Assembly (NCBI RefSeq): GCF_038432375.1
Contig: NZ_JBCAUS010000002.1
Coordinates: 248,001 to 312,000, forward strand
Direction of reading: 5' to 3'
Source: Methanococcoides sp. LMO-2
GTDB lineage: Archaea > Halobacteriota > Methanosarcinia > Methanosarcinales > Methanosarcinaceae
DNA: 64,000 nucleotides
In this document: positions 1-64,000 of the stretch, piece by piece
Numbering within the stretch: position 1 is the first letter of the stretch
Layout: each line of letters starts with the position of its first letter
Notes under the pieces: model-generated
Told to the model about the DNA's origin: nothing
The model's database searches: none
What the model saw: the letters and a program-made list of their open reading frames with translations, nothing else
Made by a program: the position numbers and the translations under genes

Positions 1-393
1 ATCCAGTATCTCAGTTCCACCGGCCACTTCTTCGAGCAGTCATGGACCAAGATCATGGACACAGATAAGGATGCAATAAATCTTGTTCATGAAGATACGG
101 CTCACCATGTGATCCTTGATGATGACAGCTGGAGAGGCATGAAGAAATGCTGTCCTATCGTTTCCGGTGGACTGAATCCTGTAAGACTCAAGCCATTCAT
201 CGATGTCATGGGCAATGTTGATTTCATCACAACCATGGGCTCAGGTGTCCATGCACATCCTGAAGGGACACAGTCAGGAGCAAAAGCACTTGTTCAGGCA
301 TGTGATGCTTACCTTAAAGGAATTGACATTGCAGAATATGCCAAAGATCACAAGGAACTGGCACAGGCCATTGAGTTCTTCCCGAAGGTCTGA
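1..393 (+). CDS. rbcL: Form III RuBisCO large subunit, C-terminal part
   Basis: The frame is open from the first base, so the gene begins upstream; only the last 130 codons are here. The tail of a RuBisCO barrel is recognisable: an SGG phosphate-binding motif (PIVSGGLNP), then GSGVHAHPEGT and QSGAKALVQACDAY. In archaea the form III enzyme converts ribulose-1,5-bisphosphate and CO2 to two 3-phosphoglycerates in AMP/nucleoside salvage, not in a Calvin cycle. The archaeal form is inferred from the surrounding genome, since the catalytic lysine region lies outside the window. It ends with TGA. Confidence 0.93.
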   Translation: MQYLSSTGHFFEQSWTKIMDTDKDAINLVHEDTAHHVILDDDSWRGMKKCCPIVSGGLNPVRLKPFIDVMGNVDFITTMGSGVHAHPEGTQSGAKALVQACDAYLKGIDIAEYAKDHKELAQAIEFFPKV

Positions 394-440
394 GGTCGCT
401 GCAGAGTTTCGTTGAGAGGACAGAATAATACTATACAGGG

Positions 441-489
441 CTGGTCAGATCGATAATTATTCGGACCAGTTTCTGTAGCTACTCTTTTT
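441..489 (+). terminator. Weak hairpin plus T-run after RuBisCO
   Basis: A six-base inverted repeat (CTGGTC 441-446, GACCAG 464-469) is followed by a T-run at about 483-489. It could end the RuBisCO transcript. The stem is short and the loop long, so this is only a candidate. Nothing else is visible between 394 and 638. Confidence 0.3.
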
Positions 490-638
490 TGATATGGATC
501 TAGATTGCCCAAACATTTGAAAAAAGAATCAAAATCTTATTCTCGAGCAGTACAAATGCATCCCCTACCAGGAAGTGATTCGTTCCATTCTGGAATACTT
601 TCTTCATGAAAAACAAAAAAAGGAAGCTTATGTCCCGA

Positions 639-893
639 TTAATCGATGTGCTTTAACCCGCTTCCAAATCGTATGAGTGCAGCAATGGCGATATCTTCAT
701 TGATCTCATCATCTGTAAATCCTGCTTTTCTGGCAAGGTTTTTCTGATTATCTACACATTCATCACAATTGATAGCAACCGCACTTCCCAATGCTATTAA
801 TCTCTTAGTTTTACCTTCCAAATTATTGTCTGCGAATAATCTGTCCTTCAGATCTGAAAATCCGATATTTTGTTCAATGTTTTTCGAACTCAT
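639..893 (-). CDS. Carboxymuconolactone decarboxylase / AhpD-like protein
   Basis: An 84-residue protein of the CMD/AhpD fold, known for thiol-based peroxidase or disulfide-reductase chemistry. The CxxC pair sits at residues 43-46 (NCDECVDNQ) at the start of the second helix, followed by a typical ARKAGF segment. AhpD enzymes usually have a His three residues after the second Cys; here that region reads VDNQ, so the proton relay may differ. The start ATG overlaps the stop of the upstream regulator by four bases, so the two are probably co-translated. Substrate unknown. Confidence 0.85.
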   Translation of the reverse strand: MSSKNIEQNIGFSDLKDRLFADNNLEGKTKRLIALGSAVAINCDECVDNQKNLARKAGFTDDEINEDIAIAALIRFGSGLKHID

Positions 894-1240
894 TTTTTAC
901 CACCTGTTTTTACATTTTCTAAATATGCATCGCCCCGGATGGTTAACTCATATTCTGTTTTATCAGAAGAATCGAGTTTGCTGATATAGAATGCATCCTC
1001 CAGCATATCGAGGTTAAGTTTTGCCTGCATGTCGTTCATATCGAGTTCAATCTTTATCTGATCAAGACTTTTTGATCCATCCGCTAAAAACTCCATTATC
1101 ATCCTGCGTTTGGGGTTTTGAAGTGTTTTCAAACCAATTGCATGGTCTTCTGAAGGATTTCGCTCTTTTCCACTTTCATTCATCTTTTGTATCAATTTCT
1201 GTTTTTTTCTGGCAATTTCATCTAGATCCATATTAACCAT
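890..1240 (-). CDS. ArsR-like winged-helix transcriptional regulator
   Basis: A 116-residue cytoplasmic protein. A charged N-terminal helix (about 1-30) precedes a winged-helix domain (about 35-105) with the pattern LQNPKRRMIMEFL followed by a recognition-helix region and a wing (KTEYELTIRGDAYL), as in archaeal ArsR/PadR-like regulators. It has no clear metal-binding cysteines. Directly upstream of, and overlapping, the CMD-like gene by four bases, it probably regulates that pair. Its ligand is unknown. Confidence 0.75.
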   Translation of the reverse strand: MVNMDLDEIARKKQKLIQKMNESGKERNPSEDHAIGLKTLQNPKRRMIMEFLADGSKSLDQIKIELDMNDMQAKLNLDMLEDAFYISKLDSSDKTEYELTIRGDAYLENVKTGGKK

Positions 1241-1339
1241 TTATCATGAATAATCCTTATATTTAATATATTTTCTGGTGTCACTTAATTTTTGCTAATA
1301 GATTTAAAATTTAAACTTTAAAAAAAGGGAGGTATGATC

Positions 1340-2569
1340 TTACTCATACCTCAAAGCATCCACTGGTTTCATTTTTGATGCGTTGTATGCAGGTACTACT
1401 CCTGATACAATTCCTACAAAAATGGCGATGGAGATCCCTATTAATACCAGTTCAGGGGACAGTGTAGATCCCATCGAGGAACGCATTATTGTAAGTCCGA
1501 GGTTAGGCAGTAGGGATGTCAAAACAAGGCTTAGGAGAATGCCGAGAATACCTCCTACAAGTCCCACCATGGCAGAGTTGAAAAGGAATATCATCATGAT
1601 GTCCCTGTTCTTTGCTCCTATGGCTTTCATGGTTCCTATGTCCTTTGTCCTTTCCATTACGGATGTGAACATTGTGTTTGCAATTCCTACAGATCCAACT
1701 ACAAGTGAGACACCAGCTATAGCTGCAAGGAAGAGACTCATTGAATCCATCATCTCAGTTGCACTTTCTAATTGGGATTGTGGGTCTGAAACACTGAAAT
1801 CCCTGTCATTTTCTGTAACATGTCTTGAGATCATTAGCTTTTCTTCTATATCCTCTATCACAGCATCAACGTTGTCGATATCATCAACTTTTACAATGAT
1901 AGAATCAAAAATATCATCTTCAGCATCTTCGATTATCTCAACTGCTGCATCTATAGGCATGATGATTCCATTATCATTGTCTCCTTCTTCCAGTATACCT
2001 ACTACCCTTACGGATTTTCCATTGATACTAATTACCTGGTTGAGACTTATGGGTTGGTCGAACATTTCATTGGCAATCTTGTCTCCTATGACAGCAACAT
2101 AGTTGTCTGAAGCCTCAAGTAGCCTTCCGGAGGCAGCAGTATATGATGTTGTGTACTGCCAAACCTGTGAATCAACGCCAGTAATGGAAAGACTTGCCGA
2201 CTCCCCCAGATAGTATACATCTTCTTTGCCTAATATCTGTCCATACAGATAATCGACATTCCCAACCAGCTTGAGTGCCATCACATCCTTGTCTGTCAAT
2301 TCGGCATCATCTGCTGAAGAGGAAGAATCCCCTCCCGGTCTCATTCCCATTGCTGATGAAGCTTTAGTATATCCGGGAGTTATGGTAAGGGATGTCATGT
2401 CCATGTCCGCAAACCTGCTATCCATATCTGCTTCCATGCTATCACTAAGCGCCATGATAGTGACAACAGACCCTACTCCTATCACAATACCAATAATTGT
2501 GAGCCAGCTTCTGATCTTGCTGTGAAAAAGGATATTGGCAGCAAGCTTAAGATATGTCTTGTACCTCAT
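1340..2569 (-). CDS. ABC transporter permease, MacB/FtsX family
   Basis: A 409-residue inner-membrane permease. It has one N-terminal membrane segment (about 20-42), a large extracytoplasmic MacB-type core domain, then three C-terminal membrane segments typical of FtsX (around 270-290, 325-350 and 370-390) and the usual NASKMKPVDALRYE ending. A GTG/ATG-type extension up to 2620 is possible in frame, but ATG at 2569 is preceded by AAGGA-type bases (GAAGGAAAAGGACG) and gives the normal family N-terminus. The start lies 23 bases inside the end of the upstream COG1361 gene. With the ATPase and the secreted protein it should form an efflux or lipoprotein-release type exporter; substrate unknown. 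Confidence 0.9.
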   Translation of the reverse strand: MRYKTYLKLAANILFHSKIRSWLTIIGIVIGVGSVVTIMALSDSMEADMDSRFADMDMTSLTITPGYTKASSAMGMRPGGDSSSSADDAELTDKDVMALKLVGNVDYLYGQILGKEDVYYLGESASLSITGVDSQVWQYTTSYTAASGRLLEASDNYVAVIGDKIANEMFDQPISLNQVISINGKSVRVVGILEEGDNDNGIIMPIDAAVEIIEDAEDDIFDSIIVKVDDIDNVDAVIEDIEEKLMISRHVTENDRDFSVSDPQSQLESATEMMDSMSLFLAAIAGVSLVVGSVGIANTMFTSVMERTKDIGTMKAIGAKNRDIMMIFLFNSAMVGLVGGILGILLSLVLTSLLPNLGLTIMRSSMGSTLSPELVLIGISIAIFVGIVSGVVPAYNASKMKPVDALRYE

Positions 2570-3878
2570 CGTCCTTTTCCTTCGAAGTTTTTGTTTTCTT
2601 GTAATAGAATGCTCCACCAACTACGACTCCAATTACCAATAGATATGTCAGGTAAGTGCTTATGGAAGAACTATTATTTCTTGCACCAGGTCCGGCTGTG
2701 GTCATATCTCCTGTAGTGGATGTAAGTTCAATAGGAACGGTCTTTTCAACTGAAACCCTTTGTCCGGTCGAATCCGTATATTCTATCAGTACCTCGAGTC
2801 CGTTCTGGGATTGCTGTGATTGGCGCAGTGCTGCTATTTCTTCAGGATCCATTTCATCAATGTTCATGGATGATCTGTCAGTACTTTCTGAATTTGAAGC
2901 AAGATTATTATTGGTAACAGTAAATGAAGTGATGGTGTAATCACCCGTATCAAGATTACCTACTATGGTTGCAGAGCTACCGGTAGTTCTGTAGTTATCT
3001 TGTTCAGGAATAGATACTTTTACAGAATATGCTTCATTGTTACCGATATTAGCTACTGATAGAGAAACTTCTCCTTCACTTCCTTCAGAGAAAGTGACAT
3101 CGAAATCGGTACCTCCGCCAATGAAGAGACCTGCTTTGGTATTGATCTCATTCACATTTGAATCATAGTCTTCAAATTCCAGATTAATGTCCAGTTGGTA
3201 AAGCCCGGGGTCTGCATTCACATCGGCGATAACTGAATATGTGACTGTGGCCGATTCTCCGGCTCCAAGGTATGATATGAATTTTGTATTGTCTGAATAT
3301 ACCGGAAGGATCTCTCCGTTGGGTTCATCCCATGAGATAGCCATGTTTTTAAGAGGGGAATTTCCTGTGTTTGTTACTGTAAATTCCAGAGTTTCTTCAA
3401 CTGCACGATCGATAACTGCTTCGTTAATTAGTACCTGGGCGTATTCCTTTCCACGTACTTCAACATCGACTGTTGTAGTTTTAGTTGCACTGTCTCCCTC
3501 ATTAACACATATGTCAAGCTCATAGAGTCCTTCTGCTGCATTGGGATCAACATTTAGTGTGAACCTTAGGATCGCTGCATCTTCTTCGTCCTGACGTGCA
3601 TCGAGGAATGAAATTGTTTTGTTCAACGATTCGCCGGATACTTCTGAAAATGGATATTCAGGTTCGATTTCCACCTTCACATCGGCAAGATCTTCATTTC
3701 CAATGTTCTGTACACTGACTGTCAGTTCAACGGTCTCACCTGGCCTTGCAGGGTTCGGGCTCTGGCTCATTATGTCCACACTGACACCAGGGGCACTCGT
3801 ATAAGTTGCTGCAGAAGCAGTTGCAATCGGTGATACCAATAGCATTAGTAATATCAAAAAGGACTTTATATTTTTCAT
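2547..3878 (-). CDS. COG1361/NEW3-type secreted protein with C-terminal membrane anchor
   Basis: A 443-residue surface protein. It has a signal peptide (about 1-23, ending TASA), three or four Ig-like repeats of the CARDB/NEW3/COG1361 kind (motifs such as GETVELTVSVQNIGNEDL and EFTVTNTGNSPL), and a C-terminal membrane segment (about 412-430) followed by a basic tail. It lies between the ATPase gene (four-base overlap) and the permease gene (23-base overlap). In many archaeal genomes such COG1361 proteins accompany MacB-like permeases, and they are thought to act as the extracellular substrate-contact part. That role is inferred. Confidence 0.88.
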   Translation of the reverse strand: MKNIKSFLILLMLLVSPIATASAATYTSAPGVSVDIMSQSPNPARPGETVELTVSVQNIGNEDLADVKVEIEPEYPFSEVSGESLNKTISFLDARQDEEDAAILRFTLNVDPNAAEGLYELDICVNEGDSATKTTTVDVEVRGKEYAQVLINEAVIDRAVEETLEFTVTNTGNSPLKNMAISWDEPNGEILPVYSDNTKFISYLGAGESATVTYSVIADVNADPGLYQLDINLEFEDYDSNVNEINTKAGLFIGGGTDFDVTFSEGSEGEVSLSVANIGNNEAYSVKVSIPEQDNYRTTGSSATIVGNLDTGDYTITSFTVTNNNLASNSESTDRSSMNIDEMDPEEIAALRQSQQSQNGLEVLIEYTDSTGQRVSVEKTVPIELTSTTGDMTTAGPGARNNSSSISTYLTYLLVIGVVVGGAFYYKKTKTSKEKDDEVQDIS

Positions 3879-4588
3879 GTCAACCTTTTCTCCTTAAGTT
3901 CTATTTTTTCGATCATCCCATCTTTAATGTGTATGATTTTTTCAGCATATTTTATGAGTTCAGTATCGTGGGTAACAATGATTATCGTCTTGTTCTGTTC
4001 TTCATGTAATTCGTTCAAAAATTCCAGAATATAGTCTCCGGTCTTGCTGTCCAGGGCTCCGGTAGGTTCGTCTGCCAGAAGTATTTCCGGATCGACTGAG
4101 AGGGATCTGGCAATAGCAACTCTCTGCCTTTGTCCTCCTGAGAGCTGGGAAGGCGAGTGTTGCATTTTGTCTCCAAGTCCCACTATCTTCAGCAGTTCTC
4201 TGGCCCGTTTCTCTGCCACATTTGCGTCCTCTTCCTGGAATTCCAGTGGTAGCATAACATTTTCCAGGGAATTGAGTGTAGGGATCAGGTTAAACTGTTG
4301 AAAAATGAATCCAATTGTCCTTCCCCTGATCTGTGCCAGCTCGGATTCTTCAAGGTGGGAAATATTCTTCCCATTCAGGCTGACACTTCCTTTTGTAGGG
4401 GTATCCAGACAACCTATCTGGTTCATCAGTGTACTTTTACCACTTCCACTTGGTCCGAGTATAACTACAAACTCGCCTTTCTTGATGTGCAGGTCAACTC
4501 CTTTTAATGCTGCAAACTCAATTTCACCCATCTGGTAGATCTTCCAGACATCCTTCAGGTCTATGAGGGGTACTTCATTTTCATTCAT
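3875..4588 (-). CDS. ABC transporter ATP-binding protein (MacB/LolD type)
   Basis: A 237-residue cytoplasmic ATPase with every core motif: Walker A GPSGSGKS (45-52), Q-loop FQQFN (about 96-100), signature LSGGQRQRV (149-157), Walker B ILLADE (169-174) and switch His (about 207). Sequence and length match the LolD/MacB class that powers MacB-type permeases. First gene of the three-gene operon running to 1340; its stop overlaps the start of the COG1361 gene. A long inverted repeat lies in the leader about 70-165 bases upstream. Confidence 0.95.
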
Positions 4589-4658
4589 CTTTGCTGAAAC
4601 CTCACGAAATCAATTGTCTGATTTTTTTTGTTCTGATTGTAGTCTGCTTTTTCACGTT

Positions 4659-4751
4659 CTCCCTCTCAAGGTGGCTTTGAATGAGTTATGTGGGGTCCAT
4701 CATCTCACCAATACGTTTTTAGGTGGTAGTTGCTGCCACCTTGAGAGGGAG
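4659..4751. promoter_or_regulatory. Perfect 17-bp inverted repeat in the leader of the ABC operon
   Basis: CTCCCTCTCAAGGTGGC (4659-4675) is matched exactly by its reverse complement at 4735-4751, with a 59-base interval. In the sense of the minus-strand operon starting at 4588, it would form a 17-bp stem closing a 59-nt loop in the 5' leader. Protein-binding operator, riboswitch-like leader or small mobile remnant are all possible. The rest of the gap (4752-5114) is A+T-rich, with no gene visible. Confidence 0.6.
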
Positions 4752-5114
4752 GCGTGGTAGCAATCCAGCAATTGATTATTTTGAATATAAACATACTTAA
4801 TTTTTGAAGAAGAAATCTAAGTGTAAAGTCAAAATGAAGCTTTTTAATACTTAATTAATCTTAAAAATGCATTATAGTATGCACAAATCAAAATTTAAGG
4901 TTAAATAATTGGTAATTTATAATTATTTCCAATTACAGCATTTTTATTTTTGCTGATAACACACAAAAATGATCATTAAAAAAAGGTCTGACCTTGTAGG
5001 ATTCGCTGGAATAAGCCGGTAGAATTCAAATCATATATTCGAGATCAATGAAATTAGAACGTCAGGAATGAACAAAAAAAGGTTAAGTTGTAAATCAGGA
5101 ATAAGTTTCCTATC

Positions 5115-5879
5115 TTATTTTCGATCTTTTAGTATGATAACGTTGCCACGTCCCTTCCTGAACTTCTCAACATAACCCTTTGCTTCAAGTTCCGACAACA
5201 TAAGGCTTACTTTTCCTTCAGAGTATCTGATCCTGCTTCGAAGGTCCTTTTGAGTTATCCTTCCACCGTTCGCTACTATTATATCGAGTACTTCCTGAAG
5301 GTCAGATGGGAACTCTTCGTTATCTTCTTCCGGCTCAGCAACTACTTCAGGTTGATATGTGACGTGATCTGTTCCTTTTTTCTTGTGTACAAAGGAATAT
5401 CCACCGATTGCTATCAATGCGAGCATTATAGCTGCAATTGAATATATGCCGATAGATGACTGATTTTTCTTTTCGGAAGCCACTGAGCTTTCTTCAATCG
5501 GAGCAATTTCAGCAAGGTCTTCTTCAGTTATCAACCCTTCAGAGTATGCAGGGTAAAGCAGGAGATCGATGACATAGTTGCCAGCATCTGTGATGACAAT
5601 ATCCTCTTCTGCGAAGTAGATGAGAGTGTCATTATCGGAATATTTAGCTGTGATAGTGTAGCTGCCGGAATTAAGGTCAAAAGAATATGTTCCGTATTTT
5701 GCTACAACGGATTGTGATGGTGTTGAATTTACTGCAATTATAGTATTTTCCAGAGGTTCAAATGTGTTCCATTCATATGTTGCTCCATGGACGGTGGCTG
5801 AGCTGTTTGCAACTGCCATTGCCGTTGGCAGCATGCTGAGCAGAATAAAAAGGAACAATATTGAATATCTGGTTTTCAT
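5115..5879 (-). CDS. Membrane-anchored winged-helix protein with extracellular domain
   Basis: A 254-residue protein: signal sequence (about 1-22); an extracytoplasmic beta-rich domain resembling carboxypeptidase regulatory-like folds (NTIIAVNSTPSQ, SYTITAKYSDNDT); one membrane segment (about 144-163); an acidic linker; and a cytoplasmic C-terminal winged helix (about 190-250, with GGRITQKDLRSRIRYSEGKVS). This archaeal architecture suggests a one-component sensor that binds DNA from the membrane. Start of the downstream partner of the lipoprotein gene (17-base gap), same strand. Ligand and targets unknown. Confidence 0.8.
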   Translation of the reverse strand: MKTRYSILFLFILLSMLPTAMAVANSSATVHGATYEWNTFEPLENTIIAVNSTPSQSVVAKYGTYSFDLNSGSYTITAKYSDNDTLIYFAEEDIVITDAGNYVIDLLLYPAYSEGLITEEDLAEIAPIEESSVASEKKNQSSIGIYSIAAIMLALIAIGGYSFVHKKKGTDHVTYQPEVVAEPEEDNEEFPSDLQEVLDIIVANGGRITQKDLRSRIRYSEGKVSLMLSELEAKGYVEKFRKGRGNVIILKDRK

Positions 5880-5896
5880 GTTAACAGCCGTTGCAA

Positions 5897-6817
5897 TTAT
5901 ATTCTATTTAATGTGGTCATCCATTGACCTTGCTCAGTTTGTCCGTCCGTCGTGCTAACGTTGTAGGTTCCGTTTCCGGACATCATAACATTTCCCTGAC
6001 CTGATGAAGTAAATGATATGTTGCTTCCTTTTATCATAACCATCAGACCGGAACCTGTTATGTCAGCAGATCCATTAAATCTTTTATACAGGGACACATT
6101 TTGCCCTTCGTGAAGAATATTTGAAATTTCATGATCGGCATTGATATCCAGTTTCATCTTATCATTGAGATTGGATATAGCTACAATTCCATTTTCGGTA
6201 TATAGGTTAATAGTAAGATCGCCAGTAAGGATTGCTGTACCGTTTCCATTGGCAGAAATGGTATCTGTCAGGTCTAGCTTTACAGAGCCAGGGTTTATGA
6301 TCTTCAGCTCCTCAAATATATTTTTCAGGATCCCGTTTGCTTCATCTAAGTCCTGCAAAGATTGTGTAAGGTAATAGCGTTTGTTGATCTGAGTTACCGG
6401 CTTTGTCTCATATGCCAGTTTTTGGTTCTCTCTTGCTCTTTCTATAGCCTGCTCATAGTCTTCAAAAAGGGATCTGAGCTTTTCAACGTCTTTGCCTCTT
6501 GTTTCCAGCTCATTTATTCCTGCTTCAATTTGAAGAGCTGTGGTCTCTGATCTTGTGATCATGTCTTCTATGAATTTTTCAGGATCCTTTCTAAGGGGTG
6601 GCATCTCGTCTTTGGGGGGCAAGGTACCATTTTCAGGGTGGAATTCAAACTTATCATTATAGGCCAGGAATTTCAGAGGCGAATCCTTAAGATTATTCCA
6701 GAGAACAATGTTCTTTTCCTGATGGTCCATAGTTTTCTGATCGACACATCCTGATGCAAATAGTGAGAGTATAAAGAGTGCAATTACTGCTAAATATGCT
6801 GCTTTTTTCATATTCAT
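5897..6817 (-). CDS. Secreted lipoprotein with helical N-half and beta-rich C-half
   Basis: A 306-residue protein with a lipobox (LFASGC, Cys24). Residues about 75-175 are charged and probably alpha-helical; the C-terminal half (about 180-306) is Gly/Asn/Thr-rich and looks beta-helical or beta-sandwich (GNGTAILTGDLTINL). The start at 6817 has a good site (AAGGAG, five bases upstream). It is probably co-transcribed with the membrane HTH gene downstream, so it may be the extracellular partner or target of that sensor. No family recognised. Confidence 0.7.
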   Translation of the reverse strand: MNMKKAAYLAVIALFILSLFASGCVDQKTMDHQEKNIVLWNNLKDSPLKFLAYNDKFEFHPENGTLPPKDEMPPLRKDPEKFIEDMITRSETTALQIEAGINELETRGKDVEKLRSLFEDYEQAIERARENQKLAYETKPVTQINKRYYLTQSLQDLDEANGILKNIFEELKIINPGSVKLDLTDTISANGNGTAILTGDLTINLYTENGIVAISNLNDKMKLDINADHEISNILHEGQNVSLYKRFNGSADITGSGLMVMIKGSNISFTSSGQGNVMMSGNGTYNVSTTDGQTEQGQWMTTLNRI

Positions 6818-7368
6818 TGAATCTCCTTATGCTGGATGTTTTGTCGATAACTTGGGAATACAATGAATTCTTACAACAGATATATTATTATTGATAAGAC
6901 AACGGGTTTTGTATCACTTGTTATCAGCTACCTGTTGTTGACGTAAATATATATGCATACTTTACATGGGGTATATAATACGACTTTATAATGCTTTATT
7001 ATTGGTTTGAAATCAAAATTAATAGTATTTTTCTTTTGAAAATCACATTAATTGCAAAATTTAGTCTTATTTTTAATATTAGCAGCATTTATTCTTTTTA
7101 TTAAAGAATTTTTGCTGATCTAACCATCACTAATTCTCTCTTCAAGTTGGATCATAATTGAGTGTATATTCTTTAAACGTTAATTATACTCTAATGCTAT
7201 TTATTTCAATATATTAGTCACATTTAAGCAATAAAAAGACTTAAAATGCTTCATTTTCTCTTTAGGCTTTTATGATGTATTAAATAAATAAAGTATGCTT
7301 ATATTCAACCCAAATAATGTCGCAATTGTAAGCGATCAGTAATATACTGGTGCTTAAGGAGCGATAGT
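6818..7368. other. A+T-rich divergent intergenic region
   Basis: There is no ORF, RNA gene or strong repeat in these 550 bases. They must hold divergent promoters: a TATATAT tract near 6945-6955 could serve the minus-strand lipoprotein gene, and AAGGAG at 7356-7361 is the ribosome site of the plus-strand gene at 7369. Confidence 0.5.
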
Positions 7369-8130
7369 ATGACAAAAAAAATACTGAAATTGTTTTCCTG
7401 TCTTGCGGTCATATTGATGGTGGCATGCATTCTGCCATCTGGTGCATTTGCTGCAGAAGATGGCCAGCTTGACAAAGGAGACATGAAGTTTGGAAAGATG
7501 AACCGATTTGCAGATTCCGGAATAGACCGCCCTGATATCAGAGAGAAGTTCCAGAACGGGATGCTTGAATTCGAGACCGATGAAGAGAAGTTTGATTTCC
7601 TTCAGGAGAAAATGTCTGAATTAATCGATGAACAGATTAAAAGGTTCGAATCAATAGATCTTGATGAGATCGACAATAAGCACATCACTGCTGAGCTTAT
7701 CGAGGAACGTCTTGAAGCTCTCAATAGTGCAAAGACAGACCTTGAAGCTGCAGAATCTCTAGAAGACCTTGGGGAAATAAGGGAATCAATTGCTCCAGTG
7801 AAACCTCATGATGGACCTGGGCACAGAAACAGGGGAATGATGGAGGAAATGCCTGAATTCGAAACCGAAGAAGAGAAGTTCGATTACCTTCAGGAGAAAA
7901 TGTCTGAATTAATCGATAAACAGATTGAGGCTCTTGAATCTGTAGATCTCGATGAGATCGACAATGAAAGAATAACTGCTGAGAACATCGCGGAACGCCT
8001 CGACGATCTCGAGCAGGCACAGGAAGCTCTTGCAGATGCAACATCTCTTGAGGATCTTGAGGAAATAAGAAAAGATCTTAAAGAAATGAGGAGACCACAT
8101 CCTCTTATGGAACTTCAGGAGGACGAGTAA
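7369..8130 (+). CDS. Secreted protein with two helical repeats (cassette copy 1)
   Basis: A 253-residue protein with a signal peptide (about 1-29, ending AFAA) and two copies of a module of about 77 residues starting at about 63 and 161. Each begins EFET(D/E)EEKFD(F/Y)LQEKMSELID, continues LDEIDN and ends in an ESLEDL/TSLEDL-type helix. The modules are acidic and likely coiled-coil or helical-bundle. AAGGAG precedes the ATG by seven bases. A shorter paralog lies at 8451, each followed by a small membrane ORF. Function unknown; an extracellular binding or chaperone-like role is only a guess. Confidence 0.85.
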   Translation: MTKKILKLFSCLAVILMVACILPSGAFAAEDGQLDKGDMKFGKMNRFADSGIDRPDIREKFQNGMLEFETDEEKFDFLQEKMSELIDEQIKRFESIDLDEIDNKHITAELIEERLEALNSAKTDLEAAESLEDLGEIRESIAPVKPHDGPGHRNRGMMEEMPEFETEEEKFDYLQEKMSELIDKQIEALESVDLDEIDNERITAENIAERLDDLEQAQEALADATSLEDLEEIRKDLKEMRRPHPLMELQEDE

Positions 8131-8146
8131 TAGCTGAAAAGTTGAA

Positions 8147-8175
8147 AAAGGGGAATTAATCCCCTTTCTTTTTTC
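8147..8175 (+). terminator. Hairpin plus T-run after cassette copy 1
   Basis: AAAGGGG (8147-8153) and CCCCTTT (8161-8167) pair around a seven-base loop and are followed by a T-rich run, just downstream of the stop at 8130. Confidence 0.65.
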
Positions 8176-8242
8176 AGCAAAATCAATTGTATGATAATCA
8201 ATTAAGTTTTGATGACCAAATTATTTCCATGGATGCAGAGTC

Positions 8243-8410
8243 ATGATACTGACAGTTGAAGAAGTCATATTTATGGCTATAGGATTCCTGTTTTTTGTTG
8301 CTATTGTGCTTGTTATAGTTATCACTTGCAAGGAAAACGCTTAAAGCAGGACGTATCCGGTTTGAATTCATGATAGTTTTGTAGATGATTCTGGGAGATT
8401 ATGGCTATTC
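8243..8410 (+). pseudogene. Decayed copy of the small membrane protein gene
   Basis: ATG at 8243 opens a 33-codon frame ending at 8344 that encodes one membrane segment (EEVIFMAIGFLFFVAIVLVIVI). Immediately after, in another frame, LKAGRIRFEFM can be read; this matches LEKGRIRAEAM in the intact 60-residue paralog at 9126. A frameshift with a small deletion around 8335-8345 explains both. The shifted frame then meets a TAG near 8384. The open 33-residue peptide could still be made as a single-pass microprotein. Confidence 0.65.
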
Positions 8411-8450
8411 AGGCAATCAGTGATCTAATGATGATTAAGGAGTTGATACT

Positions 8451-9068
8451 ATGGTTAAAAAAGTGGTAAAAACGTTTTCCTGCCTTGCAGTTCTGTTTAT
8501 GATGATGATGAGTTCTCTACCATCGGATGCACTTGCTGCAGAAGATAATGTAAAATTTGACAACAAGGGTATGCCGGTTTCTGAAATGGAAAGATATGGT
8601 AACATAAGTAGATCAGATCCCGGAATGGATAAAGCTGCCAACATTAATGATGATATTCCGGAATTTGAAACCGAAGAAGAGGAGTTTGAGTATTTCCAGA
8701 ATGATTTGTTTGAATTAATTGATAAATGGATTGTCGATCTTGAAAATAGAAAAGAGAATCTCGATGAGATTGACAATGAAAAAATGACTTCTGAGAATGT
8801 CGAGGAACAGATCGAGGTTCTTAATGGTGTAAGAGAAGAAGTTGAATCTGCCGAGTCTCTGGAAGAACTTGAAGAGATCAGGGGATCAATTATGATGTCT
8901 CCGATGGATAAGAATGATAACTTGCGATCTGGAAATATGAACCAGTCAGATTCCGGATTTGATGTTGATAATAAGATGACCCAAAAGGGATCTGAATTCA
9001 AGAATGAAGAAGGAACCTTTGAATCCATTAAGAAGAGAGTGTTTGGGTTCATCGATAAGTTGTTTTAA
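8451..9068 (+). CDS. Secreted helical protein (cassette copy 2)
   Basis: A 205-residue paralog of the protein at 7369: the same signal-peptide style (KKVVKTFSCLAV ... LAAEDN) and one copy of the helical module (EFETEEEEFEY, LDEIDN, ESLEELEEIRGSI). The second module is replaced by a divergent C-terminal third ending FGFIDKLF. AAGGAG seven bases before the ATG again matches copy 1. The next gene is the intact small membrane protein. Codons are more A+T-rich than in copy 1, suggesting an older or faster-evolving duplicate. Function unknown. Confidence 0.8.
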   Translation: MVKKVVKTFSCLAVLFMMMMSSLPSDALAAEDNVKFDNKGMPVSEMERYGNISRSDPGMDKAANINDDIPEFETEEEEFEYFQNDLFELIDKWIVDLENRKENLDEIDNEKMTSENVEEQIEVLNGVREEVESAESLEELEEIRGSIMMSPMDKNDNLRSGNMNQSDSGFDVDNKMTQKGSEFKNEEGTFESIKKRVFGFIDKLF

Positions 9069-9125
9069 GCGTATGAGAGCACTGAATTCCGGAAGTAGAC
9101 AAAAAAATGAAATGGTTGTGAGGCA

Positions 9126-9308
9126 ATGGTGTTATTTTCAGAAGAGATTGTAATAGCGATTTTGGCAATCCTGTTCATTGCTATTATTGTACTTGTTATA
9201 TCTCGTTGGCTATACCAGGCACAGACAGCACTTGAAAAAGGTCGTATCAGGGCCGAAGCCATGAAAGATTCACCTCTGGATTGTGATGACTATGAAATTC
9301 GTGAATAA
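9126..9308 (+). CDS. Small single-pass membrane protein
   Basis: Sixty residues: a membrane segment (about 7-27) followed by a short amphipathic cytoplasmic tail (QAQTALEKGRIRAEAM) and an acidic end. It sits 57 bases after cassette copy 2, and a broken homologue follows copy 1, so the two genes appear to be a functional pair. No recognised family. Confidence 0.7.
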   Translation: MVLFSEEIVIAILAILFIAIIVLVISRWLYQAQTALEKGRIRAEAMKDSPLDCDDYEIRE

Positions 9309-9431
9309 ATTAAGAACTTAGTAATTACATTGTTATCCTAAATGCGTTTTGCAATATTTGCCGCAATACTAACTACAATATATCATCCCTATCTTTGTTA
9401 GGCATACCAAAAAATAATAGGAATGATAAAA

Positions 9432-10241
9432 ATGTTCTCAAGCTTTATGATAACATTCAGGGAAGGGCTTGAAGCCTTTCTTATCGTGGGGATCATCCTC
9501 GCATATCTTGTGCAGACAAGACGAACGGAACTGAACAAGTACGTATATGGTGCTACCGGACTGGCAATCGTTGGAAGCCTGGCCGCTGCAGTTGTCTTCA
9601 ACCTCCTTTCGATACAATTTGAAGGGCGTAATGAGGAGCTCTTTGAAGGGATCGTAATGCTGTTGGCAGCGGTCATCCTGACATCCATGATCATCTGGAT
9701 GGCACGTGAAAGCAACAATATCTCTACGACAATACAGGAGCAGGTCGAAGGGAAGAAGGCCTATGGACTCTTTGGACTGGCATTTCTTTCCGTATTTAGG
9801 GAGGGTATCGAGACAGTCCTCTTCCTCGGGGCAGCAGCGATGAACACGGAGACAAACGCTGTGCTCTATGGAGGAATTGCTGGTCTTTCCGTATCCGTCG
9901 TTGTTGCGTATCTTGTGTTCAAATTCTCGTCACACACGAGTATGGACAATTTCTTCAAGATCACCAGCATCTTCCTGATCCTCTTTGCAGCAGGACTGGC
10001 AGCCCACGGTGTCCATGAACTTCAGGAAGCAGGTGTGGTTCCGATCGTTGTGGAGCATGTCTGGGATATAAATCACATCATCGATGAGAAAGGAACCTTT
10101 GGTTCTGTCATGAAATCCCTGTTCGGATACAACGGAAACCCATCGCTTATCGAAGTGCTGACCTATGCAGGATACTACATAGCGGTTGGTATCGGGCTGA
10201 GGATGCCCGGAAGGAGGGAGAAGGTTGCCATAACAGCCTGA
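9432..10241 (+). CDS. FTR1/EfeU-family iron permease
   Basis: A polytopic membrane protein of about 269 residues with seven predicted helices and both diagnostic REGLE iron-binding motifs: REGLE at residues 10-14 and REGIE at 123-127. FTR1-type permeases import iron, usually with a partner oxidase or periplasmic protein; none is adjacent here. ATG at 9432 gives the usual family N-terminus (FSSFMITFREGLE). An in-frame ATG at 9423 would add three residues but sits directly on the GGA of the likely ribosome site. A strong hairpin follows the gene. Confidence 0.93.
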   Translation: MFSSFMITFREGLEAFLIVGIILAYLVQTRRTELNKYVYGATGLAIVGSLAAAVVFNLLSIQFEGRNEELFEGIVMLLAAVILTSMIIWMARESNNISTTIQEQVEGKKAYGLFGLAFLSVFREGIETVLFLGAAAMNTETNAVLYGGIAGLSVSVVVAYLVFKFSSHTSMDNFFKITSIFLILFAAGLAAHGVHELQEAGVVPIVVEHVWDINHIIDEKGTFGSVMKSLFGYNGNPSLIEVLTYAGYYIAVGIGLRMPGRREKVAITA

Positions 10242-10267
10242 TAACGTTGAAATCTAATCTACTCCAA

Positions 10268-10306
10268 TGCTGCCATCGAAAATGATGGCAGCAGCTCTCC
10301 TCTTTT
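10268..10306 (+). terminator. Perfect 10-bp hairpin after the iron permease
   Basis: TGCTGCCATC (10268-10277) pairs perfectly with GATGGCAGCA (10284-10293) around a six-base loop, followed by a pyrimidine-rich run to about 10306. Confidence 0.75.
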
Positions 10307-10387
10307 CCATCGATTGTATCTCTTGCTTTTGTTTTATCTTGTAAATATTATTCCTGCCTTATGGTTGTGTCATCTAAATGCACAATC

Positions 10388-10453
10388 CTTAAATACTTAC
10401 GAGTACATGTGTAACATGTAGGCTACATATACAAACTATGGTTACATAGTTTG
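10388..10453 (+). promoter_or_regulatory. TATA box and two dyad operators
   Basis: A TATA-like CTTAAATAC at 10388-10396 should place transcription start near 10418-10422. Two inverted repeats follow: TACATG-5-CATGTA at 10404-10420, over the expected start site, and a perfect nine-base dyad CAAACTATG-4-CATAGTTTG at 10432-10453, just before the gene at 10478. Both share the GTTACAT/ATGTAAC flavour. This is a likely repressor-binding site, plausibly for the ArsR-type regulator encoded at 11391. Confidence 0.7.
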
Positions 10454-10477
10454 AACTGAACAAAGGATGTGAACAAT

Positions 10478-11005
10478 ATGAAAACGACAACAAACGCACT
10501 TTTGATGGGAGCCATAGTTCTTGCAGGTGCAGGAATGATCGCCCTGACTATGCAAACCGGTATTGTCCAGGCTGCTTACGGTTCAGGTCCCGGGTCCGGA
10601 TGGGGAGGATGCCCTGCTTATGGTGCATATGCATCAGGATATACGGGTTATAACCAGGCAGCAACAAATTCCGGTTCCTATGAACTGACCGTTGAAGCCA
10701 TTGAGGATGCACTGGACATAGCCAGAGAGCAGATCGATGCTGATGTGAGAGAGGAGAATATCTACCAGATGGGCAGATGGTGGGTTGTGTATCATGCCAA
10801 CGATGATGGCGTTGTAATGCGCAGCTACATCGATGCATTCACCGGAGATGTTCTGGACACTCCCGATCAAGCCTATGACTACACAAATACCAGACGTGGT
10901 TATGGCATGATGAACGGCGATGGTTACCGCTATAGTATGGGGCATGGGTACAGGATGGGATACGGTCCGGGAATGGGATATGGCGGAATGTACTACTACC
11001 GATGA
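10478..11005 (+). CDS. Secreted PepSY-like protein with Gly/Tyr/Met-rich ends
   Basis: About 175 residues. It has a signal peptide (about 1-30, ending VQA), a Gly/Ser/Tyr-rich segment, a PepSY-like domain (about 70-125: TVEAIEDALDIAREQI, then YHANDDGVVMRSYIDAFTGDVL), and a C-terminal tail rich in Gly, Met, Tyr and His (GHGYRMGYGPGMGYGG). The Met/His tail hints at metal (copper or silver) binding, which is only inferred. ATG at 10478 is spaced well from AAAGGA; an in-frame GTG at 10469 overlaps that site. Preceded by dyad operators and followed by a regulator, it looks like the effector of an inducible cassette. Confidence 0.8.
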   Translation: MKTTTNALLMGAIVLAGAGMIALTMQTGIVQAAYGSGPGSGWGGCPAYGAYASGYTGYNQAATNSGSYELTVEAIEDALDIAREQIDADVREENIYQMGRWWVVYHANDDGVVMRSYIDAFTGDVLDTPDQAYDYTNTRRGYGMMNGDGYRYSMGHGYRMGYGPGMGYGGMYYYR

Positions 11006-11142
11006 AGACCGATGTGGATTTCCCTGCCATATTTTTTAAATTTCACCCCCACACACGCCTTTGGCAGGGAATATCCATTAATATTCATATAAAGGACAGT
11101 AGTAAACATTAATATGAAAACACGAACAAGGTATAAGCAACT

Positions 11143-11352
11143 ATGATGCACTATTACAATACATTCGGCTTACTCGATTTTCTTCTGGAGATCTTCCTTA
11201 TACTTTTGGTCGTAGGCATAGTCATCTTTTTCATTAACAGATCCGGGTTTGCAGGCTCCCAAAACAATGAGAAGCTTGTCAGGATGGAGAAAGATGTTGC
11301 TGAGATCAAGAAGACCGTAGAGGAGATCAAAGAGAAACTGGAAGAAATCTGA
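11143..11352 (+). CDS. Small membrane protein with coiled-coil tail
   Basis: Sixty-nine residues. One membrane segment (about 10-31, LLEIFLILLVVGIVIFF) is followed by a heptad-patterned charged helix (MEKDVAEIKKTVEEIKEKLEEI). Such short SHOCT- or phage-shock-like membrane proteins often pair with extracytoplasmic stress genes. It lies between the PepSY-like gene and the regulator, 38 bases before the latter, probably in one operon. Function unknown. Confidence 0.75.
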   Translation: MMHYYNTFGLLDFLLEIFLILLVVGIVIFFINRSGFAGSQNNEKLVRMEKDVAEIKKTVEEIKEKLEEI

Positions 11353-11390
11353 TATATTAAGATCAACTTTATTCTTCGGTCGGTCTTATT

Positions 11391-11684
11391 ATGGGAAGAA
11401 CAATGCAGCAGGTAGTATCTATAGGGGAAGCTATTTCCCATCCTCTGAGGCTTAAGCTTCTTTACATGCTTTCAGAAAGGGAATGGTATGTGTATGAGCT
11501 TGCCAAAGAGCTTAATGTTTCCCGACAGGTCCTGTATCTTCACTTAAAACGACTTGAAAAGGCCGGGTTTGTAGAAAGCGATCTTCGCCTTGAAGAGGAT
11601 GATATGAGAGCGAAGAAATTTTTCAGGCTCACGGAATTCGATATCTCGCTGAACATAGATGACCTGAAGGAGTTCTTTGAATGA
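11391..11684 (+). CDS. ArsR-type winged-helix regulator
   Basis: A 97-residue DNA-binding protein. It has the classical ArsR start (IGEAISHPLRLKLLYMLSE), a recognition helix region (ELAKELNVSRQVLYLHLKRLEKAGFVES) and a wing, then a short C-terminal helix. No cysteine pair for metal sensing is present, so it may sense through the membrane or another ligand. Third gene of the PepSY / small membrane / regulator cassette; the dyads upstream of 10478 are its most likely target (inferred). Confidence 0.88.
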   Translation: MGRTMQQVVSIGEAISHPLRLKLLYMLSEREWYVYELAKELNVSRQVLYLHLKRLEKAGFVESDLRLEEDDMRAKKFFRLTEFDISLNIDDLKEFFE

Positions 11685-11758
11685 TCTTTTTTGTGATGCT
11701 ATAAACTTCAGGGGCTGACCCAATCACTATAAACATATGCTTGCTCAGCATTTGATCC

Positions 11759-13102
11759 CTAGCTCATTACAACGACACGATATTCCTGACCAACAGGGAC
11801 CTTCATGTTGGTTACAGTATAAGTAACTCCATTTTCTGCTTCAATTTCCGGAATCTCATCACTCTGGACCTGATCCCAGGCCATACCTTCCTCGGACGAT
11901 TCAAGATATGTATAAATTATCACATCTTCCGCAGTTGCAGAACCAACGTTCGTAACTTCAATATCAAGATCCACATATGTATATGCAGTTGTTATTTTTC
12001 CGCTTCCTGTGAATTCTATCTGTAACTGTGGATATCCATAGCCTATCGGAGTTATTATTGCTTCTGTATTTCGATATTCATTAGGTATCACACCAACATC
12101 CCATCCGGAATTGGTTGTTTCAAGATAGAAATATTTGACACCATTATATTCATAGTAGCTTCCTGAGAGGCTATCATCTCCCTGCACACCTACTGCCATG
12201 TGGTCAGGTAACAGTATCAGTGCGACCCCATATCCCATTTCATGCAGAAGTGATGTCAGGAGGATGGATGAGTCTTCACAGTCCCCACCACCATGATATA
12301 GTGTCTCGAACGGGAATCTTGGGTATTCATCGTAGCCTGCGGAAGCACTATCACTGATATAAGGAAGGGACTGGACAAAAGCTGTTGCAATATACGGGAT
12401 CTCATCTTCTCCATAATCACCTTCAGCAGCTAGAGCTTCCAGCTGTGTGGTTATCTGGGATATCACAACGTCATCGTAAGGATCATTGGCAAACTGATCA
12501 TAATCCCTGCTTCTGCTTCTTTCTGAATATAATTCGTAGCTCTCTTTGTCGTATTCAGCCTGTAACCAAAAGTCCGTATTGTCATATTCCCATTCATAGG
12601 TACGTGTAATGGAATCATCGGTCAGTTTTATTGTGACTTTGGTTTCAGACTCAATAGTTATTGGTTCAGTTTCCAGATATATCTCCGGCTTCAGCTCATA
12701 GGTCAGGTCAATGGAAAAACTGCTGTCGTAGATCTTGTCCAGCTTTATAGTGTAAACGTTATTTTCCCCGTCCAGGTCCTTCACATTATATGTCTGTCCT
12801 GTGGATATTGTCTTTCTGGAATATTGTACTCCATCTTTGCGGAAGGAAAATTCTACAAAGTTCTCTTTCCGATCGATCTCCAAAACCTTCAGTGAATATC
12901 CATTTTCAAGATCAAGTATCGCGGTTTTTTTGAGAGTTGTGTTATATCTCTCAATTTGTTCAGTTGTTGCAATTTCCGGATCTTCAATATCTGGCAATCC
13001 ATTTTCTTCCGGATATCCTTCATCTTCTTCTGCTATGCAACCCATGCATGAGCAAATGATCACAAAAAGTAGAAAACAGAAGATCGATCCTTTGATGTCC
13101 AT
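11759..13102 (-). CDS. Lipoprotein with transglutaminase-like domain; TAG stop
   Basis: A 447-residue lipoprotein (lipobox SCMGC, Cys22). An S-layer-like beta domain (about 60-160: GYSLKVLEIDRKENFVEFSF) precedes a transglutaminase-like Cys-His domain (about 205-345: GGGDCEDSSILL with the nucleophile, LPDHMAVGV with the His) and a C-terminal CARDB-like domain. Such proteins may cleave or cross-link surface proteins; the substrate is unknown. The only gene in the window ending in TAG (11759-11761). Reading through it would add 16 residues before TGA at 11708-11710. Confidence 0.85.
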   Translation of the reverse strand: MDIKGSIFCFLLFVIICSCMGCIAEEDEGYPEENGLPDIEDPEIATTEQIERYNTTLKKTAILDLENGYSLKVLEIDRKENFVEFSFRKDGVQYSRKTISTGQTYNVKDLDGENNVYTIKLDKIYDSSFSIDLTYELKPEIYLETEPITIESETKVTIKLTDDSITRTYEWEYDNTDFWLQAEYDKESYELYSERSRSRDYDQFANDPYDDVVISQITTQLEALAAEGDYGEDEIPYIATAFVQSLPYISDSASAGYDEYPRFPFETLYHGGGDCEDSSILLTSLLHEMGYGVALILLPDHMAVGVQGDDSLSGSYYEYNGVKYFYLETTNSGWDVGVIPNEYRNTEAIITPIGYGYPQLQIEFTGSGKITTAYTYVDLDIEVTNVGSATAEDVIIYTYLESSEEGMAWDQVQSDEIPEIEAENGVTYTVTNMKVPVGQEYRVVVMS

Positions 13103-13165
13103 ATTAAATCCAATTAACTGGTGAAATATAATAGCATTGTGGTAGCTGTCTGATCATTAATGATT

Positions 13166-14164
13166 TTACAACGTAAAAATAACACTCAGTAGACTCTCAA
13201 TGAACAGGCCACCTACCCAGGATGCCAGAGGGATCAGCAAATATGCTAACACATGTACGATTGTCAGGCTTTCAAAAGGCCATTCCGGTACATCTTCGAT
13301 GAGTTTCAAGTGCTCGATCAGGTCTGCCATGTGTCCGGGCGAAATATCGGATGAATTGTTATGCAGGAGAGCTTCAGACTCGTGTATCCTTTCACGTGTC
13401 CACTTAAGTTCCTCTTCCTTGCTCTCACGGATTCGCTTGTGTATTCCTCTCATCGGCAACCAGAATCCGAGCAATGCGAGTGCTATGGATCCAAGATAAG
13501 CCCTGGCGACAACAGGCCATTCTCCGGGATCTAGCAGAAGCAAGCTGAAAATTGATATCATTCCTATGGTTAGAAGGGTGGTCAAAAGACCCTGTTTTAC
13601 AAAGGGTGATAACGGGGTCATATCCAGCAGATCAATGGATTCTATCTTTGCAGCCAGTCTGGAGGTTCGTGTTGAGGTAACCCAGACAGCACCAAAGAAC
13701 CAGCCAGCCCATAAACCAATGAAAGGTTCCAGAACACGATGCCAGGCAACTTCTGGGTACCACGTTGCCGGGTCCCAGGGGGATGTAGCTGTCTGGTAGG
13801 GTAGTGAAAATGTTATCAATAAGCCCACAAGCCCCCAGACGATCAGATATTTCTTCTCAATATGTACGGTTGCATCTATACCCGGGGTTTCAGTTGTCGT
13901 TTTTAGAATATTTTTTAGATCTTTGAAGGTTTTCCTCGTGCCACGTAGAAGATAAAAATAGGCACTGGGGAGATAACCTGCCAGTAAACAATGGACAACA
14001 GCTATCCAGAAGTCCTGCAGCAAATAATCATTTTCAAAGATCAGCGTGAAGCGACCCAACAGGTACTCCTGCATCAGGAAGCCTATCAGGAGAATACTGC
14101 TGATGGCCAGACCCGGGAGTGCTGGCCTTTGGTAGATCACTTGCTTTATTGGCGGGAGGTTCAT
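13166..14164 (-). CDS. Polytopic membrane protein of unknown function
   Basis: A 332-residue integral membrane protein with about seven hydrophobic segments (for example 17-35, 50-75, 108-124, 190-215 and 305-330) and a charged cytoplasmic stretch (about 235-270, KRIRESKEEELKWTRERIHESE). No family recognised. It starts 11 bases after the acyltransferase stop on the same strand, so the two are probably co-expressed; a role in modifying or moving an acylated envelope component is possible but not shown. Confidence 0.7.
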   Translation of the reverse strand: MNLPPIKQVIYQRPALPGLAISSILLIGFLMQEYLLGRFTLIFENDYLLQDFWIAVVHCLLAGYLPSAYFYLLRGTRKTFKDLKNILKTTTETPGIDATVHIEKKYLIVWGLVGLLITFSLPYQTATSPWDPATWYPEVAWHRVLEPFIGLWAGWFFGAVWVTSTRTSRLAAKIESIDLLDMTPLSPFVKQGLLTTLLTIGMISIFSLLLLDPGEWPVVARAYLGSIALALLGFWLPMRGIHKRIRESKEEELKWTRERIHESEALLHNNSSDISPGHMADLIEHLKLIEDVPEWPFESLTIVHVLAYLLIPLASWVGGLFIESLLSVIFTL

Positions 14165-14175
14165 TTTGTCACCGC

Positions 14176-15342
14176 TTATTTCTTTGGTTTCATACCAAAA
14201 AGGAATCTTACAACATTTATGCGCCTGATGGCAATTTCATATATCATCAGGATCACTATGAACGATGTGGTGGCGAGTATCATGTATTTTGAATATATGC
14301 CCATATCCCAGTCTGCAATGAAGAATCCTACGATCTGGATGATGGTTTGATGAAGTATGTAAATGGCTATGAGTCCTTCGTTGGCGTATTTCAGTGTGCT
14401 GTTATTGAAGCTCAGGTATTTCTTTCCATATCCCAGGAAGGCGACCAGCCAGCACCACATATTGAATGAGCGAAGCAGCATAACTCCTGCATACCCATAA
14501 CTTCCGAAGTAGTATGTCCCGTCAAGTACGGATTGTATGAACCATAAAATTATAGGGAAAGTTGTCAGTGCCAGCACCAAAGCTACTTTTGCGTGCTTCC
14601 GAATGGCTTCCTCAAATTTGCTGTTGGAGGCTATGAGGAACCCATAGAACAGGATGATTGGATAGACAAGTATTCCCCAGCCGCCGAAATAATTCGGGTT
14701 GCCTGCAAATGATGTTGGGTCAAGGATCGCTGTAAGGATCCCAATTGGTAATGCTATCAGGAATATAGCTCCAGGCTTTTCAAAAATAGAAGCTGTGCGT
14801 GAAATGATCGACCTTCCTGAATCGGTTACAAGATAAGCAAAAATCGGTAGCATAACCAAAGAGAATACGAATAGGTAGTAAAGATACCAAAGATGACCCA
14901 TGGGAAAGTCGAAATTTGAGAATATATCAACAAAAGTGTATGTCAGATACTCGGGATAGAACTCCAGGAATGTAAGTCCTGTTTCTCCACCGCTCAATAT
15001 TCTCAGGTAATGCTGGGGTGGGAGTATGACAAATATACCAATTAAAAGGTAGGGGACCATGATACGCATAAATCTTGACTTTATGAACTGTCCTTTTGTC
15101 CTGAAGCTTAGCACAAAATAGATACTCATACCCGATATCAGGAAGAACAGGGGCATCAGCCACTGGACGATGAACAAAATAAGTATCATGATATTTTCGC
15201 TCAGGACGTTGTTCTTTACATCCCAGTCCATCGGATCAAAAAATCTCATCGAATGAAAAAGTATGACTGCAACGATGGCCATTACTCTCAGCCAGTCGAG
15301 ATCGTATCGTCTCTCAGGTTTACTGCTATTCGTACTTTTCGT
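14176..15342 (-). CDS. Acyltransferase family 3 membrane protein; probable ACG start
   Basis: A polytopic O-acyltransferase (about ten helices, 368-388 residues) of the Acyl_transf_3 type, with the N-terminal HSMRFFDPMDW signature containing the conserved His, and LISGMSIYF. The first ATG (15282) falls inside the conserved first helix; the expected YDLDWLRV is encoded upstream, open to a TAA at 15355-15357. No ATG, GTG or TTG is available there. GGGGGT (15349-15354), six bases, then in-frame ACG (15340-15342) reproduces the spacing of the ATG-started neighbours. I therefore place the start at ACG; ATG at 15282 is the conservative alternative. Probably modifies an envelope glycan or lipid. Confidence 0.75.
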   Translation of the reverse strand, partial: TKSTNSSKPERRYDLDWLRVMAIVAVILFHSMRFFDPMDWDVKNNVLSENIMILILFIVQWLMPLFFLISGMSIYFVLSFRTKGQFIKSRFMRIMVPYLLIGIFVILPPQHYLRILSGGETGLTFLEFYPEYLTYTFVDIFSNFDFPMGHLWYLYYLFVFSLVMLPIFAYLVTDSGRSIISRTASIFEKPGAIFLIALPIGILTAILDPTSFAGNPNYFGGWGILVYPIILFYGFLIASNSKFEEAIRKHAKVALVLALTTFPIILWFIQSVLDGTYYFGSYGYAGVMLLRSFNMWCWLVAFLGYGKKYLSFNNSTLKYANEGLIAIYILHQTIIQIVGFFIADWDMGIYSKYMILATTSFIVILMIYEIAIRRINVVRFLFGMKPKK

Positions 15343-15541
15343 ACTATTACCCCCTTAAAGAATTATGAAACCATTGTATAAACAGTTTATTTCTCAGGGT
15401 CCATTTCGATGATCCAATTTCCAGATACATTACTTCATGGAATGATCGGATAGATGCTGGTAAGAATACAAAATAGAAAAAGAAATGAAAAGAAATGTGT
15501 GGAATATCTTTGTATTCCAATTTCATCTGACAAAAAAGTCA

Positions 15542-16153
15542 TTAAAAACTATCGAAAATGATGTCCTCTTCTTCGAGGAAACCATAATTGGTGAAAGTAT
15601 CAGTTGTTGTGATGTTCACCTTTGCATAAGGCTGTCCTTCTTCGCTTTCCTCAATAGTGTTCTCTATGTTCTCCCATTTTTGTCCTGCTTCAATGACTAT
15701 CTCTTCATCATTGTAGGAAATAACTACGGTTCCTTCTTCGGAAATAGAAACAACCTCATAGCTGTTCACTTTATGAGGTAACGAATATGCAGCATAGGTC
15801 ATTGTGCCTGCTCCCATCCCTATGACTCCGGAAAGGGAAGAACCATCTCCTGCAATCATCACAAGTGAACCGTTCACTTCAAATGGTTCCCTTGGTGCTG
15901 TTATATGAAGAGCTTGATCCTCCTCATCGAAGTAGTAGGTAGGGAAATCAATTGCAAGCATCGGCCATGTATCTCCTTCTATGAATTCACCATGGCTGTT
16001 GATATGATGGTCCAGGAAAAGGATATTTTCAGACCCGGACGTTTCTTCCTCAGTGACATCATCATCAGAGATGCATCCTGTGGTAAAGACCAGTCCGGCC
16101 ATTACAAAGCAAAGCAGCATTATGCTTAGTATGTTTGATCTTTTGTCTGTCAT
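15542..16153 (-). CDS. Secreted lipoprotein of unknown function
   Basis: A 203-residue lipoprotein with lipobox FTTGC (Cys27), an acidic linker (SDDDVTEEETSGSE) and a beta-rich body (VNGSLVMIAGDGSSLSGVIG; EGTVVISYNDEEIVIEAGQKW). No enzyme motif seen. Codes alone, with about 230 bases of A+T-rich promoter region upstream. Confidence 0.75.
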   Translation of the reverse strand: MTDKRSNILSIMLLCFVMAGLVFTTGCISDDDVTEEETSGSENILFLDHHINSHGEFIEGDTWPMLAIDFPTYYFDEEDQALHITAPREPFEVNGSLVMIAGDGSSLSGVIGMGAGTMTYAAYSLPHKVNSYEVVSISEEGTVVISYNDEEIVIEAGQKWENIENTIEESEEGQPYAKVNITTTDTFTNYGFLEEEDIIFDSF

Positions 16154-16386
16154 TTTGTTTCACCTTAAAGAACAGAGATCACCAAAATTATATAATCCTG
16201 TCTTTAGCTACAGTTCATTTTGAAGTCATTAGCTATTGTTTTTGAGCTTCATTAACTCAAGCTATGAATTTTATTAAGGGGGAAAACTAAGAAAAATTGT
16301 ATTTGGGAAAAAATATTATATTCCATAAGCAATATATAGTAGATGTTATATAGTAACTTTTGTAAATTTACTGGAGGGTATATTTT

Positions 16387-16587
16387 TTGGTAGAGAAAAC
16401 AGCATTAGACTGGATAGCGATAGCTCTGGTAGTTATCGGTGGTTTGAACTGGGGATTAGTTGGAATTTCACAGGATTACAATCTTGTGGCCTTGATCTTC
16501 GGTTATAGCATAATTGCAAGGGTCGTGTATCTGCTTGTCGGACTTTCGGCGCTCTACATGATCTACTTTGCAAACAAACAACATTAA
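16387..16587 (+). CDS. DUF378 small membrane protein; TTG start
   Basis: Sixty-six residues with two membrane segments and the DUF378 pattern (DWIAIALVVIGGLNWGLVG). No function is known for the family. It starts at TTG, set by a strong GGAGGGT site at 16373-16379, eight bases upstream; no in-frame ATG precedes it. Confidence 0.88.
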   Translation: MVEKTALDWIAIALVVIGGLNWGLVGISQDYNLVALIFGYSIIARVVYLLVGLSALYMIYFANKQH

Positions 16588-16667
16588 GGCAGCGATCTGC
16601 TGCCCTTCTTTTTAAATATGATACATTACTTATCTTTTATTATAGTTAATTTGATCTGGGGGTTAAC

Positions 16668-17738
16668 ATGTCTAACTATGATATTCCTGTGTATCCTTAT
16701 ACACGGCCTCGTGTTGTCGCAAGCAAGTGCCTTGAGTTCGAAAATGTACGGTATAACGGTAGCCTTGTCCGTTGCCCTACTGTTCGTGCCCTGATACCTT
16801 TTGTGGATTTCATCACAGTTTGCCCGGAAGTGGAGATAGGACTTGGGATCCCACGAGAGACTATAAGGATCGTGCGTATAAATGGTAAAAAAAGGTTAAT
16901 TCAACCAAAAACGAATCAAGACCTGACAGATGATATGGATAATTTCACTGATCAGTTCCTGAAAGATCTCCCGCCGGTTGATGGTTTTATTTTTAAATCC
17001 GGATCTCCTACCATAGGAGTAAGAAATATCAAGATCTATTCCGAGAAGGATAAAGGGTTTGTAATTGACCGTGGAGCCGGTTTTTTTGCAGATAAGATCG
17101 TTAAGCGATATGCTGAATATCCTCTTGAAGAGGATGATCGGCTCAGGAATAATATCATAAGGCATCATTTCCTGACAAAACTTTTCACTTTTGCAGATCT
17201 CAGATCAGTAAAAGAATCCGGTTCAATTGAAAAACTTAAATTATTCCACAAGTACAATCGCTTTCTTTTCCGATTATACAACTGCGATATGTGCATAAAA
17301 CTGGATGAGCTTATTGATAACAGCAAATCATCAGGAGTTGATAAGATCCTGTCGGAATATGAGGGCATAATTGTAAATATGTTCCATAGGTCACCGGGTT
17401 CGAAAGATTTCATAAGGCTCTCAAATGAGATCATATCAAAATTAAATTCTTCATCTTACCTTTCTAAAGTTTCTTCTTTGAATAATGGTGAAAAGGAATA
17501 TCTTAACTGTGTACTTAAAAAATATGAAGATAACCGCCTGACATGTGATTCATTACTTGAGATCCTCAGGCTGTATGTTATGCGCTTTAGTGATTCAAAG
17601 GAGGAATTTTCCAGGCTGTTCTTCCCATATCCGGAAGAACTGAAAAATGAAGTGGAACCTGAAAGGGACAGGGATTTCTGGGCAAATTTCCCGATACCGG
17701 ATAATTCAGATCAGGATCAGGCCGCTAAAAATCAATAA
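16668..17738 (+). CDS. DUF523-DUF1722 fusion protein
   Basis: A 356-residue cytoplasmic protein. The N-terminal half (to about 165) is DUF523-like (VVASKCLEFENVRYNG, VDFITVCPEVEIGLGIPRETIRI, GFIFKSGSPTIGV) with conserved Cys residues. The C-terminal half is DUF1722/YbgA-like (NNIIRHHFLTKLFTFADLR ... FHKYNRFL). This fusion occurs in bacteria and archaea and has been linked to light/DNA repair or tRNA thiolation neighbourhoods, but its activity is not settled. Probably first gene of an operon with 17790 and 18227. Confidence 0.9.
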   Translation: MSNYDIPVYPYTRPRVVASKCLEFENVRYNGSLVRCPTVRALIPFVDFITVCPEVEIGLGIPRETIRIVRINGKKRLIQPKTNQDLTDDMDNFTDQFLKDLPPVDGFIFKSGSPTIGVRNIKIYSEKDKGFVIDRGAGFFADKIVKRYAEYPLEEDDRLRNNIIRHHFLTKLFTFADLRSVKESGSIEKLKLFHKYNRFLFRLYNCDMCIKLDELIDNSKSSGVDKILSEYEGIIVNMFHRSPGSKDFIRLSNEIISKLNSSSYLSKVSSLNNGEKEYLNCVLKKYEDNRLTCDSLLEILRLYVMRFSDSKEEFSRLFFPYPEELKNEVEPERDRDFWANFPIPDNSDQDQAAKNQ

Positions 17739-17789
17739 CGATGGGTAAGACCAACGAACATCGGGATTTTACATTGGAGGAGGGTTAAG

Positions 17790-18230
17790 TTGACTGTAAA
17801 AGCACCGGAAGATATTTTGGAGGATATCCTAAAGGAACAATACCTTGGAGTCCTTGCTACCGAAAGAGATGGAAGGCCTTATACGAACCTTATAGCTTTT
17901 GCTGCAACTGAAGACATGAAGAGAATACTCTTTGTAACTCCAAGGTTCACCAGAAAATATTCCAATATACAAACTTCACACTATGCCTCAATTATGATGG
18001 ACAACAGGTCAAATACGGTCCTGGATTTTAAGGATGCAACTGTTGTTAATGCAATGGGTATGGTAAAAGAAGTGGATAAGGTCCCTGAATATTCTCAACT
18101 TTACCTTTCAAAACAGCCTCATTTAAAGGATTTCCTTCAGGCTCCCACATCTGCCTTGATGATGATGGATGTTGAAAAATATATTATTGCCACCAGTTTC
18201 CAGAATGTTGTGGAGATGGAAATGAAATGA
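17790..18230 (+). CDS. Pyridoxamine 5'-phosphate oxidase-like flavin-binding protein; TTG start
   Basis: A 146-residue split-barrel protein (LGVLATERDGRPYTNLIAFAATED ... ILFVTPRFTRKYSNIQ) of the PNPOx-like/FMN-binding family, which binds FMN, F420 or haem. TTG at 17790 follows GGAGGAGGG-type bases. Its TGA overlaps the next ATG by four bases, so it is translationally coupled to the PEP-synthase-like gene. Substrate unknown. Confidence 0.88.
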   Translation: MTVKAPEDILEDILKEQYLGVLATERDGRPYTNLIAFAATEDMKRILFVTPRFTRKYSNIQTSHYASIMMDNRSNTVLDFKDATVVNAMGMVKEVDKVPEYSQLYLSKQPHLKDFLQAPTSALMMMDVEKYIIATSFQNVVEMEMK

Positions 18231-20365
18231 CCTCTCTGGTTATTCCAATGGAACGCATTAATCCGGATGTGAAAGGAATTGTTGGTGGGAAAGCTTTCTC
18301 TTTGTCACAACTTCATTCCAGAGGTTTCAGGGTTCCGAACTATTTCTGCATAACTACTGATGCATACAGGAAGTTCTTAAAGGAAAGTGGTCTCGAAGGT
18401 CGTATCTCACTTGAAATTGCCAGAAAGGATTTTGGGAATATGAGGTGGGAAGAAATGTGGGATACCTCTCTTCGTCTTAAGAACATGTTCTTAAATGCAT
18501 CTATTCCTGAGGAGCTCGAAAATGCCATCCGTTCGGAAATTGGAGCGGACTACGAGCAAGTTCCGGTTGTAGTACGTTCTTCAGCTCCGGGTGAGGATTC
18601 CTCAACAACTTCTTTTGCAGGCATTCATGAGTCCTATGTTAATGTGAAAGGATCGGATTCCATACTTGAACACGTAAAATTAGTATGGGCATCTCTCTGG
18701 TCGGATGCTGCCATTCTTTACAGGGAAGAACTGGGTCTTGATCTTGAAGACAGCTCCATGGCAGTCATCGTGCAGGAACTGGTGGAAGGCGAACGATCAG
18801 GTATAGTTTTTAGCAGGGACCCGAACAATGAGAGTCATCTGGTGATAGAGGCAGTTTTTGGTCTGAACGAAGGGCTGGTAAATGGCGATATTGAACCTGA
18901 CAGATGGGTCATTGACAGAAAGACCGGTTCGACCATAAGTCATGATGTCCCATCAGGAAGGGAACGGACCGTGAAGACTGATGAAACCGGTACATCGATT
19001 GAAAATGTTTCAGCTGATCTCAGGAATGAATCTCCACTGGATGAAGATGATGTCAAAAGAATATATGAGATGGCTATGGCTTCTGAGGAATATTTTGGTC
19101 ATCCGCAGGATATGGAGTGGACCATTCATAGTGAGGAACTATTTCTGCTCCAGTCAAGGCCAATTACAACGCTTAATGATAAGGAAAAGAACTGGTACAT
19201 TTCTTTGAGAAGGACCTTTGATAACCTTAAGAGACTGCGTGCCAGAATAGAAGATGTACTTATTCCTGAAATGATCTCGGTTTCAAGGTCAATGTCTGAG
19301 GTCGATCCAGCGAGTCTTAATGATGCTGATCTTGCGGAATTGATCATTTCCAGAAGGTCCATGTTCCGGAAGTGGGATGCTACATACACCAGAGATTTCA
19401 TCCCCTTTGCACATGGTATGAGGCTCTTCGGGGATGTTTATAATGAAAAGATGAAACCTTCTGACCCTTATGAGTTCATGGATCTGCTGACAAATTCTGA
19501 CCTTTTGAGCATTCAGCGAAACATGAAGCTAAATTTACTTGCTGAAATGGTTCGAAAAGATAATTCACTGAGAAAAGTAATCGAGTCTGGTAGAGCTGTG
19601 GGAGATTTTTCCGATGTCTTCGACAATTTCATGGAAGATTTTGGCAGGTCGTCTTATGTAAAGGATCGGAATCAGATGTTGAAGCTAATATTGGAATTAT
19701 CCTTACATCCGAAAATTGAAAGAGAAAGTGTAAAGGATCCTCAATCACTTAAAGAGAACTTCTTTTCCAGATTTGATAAGGAAGGAAGAGCTTATGCTTC
19801 TGAGTTGCTTGACATTGGTCGTGCAAGTTACAAACTTCGTGATGATGACAATATACACCTGGGAAGAATTGAAGGATATTACCTTGATTCCATCAAAGAG
19901 GGAAAACGAAGGCTTTCAAAAAGAGGGATTGGTCCGGATATCAGTGACGATGATGTAATAGAAGCCTTAAGAAATAAGGATTTCATCCCGAAAATAGAGG
20001 AGAGTTCTCGGGAACAGCCCCCTTCAGAAGATACAACGATAAGGCAGATCCAGGGGCAACCGGCCAGCAAGGGGCTCGTTAGCGGGGTTGCCAGGGTGAT
20101 CAAAGAAAAGGATGACCTCTTCAGTGTAAGGTCCGGTGAAATTCTGGTATGTGATGCCATTGATCCGAACATGACCTTTGTGATCCCGCTTGTTTCCGGA
20201 ATTGTTGAACGCAGGGGTGGTATGCTGATACATGGAGCTATAATAGCACGTGAGTACGGTATCCCATGTGTAACAGGTATTCCTAATGCTATAGATATGA
20301 TTGATACCGGGGATGAGGTCACAGTTGATGGTTATCTGGGTATTGTGGTTATAGATCGAAAGTGA
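18227..20365 (+). CDS. PEP synthase-like / rifampin phosphotransferase-like dikinase
   Basis: A 712-residue protein. The N-terminal ATP-grasp domain (about 1-315) has VGGKAFSLSQL and VVVRSSAPGEDSSTTSFAG. A middle helical domain (about 330-600) follows, then a C-terminal swivelling phosphohistidine domain with GGMLIHGAIIAREYGIPCVTG, whose His carries phosphate. It lacks the C-terminal PEP-binding barrel of true PEP synthase (about 790-880 residues). The order ATP-binding, helical, phospho-His resembles antibiotic-type phosphotransferases (RPH). The middle domain would then bind an unknown acceptor. Confidence 0.85.
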   Translation: MTSLVIPMERINPDVKGIVGGKAFSLSQLHSRGFRVPNYFCITTDAYRKFLKESGLEGRISLEIARKDFGNMRWEEMWDTSLRLKNMFLNASIPEELENAIRSEIGADYEQVPVVVRSSAPGEDSSTTSFAGIHESYVNVKGSDSILEHVKLVWASLWSDAAILYREELGLDLEDSSMAVIVQELVEGERSGIVFSRDPNNESHLVIEAVFGLNEGLVNGDIEPDRWVIDRKTGSTISHDVPSGRERTVKTDETGTSIENVSADLRNESPLDEDDVKRIYEMAMASEEYFGHPQDMEWTIHSEELFLLQSRPITTLNDKEKNWYISLRRTFDNLKRLRARIEDVLIPEMISVSRSMSEVDPASLNDADLAELIISRRSMFRKWDATYTRDFIPFAHGMRLFGDVYNEKMKPSDPYEFMDLLTNSDLLSIQRNMKLNLLAEMVRKDNSLRKVIESGRAVGDFSDVFDNFMEDFGRSSYVKDRNQMLKLILELSLHPKIERESVKDPQSLKENFFSRFDKEGRAYASELLDIGRASYKLRDDDNIHLGRIEGYYLDSIKEGKRRLSKRGIGPDISDDDVIEALRNKDFIPKIEESSREQPPSEDTTIRQIQGQPASKGLVSGVARVIKEKDDLFSVRSGEILVCDAIDPNMTFVIPLVSGIVERRGGMLIHGAIIAREYGIPCVTGIPNAIDMIDTGDEVTVDGYLGIVVIDRK

Positions 20366-20586
20366 AGTGATCTTCATTCAGAAGACCAAATTTATGATAA
20401 TCACCAAATAGGCTCATAAATCTAACCTTATTAAGATAATATTTGTTTGATAATTTCTCTTGATCTCGATTATATTAATATTAGGTTTTTTAATAAAGTC
20501 GAGTTATAAAAATCTTTAATAATGTATATATACTAGTAAACGAATATTTACTTATCTAATATCTTTAGTGATAAAGGGGGTTAAAG

Positions 20587-21501
20587 ATGAAAATAATATA
20601 CGCATTGTTAGCTTTGCTTATATCCGTAGTGGTAATGACTTCCGGTTGTACTACCAGTGAACCTGAAGTGGAAGAAATGGACATTGTGGACACAGCAGTG
20701 AACGCTGGTTCATTCAATACTCTGGTTCAGGCGGTTCAGGCTGCCGGTCTTGAGGATACTCTGAGGGGCGAAGGTCCTTTCACAGTGTTCGCACCAACAG
20801 ATGAGGCATTTGCAGCCTTGCCTGAGGGAACCCTTGATGCATTACTTGCAGACGAGGAGGCCCTTGCAGCTGTTCTGACATACCATGTAGTTGCAGGTGA
20901 GGTCATGGCAGCAGATGTTGCAGGTCTGGAATCTGCAGAGACCGTTCAGGGTGAATCAGTTACTTTCGACACCACGGATGGTGTAATGGTAAATGATGCA
21001 AATGTTGTACAGGCAGATATCATGGCAAGCAACGGTGTTATCCATGTTATCGACAAGGTCATTCTTCCACCTTCAATGATGGAGGAAGAGGCAGAGGAAG
21101 AAATGGACATTGTAGATACTGCAATTGAAGCAGGTTCATTTACAACTCTCGTTCAGGCTGTCCAGGCTGCCGGCCTTGAGGAGACACTGAGAAGTGAAGG
21201 TCCTTTCACAGTGTTCGCACCAACCGATGATGCATTTGCCGCTCTTCCTGAGGGAACTCTTGAGGAATTACTCGCAGATCAGGAGGCTCTTGCAGGAGTA
21301 CTGACCTACCACGTAGTTGCAGGTGAATACATGGCAGCAGATGTTGTAACAATGGATTCAGCTGTAACTGTCCAGGGCAGTGAAGTAACCATTACTGTTA
21401 CAGACGACGGTGTAATGGTCAATGATGCAAATGTGGTCATTACTGACATTGAAACAAGTAACGGTGTCATACACGTAATTGATGCAGTTCTTGTCCCATG
21501 A
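20587..21501 (+). CDS. Lipoprotein with two fasciclin (FAS1) domains
   Basis: A 304-residue lipoprotein (lipobox MTSGC, Cys21) with two tandem FAS1 domains (about 30-160 and 175-304). Each carries the H1 motif [10 protein letters not shown](E/D)[19 protein letters not shown] and the H2 motif [11 protein letters not shown]1 domains mediate adhesion. The two copies are very similar to each other at the DNA level, so the duplication is fairly recent. A GGGGG site six bases before ATG sets the start. Confidence 0.95.
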
Positions 21502-21525
21502 GATCCACAAGGATCTCTTTTTTTT
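21500..21525 (+). terminator. Hairpin plus T8 after the fasciclin gene
   Basis: GAGATCC (21500-21506) and GGATCTC (21511-21517) pair around a four-base loop, followed by eight T's. It overlaps the TGA stop. Confidence 0.85.
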
Positions 21526-21618
21526 GTCAATCTCGACTGTATCTAAAATTGTATTAAAAATCAAAATATTATAATTTAATCAAAATACATAATACATAAT
21601 ATAATTTGGGGAGATAAA

Positions 21619-21885
21619 ATGTTATACATGGAAATTAGTTCCTGGGAACCAGAGAATCGTGATAAGATCCTTGAGCACTTCAAAGAGCTAAAAGTGCCTG
21701 CAGGTATAAATATCGTTAATCAGTGGGTCGATCTTACAGGTGGCAGATACTTCATCCTGTACGAATGTGATGATGCCGAAGCTTTTGCAGCATTCAACCT
21801 TCCATGGTCCGATGTTTGCTACATCGACTGTGTCCCTGTAATGAAATCAACTGATTTCATATCAGTAATGAGCAGGAAATCCTGA
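21619..21885 (+). CDS. DUF3303 protein, copy 1
   Basis: An 88-residue cytoplasmic protein of the DUF3303 type (MLYMEISSWEPENRDKILEHF, WVDLTGGRYFILYECDD). The fold is ferredoxin-like; function unknown. A near-identical copy follows at 21990. GGGGA-N6-ATG sets the start. Confidence 0.9.
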   Translation: MLYMEISSWEPENRDKILEHFKELKVPAGINIVNQWVDLTGGRYFILYECDDAEAFAAFNLPWSDVCYIDCVPVMKSTDFISVMSRKS

Positions 21886-21989
21886 TTGCTGAGATTATAT
21901 TAACAGGGGAATTTCAAACCCTGTTTATAAAGTAAATGTCTGTAAAGCAAACTAAAGTAACTTAAATAAACAAAATTTGGGGAAAGAAT

Positions 21990-22253
21990 ATGTTATATAT
22001 GGAAATTAGTTCATGGGAACCACAGAACAGGGACAAGATACTTGAACACTTCAAAGAGATAAAGGTGCCTGCAGGAATTAAGATCGTAAACCAGTGGGTC
22101 GATCTTACAGGTGGCAGATACTTCATCCTGTACGAATGTGATGATGCGGAAGCTTATGCAGCATTCAACCTTCCATGGTCCGATGTTTGCTACATTGACA
22201 GTGTTCCTGTAATGGAATCAACTCAGTTCATGTCACTCATGAGCAAAAGATAA
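21990..22253 (+). CDS. DUF3303 protein, copy 2
   Basis: An 87-residue tandem paralog of the gene at 21619, differing at about a dozen residues, mostly near the C-terminus. It has its own ribosome site (GGGGA-N6-ATG). The 104-base spacer between copies is A+T-rich and could hold a promoter, so the copies may be expressed separately. Confidence 0.9.
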   Translation: MLYMEISSWEPQNRDKILEHFKEIKVPAGIKIVNQWVDLTGGRYFILYECDDAEAYAAFNLPWSDVCYIDSVPVMESTQFMSLMSKR

Positions 22254-22304
22254 ATCGATACCAGGTATCTAAATGTAAAATTCGATTTGAATTAAAACTA
22301 ACTA

Positions 22305-22328
22305 AATCCTCTGACTTTTCAGAGGATT
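22305..22328. terminator. Bidirectional hairpin between convergent genes
   Basis: AATCCTCTGA (22305-22314) pairs perfectly with TCAGAGGATT (22319-22328) around CTTT. It lies between the convergent genes ending at 22253 and 22319, and its right arm contains the TGA of the minus-strand gene. Confidence 0.75.
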
Positions 22329-22915
22329 ATCCTTATTTCTTTTTTGTCCTGTCCTAGGAAAAGATCAACGGTTCCGTTTGGGAATGGTTTTGTCGGATAT
22401 TTGTAAACGAAATCGCCATTTTTGTCTGAAGCAATGGTCTGGGATGCCTTTATTTTCAATATGACTTCTTCAGCATTTTCATTGGCATCGCCGTTTATGG
22501 TAATGTTATAGTTGCCAGTGGGTACATCTTTATCAACATATGTTGCAATCCCACTATTTGCTTCCCTGTACTGCTTGAAGGGTATCAGCATTTTGACTGT
22601 GAATGTCATATTTTTGACATTATGGGCTTCGACATGGAATTCATTCGGTATTGAATTTATTGCAACATCATTGAACCGGTGTTCATATTTTTGATCTTCG
22701 ACAGTAACAGGAATCTTGAAATTTACATCCATTTTGATACTTCTTTCAGGTTTTGTCTTGCCTGATATGATCAGATCTTCTCCTTTCTTCAATTGGAGAG
22801 CAGATACTTCCCATTCAATTTCATCATCTTCAGATACTGAAGTTACGGGTCTGTAGAATAAGGAATTTATTTCCTTGATAATTCTAAGGAATAAATTGTA
22901 GTTCTCTTTGATCGT
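22319..22915 (-). CDS. Beta-rich surface-domain protein of unknown function; probable ACG start
   Basis: The C-terminal part (about 157 residues from a TTG at 22792) resembles a beta-sandwich module common in Methanosarcina surface proteins (SALQLKKGEDLIISGKT, GNYNITINGDANENAEEVILKIKASQTI). The frame stays open upstream to a TGA at 22934-22936 and reads as plausible protein (ENYNLFLRIIKEINSLFYRPVTSV), with no ATG or GTG. GGGGGA (22922-22927), six bases, then in-frame ACG (22913-22915) matches the local start rule, giving 198 residues. The inner TTG lacks a comparable site. No signal peptide visible. Confidence 0.65.
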   Translation of the reverse strand, partial: TIKENYNLFLRIIKEINSLFYRPVTSVSEDDEIEWEVSALQLKKGEDLIISGKTKPERSIKMDVNFKIPVTVEDQKYEHRFNDVAINSIPNEFHVEAHNVKNMTFTVKMLIPFKQYREANSGIATYVDKDVPTGNYNITINGDANENAEEVILKIKASQTIASDKNGDFVYKYPTKPFPNGTVDLFLGQDKKEIRIIL

Positions 22916-22964
22916 GATAATTCCCCCAAAAGTTCAAAGACGTTCAACCTTAGTTTTCAGGAAG

Positions 22965-23009
22965 AACGTCAGCAAAAGTTTTTCCGCTGGCAAATATAAA
23001 ACGTCAGCA
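22965..23009. repeat. Direct repeat AACGTCAGCA upstream of the ACG-start gene
   Basis: AACGTCAGCA occurs at 22965-22974 and again at 23000-23009, 35 bases apart, flanking a TATA-like stretch on the minus strand. Possible operator for the gene ending at 22319; weak evidence. Confidence 0.4.
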
Positions 23010-23046
23010 GACCTCACTTTTAATCCTTGCTTTCATTTTGTTTGTT

Positions 23047-23436
23047 TTACTCGATATATCCAAAGGATACAAGGTAGACAAATATTCCTAATGCCAGTGT
23101 CAAAGCCCAGAGACCGGTTGCAATATCCATATGCACTTTCTTTTTGAATCTCCATCTGTTGGTCACGAAGAGTATTATGAATATGATCACGATGGATCCA
23201 AGAAGCCTGTGCAGCATAAGGACGAAGCCATAGGATGCCAGCTGAAATCCCAGGCCTATTGAATAGAACATGAACAGAATGGTCGGTATGATGGTGAAGA
23301 CTGCAAGCGCCGCTCCTCTGGCATGCTTCTCCATGCTCTCTGTCTTTAGCTTGATAGCATACAAAAGCATAAGGAATGCCACTACTTGCAAGAAGAGTGA
23401 AAGGTTAGACAATGTTCTAATTACATCTGTTTCCAC
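23047..23436 (-). CDS. Four-helix membrane protein, DUF420-like
   Basis: A 129-residue protein with four membrane helices (about 10-27, 43-65, 68-92 and 108-125) and histidines placed near helix ends (EKHARGA, MLHRLLGS, KVHMDIATG), as in DUF420/cytochrome b561-like small proteins that may bind haem. It starts with GTG at 23436, five bases after GGGGGA. Role inferred only from resemblance. Confidence 0.7.
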   Translation of the reverse strand: METDVIRTLSNLSLFLQVVAFLMLLYAIKLKTESMEKHARGAALAVFTIIPTILFMFYSIGLGFQLASYGFVLMLHRLLGSIVIIFIILFVTNRWRFKKKVHMDIATGLWALTLALGIFVYLVSFGYIE

Positions 23437-23632
23437 AAAATTCCCCCATTGAATTATATAAATAGATTGGATTGATTACTATTTAAATTTATTGAGAACC
23501 ATTCTTTTTGATGAAGACACTGATCACATTTAACAAAGCATAAATACAAGTAATTCTTTTCTTGCACTTTGTTTTCCACTTTGGAAACTAAATGAAAAAC
23601 GATCTACTAAATTTAGAAGGTGCATCAGTATC

Positions 23633-24376
23633 ATGAGCCAACAGAGTGAAAGCCTCTTCACAAGTGCCCTCAGGACAACCCTCCCGGTATTCCTGGGCTA
23701 CATCCCCCTGGGAATGGCTTTCGGCTTCCTCCTTGAAGGAGCCGGTTATCACTGGATATATGCACCGCTAATGAGCATCTTCATATATGCCGGAGCAGGC
23801 CAGTTCATCGCAGTAGCACTTCTGGCAGCCGGTGCAGGGCTCACAGAGTTTGCCATCACAACTCTTCTTATTAATTTGAGGCATTCATTCTACGGTCTGT
23901 CCCTCCTGGAAAAGTTCTCAGGTGTCGGCAAGGTCAAAGCTTACCTCATCTTTGCACTTACAGATGAGACCTATGCTCTTCTCACAACCACGCGAGCCCC
24001 GGATGAGGAATCAAAAGGAAAGTTCTATTTCTACATAGCTGTGCTCGACCACTCCTATTGGATACTGGGCTCGGTCCTGGGAGCGGTGTTGGGTTCAGTA
24101 CTGGACCTCCGGCTTGAGGGAATGACATTCGTACTCACGGCCCTGTTCGTGGTGCTGACAATTGAGCAATACCATGCTGCAAGGTCACGTTTCCCATTCA
24201 TGGCAGCCATGGGTGCAGGGGTGATATCACTCTTGATCTTCAGCCCGGACAACATGCTGTTGTTCTCTATTTTCATAGGTACCCTCATCCTAATGGCATA
24301 TGAGAAGTTTGTCCGGGATGACCTTGAGGTGAACACGCTTCCTGAACAGACCCACGATAAGGGGGATCTTCAATGA
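23633..24376 (+). CDS. azlC: Branched-chain amino acid exporter subunit AzlC
   Basis: A 247-residue polytopic protein with the AzlC signature (PVFLGYIPLGMAFGFLL, YAGAGQFIAVALL, NLRHSFYGLS). AzlC and AzlD form a two-subunit exporter for branched-chain amino acids. Its TGA overlaps the azlD start by four bases. Confidence 0.95.
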   Translation: MSQQSESLFTSALRTTLPVFLGYIPLGMAFGFLLEGAGYHWIYAPLMSIFIYAGAGQFIAVALLAAGAGLTEFAITTLLINLRHSFYGLSLLEKFSGVGKVKAYLIFALTDETYALLTTTRAPDEESKGKFYFYIAVLDHSYWILGSVLGAVLGSVLDLRLEGMTFVLTALFVVLTIEQYHAARSRFPFMAAMGAGVISLLIFSPDNMLLFSIFIGTLILMAYEKFVRDDLEVNTLPEQTHDKGDLQ

Positions 24377-24720
24377 CCGATGATCCGGTACACCTGCTTA
24401 TCATAACAGCCGTAGTTGCGCTTGCTACCTTCGCTACAAGGGCTGTGCCTTTTGTATTCTTTAACAACAGGGCTCCGCCTGAGATGCTCTCAACCATTGA
24501 GAAAAATCTTCCTCCTATGATTCTCTTGCTTCTGGTTATCTATTGCCTGAAGGACGTTCAGTGGCTTTCAGTGCCATACGGTGTCCCGGAGATGTTCACC
24601 ATAGCAGCGGTCACAGGACTGCACCTGTGGAAGAGAAATGCAATGCTCAGCATTTTTACAGGGACAGGGATGTACATGTTACTGGTCCAGCTGGATGTTT
24701 TCAGAATGATTTTCGGCTAA
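24373..24720 (+). CDS. azlD: Branched-chain amino acid exporter subunit AzlD
   Basis: A 115-residue membrane protein with three or four helices and the AzlD pattern (TRAVPFVFFNNRAPPEMLSTIEKNLPPMILLLLV given in pieces: RAVPFVFF, PPEML, LPPMILLLLV). Partner of azlC, with a four-base overlap. A weak AACAAAAC/GTTTTGTT hairpin (24743-24771) follows. Confidence 0.92.
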   Translation: MTDDPVHLLIITAVVALATFATRAVPFVFFNNRAPPEMLSTIEKNLPPMILLLLVIYCLKDVQWLSVPYGVPEMFTIAAVTGLHLWKRNAMLSIFTGTGMYMLLVQLDVFRMIFG

Positions 24721-24875
24721 TATGCCAGTTAATTCAAGTTAGAACAAAACCCGTTTCTGTGAAGTTTTGTTTCATTCATTCCCGATGATCTAACTGGATG
24801 TGCTGGATATATTGGGTATAAGATGGGTATACAAAATAATAGTTGAAGTTATCATCACATAATAAACCAGTCAAA

Positions 24876-26711
24876 TTAAACTTGAATTTCCTGATCGAAT
24901 GGTAAAGTAAAACTAAATATTGTCCCTTTTCCAAGTTCACTTTTTACCCAGACCTTACCACCATGCATTTTCACAAATTTTTTGGTAAGGGCAAGTCCTA
25001 ATCCAGTTCCCTGTTGTTCTTTTGTTTCTGGAGTATTAACTTGTTGGAAAGGTTGGAATATTCTTTTCATGTTTTCTTCAGACATTCCAATACCATTATC
25101 GATAACATTAAACTGTACCATGTTGTTCGTGGGGTGTGTTTCGATGGTAATCGAGCCTTTTTCAGGTGTAAACTTTAGAGCGTTGCTCATTAAATTGTAG
25201 AGTATCTGTTTAAATTTCTTCTTATCCGCCTTTATAGTGGCTATATCTGAGTTTACATTTGTTAGTAAATCAAGGTTTTTACTTGATGTTAAGGGCATCA
25301 GTGCAGTTTTTACATCATCAATAACATCAGGTATAAAAAATTCTTCAATATTGAGTTCCATCTTATGGGCTTCAGCCTTAGAAAGATCCAATGTATCGTT
25401 TATGAGCGACAAGAGATGGTGGCCACTTTCTAAAATGGTTTGTACATAACTTGCTTGTTTCTGATTGAGTGTTCCAATTTCCTGCATGTCAAGCAAATCC
25501 GAGTAACCAATGATAATAGTTAGAGGTGTACGCATTTCATGACTCATTGTGGATAAAAGCTCACTTTTAGCACGGCTGGAAGCTTCAGCTTTTGCTTTTT
25601 CTATAACTAGTTTCTCTTTTATTTTACGTTCAGTTATGTCTACAAATGAAGCCATTAAACAAATTGGATTGCCAATATCATCTATTATAAAATGAGAAGA
25701 TATAGCTACACTAAATTCTATCCCATCTTTTTTCCTGGCAATTGCTTCTCCTTTCCAGCTTCCTGTGGAAACCAATGAGTTTTGTATTTCCAGAGGGTCA
25801 ATTTCATAATTCCAGAGCTTGTTACCATTTAGTCCAATAATCTCATTTTTGTTGTCATAACCCCATAATTCAAGGAACGAAGGATTAGCAAAGAGAATCT
25901 TCCCTTTAAGATCAGCAAAAACGATAGCATTGAGTGAGGAATCAATAGCTTTTTCTTTTATGATAACCTCTTTTTCTATTTTCTTACGTTCAGTAATATC
26001 CTGTACTGTGCCAACCATTCGGATAGGCTGTCCGGTTTCGTTAAAAGTAATCTCGCCTTGCTCATGCACAATGCGTTCAGAGCCATCGGGTAAAAGAATA
26101 CGATGATCAATATTGTACGGATCATTTTCATAAACTGCCTTATCTACAGCGTCCTGAACAAATATTCTGTCATCCGGGTGGACAGAATTTAGAAATGCAT
26201 CATACGTAGCTCCGAATTCGTTAGGTGCCAGTCCAAATATGCGATAGATCTCATCTGACCAGTACAGCTCATTGGTGACGATATCCCAATCCCAATTTCC
26301 AAGATGAGCAATACGCTGTGCATTGGCTAAACTTATCTCACTCTTGCGAAGAGCTTTTTCCATTTCCTTGCGCTCGGTCACATTTCTGGCAACGGTCAGA
26401 ATAGCAGGAGTTCCTTTGTAGTCGATCGGGCGGACATTAAGTTCAACTTTTGCCAAAGAACCATCTTTGCATTTGCTTACAGTTTCGAAAATTCCTCCAC
26501 CCTGCTTAAGTTTCTCTACAACTTGTTTGCCAGTGGCTTCCCTGAATTCCGGCGGCGTTATATCCATTACACTCATTTGTAGCAATTCATCCTTTTGATA
26601 TCCAAGATCATCACACATGATCCTGTTCACTTCCAAAAAACGTCCTTCAGGTGTATGGATAAAGATTCCATCATTTACGGAATTAAATATCATTTCAAAA
26701 TAATGTTCCAA
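24876..26711 (-). CDS. Orphan PAS-domain sensor histidine kinase
   Basis: A 611-residue cytoplasmic kinase with no membrane segment. Three PAS domains with PAC tails (about 5-115, 135-240 and 250-365, each ending in an ITERK-like motif) are followed by HisKA (SHEMRTPLT, phospho-acceptor His about 395) and HATPase_c (N-box, DNGIGMSEENM, GTGLGLALTKKF). The three PAS modules suggest redox, ligand or light sensing. No response regulator is adjacent, as often in methanogens; its partner must lie elsewhere. Confidence 0.93.
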   Translation of the reverse strand: MEHYFEMIFNSVNDGIFIHTPEGRFLEVNRIMCDDLGYQKDELLQMSVMDITPPEFREATGKQVVEKLKQGGGIFETVSKCKDGSLAKVELNVRPIDYKGTPAILTVARNVTERKEMEKALRKSEISLANAQRIAHLGNWDWDIVTNELYWSDEIYRIFGLAPNEFGATYDAFLNSVHPDDRIFVQDAVDKAVYENDPYNIDHRILLPDGSERIVHEQGEITFNETGQPIRMVGTVQDITERKKIEKEVIIKEKAIDSSLNAIVFADLKGKILFANPSFLELWGYDNKNEIIGLNGNKLWNYEIDPLEIQNSLVSTGSWKGEAIARKKDGIEFSVAISSHFIIDDIGNPICLMASFVDITERKIKEKLVIEKAKAEASSRAKSELLSTMSHEMRTPLTIIIGYSDLLDMQEIGTLNQKQASYVQTILESGHHLLSLINDTLDLSKAEAHKMELNIEEFFIPDVIDDVKTALMPLTSSKNLDLLTNVNSDIATIKADKKKFKQILYNLMSNALKFTPEKGSITIETHPTNNMVQFNVIDNGIGMSEENMKRIFQPFQQVNTPETKEQQGTGLGLALTKKFVKMHGGKVWVKSELGKGTIFSFTLPFDQEIQV

Positions 26712-26980
26712 GATTTATCTCCCCCGCAGAAGAATAAGGTTACCCACGAAATATATCGACTTCGGCACATATAGAGTTGATGGCTATCATTAACAATTAG
26801 ATGACAAAACATAATTACAATCTACATTTTATTATTAGGTGAGGATCTGATTACAACACCGATCAATAATTATCATGTTTGTTACCAGCCCTGTCCTATT
26901 GTATTCAAGGCTGGGTTGAAAAATCGTTATTAAGCTACACATCCAATTTAAGAATACATATAAAACAGGAGATATAGAAC

Positions 26981-27337
26981 ATGTCAGAGAGACAAGAAAT
27001 GTCAACAGAGGAACTGTTTGCACTTCCAAAGGATAAATTTGTTGAAAGATGCAAAGATTGGTGCAATGAGTTCAATAACGGACAGCCTATCAAAACTGAT
27101 GAAAATAATCCATGTCCGGTTCATGTATGGGTAGCAATTAACGGGGTAAAATGTGCTCATGATACCGTTGCAAATGTTGCACAGTGTCCGGTATGTGACC
27201 AGCCAGTGTGCCCGGATTGCATGAACCACAGTGTCCACCAGCTTTCAAGGGTAACAGGATATATCTCCAATGTCAGCGGATGGAACGCTGGGAAAAAACA
27301 GGAACTTAAAGACCGGGTCAGGTCTGATCTGAAGTGA
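26981..27337 (+). CDS. NrdD C-terminal-domain-like zinc protein
   Basis: A 118-residue protein. Its second half looks like the extreme C-terminus of anaerobic ribonucleotide reductase: a zinc site of four Cys (CPVC at 69-72 and CPDC at 77-80), then RVTGYISNVSGWN and KKQELKDRV. It has no radical-site or nucleotide-binding barrel, so it cannot be a reductase alone. Additional Cys residues (24, 28, 45 and 58) occur in the N-terminal half. It may be a separate zinc/GRE-associated subunit; methanogens appear to keep this form as a small stand-alone protein. Confidence 0.75.
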   Translation: MSERQEMSTEELFALPKDKFVERCKDWCNEFNNGQPIKTDENNPCPVHVWVAINGVKCAHDTVANVAQCPVCDQPVCPDCMNHSVHQLSRVTGYISNVSGWNAGKKQELKDRVRSDLK

Positions 27338-27427
27338 TGTGACCTATACGAAACAGGTCTATCACAACTATCTTTTTTTGCTTTTTATTTTTATTAACTT
27401 AATTTTTATGAACTTAATAACTGCAAT

Positions 27428-27811
27428 TTACTCTTCTCCGAACAAATAGTCCAGATAAAGCTTACGAACACAGGTAGAGCCATACGGGCCAAGCATTCCT
27501 GATCTTAATTCGATGTAGTGGCTTTCTTTCATGCTCCGCCCACAACACCTGCAGTTGTTGATCTCTTCTGTGTGTATGATCCTGGGTTTATAGAATTCCA
27601 GATCGTGTGCCTCGTAGGTGAAGTGACACATGCCATCTTTGTCAGTTATGAGGCCTTCCTTTCTGGCGGCTGACATTATCTGGTCAATGACATCAAAGCG
27701 TTTTGTTACGGTTTTACGCAGGAGTTCCCTTACCTCAAGCGGGGATAGCTCAGGTGCATCCATTGCTATGATGTAGTCCAGTCCCTTCCGGATGGTCTTT
27801 GGATGTTTCAT
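27428..27811 (-). CDS. Small zinc-site protein, DUF6011-like tail
   Basis: A 127-residue protein. The N-terminal two thirds look helical. The C-terminal third has CRCCGRSM (Cys87, 89, 90) and GMLGPYGSTCVRK (Cys114), a pattern like the DUF6011 CxxCG...GxxC fold. Binding of zinc is likely, the function is unknown. It precedes the FTR gene's downstream side on the same strand with a 78-base gap. Confidence 0.65.
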   Translation of the reverse strand: MKHPKTIRKGLDYIIAMDAPELSPLEVRELLRKTVTKRFDVIDQIMSAARKEGLITDKDGMCHFTYEAHDLEFYKPRIIHTEEINNCRCCGRSMKESHYIELRSGMLGPYGSTCVRKLYLDYLFGEE

Positions 27812-27889
27812 GTTCTTCCTGTATTCTCATGAGCTTTAGGGCTGCATGAACATTATTGGCTGAGTTCCGGTTTCCAGTTTAAAGTTGTC

Positions 27890-28171
27890 TTAATTCACTT
27901 TAAAGAACAGTTGACAATGGCACCTGCCATCATTTTCGATCTCATCTTCGATGTAGATACATGGACAGATTATCTTTTTATCCTCTTCGAGATCGCCTGA
28001 AACGAACCGGCATGGACAATACCTTTTACCATATTCCTCGATGTTCTCTGCAACACCATCGATCACATCGCTGACCGTTTCCTCATCAGGGTTAAGTATG
28101 TATCCTTTCCTTTCAGCATACCTGACAGCCAGTCCATATAGTTTTTCTTTTAGTTTTTCACGATCGTTCAT
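27890..28171 (-). CDS. Ferredoxin:thioredoxin reductase, catalytic subunit
   Basis: Ninety-three residues with the three Cys pairs of the FTR catalytic chain: CPC, CPC and CHC (residues 52/54, 69/71 and 84/86). These bind a 4Fe-4S cluster next to the active disulfide. The enzyme passes electrons from ferredoxin to thioredoxin-like partners. No variable subunit gene is nearby, as usual for archaea. ATG at 28171 is placed six bases after GGTG; in-frame ATG at 28177 and GTG at 28180 overlap that site. Confidence 0.92.
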   Translation of the reverse strand: MNDREKLKEKLYGLAVRYAERKGYILNPDEETVSDVIDGVAENIEEYGKRYCPCRFVSGDLEEDKKIICPCIYIEDEIENDGRCHCQLFFKVN

Positions 28172-28248
28172 ATTCATCACCGGAATAATTTAACATTAGT
28201 CCTGATCTTGTTAATAAATATCTATTACACTATTTATCTTCAATAGAA

Positions 28249-29187
28249 TTAAATATTGTAGATCTTTACACCAATATAGATCACATAAAGCAATATCAAA
28301 ACAAACGCCTCGTTCTTCTTCAACTGCATGTGTCTCCTGAAGAACAACACGACCAGAAGTGAGACCAAGAACAGGGCAGGGATGTCAAATCTTATCAGAT
28401 CTTCACTAACAGTAAAGGCACTTATCAAGCTGCCAACTCCCAGGGTGAACAGTATATCGAATATGTTGCTTCCGATGAGGTTGAATACGGACAGGTTGAT
28501 AGCCCTTTTCCTGATACTGCTCCAGGAGAGTGCAAGCTCGGGCAATGAAGTTCCAAGTCCGATAAGTACGATACCGATGAAGGATTGTGAGATCCCCCAC
28601 ATGTCTGCCAGGTAGAGTGCATTGTTCAGGACTGCATATGATGATACTATGAGGACCGCAAATCCGGCAGCAATAGTAAGAATGGTCTGTAGAAGATGTA
28701 ACGGCGGAGCACTCCTGAACTTCTGGTGAACCTCTTCTTCCCTGTATAGCAGGAAGAAATAGACCGCATAGGCTCCAATAAAGATCAGCCCGTCTGTACG
28801 ACTGAGTGTGCCATCCATGCCGGTGAGAAACAGGAGAGCAACGGAAACGAGCATCATTACCCCATCCCTGGAAAGTTCACGTTTTGTCAATGTTAGTACT
28901 CCGAACATGCCCACAATGCCCATTGTGATGCCTATTTGCCCAAAGCAGGAGCCTATGGAATCACCAATGATAAGTCCGGATGTCTCGGTTCCCATTGATC
29001 GCTGGATGGAACCGGTAACGCTAATGACAAGCTCCGGCAGGTTGGTTCCAAGGGTGAGCAGTGTAAGACCGATGAATGCATGTGAGATCTTGTAGTGCTC
29101 TGCGATCTTCAGGGCTGCCTTGATGATAAGATCAGCTCCAAGCATCAGGCCTGCAAGTCCGATCAGTAGGATTAGGAGTTCGTACAT
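28249..29187 (-). CDS. Sodium/calcium exchanger (CaCA family)
   Basis: A 312-residue membrane protein with ten helices and two inverted alpha-repeats: GLTLLTLGTNLPELVISV (about 43-60) and GIVLIGLGTSLPELALSW (about 205-222), each with the ion-binding Glu. It exports Ca2+ against Na+ entry, as in the YrbG/NCX_Mj type. Confidence 0.95.
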   Translation of the reverse strand: MYELLILLIGLAGLMLGADLIIKAALKIAEHYKISHAFIGLTLLTLGTNLPELVISVTGSIQRSMGTETSGLIIGDSIGSCFGQIGITMGIVGMFGVLTLTKRELSRDGVMMLVSVALLFLTGMDGTLSRTDGLIFIGAYAVYFFLLYREEEVHQKFRSAPPLHLLQTILTIAAGFAVLIVSSYAVLNNALYLADMWGISQSFIGIVLIGLGTSLPELALSWSSIRKRAINLSVFNLIGSNIFDILFTLGVGSLISAFTVSEDLIRFDIPALFLVSLLVVLFFRRHMQLKKNEAFVLILLYVIYIGVKIYNI

Positions 29188-29359
29188 TCTGGTGAGTTTC
29201 CTGGGATGTGCTCAAATGTGATGCAGTTCGGTCTGTAATTAGTGATTTCTCTATATTGTTATTGTAATTCAATGCATAAAAGCTTCCTTGCGTGAATATT
29301 AAAGAAGTTTTGATCACTCATTTTCGGATTTTACTATACCGAATTAGGTTATTAGAAAA

Positions 29360-29393
29360 GTAAAAAAGAAGATGATGGTCTCAGATTGAGACC
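29360..29393 (-). terminator. Hairpin plus T-run after the subtilisin gene
   Basis: Read on the minus strand, GGTCTCA (29393-29387) pairs with TGAGACC (29383-29377) around three bases, followed by a T-rich stretch to about 29355, just past the stop at 29406. Confidence 0.75.
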
Positions 29394-29405
29394 GGAATAT
29401 TTGCT

Positions 29406-31649
29406 TTAGTTCGGTTCATCATATGTTATTTGTTCTGATAAAACTGAACCCGAAATGTTCCATTCATAATCTGAGTGTTCAACATTGTTCACATCAAAAA
29501 TGAATTTTAGTGGCTTGTTCTTATATTTCACTTCATCTGAAGTCAGCGTAACGTTTCCAGAAGCATCGGTATTACCAGTATCCGGGTAAGTGTCGCTACT
29601 CCATTGTCCTGACACAGTGGCATATTGAACAGGCGAACCACTCTCATCTACGATGGTCACAACTGCATTAGCAGACACAAATCTGTTTTTGCCTGCAAAT
29701 CTTATGGAATCACTAACTTCAATGTTTGTAATAATCATTTGATCTGTTGGTGTATTTGTATCGTCGATTGTGATATATGCAGTAGCTGTGTCGTTTGCAC
29801 CATAATCATCTGTTACTGTAAGTTTTACAGTATAATCTCCAGCCAAATCATAGGTGTTAGTTGGACTAATTTCACTGCTTGAGCTTCCATCTCCAAAGTC
29901 CCATTCATATGAAAAGATATTATCATCAGGATCGCTTGATAGAGATCCATTGAACTGTATTGGAGTTCCTGTAACTCCATTGGATGGAGCAGTTATTGAA
30001 GCAGTTGGTGCTTCGTTTTGAATAGGTTCTGTTATGGTTACTGAAGTTATACTTGTAGCATATGCGCCATTATCGTCTGTTACTGTGAGTGATAGTGGAT
30101 AATTTCCAGCTACACTATACACACGTGTTGCATTGCTATCCGTTTCAGAAGATTCGGTATCACCTTGGCCAAAGTCCCATTCATACAAAACGATTGTTCC
30201 ATCTGGATCGTATGAACCGGATCCATCAAATATTATCTCTTCACCTACGACACCAGTATATAGACCACCAGCATTAGCAACAGGTAGTTGGTTTTCTGTT
30301 TCCTGTGGCACATAGTTCAATGCAGCATAAGCATCTACAAGTCCCCATCCATATTCATTATCCAGTCCCGGAGCTCCCAGATCTTTTGCCGTTGATTCAA
30401 TTGCTTCCCTCACTTCATCAGGTGTGAGGATTTTTCCATTGGCTTCTGCATTTGATATCACCAAGGCTGCAACACCTGCAACATGTGGAGTTGCCATTGA
30501 AGTACCTTGATAGAAGTAGTAACCGAAATCAGTAGGGTTACCTTCACTGAAAGTTTGTTGGAGTACACCGTCACTATAACGATCTCTATTCTGGTTCACT
30601 GTTAGATCTCCGCCAGGAGCAGCGATGTCCAGATAAGGTCCAGTGTTTGAGTAATAGGAACGGGTTTCATCATATCTGGTGGCACCAACAGCAATACAGT
30701 ATTCATCGTAGGCTGCAGGATATGAGGGAAGATTACCACGTTCATATTCATTACCTGCTGCACAGATGATAGTAACCCCGTTATTGTAGGCATATTCAAG
30801 TGCATTTTTCAGAGTTGTGCTGCTAGAAGAACCTCCAAGACTCATGCTTATAACTTGTGCACCATTATTAGTTGCCCAATAAATCCCGTTGGCAATCTGA
30901 GTGTAACTTCCGCTACCTCCACTATCGAGGACCTTTACGGGCATTATTGAGCAGCCATAGGCAACCCCGGCAGTTCCTAAGTTATTGTTTGTACTCTGGG
31001 CAATCGTTCCAGTCACATGTGTTCCATGACCTTCATCATCGTTTGGATGTGTATCACCGTTGATAATGTCATAGCCATCTACAAAATTAGTGTTTGCAAG
31101 GTCTGGAGCAACTTTGAAATTAAGGTAATCTTCATATGCGATACCTGTGTCCAGTACAGCTACAACAACCCCTGATCCGGTTGAGGTATCCCATGCATCT
31201 TCAATGTTGATTCCACCATATGCGGAGTTGTCGAGATGCCATTGATATTTGTAATATTTGTCGTTTGGTACCATGCATGTGGTCGCAATACAATTTAACT
31301 CTGCATACTCCACATTCGGATTCTTACTGTAGAGATTTGCCATCTTCTGAGCATTACTATTCTCAGGGATCTTCAGAACCTTGAAGCCGGCATATTGGCT
31401 TGTATATTTTACTTTAGCCCCGTTCCTGGCATTTATGTTAGCGATCTTTTCTTCTGAAACACCAGGACTGAACTTGACGATGATCTCGTCAGGTACGTAT
31501 TGTTCATTATCCGGCATTTCTACGGTCAGTTCATCATAGATATCATATTGAGTATCGACCGGTTGTGCGAATGCAGAAACGGGGATCACCATCCCTGTGA
31601 CCAGCAACAGAATGGTCAATATAATAAGTTTACAATTTTGTAAGTCCAT
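29406..31649 (-). CDS. Secreted subtilisin-like protease with two PKD domains
   Basis: A 747-residue S8 protease: signal peptide (about 1-27), a fervidolysin-type inhibitor prodomain (about 50-125), catalytic domain with Asp167 (VAVLDTG), His208 (GHGTHV), oxyanion Asn299 (AAGNEY) and Ser384 (GTSMATPHVAG), two PKD domains (about 455-545 and 550-630), and an Ig-like C-terminal domain. All catalytic residues are present. ATG at 31649 follows GGGGT by six bases; the in-frame ATG at 31670 lies upstream of that site. No membrane anchor is visible, so the enzyme is probably released or held by the PKD domains. Confidence 0.95.
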   Translation of the reverse strand: MDLQNCKLIILTILLLVTGMVIPVSAFAQPVDTQYDIYDELTVEMPDNEQYVPDEIIVKFSPGVSEEKIANINARNGAKVKYTSQYAGFKVLKIPENSNAQKMANLYSKNPNVEYAELNCIATTCMVPNDKYYKYQWHLDNSAYGGINIEDAWDTSTGSGVVVAVLDTGIAYEDYLNFKVAPDLANTNFVDGYDIINGDTHPNDDEGHGTHVTGTIAQSTNNNLGTAGVAYGCSIMPVKVLDSGGSGSYTQIANGIYWATNNGAQVISMSLGGSSSSTTLKNALEYAYNNGVTIICAAGNEYERGNLPSYPAAYDEYCIAVGATRYDETRSYYSNTGPYLDIAAPGGDLTVNQNRDRYSDGVLQQTFSEGNPTDFGYYFYQGTSMATPHVAGVAALVISNAEANGKILTPDEVREAIESTAKDLGAPGLDNEYGWGLVDAYAALNYVPQETENQLPVANAGGLYTGVVGEEIIFDGSGSYDPDGTIVLYEWDFGQGDTESSETDSNATRVYSVAGNYPLSLTVTDDNGAYATSITSVTITEPIQNEAPTASITAPSNGVTGTPIQFNGSLSSDPDDNIFSYEWDFGDGSSSSEISPTNTYDLAGDYTVKLTVTDDYGANDTATAYITIDDTNTPTDQMIITNIEVSDSIRFAGKNRFVSANAVVTIVDESGSPVQYATVSGQWSSDTYPDTGNTDASGNVTLTSDEVKYKNKPLKFIFDVNNVEHSDYEWNISGSVLSEQITYDEPN

Positions 31650-31670
31650 TGTACTACCCCTTATATTCAT

Positions 31671-31979
31671 ATCACAAATTATTCCTGAATATTAATTATT
31701 AGGTTTATAATATAAAATAAGTTTTGGCCAATTTCTAAAAATAATTGCAATCTCCTAATCATAATGATGTGAACAGCTCTGCTTCTTCTTGATTAGTATC
31801 TTGTCATGGTAATTCAGAGTACATGCTTGCCTTTTAATTTGTAGCATGATCTCAATCTCTCTAAACAGGTGTCAGAACACCTTCAGGGATGATTTTATAT
31901 AGCTATCAACTTCATTATTATTTGCATTAAAAAACGATCGCCTTTTCAAAAGATTAAAATCATAGCCGGAGGGTTAAAC
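31671..31979. other. Divergent intergenic region without gene
   Basis: About 310 A+T-rich bases between the protease and the DUF1638 gene. A GGAGGGTTAAAC site at about 31967-31978 serves the plus-strand gene; otherwise nothing convincing is seen. Confidence 0.5.
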
Positions 31980-32765
31980 ATGTCATCATTATACCTTGTA
32001 TCCTGTCGTATGTTCGAAGATGAGCTTGTCAATATATTCGAGGGAGAGGACGAGAATACGCGTCTGCTATTGATTGACAATGAGAATATTGAGGGAATTG
32101 AAGAGAAGCTGAACGAAGTTTCCCTGGAATACGAAAAGATATCAATCGAAGATATAGCCTCAAAGCTAGATCCGACCGACAAATTCGTGGTTGTCCTGCA
32201 TCTTCTGGAGTTTGCACTGGATGCAGATCCTGACCTTCTCAAGGAAAAGGTCTACCAGACCATCGATGAAAACGGGGAAAAGTTTGATGGTGTTCTGGTA
32301 TTCTACGGTCTGTGTGGCAATGTCCTTGGGACCATCGAATCCGATTTTGCCCATATTGGTATCCCTGTGAGGATCCTTAAGGATTCCGACGGGAATATCG
32401 TGGATGATTGTATCTGTGCTGCATTCGGTAACAGGAGTGCGTATATTGAGGCCATGGCCGGTGAGGAAAGAGGTACAGGCACATACTTCCTGACACCCAT
32501 GCAAGCGGCCAACTGGAAGGAGATGCTTGTCCTTGCAAAACTGACACCGGATCCTGATAATACTGAAATGACAAAGATGGTCTTTGATTACTCAGGCTAC
32601 AAGAATGTCGGAAAGGTGGATACCGGTCTGTGCTACGAAAAAAAGTTTGACGAGATCGTTGATGATTTTGCAACCCAGTTCGACTTTGAGAAAAAGTTGT
32701 TCGAAGGTTCCACAAAGGTTGCAGACGAATGCTATCATTCCATCAAGAAAGAGATCATGGGATGA
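31980..32765 (+). CDS. DUF1638 protein
   Basis: A 261-residue cytoplasmic protein matching DUF1638 (GVLVFYGLCGNVLGTIESDFAHIGIPVRILKD as short runs: VLVFYGLCGN, GIPVRILKD; GTGTYFLTP; GLCYEKKFDEI). Members are common in methylotrophic methanogens and often lie near corrinoid methyltransferase genes; activity is not settled. Conserved Cys in YGLCGN and DDCICAAFGN may bind a metal or cofactor. Confidence 0.88.
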   Translation: MSSLYLVSCRMFEDELVNIFEGEDENTRLLLIDNENIEGIEEKLNEVSLEYEKISIEDIASKLDPTDKFVVVLHLLEFALDADPDLLKEKVYQTIDENGEKFDGVLVFYGLCGNVLGTIESDFAHIGIPVRILKDSDGNIVDDCICAAFGNRSAYIEAMAGEERGTGTYFLTPMQAANWKEMLVLAKLTPDPDNTEMTKMVFDYSGYKNVGKVDTGLCYEKKFDEIVDDFATQFDFEKKLFEGSTKVADECYHSIKKEIMG

Positions 32766-32782
32766 GATCCCATCCCTTTTTT
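32759..32782 (+). terminator. Hairpin plus T-run after DUF1638 gene
   Basis: GGGATG (32759-32764) pairs with CATCCC (32771-32776), followed by a T-run to 32782; the stem includes the TGA stop. Confidence 0.75.
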
Positions 32783-32822
32783 AAAAGTACATCTTTATAG
32801 CTTCAGGAACTTTCATCACACC

Positions 32823-33020
32823 ATGAGCGCAGGTAATACAAGAGCAAATATCAAGATCGGTGCAAAAGTAGGTATCGTCTTAAAGAAAGACCAGCGATCC
32901 GGCAATATCACTCACGGCGTTGTCAAAAGGATCCTGACCAAATCATCTTCCCATCCTCATGGAATAAAGGTCCAGCTGGAAGATGGGCAGGTCGGAAGGG
33001 TAAAAGAAATACTTTCATAA
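32823..33020 (+). CDS. YwbE/DUF2196 family protein
   Basis: Sixty-five residues with the family pattern (RANIKIGAKVGIVLKKDQRSG, GVVKRILTKSSSHPHGIKV). Small basic beta-barrel-like protein, probably nucleic-acid binding; exact role unknown. Only ten bases separate its end from the convergent GTPase gene. Confidence 0.92.
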   Translation: MSAGNTRANIKIGAKVGIVLKKDQRSGNITHGVVKRILTKSSSHPHGIKVQLEDGQVGRVKEILS

Positions 33021-33030
33021 GGTCCGTATT

Positions 33031-33798
33031 TCAGATCAACAACTTACCCTGTTGCCAGTCATTGATGATCCTTACAGCAGCCCGGAACTCATCCACTTCA
33101 CCTTTCTTCTTGAGGTAATTCAATTTAAGGCCGATGAGCTCAAGGATCTCGTAAACATCCTCATTCCCGATCTCTATCTTGTAGAACTCTTCAAGGGCAG
33201 GCTTGTTCTTCTCACAGGCGTTCTCGATGATCTTCATTGCCACTCCCTCAGGATCGCTCAGGTGTGTGGCATCCTTCACTCCAAGAAGTCCCTGCCTGTA
33301 TTCGTCAAATTCATCAAAGGGAATAACACCGGGAGTATCAAGGAAAACAATACGTGAACCGGCCTTGACACGCTGCACTCCTCTGGTATGTCCGGAGATG
33401 GATGATGTACTGGCTTTCCCTTTTCCGGCCACTCCGTTGATCACAGAGGATTTGCCGGTGTTTGGATAACCAAGGCATCCGATGAGGATCTCACGTCCCT
33501 GTATGTCGGCAATTTCAAGGATCTTGTGCCTTAGCATGGTGGTTCCGTATCGTTCCTTGCTGGAAACGAAGACAGTAGGTGCTATCTTTGACAGGCGGGA
33601 TTTGCTTTTCTCAAGGGTTTCCTTTGAGACGAGATCGCATTTGCTGAGCACTATTATCAGTGGTTTGCGTGAACGCTTCACATCGCGTTCGACCTCGCTG
33701 TTCCTTGTCTCGTCCGGGAAGCGGGCGTCCACTATCTCGAGAAGGACATCAGCTTTTTTAATTACATCCTGTACCATCAACTTGTAGCTTGGCATCAT
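33031..33798 (-). CDS. Circularly permuted GTPase, YlqF/YawG type
   Basis: A 255-residue cytoplasmic GTPase with permuted motif order: G4 SKCD (52-55) precedes G1 GYPNTGKSS (110-118) and G3 DTPG (154-157). YlqF/RbgA and archaeal YawG-like relatives assist late large-subunit ribosome assembly. The G4 motif has SKCD instead of NKxD, common in this group. Confidence 0.9.
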   Translation of the reverse strand: MMPSYKLMVQDVIKKADVLLEIVDARFPDETRNSEVERDVKRSRKPLIIVLSKCDLVSKETLEKSKSRLSKIAPTVFVSSKERYGTTMLRHKILEIADIQGREILIGCLGYPNTGKSSVINGVAGKGKASTSSISGHTRGVQRVKAGSRIVFLDTPGVIPFDEFDEYRQGLLGVKDATHLSDPEGVAMKIIENACEKNKPALEEFYKIEIGNEDVYEILELIGLKLNYLKKKGEVDEFRAAVRIINDWQQGKLLI

Positions 33799-33895
33799 CT
33801 CTCCTTACAACAAAGGTCTATAAGGATTTGTTGAGAGGTTTGCTTATACTTTCCTGATCTACAGTAAAGATTTATCGTAGGGGTCCGGGTCTGGA

Positions 33896-35149
33896 TCAGG
33901 ATTCACAGACCAGCAAAAGTGAAGCATCCTCCAGTCTCATTTCAGAAAGTACCGAGCTCATTTCGTCCCTGTCGTCGATGTAGGTCATCAGTTCGCTCCA
34001 TCTTTTTTGTAGGTCACACAGGTGGCCAAAGGGTTCAAAATCCGGGATTGCATCGTCAAGTGATAGTTCAATGTTCCTGAGGGCTTCTTCACTTCCCACG
34101 TTATCCCCGCTGGCCAGATATTCTTCAGACAACAGCTGGCAGGCATTTACTATCTTCTCCTCAAGATCGTCACCCAGGAAATTGCCGGGATAGTATCCCA
34201 TATCCTCTGCAGACAGCATCAGCATTCCGTCGGTCTCTTTCTGGCTCATGAGCTTTGCCCGCTCATAGACAAACCTGTAAATGTCTTCCCTGACCCTTTT
34301 CCAGGTCGGATGGGATTTTGCCGGTGGAAGGTGCTTGATGGCAAGTTCGTTGTCCAGCATGAACGAATGGCCGAACATCCTGGCATTCATCAGGTAATCA
34401 ATATCCTCTCCCCGCGGGACCATTGGATCGAACGGTACTTTCATGAAGAGGTCCCTGTGGACCAACATATTTCCACCGAATACGAATGGAGTCTCTTTAA
34501 GTCTCGGTGAAGTGCCGATCACCTGCTTGAAACCTTCGTTCATACAGGCATTCTTATCCCAGTATTGGGTCCATGGTTTGTCAGGAACGCTGACAAGATA
34601 TTCTCCATCCGGTTGCAGGTAGTAGCCGGCAACTGCATCGATGAAGCTTCCTTCATGATGGTTCCCTATGAACTCCTTTGCTTTGGAAATGAACTCAGGA
34701 TCTTCAAAGACCTCATCATCGTCTATCAGGACTGCAACATCCGAGTTCATGATATGTGGGATGAAAAGGCACATGTTCCTTATGTTGGAGTAACCTCCCA
34801 GTGAAAGCAGGTCACAGTAGTCCCCCATTCCCGCGATCTCCAGCTCATCGTGCAGCTTTGCCAGATGTGACGGACCAAACATGTGAACGTTGACCCCGTC
34901 GGGTGAAGAGTTCCTGATGATCTCTCCTACTTTTTGTTCCACCTGATCTGTGATCTCGTCATTATTCGGAGCGACCAGTATCACCAGTTCAAAATCGTTA
35001 TCCTTTAGGATTGCCGTGCTTTTGATGGCTCTTCCAAGTGTCCCCTCGTGATCCAGTGGTGTTGCATGATCGTAGACCGCATCTCCTTCAAGCCATCCTA
35101 CATTGCTTTCCCTTCCCCAGTAAGTGGGAATTACCATTGTTAATTTCAA
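33896..35149 (-). CDS. GT-A fold glycosyltransferase-like protein
   Basis: A 417-residue protein with a family-2-like nucleotide-sugar fold: MVIPTYWGRESN at the start, a DxD-type VLIDDDEVFED (about 155-165), and later PRGEDIDYLMNARMFGHSF with a likely catalytic Asp/Glu. The C-terminal third is helical. It is not part of the glycan locus and stands alone; sugar and acceptor unknown (a compatible-solute or lipid glycosylation role is possible). Confidence 0.75.
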   Translation of the reverse strand: MKLTMVIPTYWGRESNVGWLEGDAVYDHATPLDHEGTLGRAIKSTAILKDNDFELVILVAPNNDEITDQVEQKVGEIIRNSSPDGVNVHMFGPSHLAKLHDELEIAGMGDYCDLLSLGGYSNIRNMCLFIPHIMNSDVAVLIDDDEVFEDPEFISKAKEFIGNHHEGSFIDAVAGYYLQPDGEYLVSVPDKPWTQYWDKNACMNEGFKQVIGTSPRLKETPFVFGGNMLVHRDLFMKVPFDPMVPRGEDIDYLMNARMFGHSFMLDNELAIKHLPPAKSHPTWKRVREDIYRFVYERAKLMSQKETDGMLMLSAEDMGYYPGNFLGDDLEEKIVNACQLLSEEYLASGDNVGSEEALRNIELSLDDAIPDFEPFGHLCDLQKRWSELMTYIDDRDEMSSVLSEMRLEDASLLLVCES

Positions 35150-35397
35150 ATAGATCCATCTCCCCTATGTTCAGTTTGTGTGAACATTTCTCCAGTTTAG
35201 ATAATTTATAGGTTGGCCTGATATAATTATCTTCGTTTTTCCCGGGTAGATTTTCATTAGCTGCTTGTGTTCTGTTAATTCTTTTTCTCCAATGAAAAGC
35301 ATCAGTAATTAATCCGAAGAAGAACATATAGTTCAATGGTAATGGTGGCGGATCGCAATATTTGATGCACATTCCAACAACAATTCAGGTGATCGAC

Positions 35398-35829
35398 ATG
35401 TCAGGAAGATTGCCGGATTCGGACGACTCCGCTCTTATGAGCTGGATGAGGGTTGAGATCGGCAAGATCAATAAGGAGATAGTGGCTGAGAGAAAACCGC
35501 TATCACAACTACTTAAAGAGGAGATCCCATCCTCAAAAACAAAAGGTGGCGATGAACACCTGTTTGACAAAAAGGTCCTGGGTATCCTTGAGGAGCAACT
35601 CCCGGCAGAGCTGCATGGTAAACTTCGTCTTCCCATCCTTTTCTTCCTGGACAATCGCGTGGCGGACAGCAGTTTTATCAATGATGAAAATGCTGCCAGG
35701 GCCCTGCAGCTGCTGGGTGAGCTCAGCAAGTCCCGCAGTTTTACTAAGGGAAGGCTCTGGGTCGGGAAAAGCATTGCTTATTCCATCATGAGGAAATATC
35801 CTACCGTGGTACAGATCGTGATGGGCTGA
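35398..35829 (+). CDS. UPF0216 / DUF61 protein
   Basis: A 143-residue protein with the archaeal UPF0216 pattern (ERKPLSQLL, LPAELHGKLRLPILFFLD, GELSKSRSFTKGRLWVGKSIAYSI in short pieces). Function unknown. ATG at 35398 follows AGGTGAT; an in-frame TTG/ATG pair at 35362/35365 lacks a site. Confidence 0.88.
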   Translation: MSGRLPDSDDSALMSWMRVEIGKINKEIVAERKPLSQLLKEEIPSSKTKGGDEHLFDKKVLGILEEQLPAELHGKLRLPILFFLDNRVADSSFINDENAARALQLLGELSKSRSFTKGRLWVGKSIAYSIMRKYPTVVQIVMG

Positions 35830-36016
35830 TCTCATTGGTTCAGAAATCAATAGCCTTAAGGAAAGAAAAGTCCATAAATATACCTGCATGTAATTATGCT
35901 TATATAGGATACATCGAATTAACGTTCAGAAACTAAACTTATCAGTATCATTTATTCTTAGATCACTCGATAACGAATCAACACAACCAGCGGATCAAAA
36001 CAAGAGTCCTGATAAT

Positions 36017-37360
36017 ATGAAACTCTACAGCACTAATCTCCAGGCAGAAGAAGTTAATTTTGAAACTGCACTTATCACCGGCCTTGCACCCGACAAAGGC
36101 CTTTTCATGCCAAAGACCCTTCCACACTTCTCAGAGGAAGAACTTACAGCCTTAAAGGATGAGCCATATCCGGAAATTGCTTTCCAGTTACTTAAGAAGA
36201 TACTCGAAGGCGAGATCGATGAGGAATCCCTGAAGGCAATAACCTATGATGCCTACGACTACGAGGTACCACTGGAAGAGGTCAACGAGAACACTTACAT
36301 CATGAGGCTCGACCGCGGCCCAACTGCTTCTTTCAAGGACTTTGCAGCCCGTATGATGGCAAGGCTCATGCAGTTCTACCTCAAGAAGGAGGACAAGGAG
36401 CTGACCATCCTTACAGCGACCTCCGGAGATACAGGAAGCGCAGTAGCTCATGCATTCTATGGTCTTGACAACATCAGGGTAATCGTGCTGTTCCCTGAAA
36501 CAGAGGTCTCAGACCGCCAGAGGAAGCAGATGACAACCCTTGACCATAACATCTCTGCACTGGCAATAGACGGAAAGTTCGATGACTGCCAGGCAATGGT
36601 CAAGCAGGCCTTCGCAGATGCTGATCTCAAACACCTGAACCTCTCATCAGCAAATTCCATTAACATAGGACGCCTGATCCCGCAGACACTTTACTACTTC
36701 TACTCCTACCTCAAACTCAGGGATTTCCCTGAAGAGATAGTCTTCTCAATTCCATCAGGTAACTTCGGTAACATGATGGGCTGCGTGCTGGCAAAGAACA
36801 TGGGAGTCCCTATTAAGAAGATAGTCGCTTCAGTCAATGAGAACGACGAGGTTCCGACCTTCCTTACCAGCGGCGAATACGAAAAGATAGTTCCTTCAAA
36901 GAACTGCATCTCCAACGCAATGAACGTCGGCCACCCAAGCAACCTTGCAAGGCTCATCGCTATTTACGGTGGTGTAATGGATGAGCAGGGTAACATCAGC
37001 AAGCTTCCGGACATGGATAAACTGAATGGCGATATCTTTTCAACTTCTGTAACTGATGCTGAGACCAAGGCCCTCGTTAAGGAGTTCTACGAGAAGAACA
37101 ACATCTTCATCGAGCCTCACGGTGCCGTTGGTATCAAGGGCCTGATGGATTACAGGGCAATCACTGATGACAACACACTTGCAGTGACACTGGAGACTGC
37201 ACATCCGGCCAAGTTCCCTGCAGAAGTTGTGGATGCCATTGGAGTTGAGCCGGAGCTTCCCCAGAGCCTTAGGGAAATTGAAGGTAAGGAGGAGTATATG
37301 GAGTACCTGGATACGGATTATGAGAAGTTCAAGAGTTATTTGAAGGAAAGGCTTGAGTGA
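36017..37360 (+). CDS. thrC: Threonine synthase
   Basis: A 447-residue PLP enzyme that converts O-phosphohomoserine to threonine. It shows the thrC start (LYSTNLQAEEVNFETAL), the PLP lysine in TASFKDFAARM (Lys107), TATSGDTGSAVAHAF, and the phosphate-binding SIPSGNFGN. Length is typical. It is preceded by an A+T-rich region of about 190 bases and followed by a convergent membrane protein gene. Confidence 0.97.
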   Translation: MKLYSTNLQAEEVNFETALITGLAPDKGLFMPKTLPHFSEEELTALKDEPYPEIAFQLLKKILEGEIDEESLKAITYDAYDYEVPLEEVNENTYIMRLDRGPTASFKDFAARMMARLMQFYLKKEDKELTILTATSGDTGSAVAHAFYGLDNIRVIVLFPETEVSDRQRKQMTTLDHNISALAIDGKFDDCQAMVKQAFADADLKHLNLSSANSINIGRLIPQTLYYFYSYLKLRDFPEEIVFSIPSGNFGNMMGCVLAKNMGVPIKKIVASVNENDEVPTFLTSGEYEKIVPSKNCISNAMNVGHPSNLARLIAIYGGVMDEQGNISKLPDMDKLNGDIFSTSVTDAETKALVKEFYEKNNIFIEPHGAVGIKGLMDYRAITDDNTLAVTLETAHPAKFPAEVVDAIGVEPELPQSLREIEGKEEYMEYLDTDYEKFKSYLKERLE

Positions 37361-37423
37361 GGTCTTTTCTTTATATCTTTTTATTTAACTTTAGTCAAAC
37401 TTATTTTGTTCTATTTATTCAAA

Positions 37424-39550
37424 TTAAATCTTTAGAATCCCTTTTCTATAATTCCACAATAGGATTATTGCTGCTGCAAAGAGACTGATAATTGCTCCGA
37501 TAATATGGGAAAGCAAGGGTTTATAGTAAATATCATTCCCATCTGCAGAATCTTTTGAGATTTCAAATATCGATGTTAATCCCGCTGAATTCAGAATCTG
37601 GCCATTGTCAATTACCCATTCTTTTTGATCATGATCTGGTGAAGTGAAGAGTACATATTTTGCAGAGTCATATAAACGATACTTAAACGGAGAGACTGCA
37701 GTATAGTTGAGCTCTTTTCGAGATGCATTAATATAAGAAATCTCAACGTTTTCTTTACTATCGGATTGTACCAGATATCCATGATCATTGATATCGACTG
37801 TTTTGCTCAACTCTACCAATTCAGCCCAATTACTTATTTCAATTAAGGAATTGACTTCTCGGATCCTGGAAGTATCATGTAAGTTCTTGAAGACAACAAG
37901 TTCTTTATTTTCCATAACTAAATCCAGATCGCTTTGATCATACAGGAAATTATAATTTTGATAATCAACATCCTTTGCAAGAACTATATATTTGATATTC
38001 AATGGTGCAACAAGCTCTCCAAAGTTATCGATCTCGCTTTTGTGTTCCAGTAAATATTCCATATAATGCTGGGCAGGTTTCGAACTTTGTGTCTGGATAG
38101 ATCCAACTTCGGCATTTTCCCCGATCATCGTTGGCTTATCAAAGAAAAGGTTTGCAGGATTTGCAATTCTCCTGTCGCTCCAGTCGAAGGTCATATACAG
38201 ATGCCAGGGGAAGAAAAGTACATCAAAGTCTTCCATATCATTGTTCAGGAAAGCATTCACCTCATACCATTCTTCCGGATAGTCCTTTGGTTCGATCTGG
38301 CCATTAAAGCCATTGAATATCGTGAAGGAATAAGCAAGAGGGAGCGCGATAATGAGAACAGCTAAAACTACTGAACCGACCTTTTTTTTGTTTTCCGGTA
38401 TAAGGCTCATCCTGTCGTTGAGTTTGAAGCTTTTGAAGATCTCTTCAACGCCCAGACTGCCAAGGAACGCATACGCTAAGACAAGTGCACCCACGAATTT
38501 CTGAGAGTCCCTCATTCCTTTGAATATGAAGAAATGCTCGAACAGGTACTCAAAGATCGGTGCAGAATATTGCCAGGTGATACCGCCTGCCAGTATTAAC
38601 GAGATGATGGCAGACAGGACCAGCCCTTTATGAAGTGGCTTCTTTGTATCTGAAAAGAACCCATGAACTGCGAAGTACAGGATCCCGGTAAAAAGCAGCA
38701 CAAATATCCATCTGGATGCAAAATAGAACGGATAGTCATATCCTCCACGCCAGAAACCATACATCATGAAAAGCGAGAGCACGATATTGCCTGAAATTGT
38801 GGTGCCGGCAGTGAAAGCGGATAGGTCCGGTGCTGATATCTGGCTCAGGACACTTGATCCCTGTGAGACAGTCCAGAATACTGGCAATATCCAGAACATG
38901 TTGACTGCCAGATAGGCCATGCCCAGATGAATGTTACTTTTAATGATATCTTTTCGTTCTTCTCTTTCACCAACTATTGCAAAAATAAATATGCACAGCT
39001 GAATAAGCAAAACGATAAGAAGAACATGCATATCGAATATGCTTACAACGGTGTTCCACAACAGCGGTCTTTTCCATTTGGTCCTGTCATCCAGGAAGTC
39101 TGAGAAGCTCCTTATCGCAAGAGGAACGAAAGCATATGCTAGTAGTATGTAAAGATGCCCTGCCAAAAATCTGACATAAATGAATGGGTTAATTGCATAC
39201 AGTGTTCCGCTGAAGTATTTACCATAAACGGACTTTGAAGGGGCAGCTATGTGGGCAGATATGCCTGCTACAATAAAAACTGAGAAGAGTATGAGCTTTT
39301 GAGTAACCCATGAAGGTAAGATCAGTTCCACAAATTGAAGAATTGCAAGGAAGGGTGCCTGTCCTCCAATGCCGTTGCTCAGTATGTGATCGGCAAGATA
39401 ATTCCTATGAGGAGCCCAGATAGTATCTAATGTCAGGATATAACCCGGTCGTAAAAGTGGAAGGAAGATCGCGAGTGCCAGGATAGTATAATAGATAAAG
39501 GCATTTCTGTCAATTGAATACCTTCCTATACTTTTTTTTGATCCACTCAT
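37424..39550 (-). CDS. Large polytopic membrane protein, GT-C/YfhO-like
   Basis: A 708-residue protein with about twelve membrane helices in the first 430 residues, an extracytoplasmic domain (about 440-680), and a last helix near the C-terminus. N-terminal loop with TLDTIWAPHRNYL recalls the Asp of GT-C lipid-linked sugar transferases. Similar in build to the protein at 43769. It probably acts at the outer face on lipid-linked glycan, last gene of the glycan locus. No precise family assigned. Confidence 0.7.
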   Translation of the reverse strand: MSGSKKSIGRYSIDRNAFIYYTILALAIFLPLLRPGYILTLDTIWAPHRNYLADHILSNGIGGQAPFLAILQFVELILPSWVTQKLILFSVFIVAGISAHIAAPSKSVYGKYFSGTLYAINPFIYVRFLAGHLYILLAYAFVPLAIRSFSDFLDDRTKWKRPLLWNTVVSIFDMHVLLIVLLIQLCIFIFAIVGEREERKDIIKSNIHLGMAYLAVNMFWILPVFWTVSQGSSVLSQISAPDLSAFTAGTTISGNIVLSLFMMYGFWRGGYDYPFYFASRWIFVLLFTGILYFAVHGFFSDTKKPLHKGLVLSAIISLILAGGITWQYSAPIFEYLFEHFFIFKGMRDSQKFVGALVLAYAFLGSLGVEEIFKSFKLNDRMSLIPENKKKVGSVVLAVLIIALPLAYSFTIFNGFNGQIEPKDYPEEWYEVNAFLNNDMEDFDVLFFPWHLYMTFDWSDRRIANPANLFFDKPTMIGENAEVGSIQTQSSKPAQHYMEYLLEHKSEIDNFGELVAPLNIKYIVLAKDVDYQNYNFLYDQSDLDLVMENKELVVFKNLHDTSRIREVNSLIEISNWAELVELSKTVDINDHGYLVQSDSKENVEISYINASRKELNYTAVSPFKYRLYDSAKYVLFTSPDHDQKEWVIDNGQILNSAGLTSIFEISKDSADGNDIYYKPLLSHIIGAIISLFAAAIILLWNYRKGILKI

Positions 39551-39562
39551 AAGGCACCTGAT

Positions 39563-40129
39563 TTAATTTTCATTTGAATTCCTGAGAAGTATGCTCAACA
39601 GCAGATAAAGTGAAAAGAATCCAATTACTATTAAAACAGTCTTTTCCATATATTCCCAGACGATCCACCAGCCGAACATCGAGCCATATGCAAACATTAT
39701 AACAGCCAATACTCCCAGATAGATCGATACTTCTTTTGATATGTTCTTCAAAAGCAACAAATTAGATCTTTTAATCACTTTTTCCATGTAGGGTATGGAC
39801 ATCTGCGTATGTTCTATGGATGGTTTAAGTTCACTGATCTTTGTAAATAAGTGTGTATTTCCTGTGGACCTATGGATCCACAAGGAAAATTCATGAACTC
39901 TTCCTGACACCCATTCCGTTGCAGATCTGATCTTTTCCACAGTGTTATCAGGGAGGGATATTTCCAGGAACCGTATAGCGACGCCAATAACGAGTAAATA
40001 ATATGCATAGATAGCAAGGTTCTCAGCACGGGATTCATCACCCATTGCAAGTGTTACTGCTGTGGCTACAAGCAAAACCAATGCGAGAAAAATCGGATAA
40101 TTCGATGGTGGCCAGTTACTTGTTTCCAT
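39563..40129 (-). CDS. Membrane protein of unknown function
   Basis: A 188-residue protein with two N-terminal (about 10-28, 37-55) and two C-terminal helices (about 130-150, 163-183) around a helical cytoplasmic or extracellular stretch (SELKPSIEHTQMSIPYMEKVIKRS). It lies 12 bases upstream of the large polytopic gene, so it may be its partner. No family recognised. Confidence 0.65.
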   Translation of the reverse strand: METSNWPPSNYPIFLALVLLVATAVTLAMGDESRAENLAIYAYYLLVIGVAIRFLEISLPDNTVEKIRSATEWVSGRVHEFSLWIHRSTGNTHLFTKISELKPSIEHTQMSIPYMEKVIKRSNLLLLKNISKEVSIYLGVLAVIMFAYGSMFGWWIVWEYMEKTVLIVIGFFSLYLLLSILLRNSNEN

Positions 40130-40212
40130 TTTGATCTTAACCTTTGGGAAATTCTTTGTATCTATTCATCTTAATAACTTTAGTAGATAGGCCATGTTAT
40201 AAATGCGTATCA

Positions 40213-41700
40213 TCAGACCCGGTTTAGTTTTCTGATCACCCTGGATGTCATTTCTGCGAATGGGGTTATGATCCTGTGATCCGGCATACCAGAAAGGAAT
40301 ATCGATGTATCTTCTTCTGTCAAAAGTCCGAAGCTTGCCAATATCATGAGATATACGATGCCACTTAAGGCCAGACTTCCCACCAGTTGAAAAAGACCCG
40401 TATGTGGGAGATTGTAGAGTACCAGGAGCAGTATACTAATGCTTACCAGTGTTTTTACTATTGTAAAGTGCTCGATTTTGAGCTTATACGTGTGCACATA
40501 AAGACCTGCAAGGACGATGCATCCGATCGAACATGCAATAGCTGTTGAACCTGCTGCGCCAACGATCCCGTGTGAAGGTACTAAAGCGATCAGTAGTATG
40601 ATCTCGATCACCACGGCCAGTGGCAGGACAAATGCCGGGATCCTTGGCACATTGCGTGCCTGGAATATGTTGGTAAGGACCATTGTCATTACCAGGAATC
40701 CCATCCCAATGGAAACTATGGAAAGTGCCGGTGCACTTGCAATATATTCGGCCGGGAACATCACTCCAATAAATGCTTCCGGGATCGCTGCGATAACAAG
40801 TGCAAGCGGGAGGATGAACAATGCACCGTATTTTATACTCTTTGATGCATACCTGTCATCTTCCTGATGCTTTGAGATATAGGGAAACAGCACGCTCATC
40901 AATGCACCTACTATGAATATAGGCAACTGTGCAAGGATCAATGCTGCCCTGTAGTATCCCGAAAGTGCATCTGATAACGCTACTTCCGTGAGGAACTTCA
41001 CGCCTATGATATCGATGTTCATGAGCAGCGTGGTACCAAGTGTGCCAAAGAACATTGGCAGGGCAAAGAAGTAAACGTTGGAGTCCGCCCATCCTTTTGT
41101 TTTCCAGAAGGTAAAGTCCCTGGTCAGCAGGACCGCAAGGGTAAGCCCAATGAGCATTGATATTGGAAAGCTGAGGACCGCTCCAAGTGCACCAAATCCC
41201 ATTTTTACCAGCACAACTCCGGATATGAGTTTTGCAAAAATTGTTATGATCCCTATGAATGCAAAGGAACTGAAGCGGAAAGTTCCCTGAAGTATGCTCA
41301 GGTAAATGACCGACATGGCAGTGAATATTGTAGCAAGCAGTATGGATATGACCAGCAGGTTGTAATTTGCTCCAAGATTGATAATATCAGTCGTATATCC
41401 AACATAGAATACAACAGATAATAGCAAAGCAATTCCCAAATTTGCAATTAGAGCGCTCTTAAACACACGGTATTTTGTAGAAACATCATGTTCCCCGGAG
41501 ATGAACTTGGTGCTCGTAAGCGGAAAAGCGGATGTCACAAACAGCGAAAGAATGAGCAGGAATGATGCTGATACACCTAACATACCAAATTGTGCCGGTG
41601 TTAGCATCCATCCCATCACAACATTGAATCCGTAGTTAAGGAATGCACCGATGAAGAATGCTGCAAACATCACAAAGCTGTTCTTTGAAGGATTGGTCAT
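40213..41700 (-). CDS. Polysaccharide flippase (Wzx/MATE-like)
   Basis: A 495-residue membrane protein with about fourteen helices, the usual Wzx number, beginning NSFVMFAAFFIGAFLNYGFNVVMGWMLTP in short motifs NYGFNV and LTPAQFGMLG. It should flip lipid-linked oligosaccharide across the membrane. Placed between the surface-protein gene and the membrane genes of the glycan locus. Confidence 0.88.
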   Translation of the reverse strand: MTNPSKNSFVMFAAFFIGAFLNYGFNVVMGWMLTPAQFGMLGVSASFLLILSLFVTSAFPLTSTKFISGEHDVSTKYRVFKSALIANLGIALLLSVVFYVGYTTDIINLGANYNLLVISILLATIFTAMSVIYLSILQGTFRFSSFAFIGIITIFAKLISGVVLVKMGFGALGAVLSFPISMLIGLTLAVLLTRDFTFWKTKGWADSNVYFFALPMFFGTLGTTLLMNIDIIGVKFLTEVALSDALSGYYRAALILAQLPIFIVGALMSVLFPYISKHQEDDRYASKSIKYGALFILPLALVIAAIPEAFIGVMFPAEYIASAPALSIVSIGMGFLVMTMVLTNIFQARNVPRIPAFVLPLAVVIEIILLIALVPSHGIVGAAGSTAIACSIGCIVLAGLYVHTYKLKIEHFTIVKTLVSISILLLVLYNLPHTGLFQLVGSLALSGIVYLMILASFGLLTEEDTSIFLSGMPDHRIITPFAEMTSRVIRKLNRV

Positions 41701-41751
41701 TTATTACCTCAAATAATCCATAATTATTCTATATAAAGGGCAGAATCTCTT

Positions 41752-43737
41752 TCATCTGCCCTTATACATATTCAGTGCCGAGTAATATGCCACCAGGGTT
41801 CCGACAACAACGAAGAAACTCCATTCCGGTACTTGCAGCACAATATATGCTGCACTGGAGAACACGATAAGCATCCCTGCAAAGTCGTGAAGATGTGAAT
41901 CCATCATTAACATCTTACCCACTGATGAATCACTCCTGCTGACAATATTCGCACCGATACCGGCACCAGTCAGAACTATTCCCAGGGTCACCATGTCAGA
42001 TCCACCTCTGATAAATGCAACCACAAGTAATGCAATTCCACAGACAATTGCCAGCAGATCGATCGGAAGTGACTTCGTCACCTTTTGCATGTGGTTTCGC
42101 ACAGACACCGCAGCGACCATGCCGATCAGAAGCATCATGAGCTTTGGATAAAGTTCACCGGTAAGAATAGTGGGTGGTAATCCATCCCCTGTAGGTGTGT
42201 AATCAAAATCCTCTCCCACGATCTCGAACAGGTCACTGTCCTGCATCCCGCCAATATCCACACTAACAACATACTGCCCGTCCCCACGGTAGAACTCATT
42301 GTACCCCAGATCGACGTTGAATGTAGATCCAGTGACTGTCACATCCTTTGAATAGATCTCTTTCTTACCATAATCAACAACGCTGTAGACCTTGACAATA
42401 GCTGTAGTGTCCCAGTCCACAAATTGAGCAGGGAACGGCGTACCTATGGTGACAGTACCACGTATTCCATTATCTTCCTGCAGGTCAGTAGAGATCGTAG
42501 TAACAGCCGGATTAAGTGCCCTTACCTGATAATCCACAGATCTTCCGATGGATGTATATTCCGGATCAATGGATATCGTGAGTGTATGACTGCCCGGATT
42601 ATCGGGTGCTTTCAACATTACATTGAACTGTTCAGATCCCTTGGCATCAAGAACAAGTTCAGGATTTATGGTTTCCTTATCCCCGTCTGTACTTATCACA
42701 ATTTCAGGAGTGCCCTTATAACCGATTCCCCCATTGTTCTTGACGGAGAACCCGACATCCATATTTTCTTCCTGATAATAGATCGGATCGATCGAGATCT
42801 CATCCACACCAATGTTAAGGTCGTCAGTGCTTGCCGAGATTATCTCTTCCAGCCAGACACCGCTGTTATCCTCTGCATCGAATACCTCGTTTATCTTGAA
42901 GTTCACAGCTTCATCCCCATTCTCGAAGTAAAGGGATACTGTCTCACCTTCTGATCCTACCGATGTGTCAATGGTTTTGCCGAATTTGCTTAAACTGAAA
43001 AATGCTTTTCCGTTCGCGGTATCTTCAAGTTGGAGTGTGTATATGGATCCGATGCGGGTGGATGGTTTGGTTGAGGTGAGGTTGAGTTCGTTGAGGTAGC
43101 CGGAGGCATTTTCCATGGTGATGGGGCGGAGGTAGAAGTTGTCGAAGTAGCCGGTTCCACCATATACATCAAATCCAATTTTTCCGGATGGATTTTCATT
43201 CTTAAATTCAGTTGTTAGAGCAAGTGTGTCATCAAAATACATGTATACATACTTATTGAGTCGTACTAATTTTAGATGATGAACTGTTTCAAAATCAAAT
43301 TCAATTGAGCGATTTGTTGAAGTATTGATATGAGATTGAGTATTTATGTAGTTGTTCCCATCCTGCTCTAATGAAACTTTATCTGTATAATCCTCTCCAC
43401 GATTATCATCCGTTAGACAAATCCTTGCATAATTATCCAAATCTTCATAATAAAAAAAGACTTCAATTTGTGCATAATCATCTCTTTTTTCTGCAACTAT
43501 ATCTACTTCGTTGATGTACATTTCCCCTTCCCATTTTTCAAAGATTAAGCCGGGGCGACCTCCTGAGCAGGATACAGTGTCATTTACGATATGCCAAATA
43601 TTTGGTTTCAGTTCTCTCCAACTTGAGTGATCAAGAATAGTAAAATCGTCTGTAAATTCCATTTGTGCGTGAGCAAATCCAATATTTTGCAATAAAATAA
43701 ATGCTATCAACAACAGACTAATTTTTTTAGAAATCAT
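41752..43737 (-). CDS. Secreted LamG-like/CARDB surface protein with C-terminal helices
   Basis: A 661-residue protein: signal peptide (about 1-25), a concanavalin-like beta domain (about 28-205: YYEDLDNYARICL, GYFDNFYLRP), an S-layer-like segment (about 225-300), CARDB/COG1361 repeats (about 310-510), then four or five membrane helices (about 535-655). A surface glycoprotein or an anchor of the glycan machinery is likely. It is the border between ordinary and A+T-rich sequence: base use in the N-terminal coding part (43.2-43.7 kb) turns A+T-rich. Confidence 0.75.
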   Translation of the reverse strand: MISKKISLLLIAFILLQNIGFAHAQMEFTDDFTILDHSSWRELKPNIWHIVNDTVSCSGGRPGLIFEKWEGEMYINEVDIVAEKRDDYAQIEVFFYYEDLDNYARICLTDDNRGEDYTDKVSLEQDGNNYINTQSHINTSTNRSIEFDFETVHHLKLVRLNKYVYMYFDDTLALTTEFKNENPSGKIGFDVYGGTGYFDNFYLRPITMENASGYLNELNLTSTKPSTRIGSIYTLQLEDTANGKAFFSLSKFGKTIDTSVGSEGETVSLYFENGDEAVNFKINEVFDAEDNSGVWLEEIISASTDDLNIGVDEISIDPIYYQEENMDVGFSVKNNGGIGYKGTPEIVISTDGDKETINPELVLDAKGSEQFNVMLKAPDNPGSHTLTISIDPEYTSIGRSVDYQVRALNPAVTTISTDLQEDNGIRGTVTIGTPFPAQFVDWDTTAIVKVYSVVDYGKKEIYSKDVTVTGSTFNVDLGYNEFYRGDGQYVVSVDIGGMQDSDLFEIVGEDFDYTPTGDGLPPTILTGELYPKLMMLLIGMVAAVSVRNHMQKVTKSLPIDLLAIVCGIALLVVAFIRGGSDMVTLGIVLTGAGIGANIVSRSDSSVGKMLMMDSHLHDFAGMLIVFSSAAYIVLQVPEWSFFVVVGTLVAYYSALNMYKGR

Positions 43738-43768
43738 AAATTCACAGCCATATTCATTTAATAATATC

Positions 43769-45844
43769 TCATTTGAGCCGTTTCCTATTCCACAATAGAT
43801 AGCTTATGCACACAATTAATGTAAATATTGAAGTTATTGATCCAATGTAGACAAGAGACTGGGATTTGTATTCTACTATTAAGTCATAATTACCAGTTTC
43901 TGATATTTCAAAACCATTTATTGTTGAAAATACTGGATATGATTCAATGCTATTTCCATTCATAATTGCTATCCAGTTATTGTCATATGCCTCAGAAAAT
44001 ACTAATGTAAAGGATTCATTAGTTTTTACTTTTACAATATATTTGGTAGGATTAATCATTTCATATTCAATGTTTGTTTTTTCCATTTCATCGAAATTTT
44101 TAACACTGGACCAATTTTCTAATGTCGTTTTATTACAATGATATATGCCATAAAAATGGTCCATATAGTTGTCATTTTCATAAACGGTTATGTTTTCTGA
44201 GAACTTAGTTTTTTTCAACCAACTAAAATTATCCATATTTTCAGTAAAATCACTTTTTGGTGAATAATATTTATAAATCTCGTTTTCGGAGTCAAATGGT
44301 ACCACTACATATTTTATGGATAATATATCTAACAAATTATAGAATGTTCGGTTGTCAGGTAAGCTCGTCCATGTTGGATTTGGTGGCATAAATTTACTAA
44401 GTTGACCTCCTCCAAAAAAGACCTCAATTCCATTAATCATCGGATGATTATTTGAGTAATATCCAAATCTTTGTTTGGTAGGATACCAGATTGTCCTGAA
44501 ATAGTCGTCTTGATTGTGAAAATAATCTTTTAGATTAATGTATTCAGGGGGGAAAGTTGTTGTGTCAAATGTTTGTCCTAATTCATTTGTAAATGCAGGC
44601 TTAGCTTGGATTATTAGTAATATAAATATTATTATGATGAAAGCATGTTTAAGTGCTGGTTTTTTATTATTTATATAATCTATTTTTTTGTATAATTCAT
44701 TTATTGTATAGCCAGCTAAAACGGAATATGATAATGCAATGAGGAGATAAAATTTAGATGCTTCTCTAAACATGTTGAATCCCGGCAAGTTGTGAAACAA
44801 CCATGTATAAATTTCACCATAAGGAGCATTCTCTTGTTTCACAAGAAAAATTCCAATTATTCCGATGAGCGCAAAGAATACAATTATATTCTCATTTTCT
44901 TTATTTTTGATTAGCAAAGAAGAAAAGGCTATTAAAGGTATAACAAAAAAATATAGTGGGATTGGTTGTACTACAAAAGGAATCTGTGATTTCCCTGTCC
45001 AAAATGGGTGGTGTAGAGTGAATGAGTCGAGTATACTCATCCAACTTATCCAAGGATTAGAGGGCAAAATATATTCTAAATTTGAAGAAGCTCCAAATAT
45101 GTAGGGAAGAATCCAATAGCTATGAATTAATAAAGTTATAATAAAAGGAATAAAGCTTAAAGCTATTTTATTGATTGTAAGTTTCCAAAAAAACAAATCT
45201 GTTAAAATATATGTGAAAAGCACTAATGAAATGATATATCCAATTCGGGGTTCATAGATAAACGATACAGATAATAATATGCCTGTAATTATTGCATATT
45301 TTATAGATCCATTTTTTAGTGAATCAATAAAAAATGCTATAATTAATGGGGCTAATGCATATGACATTGCAACTGTTAAATGCCCAGTTTGTATTATTAA
45401 GAAATAAGTATTTAGGGAATATATCATTGCTGCAAAAAAACTTATTAAATGGTTATTGAATAGTTTATGTGATAGATAATACATCCCTACAACTGAAACA
45501 ATTGCTACTGGCCAGAAAAAAAGGATTCTTTCCGAGATATTTAATGGAATACCCAAAATGGCAAAAAATCCATATAATACATTAAATCCATAAAAAGACA
45601 TGCCTGTAATTGGAAACCGACCTATATTTTGTTGTGTATCCCAAGCATATGGTAAGGAAAACCATTCTTTCATGGATTCTGTATGATGATACCACCAATC
45701 TCCTGAGGTAATGGGTTCCAATGAAAAAAACCATCTCTGATGACTTAATAATATAATAGATATAAAAAATAAAATATATAATAGCTGTGCATGTTTAGTC
45801 TTATTTTTATTATAATAAGCTATTATTTTTTTAAATTTTATCAA
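43769..45844 (-). CDS. Large polytopic membrane protein, YfhO-like, A+T-rich
   Basis: A 691-residue protein with about thirteen helices, an extracytoplasmic domain near 430-660 and a final helix; the loop ITSGDWWYHHTESM early in the protein parallels the acidic loop of GT-C enzymes. Architecture like the gene at 37424, with little residue identity visible. Codon use is strongly A/T-ending. Role inferred: glycan or lipid-linked sugar transfer at the outer face. Confidence 0.7.
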   Translation of the reverse strand: MIKFKKIIAYYNKNKTKHAQLLYILFFISIILLSHQRWFFSLEPITSGDWWYHHTESMKEWFSLPYAWDTQQNIGRFPITGMSFYGFNVLYGFFAILGIPLNISERILFFWPVAIVSVVGMYYLSHKLFNNHLISFFAAMIYSLNTYFLIIQTGHLTVAMSYALAPLIIAFFIDSLKNGSIKYAIITGILLSVSFIYEPRIGYIISLVLFTYILTDLFFWKLTINKIALSFIPFIITLLIHSYWILPYIFGASSNLEYILPSNPWISWMSILDSFTLHHPFWTGKSQIPFVVQPIPLYFFVIPLIAFSSLLIKNKENENIIVFFALIGIIGIFLVKQENAPYGEIYTWLFHNLPGFNMFREASKFYLLIALSYSVLAGYTINELYKKIDYINNKKPALKHAFIIIIFILLIIQAKPAFTNELGQTFDTTTFPPEYINLKDYFHNQDDYFRTIWYPTKQRFGYYSNNHPMINGIEVFFGGGQLSKFMPPNPTWTSLPDNRTFYNLLDILSIKYVVVPFDSENEIYKYYSPKSDFTENMDNFSWLKKTKFSENITVYENDNYMDHFYGIYHCNKTTLENWSSVKNFDEMEKTNIEYEMINPTKYIVKVKTNESFTLVFSEAYDNNWIAIMNGNSIESYPVFSTINGFEISETGNYDLIVEYKSQSLVYIGSITSIFTLIVCISYLLWNRKRLK

Positions 45845-45858
45845 TTAATTACCACCAA

Positions 45859-47088
45859 TTATAAGATTAGATTTTGATACATTTCATAGTACTCATTAGC
45901 TATTATCTTCCAGTCGTATTTTTCTTCAACAATTTGCCTTGCATTTAAACCCATTTCATTTCTAAGTTGTGGATTATCAATTAGCTCGATCAGATATTTT
46001 TTTAGTTCTTCTACATCATGATTAATTAAGAAGCCTGTTGTACCATGGGCTAGTATACCTTTAAATCCACTTACTTTTGAAACAATAGATGGTAATCCTG
46101 CGTCCATGGCCTCAATTAATACTTGACCAAAACTTTCTGAATAAGACATTGAGATGAAAATATCAGCATTTTGATAGTATTTGGATATAATTTCATGTTT
46201 AACATATCCTTCAAAATATATATTGTTTAATTTTAAATTATATACCAGTTCTTCTAAGTATTTTTTTTCTGGACCATCTCCAATAATTTTTAAAATAATT
46301 CTATCTTGATATTTATTTGGGAGTCCAGAAATTGCATTAATAATTAAGTCTACTCCTTTTCTTTTTATCAAATGTGATGCAGTAATAATTTCTATGCATT
46401 TATCCCCATCAATCGGTTTAAAATCTTTTTCCTTATATACAGATACATCAATTCCAGGCGGAACAACTATTATTTTATTTTCATCTACAATATTTGAATA
46501 ATATTTTTTGGAATCTTCGTTGATTGCTACAATAACATCTGCTTTATTTAGAGTTCTTTTTGATAGCTCAAACAATAATGGCCTAAATAGCTTTGCTGAT
46601 AATATATCAGCACTCATCAATAATCTTTTTTTTAAACCTATTTCGAAACCTTCGTTAACAAATAAAAACTCTTGTTTAGATTCGTATGTAAGGGGTGTTT
46701 GTACAGGCCCAATTACAAATTTTTTATTTTTAAATAAGCCTAAAATAGCTGCCAAATTAAAAGTCGCCCCATATGCAAAAGGCAAAACATGATGAATTAT
46801 GTCTATATCTTGCTTTTTTAAAATATTTTTTGTAGCAAAAAAAACTTTGAATACGAACACTAGTCTTCCAATGTTATTCAAATTTATCTTTTTAAATTTT
46901 GAAATCTCAATAATATCAGAATCATTTATAGGCTTCAAGTTACTGTAAGCACATATAGCAGATACTGATATATTTTCAAACGATGAACAATTTTTGAAAA
47001 TCCCCGAAGCCCATCCATATTCGCTACCAATTTTACCACTATCTAGTATATAGTGGACTGGCGAATATAGAATTTTGATTTTATCCAT
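45859..47088 (-). CDS. GT4-family glycosyltransferase
   Basis: A 409-residue GT-B fold enzyme. The C-terminal half has the GT4 pattern: IITASHLIKRKGVDLIINA, IIGDGPEKKYLEELV, YFEGYV, then SYSESFGQVLIEAMDAGLPSIVSKV with the EX7E motif. It transfers a sugar from a nucleotide donor to a membrane glycan; the sugar is unknown. A+T-rich block. Confidence 0.9.
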   Translation of the reverse strand: MDKIKILYSPVHYILDSGKIGSEYGWASGIFKNCSSFENISVSAICAYSNLKPINDSDIIEISKFKKINLNNIGRLVFVFKVFFATKNILKKQDIDIIHHVLPFAYGATFNLAAILGLFKNKKFVIGPVQTPLTYESKQEFLFVNEGFEIGLKKRLLMSADILSAKLFRPLLFELSKRTLNKADVIVAINEDSKKYYSNIVDENKIIVVPPGIDVSVYKEKDFKPIDGDKCIEIITASHLIKRKGVDLIINAISGLPNKYQDRIILKIIGDGPEKKYLEELVYNLKLNNIYFEGYVKHEIISKYYQNADIFISMSYSESFGQVLIEAMDAGLPSIVSKVSGFKGILAHGTTGFLINHDVEELKKYLIELIDNPQLRNEMGLNARQIVEEKYDWKIIANEYYEMYQNLIL

Positions 47089-47118
47089 TTAAATTGTCTC
47101 CCTTTTGTCCAATTTAAA

Positions 47119-47745
47119 TCACTGTTTTTTAGCAACTATAATGATATTGTATGCAAGTAATCCTGAAAAAAGTCGAAATCGATTTATTAAATATCCAAAT
47201 AAATTTGATCCATATTTTATTTTTTCGATTTTATAGTCACTATCCTTTACTAGTTTCATTGCAGACTTTATGGTGTAAAAGTGAAGATGTGTTCTATCCA
47301 AAATTCCAGTTTCAGTATAATCAAATGAACCAAAGAGCAGTTTAAATCGAATTGAAAAATTAGCTATATTTGGTAATGAAACGATTATCTTTCCATCTGG
47401 TTTCAAATAACGCTTAAACCTATTTAATGTGTCCAATGGATCCATCAAGTGTTCTAAGATATCACCAAATATAATTACGTCAAAAAAATTATCATCTAAA
47501 GATAGTTTTTCGATATCAGACGTATTTAAGTCAGCTAATATGATTTTGCAATATTGCTTTTGAGCTAATATTAATGATTGTGGATCAAAATCAATTCCAT
47601 AAAAACAATTTTTAGATTTTTGAAATACACTACCAATATATCCTTCATTACAACCAACATCCAAGATGTTACCGGCATCTGGAATTTCAGAAATAATTAA
47701 ACTATGCGTGCCACACTTCGATTTATTAAAATTATATGTCTTCAT
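47119..47745 (-). CDS. Class I SAM-dependent methyltransferase
   Basis: A 208-residue enzyme with motif I ILDVGCNEGYIGSVF (about 29-43), acidic motif YGIDFDPQS, and motif IV VIIFGDILEHLMDP. Probably methylates a sugar or lipid in glycan synthesis. Its ATG overlaps the stop of the upstream GT2 gene by four bases. Confidence 0.9.
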   Translation of the reverse strand: MKTYNFNKSKCGTHSLIISEIPDAGNILDVGCNEGYIGSVFQKSKNCFYGIDFDPQSLILAQKQYCKIILADLNTSDIEKLSLDDNFFDVIIFGDILEHLMDPLDTLNRFKRYLKPDGKIIVSLPNIANFSIRFKLLFGSFDYTETGILDRTHLHFYTIKSAMKLVKDSDYKIEKIKYGSNLFGYLINRFRLFSGLLAYNIIIVAKKQ

Positions 47746-48764
47746 TTTGTAGTCACTTCAGGAATACCAATTGTTTTTATAAGGTCTAATTTTACAATTC
47801 TATTGTGGATAAATTCATTCAAATCACGATCTGTAATTTTCCGATGCATTTGAATATTTTTACGTCTCATTAACGTTCCTTTTATGTTACGCAAGTTCCA
47901 CCACCATGATTTTACATAAGCTAATGACACTTTTGGTCTAAGTATGAAAATAAAGAATATACATTCAGCTATATTGAATATTATAGAGATACTAATTCTA
48001 AATATCAGATTTCGAAGTTCTAGGTTTTTTACCATAGTACTTAACGTATTTCTTTCTCTGAGGTAAATCCTATTTGCATTTGTCACATATTTTTTATTCT
48101 TTATCGTACCGCCTACTATAGAGCCTCCACCGTAATGATAGATTTCAGCATTAGTATTTGTAACAATTTTGTATCCTTGAAGTCTAACTCTCCAACACAA
48201 GTCTACATCTTCTGCAAACATAAAGTATCTTTCATCAAATCCATTGAATCTACTAAACAATTCCTTTTTCATAAAAAAAGCACAGCCGCTAACAAAAAAC
48301 ACATCTGCTACGAAATCGTCTGTTGACTCTTTATTGATACCAATTGGATACCCTAATCTGTCAATTTTAATTCCCAAATCTTGTATGGTGCCATCTGGGT
48401 TTTTTACTTTGCAACCAACGACACCTAAATTATCAATTTTTGAATATGTAGATAATAGTTCTTGGATTGTATTTTTTTCAACCCATGCATCATTATTTAG
48501 TAAAAATAAATATTCACCTTTAGATTTCTGGACTCCAATATTATTTGCTTCAGCAAAACCTAAATTTTTATTATTATTAATGATAACTGTATCTGGATAA
48601 TTTTCTTTAATAAAATCAACTGAACCATCTGTAGAGGCATTATCTACAAATACAATTTCATAATTCTGATAATTTTGATTTTTTACTGAATTGAAGCATT
48701 TTTCCAAGTATCTAAGTCCATTCCAATTAACAATAATAATAGATACATATGGATTATTCATCAT
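47742..48764 (-). CDS. GT2-family glycosyltransferase, rhamnosyltransferase-like
   Basis: A 340-residue GT2 enzyme: SIIIVNWNGLRYLEKCF at the start, VDNASTDGSVDFI, LLNNDAWVE (metal site), and FDERYFMFAEDVDLCWR with the acceptor ED motif. It resembles WbbL-type rhamnosyltransferases, which fits the dTDP-rhamnose genes in the same locus. It ends in a membrane-associated helical region. Confidence 0.88.
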   Translation of the reverse strand: MMNNPYVSIIIVNWNGLRYLEKCFNSVKNQNYQNYEIVFVDNASTDGSVDFIKENYPDTVIINNNKNLGFAEANNIGVQKSKGEYLFLLNNDAWVEKNTIQELLSTYSKIDNLGVVGCKVKNPDGTIQDLGIKIDRLGYPIGINKESTDDFVADVFFVSGCAFFMKKELFSRFNGFDERYFMFAEDVDLCWRVRLQGYKIVTNTNAEIYHYGGGSIVGGTIKNKKYVTNANRIYLRERNTLSTMVKNLELRNLIFRISISIIFNIAECIFFIFILRPKVSLAYVKSWWWNLRNIKGTLMRRKNIQMHRKITDRDLNEFIHNRIVKLDLIKTIGIPEVTTK

Positions 48765-49569
48765 TGATTCTCACCAACACAATACCAACTCCTGCTGCTG
48801 CAAACTCACAAGTCTTCATGAACATGAAACCCACAGTAAGTATGGGATGGCGTATCAGACGTTTCCAGTTCCTAATATATGCAGGTCTTATGAAGGTTAG
48901 TTGCTTCTTTGCCATTTGTGGATTTTTTATCATGTAGTTCTTGATGAAATGAGAATAATAGAACTTTTTTTTCATTGTTTTCAAGAGGCTCAATTTTCCT
49001 TCGTGATGCCTTATTAGTGAGGAAATCCTCACACATTTACCACCAGTTGCTTTTGCTCTCTGTGATAGATCCCAGTCTTCGCCACTAATAAGGTTTTCAT
49101 CGTATCCATGGATTTCATCGAAGACTTCTCTTCTAAAGAATCTAGCTGCTTCGATTGTGTCATCCCCAATGTAACATGACCTCTCAAGTGCTTTGCAATT
49201 GGTCCAGAATCCTTCTCCAACCGATATCTCTGGTATTATTACAGAACTGATATCATTATCTCTCATCTTGGTTATACACTCTTCAATCACGCTTCTTTCA
49301 AGTTCCATGTCTGAATCGATGAAACACAAGAAATCACCTTTGGATTGTTCTGCACCAAGATTACGAGCAGTGCATCTCTCGGAATCACAAGCAATATAGT
49401 TTGCATTATATTTCTCAGTGATATCAGGTGTGATATCATCTGAGTAACCGTCGACAACAACAATTTCAATATTTGAATAAGACTGTTTTACTATAGATTT
49501 CAAGCAAAGGTCCATCGTTTTTGCCGAATTTTTTGTGGGGATTATTACTGATACAAGTCTATTTTTCAT
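48754..49569 (-). CDS. GT2-family glycosyltransferase
   Basis: A 271-residue GT2 enzyme with SVIIPTKNSAKTMDLCLKS, VVVDGYSDDIT, a DxD in FIDSDMELE, and SGEDWDLSQRA. Start overlaps the end of the upstream GT4 gene by four bases; its end overlaps the next GT2 gene by 11 bases. Base use is intermediate between the A+T-rich block and the rml genes. Confidence 0.9.
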   Translation of the reverse strand: MKNRLVSVIIPTKNSAKTMDLCLKSIVKQSYSNIEIVVVDGYSDDITPDITEKYNANYIACDSERCTARNLGAEQSKGDFLCFIDSDMELERSVIEECITKMRDNDISSVIIPEISVGEGFWTNCKALERSCYIGDDTIEAARFFRREVFDEIHGYDENLISGEDWDLSQRAKATGGKCVRISSLIRHHEGKLSLLKTMKKKFYYSHFIKNYMIKNPQMAKKQLTFIRPAYIRNWKRLIRHPILTVGFMFMKTCEFAAAGVGIVLVRINDE

Positions 49570-50642
49570 AACACAGCCTCCAATGAATTAAAGAATGTTT
49601 CCGCGCTATGATTCCAATCAAATTCTCTTGCCCATTCCAAAGCATTATCAGAAAGCTTTGTTTGCATATCAGTGTCCCTCATAAATTCTACTGCTTTTTC
49701 TGCCATGTTTTCTGGATCAGGATCACACAGCAATCCGGTTTTCCCATCTCTTATTGAATCTCTCAAACCATGAATATTGTATCCTATTGCAGGTGTACCC
49801 ATGGCATTGGCCTCGGTTACAATTAGTCCCCAGCCTTCCCTCACACCTGGAACGAGGATTGCGTGTGCTCTGGACATAAGTTCATACTTCTTTTCTGCGG
49901 TCACATATCCGAAGAAAGTGATACCATTAACCTTTTTAGTTTCAAGCTCCTGTCTCATTGCACCATCCCCCACCATCCATAGTTTTGCATCTGGCAACCT
50001 TTTTTTGATATGAACGAATGCTTCGACAACATGATCTGGCCTTTTGGCGTGTCCCATTCGGCCAACGAAAATGAATGTCGGGCCTTCTTCTTTTTCAGGA
50101 ACGTCTGAAACTGGCACGATGTTCAATCCTTCGGGAATGATTGTTAGATCTTTGAATCCCAGATCAATGAGATCCTGTTTGGTTGAATGGCTGACTGTCA
50201 TTGTTGGTGTGTCGATATAGGTTTTAAGCCAACGATCTTCAAGTATATGGTAACCAATCCAGTTTATCGGGAAACGAGTCTCAAGGAACCAGAACTCTCT
50301 TGCGAGTTGGTGTATGAGCGCTACGACAGGGGTACCATCCTTTACGAATTTAGGACTCATGAAAGGTCTGGTATTAATTTCATCAACTACAATGTCAAAT
50401 TCCCCGGCGTGTTTTTTGTAATATTGCTTTGCTTTTAAGTATACGCTATAACGGTTTCCTGATCGAATGATTTGTACACCGTCTACGATCTCATTATTTT
50501 TACAACCATCAAAAGCAGATGTGAAAAGACTGATCTCATGACCTTGTGCTACGAGACGTTTTGCAATCTCTTGGGTAAAGACTTCCGCACCACCTGCAGC
50601 GGGGTTTTTAGTGTCACGCCAGTTGAAAATTAATATATTCAT
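49566..50642 (-). CDS. GT4-family glycosyltransferase
   Basis: A 358-residue GT-B enzyme: NWRDTKNPAAGGAEVFTQEIA near the start, FVGRMGHAKRPDHVVEAF, VGDGAMRQELE, and REGWGLIVTEANAMGTPAIGY with EX7E. ATG at 50642 gives the normal family beginning; an in-frame ATG at 50696 would add 18 basic, unrelated residues. Confidence 0.9.
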   Translation of the reverse strand: MNILIFNWRDTKNPAAGGAEVFTQEIAKRLVAQGHEISLFTSAFDGCKNNEIVDGVQIIRSGNRYSVYLKAKQYYKKHAGEFDIVVDEINTRPFMSPKFVKDGTPVVALIHQLAREFWFLETRFPINWIGYHILEDRWLKTYIDTPTMTVSHSTKQDLIDLGFKDLTIIPEGLNIVPVSDVPEKEEGPTFIFVGRMGHAKRPDHVVEAFVHIKKRLPDAKLWMVGDGAMRQELETKKVNGITFFGYVTAEKKYELMSRAHAILVPGVREGWGLIVTEANAMGTPAIGYNIHGLRDSIRDGKTGLLCDPDPENMAEKAVEFMRDTDMQTKLSDNALEWAREFDWNHSAETFFNSLEAVL

Positions 50643-50732
50643 GTTAGTCCCATGATGTAAAATTTGCTCTTTCTTTTTAATTTTAGATTTGAGCATTAAT
50701 TTCTTGTGCTTTCTTTTTTGACATAATATTAT

Positions 50733-51440
50733 TCATCCTTCCTGCACCATCAATCCCGCACGGAGCAGACTTTCAAATGTCCCGGCATCGCTCCAGTATC
50801 CCTCTATTACTGAATATTTCATCGAATTTTGTCGGATATACTCGTTGTTCACATCCGTTATCTCAAGTTCCCCTCTTCCAGATGGTTTTAGTGTCTTTAT
50901 GATGTCAAAAACACTGCTGTCATACATGTATAGGCCGGTAACAGCATAATCAGACTTTGGCACTTCCGGTTTCTCCTCGATACCAAGCACCTGTCTGTTG
51001 TTCTCATCTACCTCTGCAACACCAAACCTTGCAGCATCAGGAACCTGCTTTAGGAAAATATGTGCACCTACTTTGAAAGATTGTACTGTATTACGGATAT
51101 TGTCCTGGAATATGTTATCTCCAAGAATTACGGTTATATCATCATCGTCTGCAAAGTCTCGTGCCAGATCTAGGGCTTGTGCGATCCCACCGGCTTCATC
51201 CTGTATCTCGTAGGTGAATCTTGCTCCGAAATCAGAGCCGGAACCAAGTAGTTCCAGGAAATGTCCTGCATGGCCACGGCCAGAGACTATCATGATGTCA
51301 TCTATTCCTGCATCCAGAAGGGTTTGCAGGGGATAGTAGATCATGGGTTTGTCGTAGACTGGAAGCAGATGCTTATTTGTGACTTTGGTTAAAGGGTACA
51401 GTCTGCTGCCTGTACCACCTGCGAGGATTATTCCTTTCAT
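50733..51440 (-). CDS. rmlA: Glucose-1-phosphate thymidylyltransferase, short RmlA
   Basis: A 235-residue nucleotidyltransferase: KGIILAGGTGSRLYPLTKVTNKHLLPVYDKPM (in pieces GGTGSRLYPLT, KHLLPVYDKPM), ILGDNIF, and EDKPE-like GIEEKPEVP. It makes dTDP-glucose, first step to dTDP-L-rhamnose. It is about 55 residues shorter than bacterial RmlA (no C-terminal extension), as in many archaeal forms. Adjacent to rmlD (two-base gap). Confidence 0.93.
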   Translation of the reverse strand: MKGIILAGGTGSRLYPLTKVTNKHLLPVYDKPMIYYPLQTLLDAGIDDIMIVSGRGHAGHFLELLGSGSDFGARFTYEIQDEAGGIAQALDLARDFADDDDITVILGDNIFQDNIRNTVQSFKVGAHIFLKQVPDAARFGVAEVDENNRQVLGIEEKPEVPKSDYAVTGLYMYDSSVFDIIKTLKPSGRGELEITDVNNEYIRQNSMKYSVIEGYWSDAGTFESLLRAGLMVQEG

Positions 51441-51442
51441 GA

Positions 51443-52246
51443 TTACTTTTCCTTCAGATATTCATTAAGTGCATTTTTCCAGTGTCTCATGGGAGTTGTT
51501 TTTGTGTTTATCAGGACTGAATAGGTAGGACGCTTTGCTTTTGTTGGGAAATCATTACTGGAGCATGGAATTGTGTTATTGATGATCTCGGATGCAAATT
51601 CATACCAGGTACATTGACCTTCGTTAGTTATGTGGTAGATGCCAGAATCGAGATTGATGATCTCAGCGGTCTTGCTGGCCAGGTCCGCGGTGTAAGTGGG
51701 TTTACCAAACTGGTCGTTAACGACTTTTACGTTTTCCATCTCTTTTGAAAGCCTTAGCATCGTATCGACGAAGTTTTTTCCATTTTTTCCAAAAAGCCAG
51801 GAGGTGCGTATGATCCTGTAATTGTTAGTGTTTTTTATTATCTCCTGCTCACCCAGAAGTTTAGACTGGCCATAGACGTTGATAGGATGGGTAATATCAG
51901 ATTCCATATATTCTTTTTTTGAGCCGTCAAAAACGTAATCGGTGCTGAAGTGGACAAGTATTGCATCGATGTCTGAACAGGCCTGTGCTATATATCCTGG
52001 TGCGTGTCCGTTGACTTCGAAGGCAAGAGCTTGCTCATCTTCGCACTCATCTACATTTGTATATGCAGCAGCGTTGATGACAACATCTGGTTTTATTTCC
52101 TCAATTGTCTTGAGGACAGATTTTTTGTTTGTGATATCAAGTTCGTTTTTGGTGAGTTTAACAGCATCAGGAAATATTCTGCAAAGGTCAGAACCCAGCA
52201 TACCGCTGGCACCGATTATCAGCGTTTTAATGGTTCCCACCACCAT
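51443..52246 (-). CDS. rmlD: dTDP-4-dehydrorhamnose reductase
   Basis: A 267-residue SDR: IIGASGMLGSDL at the N-terminus, NAAAYTNVDECE, STDYVFDG, and catalytic YGQSKLLGE. It reduces dTDP-4-keto-rhamnose to dTDP-L-rhamnose. ATG at 52246 overlaps rmlB by 28 bases and adds six residues before the family start. An ATT at 52226-52228, right after GGTGGTGGG, would give the usual MKTLIIGASG start, so initiation is uncertain. Confidence 0.93.
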   Translation of the reverse strand: MVVGTIKTLIIGASGMLGSDLCRIFPDAVKLTKNELDITNKKSVLKTIEEIKPDVVINAAAYTNVDECEDEQALAFEVNGHAPGYIAQACSDIDAILVHFSTDYVFDGSKKEYMESDITHPINVYGQSKLLGEQEIIKNTNNYRIIRTSWLFGKNGKNFVDTMLRLSKEMENVKVVNDQFGKPTYTADLASKTAEIINLDSGIYHITNEGQCTWYEFASEIINNTIPCSSNDFPTKAKRPTYSVLINTKTTPMRHWKNALNEYLKEK

Positions 52247-53175
52247 CTATTATCAATGTACCACTTAACGGTATTAGAAAGAGCTGTTTCGAAGTCATAT
52301 TCTGGCTTCCATCCCATTTTCTTTAGTTTGGTGCAATCAAGGGAATAGCGGAAATCATGACCTTTGCGGTCTTCCACATACCTGATCATGGATTCGTCCT
52401 TTCCAAGGATTTCCAGTATGCGGTTTGTGATTTCCAGATTTGTAAGTTCGCTGCCACCACCGATGTTGTAGATCTCTCCAATGTTGCCGTTCTTTCTGAC
52501 AAAATCGATTCCTGAGCAGTGATCTTCTACATGGATCCAGTCCCTTACGTTCAGACCTGTGCCATAGACGGGAACTTTTTCATCTTCCATAAGATTGGTT
52601 ATGAAAAGAGGAATAAGTTTTTCGGGGTACTGGTATGGACCGAAGTTGTTAGTACATCTTGTGATACTTACTGGTAAACCGTATGTTGTGTGATAAGACA
52701 TGGCAAGGAGGTCTGATCCTGCTTTGCTTGCTGAGTATGGACTGGATGGTTCAAGATTATCTTCTTCTCTGAATGAACCGGTTTTGATGCTACCATATAC
52801 CTCATCGGTTGAAACATGGATGAATTTCTTGACTTCGGATTTCAATGCACAATCTAGTAAGGTATTTGTTCCAAGAACATTTGTCCTGACAAAAACCGAT
52901 CCATCCTCAATTGAACGATCTACGTGGCTCTCGGCAGCAAAATGGATCACCTGATCCACATCCTGCATAACGTCCTTCACGATGTCAGGGTCACAGATAT
53001 CCCCCTTAATAAATGAATAATTTACATTCTCTTCAATATTTTTAAGGTTGCTGGGATTGCCAGCATAGGTTAATTTATCAAGGTTTATTATCTGGTATTC
53101 TGGATGTTTTTCCATAATGTGATGGATAAAATTGCTTCCTATGAATCCACACCCACCGGTTATTAACAGCTTCAA
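52219..53175 (-). CDS. rmlB: dTDP-glucose 4,6-dehydratase
   Basis: A 318-residue extended SDR: LLITGGCGFIGSNF, HFAAESHVDRSI, STDEVYG, and catalytic YSASKAGSD. It converts dTDP-glucose to 4-keto-6-deoxyglucose. TTG at 53175 lies six bases after AAAGGTG and yields the normal start (KLLITGGCGF); an in-frame GTG at 53184 is itself part of that ribosome site. Confidence 0.95.
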   Translation of the reverse strand: MKLLITGGCGFIGSNFIHHIMEKHPEYQIINLDKLTYAGNPSNLKNIEENVNYSFIKGDICDPDIVKDVMQDVDQVIHFAAESHVDRSIEDGSVFVRTNVLGTNTLLDCALKSEVKKFIHVSTDEVYGSIKTGSFREEDNLEPSSPYSASKAGSDLLAMSYHTTYGLPVSITRCTNNFGPYQYPEKLIPLFITNLMEDEKVPVYGTGLNVRDWIHVEDHCSGIDFVRKNGNIGEIYNIGGGSELTNLEITNRILEILGKDESMIRYVEDRKGHDFRYSLDCTKLKKMGWKPEYDFETALSNTVKWYIDNRWWWEPLKR

Positions 53176-53212
53176 TGATATCACCTTTTAGATTTTGTAT
53201 TCTCTTGATATA

Positions 53213-53764
53213 TTAGAAATTCATCTCCGCATTCTTGAGGTTTGGATGGTTTCGGTCTTTGTTTGATACTGTAATATCTTCGTTCTTTACTTTCCAATCG
53301 ATATTCAGTGTTGTATCATTGTAGATTATCCCTCGCTCTGCTTCGGGATGGTAATATTCATCACACTTGTAGGCAAACGTAGCGGATTCGCTTAGCACAG
53401 AGAAACCGTGTGCAAATCCCTTTGGTATCAAGAACTGCTTTTTATTTTCAGAAGAAAGCTCTACTCCGACCCATTCTCCAAATGTAGGAGAATTTTTTCT
53501 AAGGTCGACAGCAACATCAAAAACCCGTCCCTCTATGACTCTAACCAGTTTTGCCTGACTGTAGGGTTTGAGCTGGTAATGTAGTCCACGTACCACTCCA
53601 TAGGATGATTTCGACTCGTTATCCTGGACGAAATTATACTTTTCTCCAACAAGTTCATCGAGTACTTTCTCATTGTAGCTTTCGAAAAAGTATCCTCTTT
53701 CATCATCGAAAACCTTTGGTTTCAGGACATAAAGGTCCTGAATTTTTGTATTTATAACTTCCAT
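53213..53764 (-). CDS. rmlC: dTDP-4-dehydrorhamnose 3,5-epimerase
   Basis: A 183-residue cupin: DERGYFFESYNEKVLDE, GVVRGLHYQ (catalytic His), VFDVAVDLRKNSPTFG, and IPKGFAHGF. It completes the rhamnose pathway. First gene of the rmlC-B-D-A run; about 190 bases upstream to the next gene probably hold a promoter. Confidence 0.96.
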   Translation of the reverse strand: MEVINTKIQDLYVLKPKVFDDERGYFFESYNEKVLDELVGEKYNFVQDNESKSSYGVVRGLHYQLKPYSQAKLVRVIEGRVFDVAVDLRKNSPTFGEWVGVELSSENKKQFLIPKGFAHGFSVLSESATFAYKCDEYYHPEAERGIIYNDTTLNIDWKVKNEDITVSNKDRNHPNLKNAEMNF

Positions 53765-53952
53765 AGTTGTACCCGTTTTTCAGATTTTTGTTGGAAAGAA
53801 TCTCCTCTCTATCAGTAACTACATTCTCATTAAAAGATAGCTTCCGCTTCAACAAGCCATCCATGTTTTTTTCATGGTGCTTGCAAATACAGGGTTGTAT
53901 CCGATAATCCGTAAAAGAATTATCAAATACTCAACTCAAAATTCTCAGGGCA

Positions 53953-54894
53953 TTACCCAGGTCTGTTCACCGATCTGAAATATTCAACTGTCTTCTCCAG
54001 TCCATCTCGTAGATCGACTTTTGGCTCCCAGCCGAGTATCTTTTTTGCTTTGGTGATGTCTGGCCTTCTGACCTTTGGGTCGTCCTGAGGAAGGTCGCAG
54101 TATATTATGTTGGAATCGCTTCCTGTTATATCGATTACAGTTTCTGCGAATTCCAATATTGATTTTTCATCAGGATTTCCAATGTTCACAGGTTCACAAT
54201 GATCGGACATCATAAGGCGATATATTCCTTCGATCTCATCTGATACATAGCAGAAGGATCTTGTCTGTGAACCGTCGCCATATACGGTTATGTCTTCTCC
54301 TTTGAGAGCCTGGTTGACAAAATTTGGGACGACGCGGCCATCGTGTCCTCGCATTCTGGGACCGTAGGTATTGAAGATACGGACAATGCGGGTATCTACG
54401 CCGTGATAACGGTGATAGGCCATCGTGATAGCTTCAGCATAACGCTTTGCTTCATCGTAAACACCCCTTGGACCGATGGTGTTCACATGACCCCAGTAAT
54501 CTTCTGATTGTGGATTAACAAGAGGGTCTCCGTAGACCTCTGATGTGGAAGCGAGGAGAATGCGTGCCCCTTTTGCTTTGGCAAGGCCAAGCATGTTGTA
54601 TGTGCCGAGAGCACCTACTTTCAGGGTCTGTATGGGCAGCTCCATGTAGTCTACCGGGCTTGCAGGGCTGGCCATGTGGAAAATATAATCTATATCTTCG
54701 TCAAGGAAAAGGGGTTTTGATATGTCGTGATCAATGAATGTGAAATTGTCCTTGTCATCCATGCAGTGTGCAATGTTATTCATATTTCCGGTGACGAGGT
54801 TGTCAACACATATGACCTCGTGTCCTTTTGAGAGCAGCAGATCGCATATGTGTGATGGCATAAATCCTGCTCCACCGGTTACTATAGTTCTCAT
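53953..54894 (-). CDS. UDP-glucuronate decarboxylase-like SDR
   Basis: A 313-residue extended SDR of the UXS type: [41 protein letters not shown] (YxxxK), and [18 protein letters not shown]. These make UDP-xylose from UDP-glucuronate. The nucleotide-binding loop reads GGAGFMPSH where a third Gly is usual; some UXS-like groups have Pro there. It should supply a second sugar to the glycan locus. Confidence 0.88.
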
Positions 54895-55236
54895 TCAGTA
54901 CCATCTCCTGTATTCGTTATCGGAGTTATGCTGATGACCAACTTCTGACAGAACAGTATGAATAATAATATTATCGTTAACTCCATCGCGCTTCATTTGT
55001 TTTATCATCTCTGTGTGATCGCGTATTTGACTTCGAGGGATGTCATTTTTTTCCAATATTTCTTTGATCAGGCCGATCAGTTTTCCTGTTTTAAGTTGTG
55101 TTGTGTAATGGCGATTATTGATCAGTCCACAATCTTTGCAAGCATGATGTTTTTTGATGGATTCAACCACGGGTAAATATTCGTGCTGATCATAATTCCA
55201 TTCATGGTGACAGTTATCGATGTCCATATCAATCAC
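54895..55236 (-). CDS. Small zinc-site protein of unknown function
   Basis: A 113-residue protein with CHHEW (Cys9) and CKDCGLINN (Cys33, 36), a likely zinc site, then a charged helical half (LKTGKLIGLIKEILEKNDIPRSQ, QMKRDGVNDN). It starts upstream of, and ends right at, the UXS gene (no gap), so probably co-translated. No family recognised. Confidence 0.65.
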   Translation of the reverse strand: MIDMDIDNCHHEWNYDQHEYLPVVESIKKHHACKDCGLINNRHYTTQLKTGKLIGLIKEILEKNDIPRSQIRDHTEMIKQMKRDGVNDNIIIHTVLSEVGHQHNSDNEYRRWY

Positions 55237-55290
55237 ATTTTTTAGTTAGACTAATTTGTAAAGTTCTCGAAGATCGTTTTTCTTCTGTAT

Positions 55291-56349
55291 TTAGAGTTCG
55301 ATCGATGATGAATCCCCGACATTCAGTGAATTGTGCTTGCTATTCACATTTACATCGTCACCGATGACAGATGACTGCAGATTCACACCTTTTATTCTGG
55401 AGCTTGAACCTATGATGGTGTTTGCTACGATCGATCCTTCTATTATGGTACCTTCGGCAATGGATACATGCGGTCCAACTACGGAATTTAAAATTCTGAC
55501 TCCGTTGCCGATACAAACTGGCTCAATAATGACAGAGTCCTTTTTGTTAAGGTTTTTATTACAGTCTTCCACCATGTGCAGATCAGTGTCCTGCACTTCT
55601 GGAAGTTTCTCCATTTTCTTTTTTTCGTATGATTCATCCAGCAATATCTTGTTTGTTTCTAAAAGTGATGTGGAATGGCCACAATCGTACCAGCTGGAGA
55701 CAAAGAAATGTTTTAATCCATGTCCGTCACTAACCATGGTTTGCAATGCATCTGTAAGCTGAATTTCATTTCCGGTATATCCATTGACCATTTTCTCAAG
55801 TATGCTAAATAGGACAGAAGGATCTTTCAGGAAATAAACACCCGCAATTCCAAGGTTAGATGCAGGATTTTTAGGCTTTTCAACTAATCTGGAAATGCAC
55901 TTTCCATCCAGTTCTACGATTCCGTATTTTTCAGGTTCATCAACTTCCCATACGCCGATAGATCCGGCACAATGACCGTTGTTAAAATGTCTCTGGTAAA
56001 AATCAAGGTATCCGGCTTTAAAGATCATATCTCCCAGGGTTATCATGATGGGAGAATCCCCAACAACATTTTTTGTCACATAAATGGAGTGCCCTAGTCC
56101 AAGCTGTTGCTCTTGTTCTACATATGTGATCTTGAATATGTCTGAATAATTTTTGTCCACATATGAGATGATATGTTCTTTTTTGTATCCAACTACAAGG
56201 ATGATCTCTTCTGGTTCCAGATCGATCATCCGATCCAGGATATGTCCTATCACAGGTTTTCCTGCAATGTAAACCATTGGTTTGGGTTTTGTAAAAGTAT
56301 GTGGATAAAGCCGTTTTCCAGCTCCTGCAACAGGTATTATAACTTTCAA
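55291..56349 (-). CDS. Sugar-1-phosphate nucleotidyltransferase with beta-helix tail; TTG start
   Basis: A 352-residue protein: KVIIPVAGAGKRLYPHTFTKPKPM (as IPVAGAGKRLYPHT and KPKPMV), VVGYKKEHI, LGDMIF, VEKPKNP in the catalytic half, and a C-terminal left-handed beta-helix with hexad repeats (GNGVRILNSVVGPHVSIAEGT in pieces). It probably makes UDP- or dTDP-glucose. TTG at 56349 follows GAGAGG by seven bases and begins at the family start, one base after the stop of the upstream gene; an ATG at 56430 would add 27 unrelated residues. Confidence 0.9.
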   Translation of the reverse strand: MKVIIPVAGAGKRLYPHTFTKPKPMVYIAGKPVIGHILDRMIDLEPEEIILVVGYKKEHIISYVDKNYSDIFKITYVEQEQQLGLGHSIYVTKNVVGDSPIMITLGDMIFKAGYLDFYQRHFNNGHCAGSIGVWEVDEPEKYGIVELDGKCISRLVEKPKNPASNLGIAGVYFLKDPSVLFSILEKMVNGYTGNEIQLTDALQTMVSDGHGLKHFFVSSWYDCGHSTSLLETNKILLDESYEKKKMEKLPEVQDTDLHMVEDCNKNLNKKDSVIIEPVCIGNGVRILNSVVGPHVSIAEGTIIEGSIVANTIIGSSSRIKGVNLQSSVIGDDVNVNSKHNSLNVGDSSSIEL

Positions 56350-56350
56350 T

Positions 56351-57133
56351 TTATAACCTCTCTCCAACCAATTTTTCTTCGATTGGATATTGAGCAGCAG
56401 CTTTCTTATTATCTGGATGATAGTAGCCAATGAAATTCAACTTATAATATATGGAAGCTGTATCCTTTGCAATGCTCAGGATATCGCTAAATTTCATTCG
56501 ATCTCCGGATGGATCAAAATCAATGTGTACAGGGCATTCTTCGATCTTAAATCCATGTTTATGTGCGATAACCAATTGTTCAACATCTGCTGCATATCGT
56601 TTTACTGATAGCTTTGGTATCATCGTGTCCACAACATCTTTATTGTATAGTTTGACCCCAACCTGCGTATCAGAAACTGGAAGGTCGAACAACGTCTTAA
56701 TGACCATGTTGTATGACCTGCTTAAAAAACGTCTTTTGACAGGAAAACCATTTACAATGCTATCCGGATGTCTTTTTGATTGTATTACGAAATCCGCACC
56801 AGTTTCAGCAGCCTTTTCCATTAATGGTTTGATCTGTTTTGGGTGGATATCGAGATCAGCATCAAGAACGCTGATAAGCCCTTTGGATGCAGCTTTGTAA
56901 CCTTCTACGATAGCGTGCCCTTTGCCCTCGTTTTTAGCATAGGAAACTATCCTTATATTACCTGCCTGTTCAGCTGCTCGTTTTGCTTCTTCCAGTGTAT
57001 TGTCACTGCTTCCATCATTGACAAATATTATCTCAAAGCTATTGCAAAAACTCCTTAATTCCTCATTGATCTGTAAGAGATTATTGCATATATGGTGTCC
57101 TTCATTATATGCTGGAATTATTATAGATAGCAT
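56351..57133 (-). CDS. Dolichol-phosphate mannosyltransferase-like GT2
   Basis: A 260-residue GT2 enzyme: SIIIPAYNEGHHICNNL, IIFVNDGSSDNTLEEA, VLDADLDIHPKQ (DxD), and later GVKLYNKDVVD. DPM/AglD-type enzymes charge a polyprenyl phosphate with a sugar for protein N-glycosylation or lipid-linked glycan. It is the first gene of the glycan run, one base before the nucleotidyltransferase start. Confidence 0.9.
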   Translation of the reverse strand: MLSIIIPAYNEGHHICNNLLQINEELRSFCNSFEIIFVNDGSSDNTLEEAKRAAEQAGNIRIVSYAKNEGKGHAIVEGYKAASKGLISVLDADLDIHPKQIKPLMEKAAETGADFVIQSKRHPDSIVNGFPVKRRFLSRSYNMVIKTLFDLPVSDTQVGVKLYNKDVVDTMIPKLSVKRYAADVEQLVIAHKHGFKIEECPVHIDFDPSGDRMKFSDILSIAKDTASIYYKLNFIGYYHPDNKKAAAQYPIEEKLVGERL

Positions 57134-57188
57134 TTATTTTCACCGTTCACAAAATCGCAAGATGTTTTTTTGGTAAAGAACCTTCTGA

Positions 57189-57335
57189 TTAGGCTTCTAT
57201 GGTAATGATTTCTGACTCATTCTGTATACTTTTAGAATAACATTTGAGTGTGCAACACAACTCTCTGTCTGCTACCCTTTTATTTACAACAAACTTATCC
57301 CCACAAACAGGGCAAATTTTCTCAACATAACTCAA
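57189..57335 (-). CDS. Zinc-ribbon microprotein or gene fragment; TTG start
   Basis: Forty-eight residues from TTG at 57335: KICPVCGDKFVV, ELCCTLKCY, giving CxxC plus CC...C, a small zinc-ribbon. AAGGG eight bases upstream supports the start, which overlaps (TTGA) the stop of the upstream frame. Ends in TAA. Either a translationally coupled microprotein or the tail of a frameshifted gene that includes 57332-57583. Confidence 0.5.
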   Translation of the reverse strand: MSYVEKICPVCGDKFVVNKRVADRELCCTLKCYSKSIQNESEIITIEA

Positions 57336-57583
57336 TATTTGTACCCTTCTACTATTGTATCCATATAATTTATAATAATCTGATAATGAATCGAATTGGG
57401 TAATGTAATAAAATTATTTAAAATAATCGGTTTGTTTTTTTCGTATGTGTATATACAGCATCCTGATCCGTTTTTAAGGTATATTTCGGAGTAAATATTG
57501 TTTTCCTGTATTCCATATACTATTTTTTTATTTTCTTCAAATACTATGAGTCGTGTTAACTCTGTTATAGATTCAAATGTTCT
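57332..57583 (-). pseudogene. Open frame without start, probable gene remnant
   Basis: Eighty-three codons stay open in strongly A+T-rich sequence, where chance stops would be frequent. Protein-like runs: ELTRLIVFEENKKIVYGIQ, IYLKNGSGCCIYTYE, LPNSIHYQIIINYM. No ATG, GTG or TTG near its beginning; a TAA lies just upstream (57584-57586), before which the same frame seems to continue. Ends with TGA overlapping the zinc-ribbon frame. Best read as a broken small gene; family unknown. Confidence 0.45.
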
Positions 57584-57585
57584 TT

Positions 57586-57836
57586 ACGTTAATCTGATTG
57601 TGTAAGATTCTCTTAGAATAATCACAAATTATTTTTTAATAGAAATAATATAAAATTAATTATTATATCTCTATTTTATTATTATATTTCAGAATCAAGG
57701 CCGCGGTTTAAACTTGCTAACTATGAACAAATATTTCGGTAAACTTATATAGTTTATTGCTTTTAATATCATGAAAATTTTTAATAAATTATTTGTATTT
57801 TGGGTATGTGGTACTTAAAGTAATTAGAGGTTGAAT
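57586..57836 (+). promoter_or_regulatory. Promoter region of the multi-TAG surface-protein gene
   Basis: A+T-rich stretch with a TATA-like CTTATATAG at 57744-57752, about 85 bases before the ATG, implying a leader of about 60 nt. AGAGG (57826-57830) lies six bases before ATG 57837. The same AGAGGTTGAA(C/T)ATG start block occurs in the paralog at 60379. Confidence 0.55.
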
Positions 57837-59951
57837 ATGGAATCGAGATCGAAATCCCGGATTCGTGGGAAGTATGTTAGTATTGGAATAACGATTGCCA
57901 TAGTGATGATGCTGATCCTGTCAGGTCCTGTAAGTGCTGTTAAGCTGGGAATTACAGGTTTGGATGGAACTCACGCATAGGGCAGTACAGTAACATTTGA
58001 TGTGAATGCAACGATTGAATCTAGTGACAGTTATGTCCCTATTGAGAACTTAAAATTACAGATCTCAGGTGCTACTTCAAAAGAAATTGTATTCTCTAAG
58101 GACGGGACTGTACTATCAGGGGATGCAGGTATCGATATAACATGTGTTTCAGCTCCGTAGCCAATAGATGGTGGTGATTCTGAATATAAAGATGATTATG
58201 GCTACGGTTATGGCTATGGTTACGATTCATTTGGCTATGGCTATGACTTCGGCTATGGTTATGGTTACGGCTATGGCGGTGGTGCAGGCGGCGAAGACCT
58301 TGTGTATTAGTATACCATTACCCTTGATACATGCATACTTAATGCTGGTGACCACGAAGCTGTACTGGCTCTGAACACAGGTAATGAAGCAAAGCCTTCA
58401 TTTAGTTCACCAGTTGTATCTTTTGCAATAGAGGAACCTTCTGCAAACGTAGCTCCTGTTGCTGATATCAATGGTCCGTACAGTGGTGTTGCAGGAACAT
58501 CCATATAGTTCTCCAGTGCCGGATCAAACGATCCTGATGGAACCATTGCTTCCTATTACTGGGAATTTGGAGATGGTAAGACCAGCACATTGGAGGATCC
58601 ATCAAATACTTACAGCTCAGCCGGAACTTACACAGCAAACCTTACAGTAACGGATAATGATGGTGCAACGAACACATCCAGCACTGCAGTAACTGTAAGC
58701 GCTTCTTCCAGTGGCGGTAGCAGTGGTGGCAGTAGTAGCAGCTCCTCCGGTGGTGGAGGTGGAGGCGGATCAACTGGCGAAGCTTTCGCTAACATTGCTT
58801 TCAAGGATGTAAAATCAAAAACCATCATAGGCGGACTCGAGGTAATATATGTCTTCGATGATGAGGAGAATCCAATTCAATACATCAAGTTCTCTGCACT
58901 GAGGAACAGCGGAAAGGTTTCAACGACAATTGAAGTTCTTAATGACAGATCATCAATGGTCGATGAAAATTGTCCTGGATTTGGTTACAGCAACCTTAAC
59001 ATCTGGGTTGGCAGGAACGGATTTGCTACAGATAGTAACATTGCAGATCCTGTAATAGGTTTCCGTGTCTCAAAAGAATGGTTGGCAGAGAATGGAATTG
59101 ATGAAGATTCAATAGTACTGTATCGCCACAATTCAGGCAGGTGGAATGACCTCAATGTTGAGAAGGTTGATGAGGATGCTTCATACATTTACTTCGAAGC
59201 CGAAACGCCAGGATTCTCACCATTCGCTATTGCAGCAGATATTGATGACGGAGCTGTAGCAGATATTGTTCCAATAGAAGAAGGCACAGGTACTATCATT
59301 ATCACTGAGCCATCTGGGGATGATGTGAACGAAACAGGATCCGAAGAAGGAACTGGACTGGGACTAAATGTGTTGTTCTTTGTAATCCCTGCCCTCATGG
59401 TTATCGGAGTACTCTATGCTTCATATGTAGTAAAGAACAAGCGTGAAGATTCAGAATACAGGCCAGATGATTACTCTGATGACCTGGATGATGATGTTTC
59501 TGGAACCGCTGTAGGTCTAGCAACTGCTGAAGATGTCTCTGGTGAGCCTTCTGAAATAGCACCTGCTGTCGAGGATATCTCTGGCGAGTCTTCTGAAATA
59601 ACACCTGTTATTGAGGATCTCTCCGATGAGTCTTCTGAAGTAACTCCTGTTGTTGAGGATCTCTTCGATGAGTCTTCTGAAGTAACTCCTGTTGTTGAGG
59701 ATGTTTCAGGCGAACCCTCTGAAACGATATCTACACGTCAGGATAAAAAAGTCCAGCCGGATGATATTGATCAAATGCTCAAATCGGTGAACGATATTGA
59801 AAATTTACTCAGATCGATGAGAGATTCTGATAATGTCTCAGGTGATATACAAACTGCAAAGGATGATGCTTCTGAAACAACATCAGATAGCACAAACAAT
59901 CAGAAGGCCGAAGAGAAGAAGCAAAAGAAATTTGATGACAGCAAATGGTAA
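57837..59951 (+). CDS. Surface protein with four in-frame TAG codons (probable multi-pyrrolysine protein)
   Basis: From ATG 57837 the frame runs 705 codons to TAA at 59949-59951, interrupted only by TAG at codons 48 (57978-57980), 108 (58158-58160), 158 (58308-58310) and 224 (58506-58508). There is no in-frame TAA, TGA or frameshift. Layout: signal or membrane segment (about 14-34), cohesin-like beta domain with a Gly/Tyr-rich insert (about 117-150), PKD domain (about 205-285), Ser/Gly linker, PGF-pre-PGF-type domain (about 315-466), membrane helix (about 507-532), and an acidic cytoplasmic tail with five 14-residue repeats. The three clearest TAGs align with Lys and Glu of the paralog at 60379 and with the Gln usual in PKD domains. 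All TAGs lie in the extracellular part. If TAG terminates, only 47 residues are made. Confidence 0.7.
59529..59738 (+). repeat. Five 42-bp coding repeats in the tail of the surface protein
   Basis: Five copies of a 14-residue unit of the form ED(V/I/L)SGE(P/S)SE(I/V)(A/T)P(A/V)(V/I). They encode the acidic cytoplasmic tail; the third and fourth are almost identical in DNA, indicating recent slippage or unequal exchange. Confidence 0.8.
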
Positions 59952-59978
59952 AGGGGAACAGTAAAATCACTGGTTCCT

Positions 59979-60015
59979 GAAGGGTTGACCAAAACCCTTC
60001 TATTTTTCTTTTTTA
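59979..60015 (+). terminator. Hairpin plus T-run after the multi-TAG gene
   Basis: GAAGGGTT (59979-59986) pairs with AACCCTTC (59993-60000), then a T-rich run. An equivalent hairpin follows the paralog. The rest of 60016-60288 is A+T-rich without a gene. Confidence 0.8.
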
Positions 60016-60288
60016 AATGACCTTCCTTTCAAAAGAAACCCATCTTCTTTGGTCAGAATTATCAGAAATCCTTTTTACTGGAAATGTGTTATGCATTCAA
60101 TTGCTCTGACAACTTGTTCATCATTTAGATCAATATTACTTCTATTTATCTAAGATGATCAAGTTGAATCAAAAAAATAATTTCTATAGGTCTAAAATCA
60201 AACCATCACTCTGTATTTATAATATATTCTTTATTTCAAGGTCAATAGCAACATTTAAAAATTTATCAACAAATCTCTCATTCGACAA

Positions 60289-60299
60289 GTATATATAAA
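60289..60299 (+). promoter_or_regulatory. TATA box of the paralogous surface-protein gene
   Basis: GTATATATAAA at 60289-60299 is an excellent archaeal TATA box, about 80 bases upstream of the ATG at 60379, at the same relative place as in the sister gene. Confidence 0.65.
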
Positions 60300-60378
60300 G
60301 CTTCAGGTCATTTTTTCATGAGAAGAGTCGATCAAATATTTGTATGAGTATGTGATCGTTGATCTTTAGAGGTTGAAC

Positions 60379-62136
60379 ATGCGATTAGGATCTGGAAATC
60401 ATATAAGGTATGTTAGTATTGGAATAACGATCGCCATAGTAATGATGATGGTTCTGTCAGGTCCTGTAAATGCAGTTTCGATGGGTATTACAGGTCTGGA
60501 TGGCACCACTCATACAAAGGGCAGTTCTGTAACATTTAATGTTACTGCAACTATAGAAGACTCTGACAGGTATGTTCCAGTTGATAATTTCTCATTACAG
60601 ATTACAGGTGCTACCTCCAGGGAAGTTGTATTTTCAACAGATGGTACTGTGCTATCTGGAACAGGTATAAAAGTTGAAGCTGTTACAGTTCCATCATCAG
60701 AAGAATATGGTGATGGCCATGGCTATGATTCCAGATTGGATTCCAACCATGACTTTGGATACGGTTATGGTTTTGGTACGACTGGTTCAAGCCTTGTATT
60801 CGAGTATTCTATTACTCTTGATACATCTACACTTAGTTCCGGTGACCATCAGGCTGTATTAGCCCTGAATACAGGTAATTTAGCAAAGCCTTCATTTAAA
60901 TCAACTTCTGCGACCTTTATAATTAAGTCATCCAGCAGTGGTGGCGGTGGTTCCTCCGGCGGTGGCGGTGGAAGTGGATCGACAGGTGAAGCCTACGACA
61001 ACATCGCATTCAAGGATGTAAAAACAGAGAACATTGTAGGTGGACTTGCAGTTAGTTTTGTCTTCGATGATAATCAGAATGCGATCCAATACATCAACTT
61101 CAATGCAGTGAGGAACTATCAGAGAACCTCAACAACTATCGAGGTACTTAAGAACACGTCTTCAATGGTCGATGAAAGTGCTCCGGGACTTGTTTACAGC
61201 AACCTTAACATCTGGGTTGGTAAATCCGGATTTGCCACAGAAGATAACATTGCTGATCCTGTAATAGGCTTCAGTATATCAAAAGAATGGTTGGTAGAAA
61301 ATGGAATTGATGAGGATTCAATAACACTGTATCGCCACAATTCAGGCAGATGGAATGCTCTTAATACTGAAAAGATCGATGAGGATGATTCATACGTCTA
61401 CTTCGAAGCAGAAACTCCCGGGTTCTCTCCATTTGCTATTGCAGCGGATGTTGATGATGAGGAAGTAGTAGATATTGTTCCAATAGAAGAAGATACCAGT
61501 ACTATCATTATCACTGAGCCATCGGTAGAGGACATGAATGAAACAGACTCCGAAGAAGGAACTGGTTTGGGACTAAATGTGCTGTTCTTTATAGTACCAC
61601 TACTCATGATTATTGGAGTTCTCTACGCTTCTTATGTGTCAAAGAACAAAGATGATGATGCAGAATACAGGCCAGAGGATCACTCAGATGGTCTACAGGG
61701 TGTAGAAGGTAATATTTCAGGAGCTTCTTTAGATATCTCTGGTGAGTCTGCTGAGGCAATATTTGTAGCCCAAGACGATTCAGAAGAATCTGATGAAGTC
61801 ACATCTGTCGTTGAGGATACTCCAGTTGATACTTCCGAGATCCAACCTGCTGCAGGGGATGTCTCCGTTGAACCTTCTGAATCAACTCCTGCTATTAAGG
61901 ATGTGCCAGTCGAACCTTCTGAAAAAGATGAAGCCCCGCAACAAGATATCGATCAAATGCTTAAATCTGTGAATGATATTGAAAAATTGCTCAGGGAGAT
62001 GAGAGAGGCTGGAAAAGACTCTGATGGCGTACAAGCTGGAGTTGATGTTGTTTCTGAAGAGACTGCAGATAGCACAAATGACCAACAGGCCGAAAAGAAG
62101 AATAAGCCTAAAAAGTACGACGATAGTAATTGGTAA
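60379..62136 (+). CDS. Membrane-anchored PGF-pre-PGF surface protein (paralog without TAG)
   Basis: A 585-residue paralog of the multi-TAG gene: signal segment (about 10-33), cohesin-like domain with a shorter Gly/Tyr region, a Ser/Gly-rich linker, PGF-pre-PGF-type domain (STGEAYDNIAFKDVK ... YFEAETPGFSPFAIAAD), membrane helix (VLFFIVPLLMIIGVLYASYV), acidic tail and the same ending (DIDQMLKSVNDIEKLL, YDDSNW). It lacks the PKD domain and has no in-frame TAG. ATG at 60379 lies six bases after AGAGG; a TTG six bases earlier is in the site. Likely an S-layer-associated protein exposed outside and anchored inside. Confidence 0.9.
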   Translation: MRLGSGNHIRYVSIGITIAIVMMMVLSGPVNAVSMGITGLDGTTHTKGSSVTFNVTATIEDSDRYVPVDNFSLQITGATSREVVFSTDGTVLSGTGIKVEAVTVPSSEEYGDGHGYDSRLDSNHDFGYGYGFGTTGSSLVFEYSITLDTSTLSSGDHQAVLALNTGNLAKPSFKSTSATFIIKSSSSGGGGSSGGGGGSGSTGEAYDNIAFKDVKTENIVGGLAVSFVFDDNQNAIQYINFNAVRNYQRTSTTIEVLKNTSSMVDESAPGLVYSNLNIWVGKSGFATEDNIADPVIGFSISKEWLVENGIDEDSITLYRHNSGRWNALNTEKIDEDDSYVYFEAETPGFSPFAIAADVDDEEVVDIVPIEEDTSTIIITEPSVEDMNETDSEEGTGLGLNVLFFIVPLLMIIGVLYASYVSKNKDDDAEYRPEDHSDGLQGVEGNISGASLDISGESAEAIFVAQDDSEESDEVTSVVEDTPVDTSEIQPAAGDVSVEPSESTPAIKDVPVEPSEKDEAPQQDIDQMLKSVNDIEKLLREMREAGKDSDGVQAGVDVVSEETADSTNDQQAEKKNKPKKYDDSNW

Positions 62137-62165
62137 TGAAAATAATGTTGCTATTAATGGACATT

Positions 62166-62192
62166 GAAGGGTTAGATCAAAACCCTTCTTTT
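62166..62192 (+). terminator. Hairpin after the paralog
   Basis: GAAGGGTT (62166-62173) pairs with AACCCTTC (62181-62188), followed by T's. Conserved with the hairpin at 59979, showing the duplication included the terminator. The rest of the 370-base gap to 62507 is A+T-rich with no gene seen. Confidence 0.75.
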
Positions 62193-62506
62193 AATCCTTT
62201 TTGTGAATCTTACTGTCCAAAAAGATCTTTTATTTTCTGGGATTAATCAAACTAATCCTAATATAGTATCAGGAAATTAAGTATTTCTGCCTGCTAGGGT
62301 AGGATTTTTCTATCAATTGAGTTAGTAAGTTTTCTATTCGAAGTTAATATAGTTTTAAACAAGGTTTTACATATATCTCTAAGGATTTGGAAATTCTTAT
62401 TTTCGATCAGTGGAGATCATTAGTTTGTGATACAAAAGTTTTTGTAGTCGAAAAAATTCAATCCACAATATAAAATGGGAAATTAAAATTAAAATTAGAA
62501 TTCATT

Positions 62507-63625
62507 TCACTTCCTTCTCATCAACAAGTAAACTGCCAGTATACCAGCAATTGCCATATACGCAAAGAACCCCGGAATATCCTCACCTTCAGCTTCAACC
62601 TCAAGTGGTGCTTCAGCTATCCTGTCAATAGTCTCCTGTGAAAGGAACGAGCCACCAGCACCAAGGATCACTCCGTCACTTTCTCCAACGAAGATCTCAG
62701 TGTTCTCATGGCAGAATTCACAATCCTTTGCTTCGGTGGTGGTTGTGTGAGGTACCCACTCGGCGAAGGCTGTATGTGTGGAATTGTTGTAGGATGTGGT
62801 CATGTTGATGAACGGCTTGATGGTCCCATCAACGGACCTTGCAAGATAGAAACTGCTGACATCTATCCTATCCAGCTGGCCGGTTTCAAGATGGCAGTTC
62901 TCACATGTGATGACCCAGCCGGAATGGCAGGCTGAGCAGTCGAGTTTGCTGTTATGTATGCTGTGTGCAGGACTGTCAGGGGAATATTGTGTAACGGCTA
63001 AACCATTGACCTCCTTTTCAGGATCAGTATGGCAATCCGCACAGGTTACTTTCACAGCTTCCATCTGGGACTCGTATGCGACTCCGTCACCGTGTACCTC
63101 TTCTGGTGTATGGCAATCGGTGCAGTCCAGTCCCTTTTCATAGTGAATGTCCGGATTGGGAGCTACATCCTTGTGTGCAGGGAGTTCTCCCTGGAAATAT
63201 GATGTCTGCTTCTTGAAGTGGCATTGGTCACATGTTTCAATAGTAATATCGCCACCATGTCCTTCTTCTCCTGTGTGACATGATGTACATGAGGAAGCAT
63301 GGCAATCGGAACAGCCTCTTTCCTCATAGAAGGAGTGCATATCTATTCCAAATTCACCTGCTGCACCTTTCTCATATTCTCCTTTCATACCGCTACCGGT
63401 GTAGTGAAGGGAAGACGAGAAATTGGTAATGATGTCTGCATGACAGGGCTGACAGCTGTCAAGGTCTGATCCGGCTTCTGTTTCCCCGGCAGCAAAAGCA
63501 ACATTTGTTGACATGATGCATAAGGCCGAGACAATTATAATAGCGATAGCTACGGTACAGTGTTTGTATGGTGTCTTTCCGGAAAATTTAGTAAGTACTC
63601 TGCTTAGTTGAAACCTCTGGCTCAT
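62507..63625 (-). CDS. Nine-CxxCH multihaem cytochrome c with C-terminal anchor
   Basis: A 372-residue secreted protein: signal segment (about 20-46), nine CxxCH motifs (CQPCH, CSDCH, CTSCH, CDQCH, CTDCH, CADCH, CSACH, CENCH, CEFCH) and a final membrane helix (GFFAYMAIAGILAVYLLM). It should bind up to nine haems on the outer face and carry electrons between the membrane quinone-like pool (methanophenazine) and external acceptors, in the manner of MmcA-type cytochromes; this role is inferred. ATG at 63625 lies six bases after GGGGGA; the in-frame GTG at 63631 touches the site. Confidence 0.92.
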   Translation of the reverse strand: MSQRFQLSRVLTKFSGKTPYKHCTVAIAIIIVSALCIMSTNVAFAAGETEAGSDLDSCQPCHADIITNFSSSLHYTGSGMKGEYEKGAAGEFGIDMHSFYEERGCSDCHASSCTSCHTGEEGHGGDITIETCDQCHFKKQTSYFQGELPAHKDVAPNPDIHYEKGLDCTDCHTPEEVHGDGVAYESQMEAVKVTCADCHTDPEKEVNGLAVTQYSPDSPAHSIHNSKLDCSACHSGWVITCENCHLETGQLDRIDVSSFYLARSVDGTIKPFINMTTSYNNSTHTAFAEWVPHTTTTEAKDCEFCHENTEIFVGESDGVILGAGGSFLSQETIDRIAEAPLEVEAEGEDIPGFFAYMAIAGILAVYLLMRRK

Positions 63626-63825
63626 TAGCACTCCCCCTGCTAATATGTATTATGTATTGAAATGTATTCAATCTTGCTGTGACGCGTAATGCATAATGTT
63701 TAATGCGGTCTCCGGATCAATATTTCATTTTAATTTCATGGTTCCTGCTTTTAGTCCCTGTCAGTCTCTAATTGTTTCGTAAGAATACGAAAGACTCATA
63801 TCTGATATGGGGTATATGAACGCCA

Positions 63826-64000
63826 ATGTGGATCGATGGATTATACTCAGCATTTGACTATCTCATCAAGGTCATCCCGCCGATCGTTATCGGAACCCTG
63901 ATAATGGATATTATGGTGGAGATGGGCTGGGTGAACAAGCTGGGCTTTATAGCATCACCTCTCATGCGCTTTGGTCACCTGAGGGAAGAGATCGGTCTCA
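63826..64000 (+). CDS. Nucleoside-recognition-domain membrane protein, N-terminal part
   Basis: The frame from ATG 63826 is open to the window end (58 codons) and reads as a polytopic protein: SAFDYLIKVIPPIVIGTLIMDI, GFIASPLMRFGHLREEIGL. This matches the archaeal Gate/nucleoside-recognition family; transported substrate unknown. An ATG at 63816 is in a frame that stops quickly. Confidence 0.85.
   Translation, partial: MWIDGLYSAFDYLIKVIPPIVIGTLIMDIMVEMGWVNKLGFIASPLMRFGHLREEIGL

What the first reader, a model, noticed from the sequence alone, without database searches (positions are those of the whole stretch)
57837..59951. Surface protein whose frame contains four TAG codons and no other stop: candidate multi-pyrrolysine protein
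Seen: 705 codons, four TAGs (codons 48, 108, 158, 224), no TAA or TGA, no frameshift, intact start site, promoter and terminator. TAG 1 sits at a Lys and TAG 3 at a Glu of the paralog (AAG and GAG to TAG); TAG 4 sits where PKD domains normally have Gln (CAG to TAG); TAG 2 falls in a variable loop. Random decay would be expected to produce TAA and TGA as well. Known: Methanosarcinaceae insert pyrrolysine at TAG, until now mainly in single-TAG methylamine methyltransferases. Inference: four pyrrolysines in the extracellular half of an S-layer-type protein, which might give reactive side chains or make the protein only when pyrrolysine is available (methylamine growth).
Basis: partly seen in the sequence, partly recalled or inferred. 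Interest (0 to 1): 0.93.

Follow-up and report, generated by a model that had tools for sequence, protein, structure and literature searches.

The report
Surface protein with four pyrrolysine codons
A methanogen cell-surface protein gene is interrupted four times by TAG, but in this genus TAG is almost never a stop and is conserved inside core enzyme genes, so the gene very probably makes one full-length protein with four copies of the rare amino acid pyrrolysine, most likely as a tolerated by-product of the altered genetic code rather than for a special purpose.

Summary
In detail: window 57837-59951 (+) is one 704-codon frame with TAG at codons 48, 108, 158 and 224 and no other stop. The genome (genus Methanococcoides, inferred) has tRNA-Pyl(CUA), pylS, pylB, pylC, pylD and two mtmB genes with one TAG each. 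The decisive evidence is genome-wide. In 464 kb, TAG ends only 6 of 386 called genes, and at least 3 of those 6 are internal TAGs. TAGs in an aspartase/fumarase-type lyase and in a biotin carboxylase subunit sit at the same codon in 7 of 9 and 6 of 10 genomes of the genus. TAG is therefore a sense codon here, and four TAGs are not a sign of decay. The region between the TAGs aligns to intact homologues, with dN/dS 0.16-0.34, like intact pairs. TAG sites match variable residues (K/Q; Y/S/L; E/Q/K; Q/S/T/N) and no homologue has them, so a dedicated role for pyrrolysine is unsupported. From memory, this is the published archaeal 'Pyl code' (Kivenson et al., Science 2025; not in the library). What is new is a four-Pyl surface protein, denser in TAG than expected (P about 7e-7 for this gene, post hoc). 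There is no peptide evidence.

The parts
57837..59951 (+). 704-codon surface-protein gene read through four TAG codons, ending in TAA
   Evidence: homology over whole length
57873..57941 (+). N-terminal hydrophobic signal/anchor (residues about 13-35), conserved in all homologues
   Evidence: sequence and alignment
57978..57980 (+). TAG 1 (codon 48); homologues have Lys (AAG/AAA) or Gln (CAG)
58158..58160 (+). TAG 2 (codon 108); homologues Tyr (TAT), Ser, Leu or gap
58308..58310 (+). TAG 3 (codon 158); homologues Glu (GAG), Gln (CAG), Lys
58506..58508 (+). TAG 4 (codon 224) inside the PKD domain; homologues mostly Gln, Ser, Thr, Asn
58446..58697 (+). PKD domain (residues 204-287)
   Evidence: Pfam PF18911, 82.8 bits
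58782..59234 (+). PGF-pre-PGF domain (residues 316-466)
   Evidence: NCBIfam TIGR04213, 179.9 bits
59358..59426 (+). C-terminal transmembrane segment (approximate), followed by an acidic, repeat-bearing tail of about 175 residues
   Evidence: read from the sequence
59979..60000 (+). terminator-like hairpin followed by T run
60379..62136 (+). intact tandem paralogue without internal TAG and without PKD (585 aa)

Best explanation
The gene encodes a full-length, membrane-anchored surface protein: N-terminal signal/anchor, a roughly 165-residue N-terminal domain, a PKD domain, a PGF-pre-PGF domain, a transmembrane segment and an acidic tail. All four UAG codons are decoded as pyrrolysine by tRNA-Pyl(CUA) charged by PylS. 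This happens because TAG is a general sense codon in this genus (the 'Pyl code'), not because of a recoding signal in this gene. The TAGs probably arose by one-base changes at codons for variable, mostly polar residues (such as AAG, TAT, CAG or GAG) and persisted because Pyl is tolerated there. SHOWN by sequence: the open frame, the pyl machinery, near-disuse of TAG as a stop, conserved in-frame TAGs in core enzymes, purifying selection on this frame. INFERRED: actual translation, Pyl identity at each site, surface location, near-neutral origin.
For: Frame. tRNA-Pyl with CUA anticodon next to pylS; PylS 686.8, PylB 557.9, PylC 502.3 and PylD 370 bits, all over curated cut-offs; two mtmB with one TAG each. 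TAG ends 6/386 called genes in 464 kb versus 215 TGA and 165 TAA; 3 of these 6 continue into coding sequence of the same protein. The lyase TAG is at the same codon in 7 of 9 genomes (CAG and TGG in the other two); the carboxylase TAG in 6 of 10, where the rest have sense codons in the gapless frame. Two other species' samples: TAG ends 1.3% and 2.6% of called genes, with further internal TAGs in recognisable proteins. N-terminal domain dN/dS against six intact homologues 0.16-0.34, intact pairs 0.21-0.36; 10 of 89 conserved columns changed versus 11 of 90 in the intact paralogue. Without read-through the product would be a 47-residue signal-peptide fragment.
Against: No peptide, ribosome or transcript data. 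No other genome examined has an orthologue with the same TAGs; the nearest genome (G004) has a different 1043-aa protein at the locus. dN/dS over long divergence cannot exclude very recent loss of function. The gene sits beside an intact paralogue, so it could be redundant. aRF1 is present as one ordinary copy, and pylB ends in TAG in all 11 genomes, so some termination at UAG remains possible.
Confidence: 0.8

Rival explanations
1. Decaying pseudogene: a redundant tandem copy that has begun to accumulate lesions, of which only TAGs happen to be present so far.
For: An intact paralogue lies 0.4 kb downstream and the locus is variable between species. TAGs are private to this copy.
Against: Four neutral nonsense changes would come with roughly 90-160 other substitutions and probably indels, yet there is no frameshift and conserved columns are as intact as in the functional paralogue. 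P(4/4 TAG) 0.012-0.025. In a genome where TAG is sense, TAG is not a lesion at all. Terminator and leader are intact.
Confidence: 0.1
2. Adaptive pyrrolysine: the four Pyl residues were selected for surface chemistry (an electrophilic imine side chain) or to make the protein depend on pyrrolysine supply, the yield falling as the fourth power of read-through efficiency.
For: TAG density is far above the genome background: 4 in 704 codons versus 10 in 108,215 elsewhere, Poisson P 7e-7 for this gene, about 0.002 after allowing for ~2300 genes. All four lie in the first third of the protein, the extracellular part (P about 0.01). Conditional UAG decoding is known in Acetohalobium (Prat et al. 2012, quoted in PMC8211752).
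Against: Positions are not conserved and homologues carry ordinary residues there. The density was noticed before it was tested. Clustering in fast-evolving surface domains is also expected under tolerance.
Confidence: 0.12
3. UAG is read by another tRNA (near-cognate suppression with Lys, Gln or Tyr) rather than as pyrrolysine.
For: Homologous residues at the sites are Lys, Gln, Glu, Tyr, one base from TAG.
Against: A dedicated CUA tRNA, its synthetase and all three biosynthesis genes are present.
Confidence: 0.04

Closest known systems
Archaeal 'Pyl code' (Kivenson et al., Science 2025, 'An archaeal genetic code with all TAG codons as pyrrolysine'; cited from memory, not in the searchable library)
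   Same: TAG nearly absent as a stop, TAG as sense codon in many ordinary genes of pyl-bearing methanogens, Methanococcoides among them as I recall
   Different: This report adds one gene with four TAGs in a surface protein; I could not check whether that paper lists this protein
Methylamine methyltransferases MtmB/MtbB/MttB
   Same: In-frame TAG read as Pyl by the same pylTSBCD system; two single-TAG mtmB copies exist in this genome
   Different: There Pyl is one conserved catalytic residue; here there are four at non-conserved, probably exposed positions of a non-enzyme
PGF-pre-PGF domain surface proteins of Methanosarcinaceae (TIGR04213)
   Same: Domain well above cut-off; signal/anchor and PKD domains are common in the group
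   Different: Four TAG codons; ends in a transmembrane segment and a long acidic tail instead of a short PGF-CTERM signal
Read-through candidates of earlier in-frame UAG surveys (PMC1242214, PMC3639795)
   Same: UAG inside non-methyltransferase genes of pyl-bearing archaea, such as a CobN homologue, and the suggestion that some arise by neutral evolution
   Different: The passages read deal with genes interrupted by one UAG; no multi-UAG surface protein was found by term search in these two papers

Membership tests
Pyrrolysine-decoding organism | tRNA-Pyl with CUA anticodon | tested here: met
   ARAGORN, L009:801-872
Pyrrolysine-decoding organism | PylS, PylB, PylC, PylD | tested here: met
   all above NCBIfam cut-offs
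Archaeal Pyl code (TAG as general sense codon) | TAG almost unused as terminator | tested here: met
   6/386 called genes in 464 kb, at least 3 of them internal TAGs; 1.3% and 2.6% in two other species
Archaeal Pyl code (TAG as general sense codon) | In-frame TAG conserved in non-methyltransferase genes across species | tested here: met
   lyase 7 of 9, carboxylase 6 of 10 genomes at the same codon
Archaeal Pyl code (TAG as general sense codon) | No gene relies on TAG as a stop | tested here: inconclusive
   pylB ends in TAG in 11/11 genomes of the genus; read-through would add 42 further residues overlapping pylC
Archaeal Pyl code (TAG as general sense codon) | Pyl detected at TAG sites by proteomics | not testable with these tools
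   no mass-spectrometry data available
PGF-pre-PGF surface proteins | TIGR04213 domain | tested here: met
   179.9 bits, cut-off 28
PGF-pre-PGF surface proteins | C-terminal PGF-CTERM sorting signal | tested here: not met
   the C terminus is an acidic tail after a TM segment (read by eye; no NCBIfam hit there)
Pyl methylamine methyltransferases | MtmB/MtbB/MttB domain | tested here: not met
   only PKD domains in Pfam
Pseudogene | Frameshifts, mixed stop codons, relaxed dN/dS | tested here: not met
   none in 704 codons; dN/dS 0.16-0.34
Pseudogene | No protein product | not testable with these tools
   no expression data

The most novel reading that the evidence does not exclude
The surface protein has been enriched for pyrrolysine by selection: four electrophilic Pyl side chains displayed on the cell envelope, or a protein whose synthesis depends steeply (as the fourth power of UAG decoding efficiency) on pyrrolysine supply and so reports methylamine growth.
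Probability: 0.12. Interest if true: 0.9.

Novelty: new member of a known kind. Interest (0 to 1): 0.55.

Why it matters
Automatic annotation under table 11 would call this a pseudogene or a truncated 453-residue fragment. Read correctly, it is a natural protein with four pyrrolysines, all in the extracellular part, and so a good test of how well cells read several UAGs in one message and whether Pyl in non-catalytic positions is neutral or useful. The conserved TAGs in the lyase and carboxylase genes are independent sequence evidence that TAG is a sense codon across much of Methanococcoides.

Tried and rejected
Chance run of TAGs outside a gene: rejected by homology over the whole frame. Ordinary pseudogene: considered and rated low (selection test, lesion arithmetic, TAG as sense). 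Control with TAA or TGA read as sense gave mostly in-frame operon neighbours with a start codon just after the stop, not interrupted genes. AlphaFold2 on residues 1-300 with the paralogue as second row gave mean pLDDT 42.7, so exposure of the TAG sites could not be modelled. The genome-contig scan returned mainly PKD-domain matches, no nearby orthologue. The paper library did not hold the Pyl-code paper. No RNA family or tRNA in the window. A search of 80 other genomes of the family for homologues of the N-terminal domain found none with TAG.

Full report
OBSERVATION. Window 57837-59951 (+) reads as 704 codons plus a terminal TAA, with TAG at codons 48, 108, 158 and 224 and no TAA, TGA or frameshift inside. 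Under table 11 only a 47-residue fragment and a downstream 453-residue TTG-started ORF without a signal peptide would be seen. A terminator-like hairpin follows the gene (59979-60000), and the leader before the ATG (AGAGGTTGAATATG) resembles the leaders of the intact homologues.

WHAT THE PROTEIN IS. The N terminus has a hydrophobic signal/anchor followed by a roughly 165-residue domain found in other Methanosarcinaceae. Then come a PKD domain at residues 204-287, a Gly/Ser linker, a PGF-pre-PGF domain at residues 316-466 (179.9 bits, cut-off 28), a transmembrane segment and an acidic tail. An intact tandem paralogue without PKD and without internal TAG lies at 60379-62136. In genome G009 the same neighbourhood (sugar-nucleotide and glycosyltransferase genes, surface protein, cytochrome remnant) holds a single intact, TAG-free copy. 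In the nearest relative, G004, a different 1043-aa PGF-pre-PGF protein is in place. The locus is therefore variable, as surface-protein loci often are.

THE ORGANISM AND ITS CODE. Genome G000 has tRNA-Pyl with a CUA anticodon directly upstream of pylS, with pylB, pylC and pylD following, all above NCBIfam cut-offs, and two mtmB copies with one TAG each. One genome of the genus, G002, has 2,575,032 bases, which from memory is the chromosome length of Methanococcoides burtonii DSM 6242; the genus name is an inference from that. In 464 kb of G000, a simple codon-usage gene caller found 386 genes ending TGA 215, TAA 165 and TAG 6. Of the six TAG ends, three continue into coding sequence of the same protein: an aspartate ammonia-lyase/fumarase-type enzyme, a biotin carboxylase (pyruvate/acetyl-CoA carboxylase) subunit and a delta-60-repeat protein. 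The lyase TAG is at the same codon in 7 of 9 genomes of the genus, with CAG and TGG in the other two. The carboxylase TAG is present in 6 of 10, the other four having a sense codon in the same gapless stretch. Samples of two other species give TAG at 1.3% and 2.6% of called gene ends, with further internal TAGs, for example in a VWA-domain-like protein of G002 and a PAS-type kinase of G004 (these two names are mine from the sequence). TAG is thus a sense codon in this genus. From memory, not from the library, this is the 'Pyl code' reported by Kivenson and colleagues in Science in 2025; three library searches did not find that paper.

IS THIS GENE ALIVE? Between the TAGs the protein is homologous to six intact genes from five genomes. 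Pairwise dN/dS against them is 0.16-0.34, the same range as between intact genes (0.21-0.36). At columns invariant in the other six it changed 10 of 89, while the intact paralogue changed 11 of 90. Random nonsense mutation would give four TAGs out of four with probability 0.012-0.025, and would bring roughly 90-160 other substitutions. Each test is moderate alone; with TAG as sense codon in the genome the decay reading loses its starting point. The tests do not exclude a very recent loss of function, and there are no expression data.

WHY FOUR? The sites correspond to K/Q, Y/S/L, E/Q/K and (in PKD domains) mostly Q/S/T/N in homologues, each reachable from a common codon by one base change. No homologue found in a search of 80 other genomes of the family has a TAG in the N-terminal domain. 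Elsewhere in the sample there are 10 internal TAGs in 108,215 codons, so 0.065 would be expected here; P(>=4) is about 7e-7 for this gene and about 0.002 after allowing for 2300 genes, though the gene was picked for this property. All four lie in the first 224 codons. The most economical explanation is tolerance: a fast-evolving extracellular region in which Pyl is harmless, possibly helped by redundancy with the paralogue. A selected role (surface chemistry, or dependence on pyrrolysine supply) remains possible, at about 0.12. Under simple competition with release factor, full-length yield goes as the fourth power of decoding efficiency: about 0.89 at 97% per site (the highest figure quoted in PMC8211752), but very small at low efficiency. 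The protein would therefore be a sensitive reporter of UAG decoding.

VERDICT. The framing as exceptional recoding does not hold, because TAG is a general sense codon here, and the proposed functions are unsupported. It is a new and unusually TAG-rich member of a known kind.

Noticed in passing
L138:7123-8163 (G000 contig C6), pylB: pylB ends in TAG, one base before the ATG of pylC, in 11 of 11 genomes of the genus, although TAG ends only 1-3% of called genes; read-through would add 42 further residues overlapping pylC out of frame. Of 19 pylB ends read in other genera of the family, 5 also end in TAG, 13 in TGA and 1 in TAA. This could be a pyrrolysine-dependent feedback or translational-coupling device for the pyl operon.
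   Followed up: partly
L132:17493-18848: Aspartate ammonia-lyase/fumarase-type gene with an in-frame TAG directly before the motif ELNMGGTAVGTGLN, conserved in 7 of 9 genomes (CAG or TGG in the others).
   Followed up: yes
L134:16933-18426 (- strand): Biotin carboxylase (pyruvate/acetyl-CoA carboxylase) subunit with an in-frame TAG before GVTTNIPFH, conserved in 6 of 10 genomes.
   Followed up: yes
window 11708-13045 (- strand): Protein with a weak S-layer-related domain match; the frame has one TAG 16 codons before the next stop, so under the Pyl reading it gains a 17-residue tail.
   Followed up: no
L137:13268-14494 (- strand): Delta-60-repeat protein with one in-frame TAG in the middle of its repeats, then a C-terminal transmembrane segment.
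   Followed up: no
window 59530-59740: Acidic tail with imperfect tandem repeats (DxSxExSEVTPVVED) that vary in number in relatives; the 1043-aa G004 protein has many more copies.
   Followed up: no
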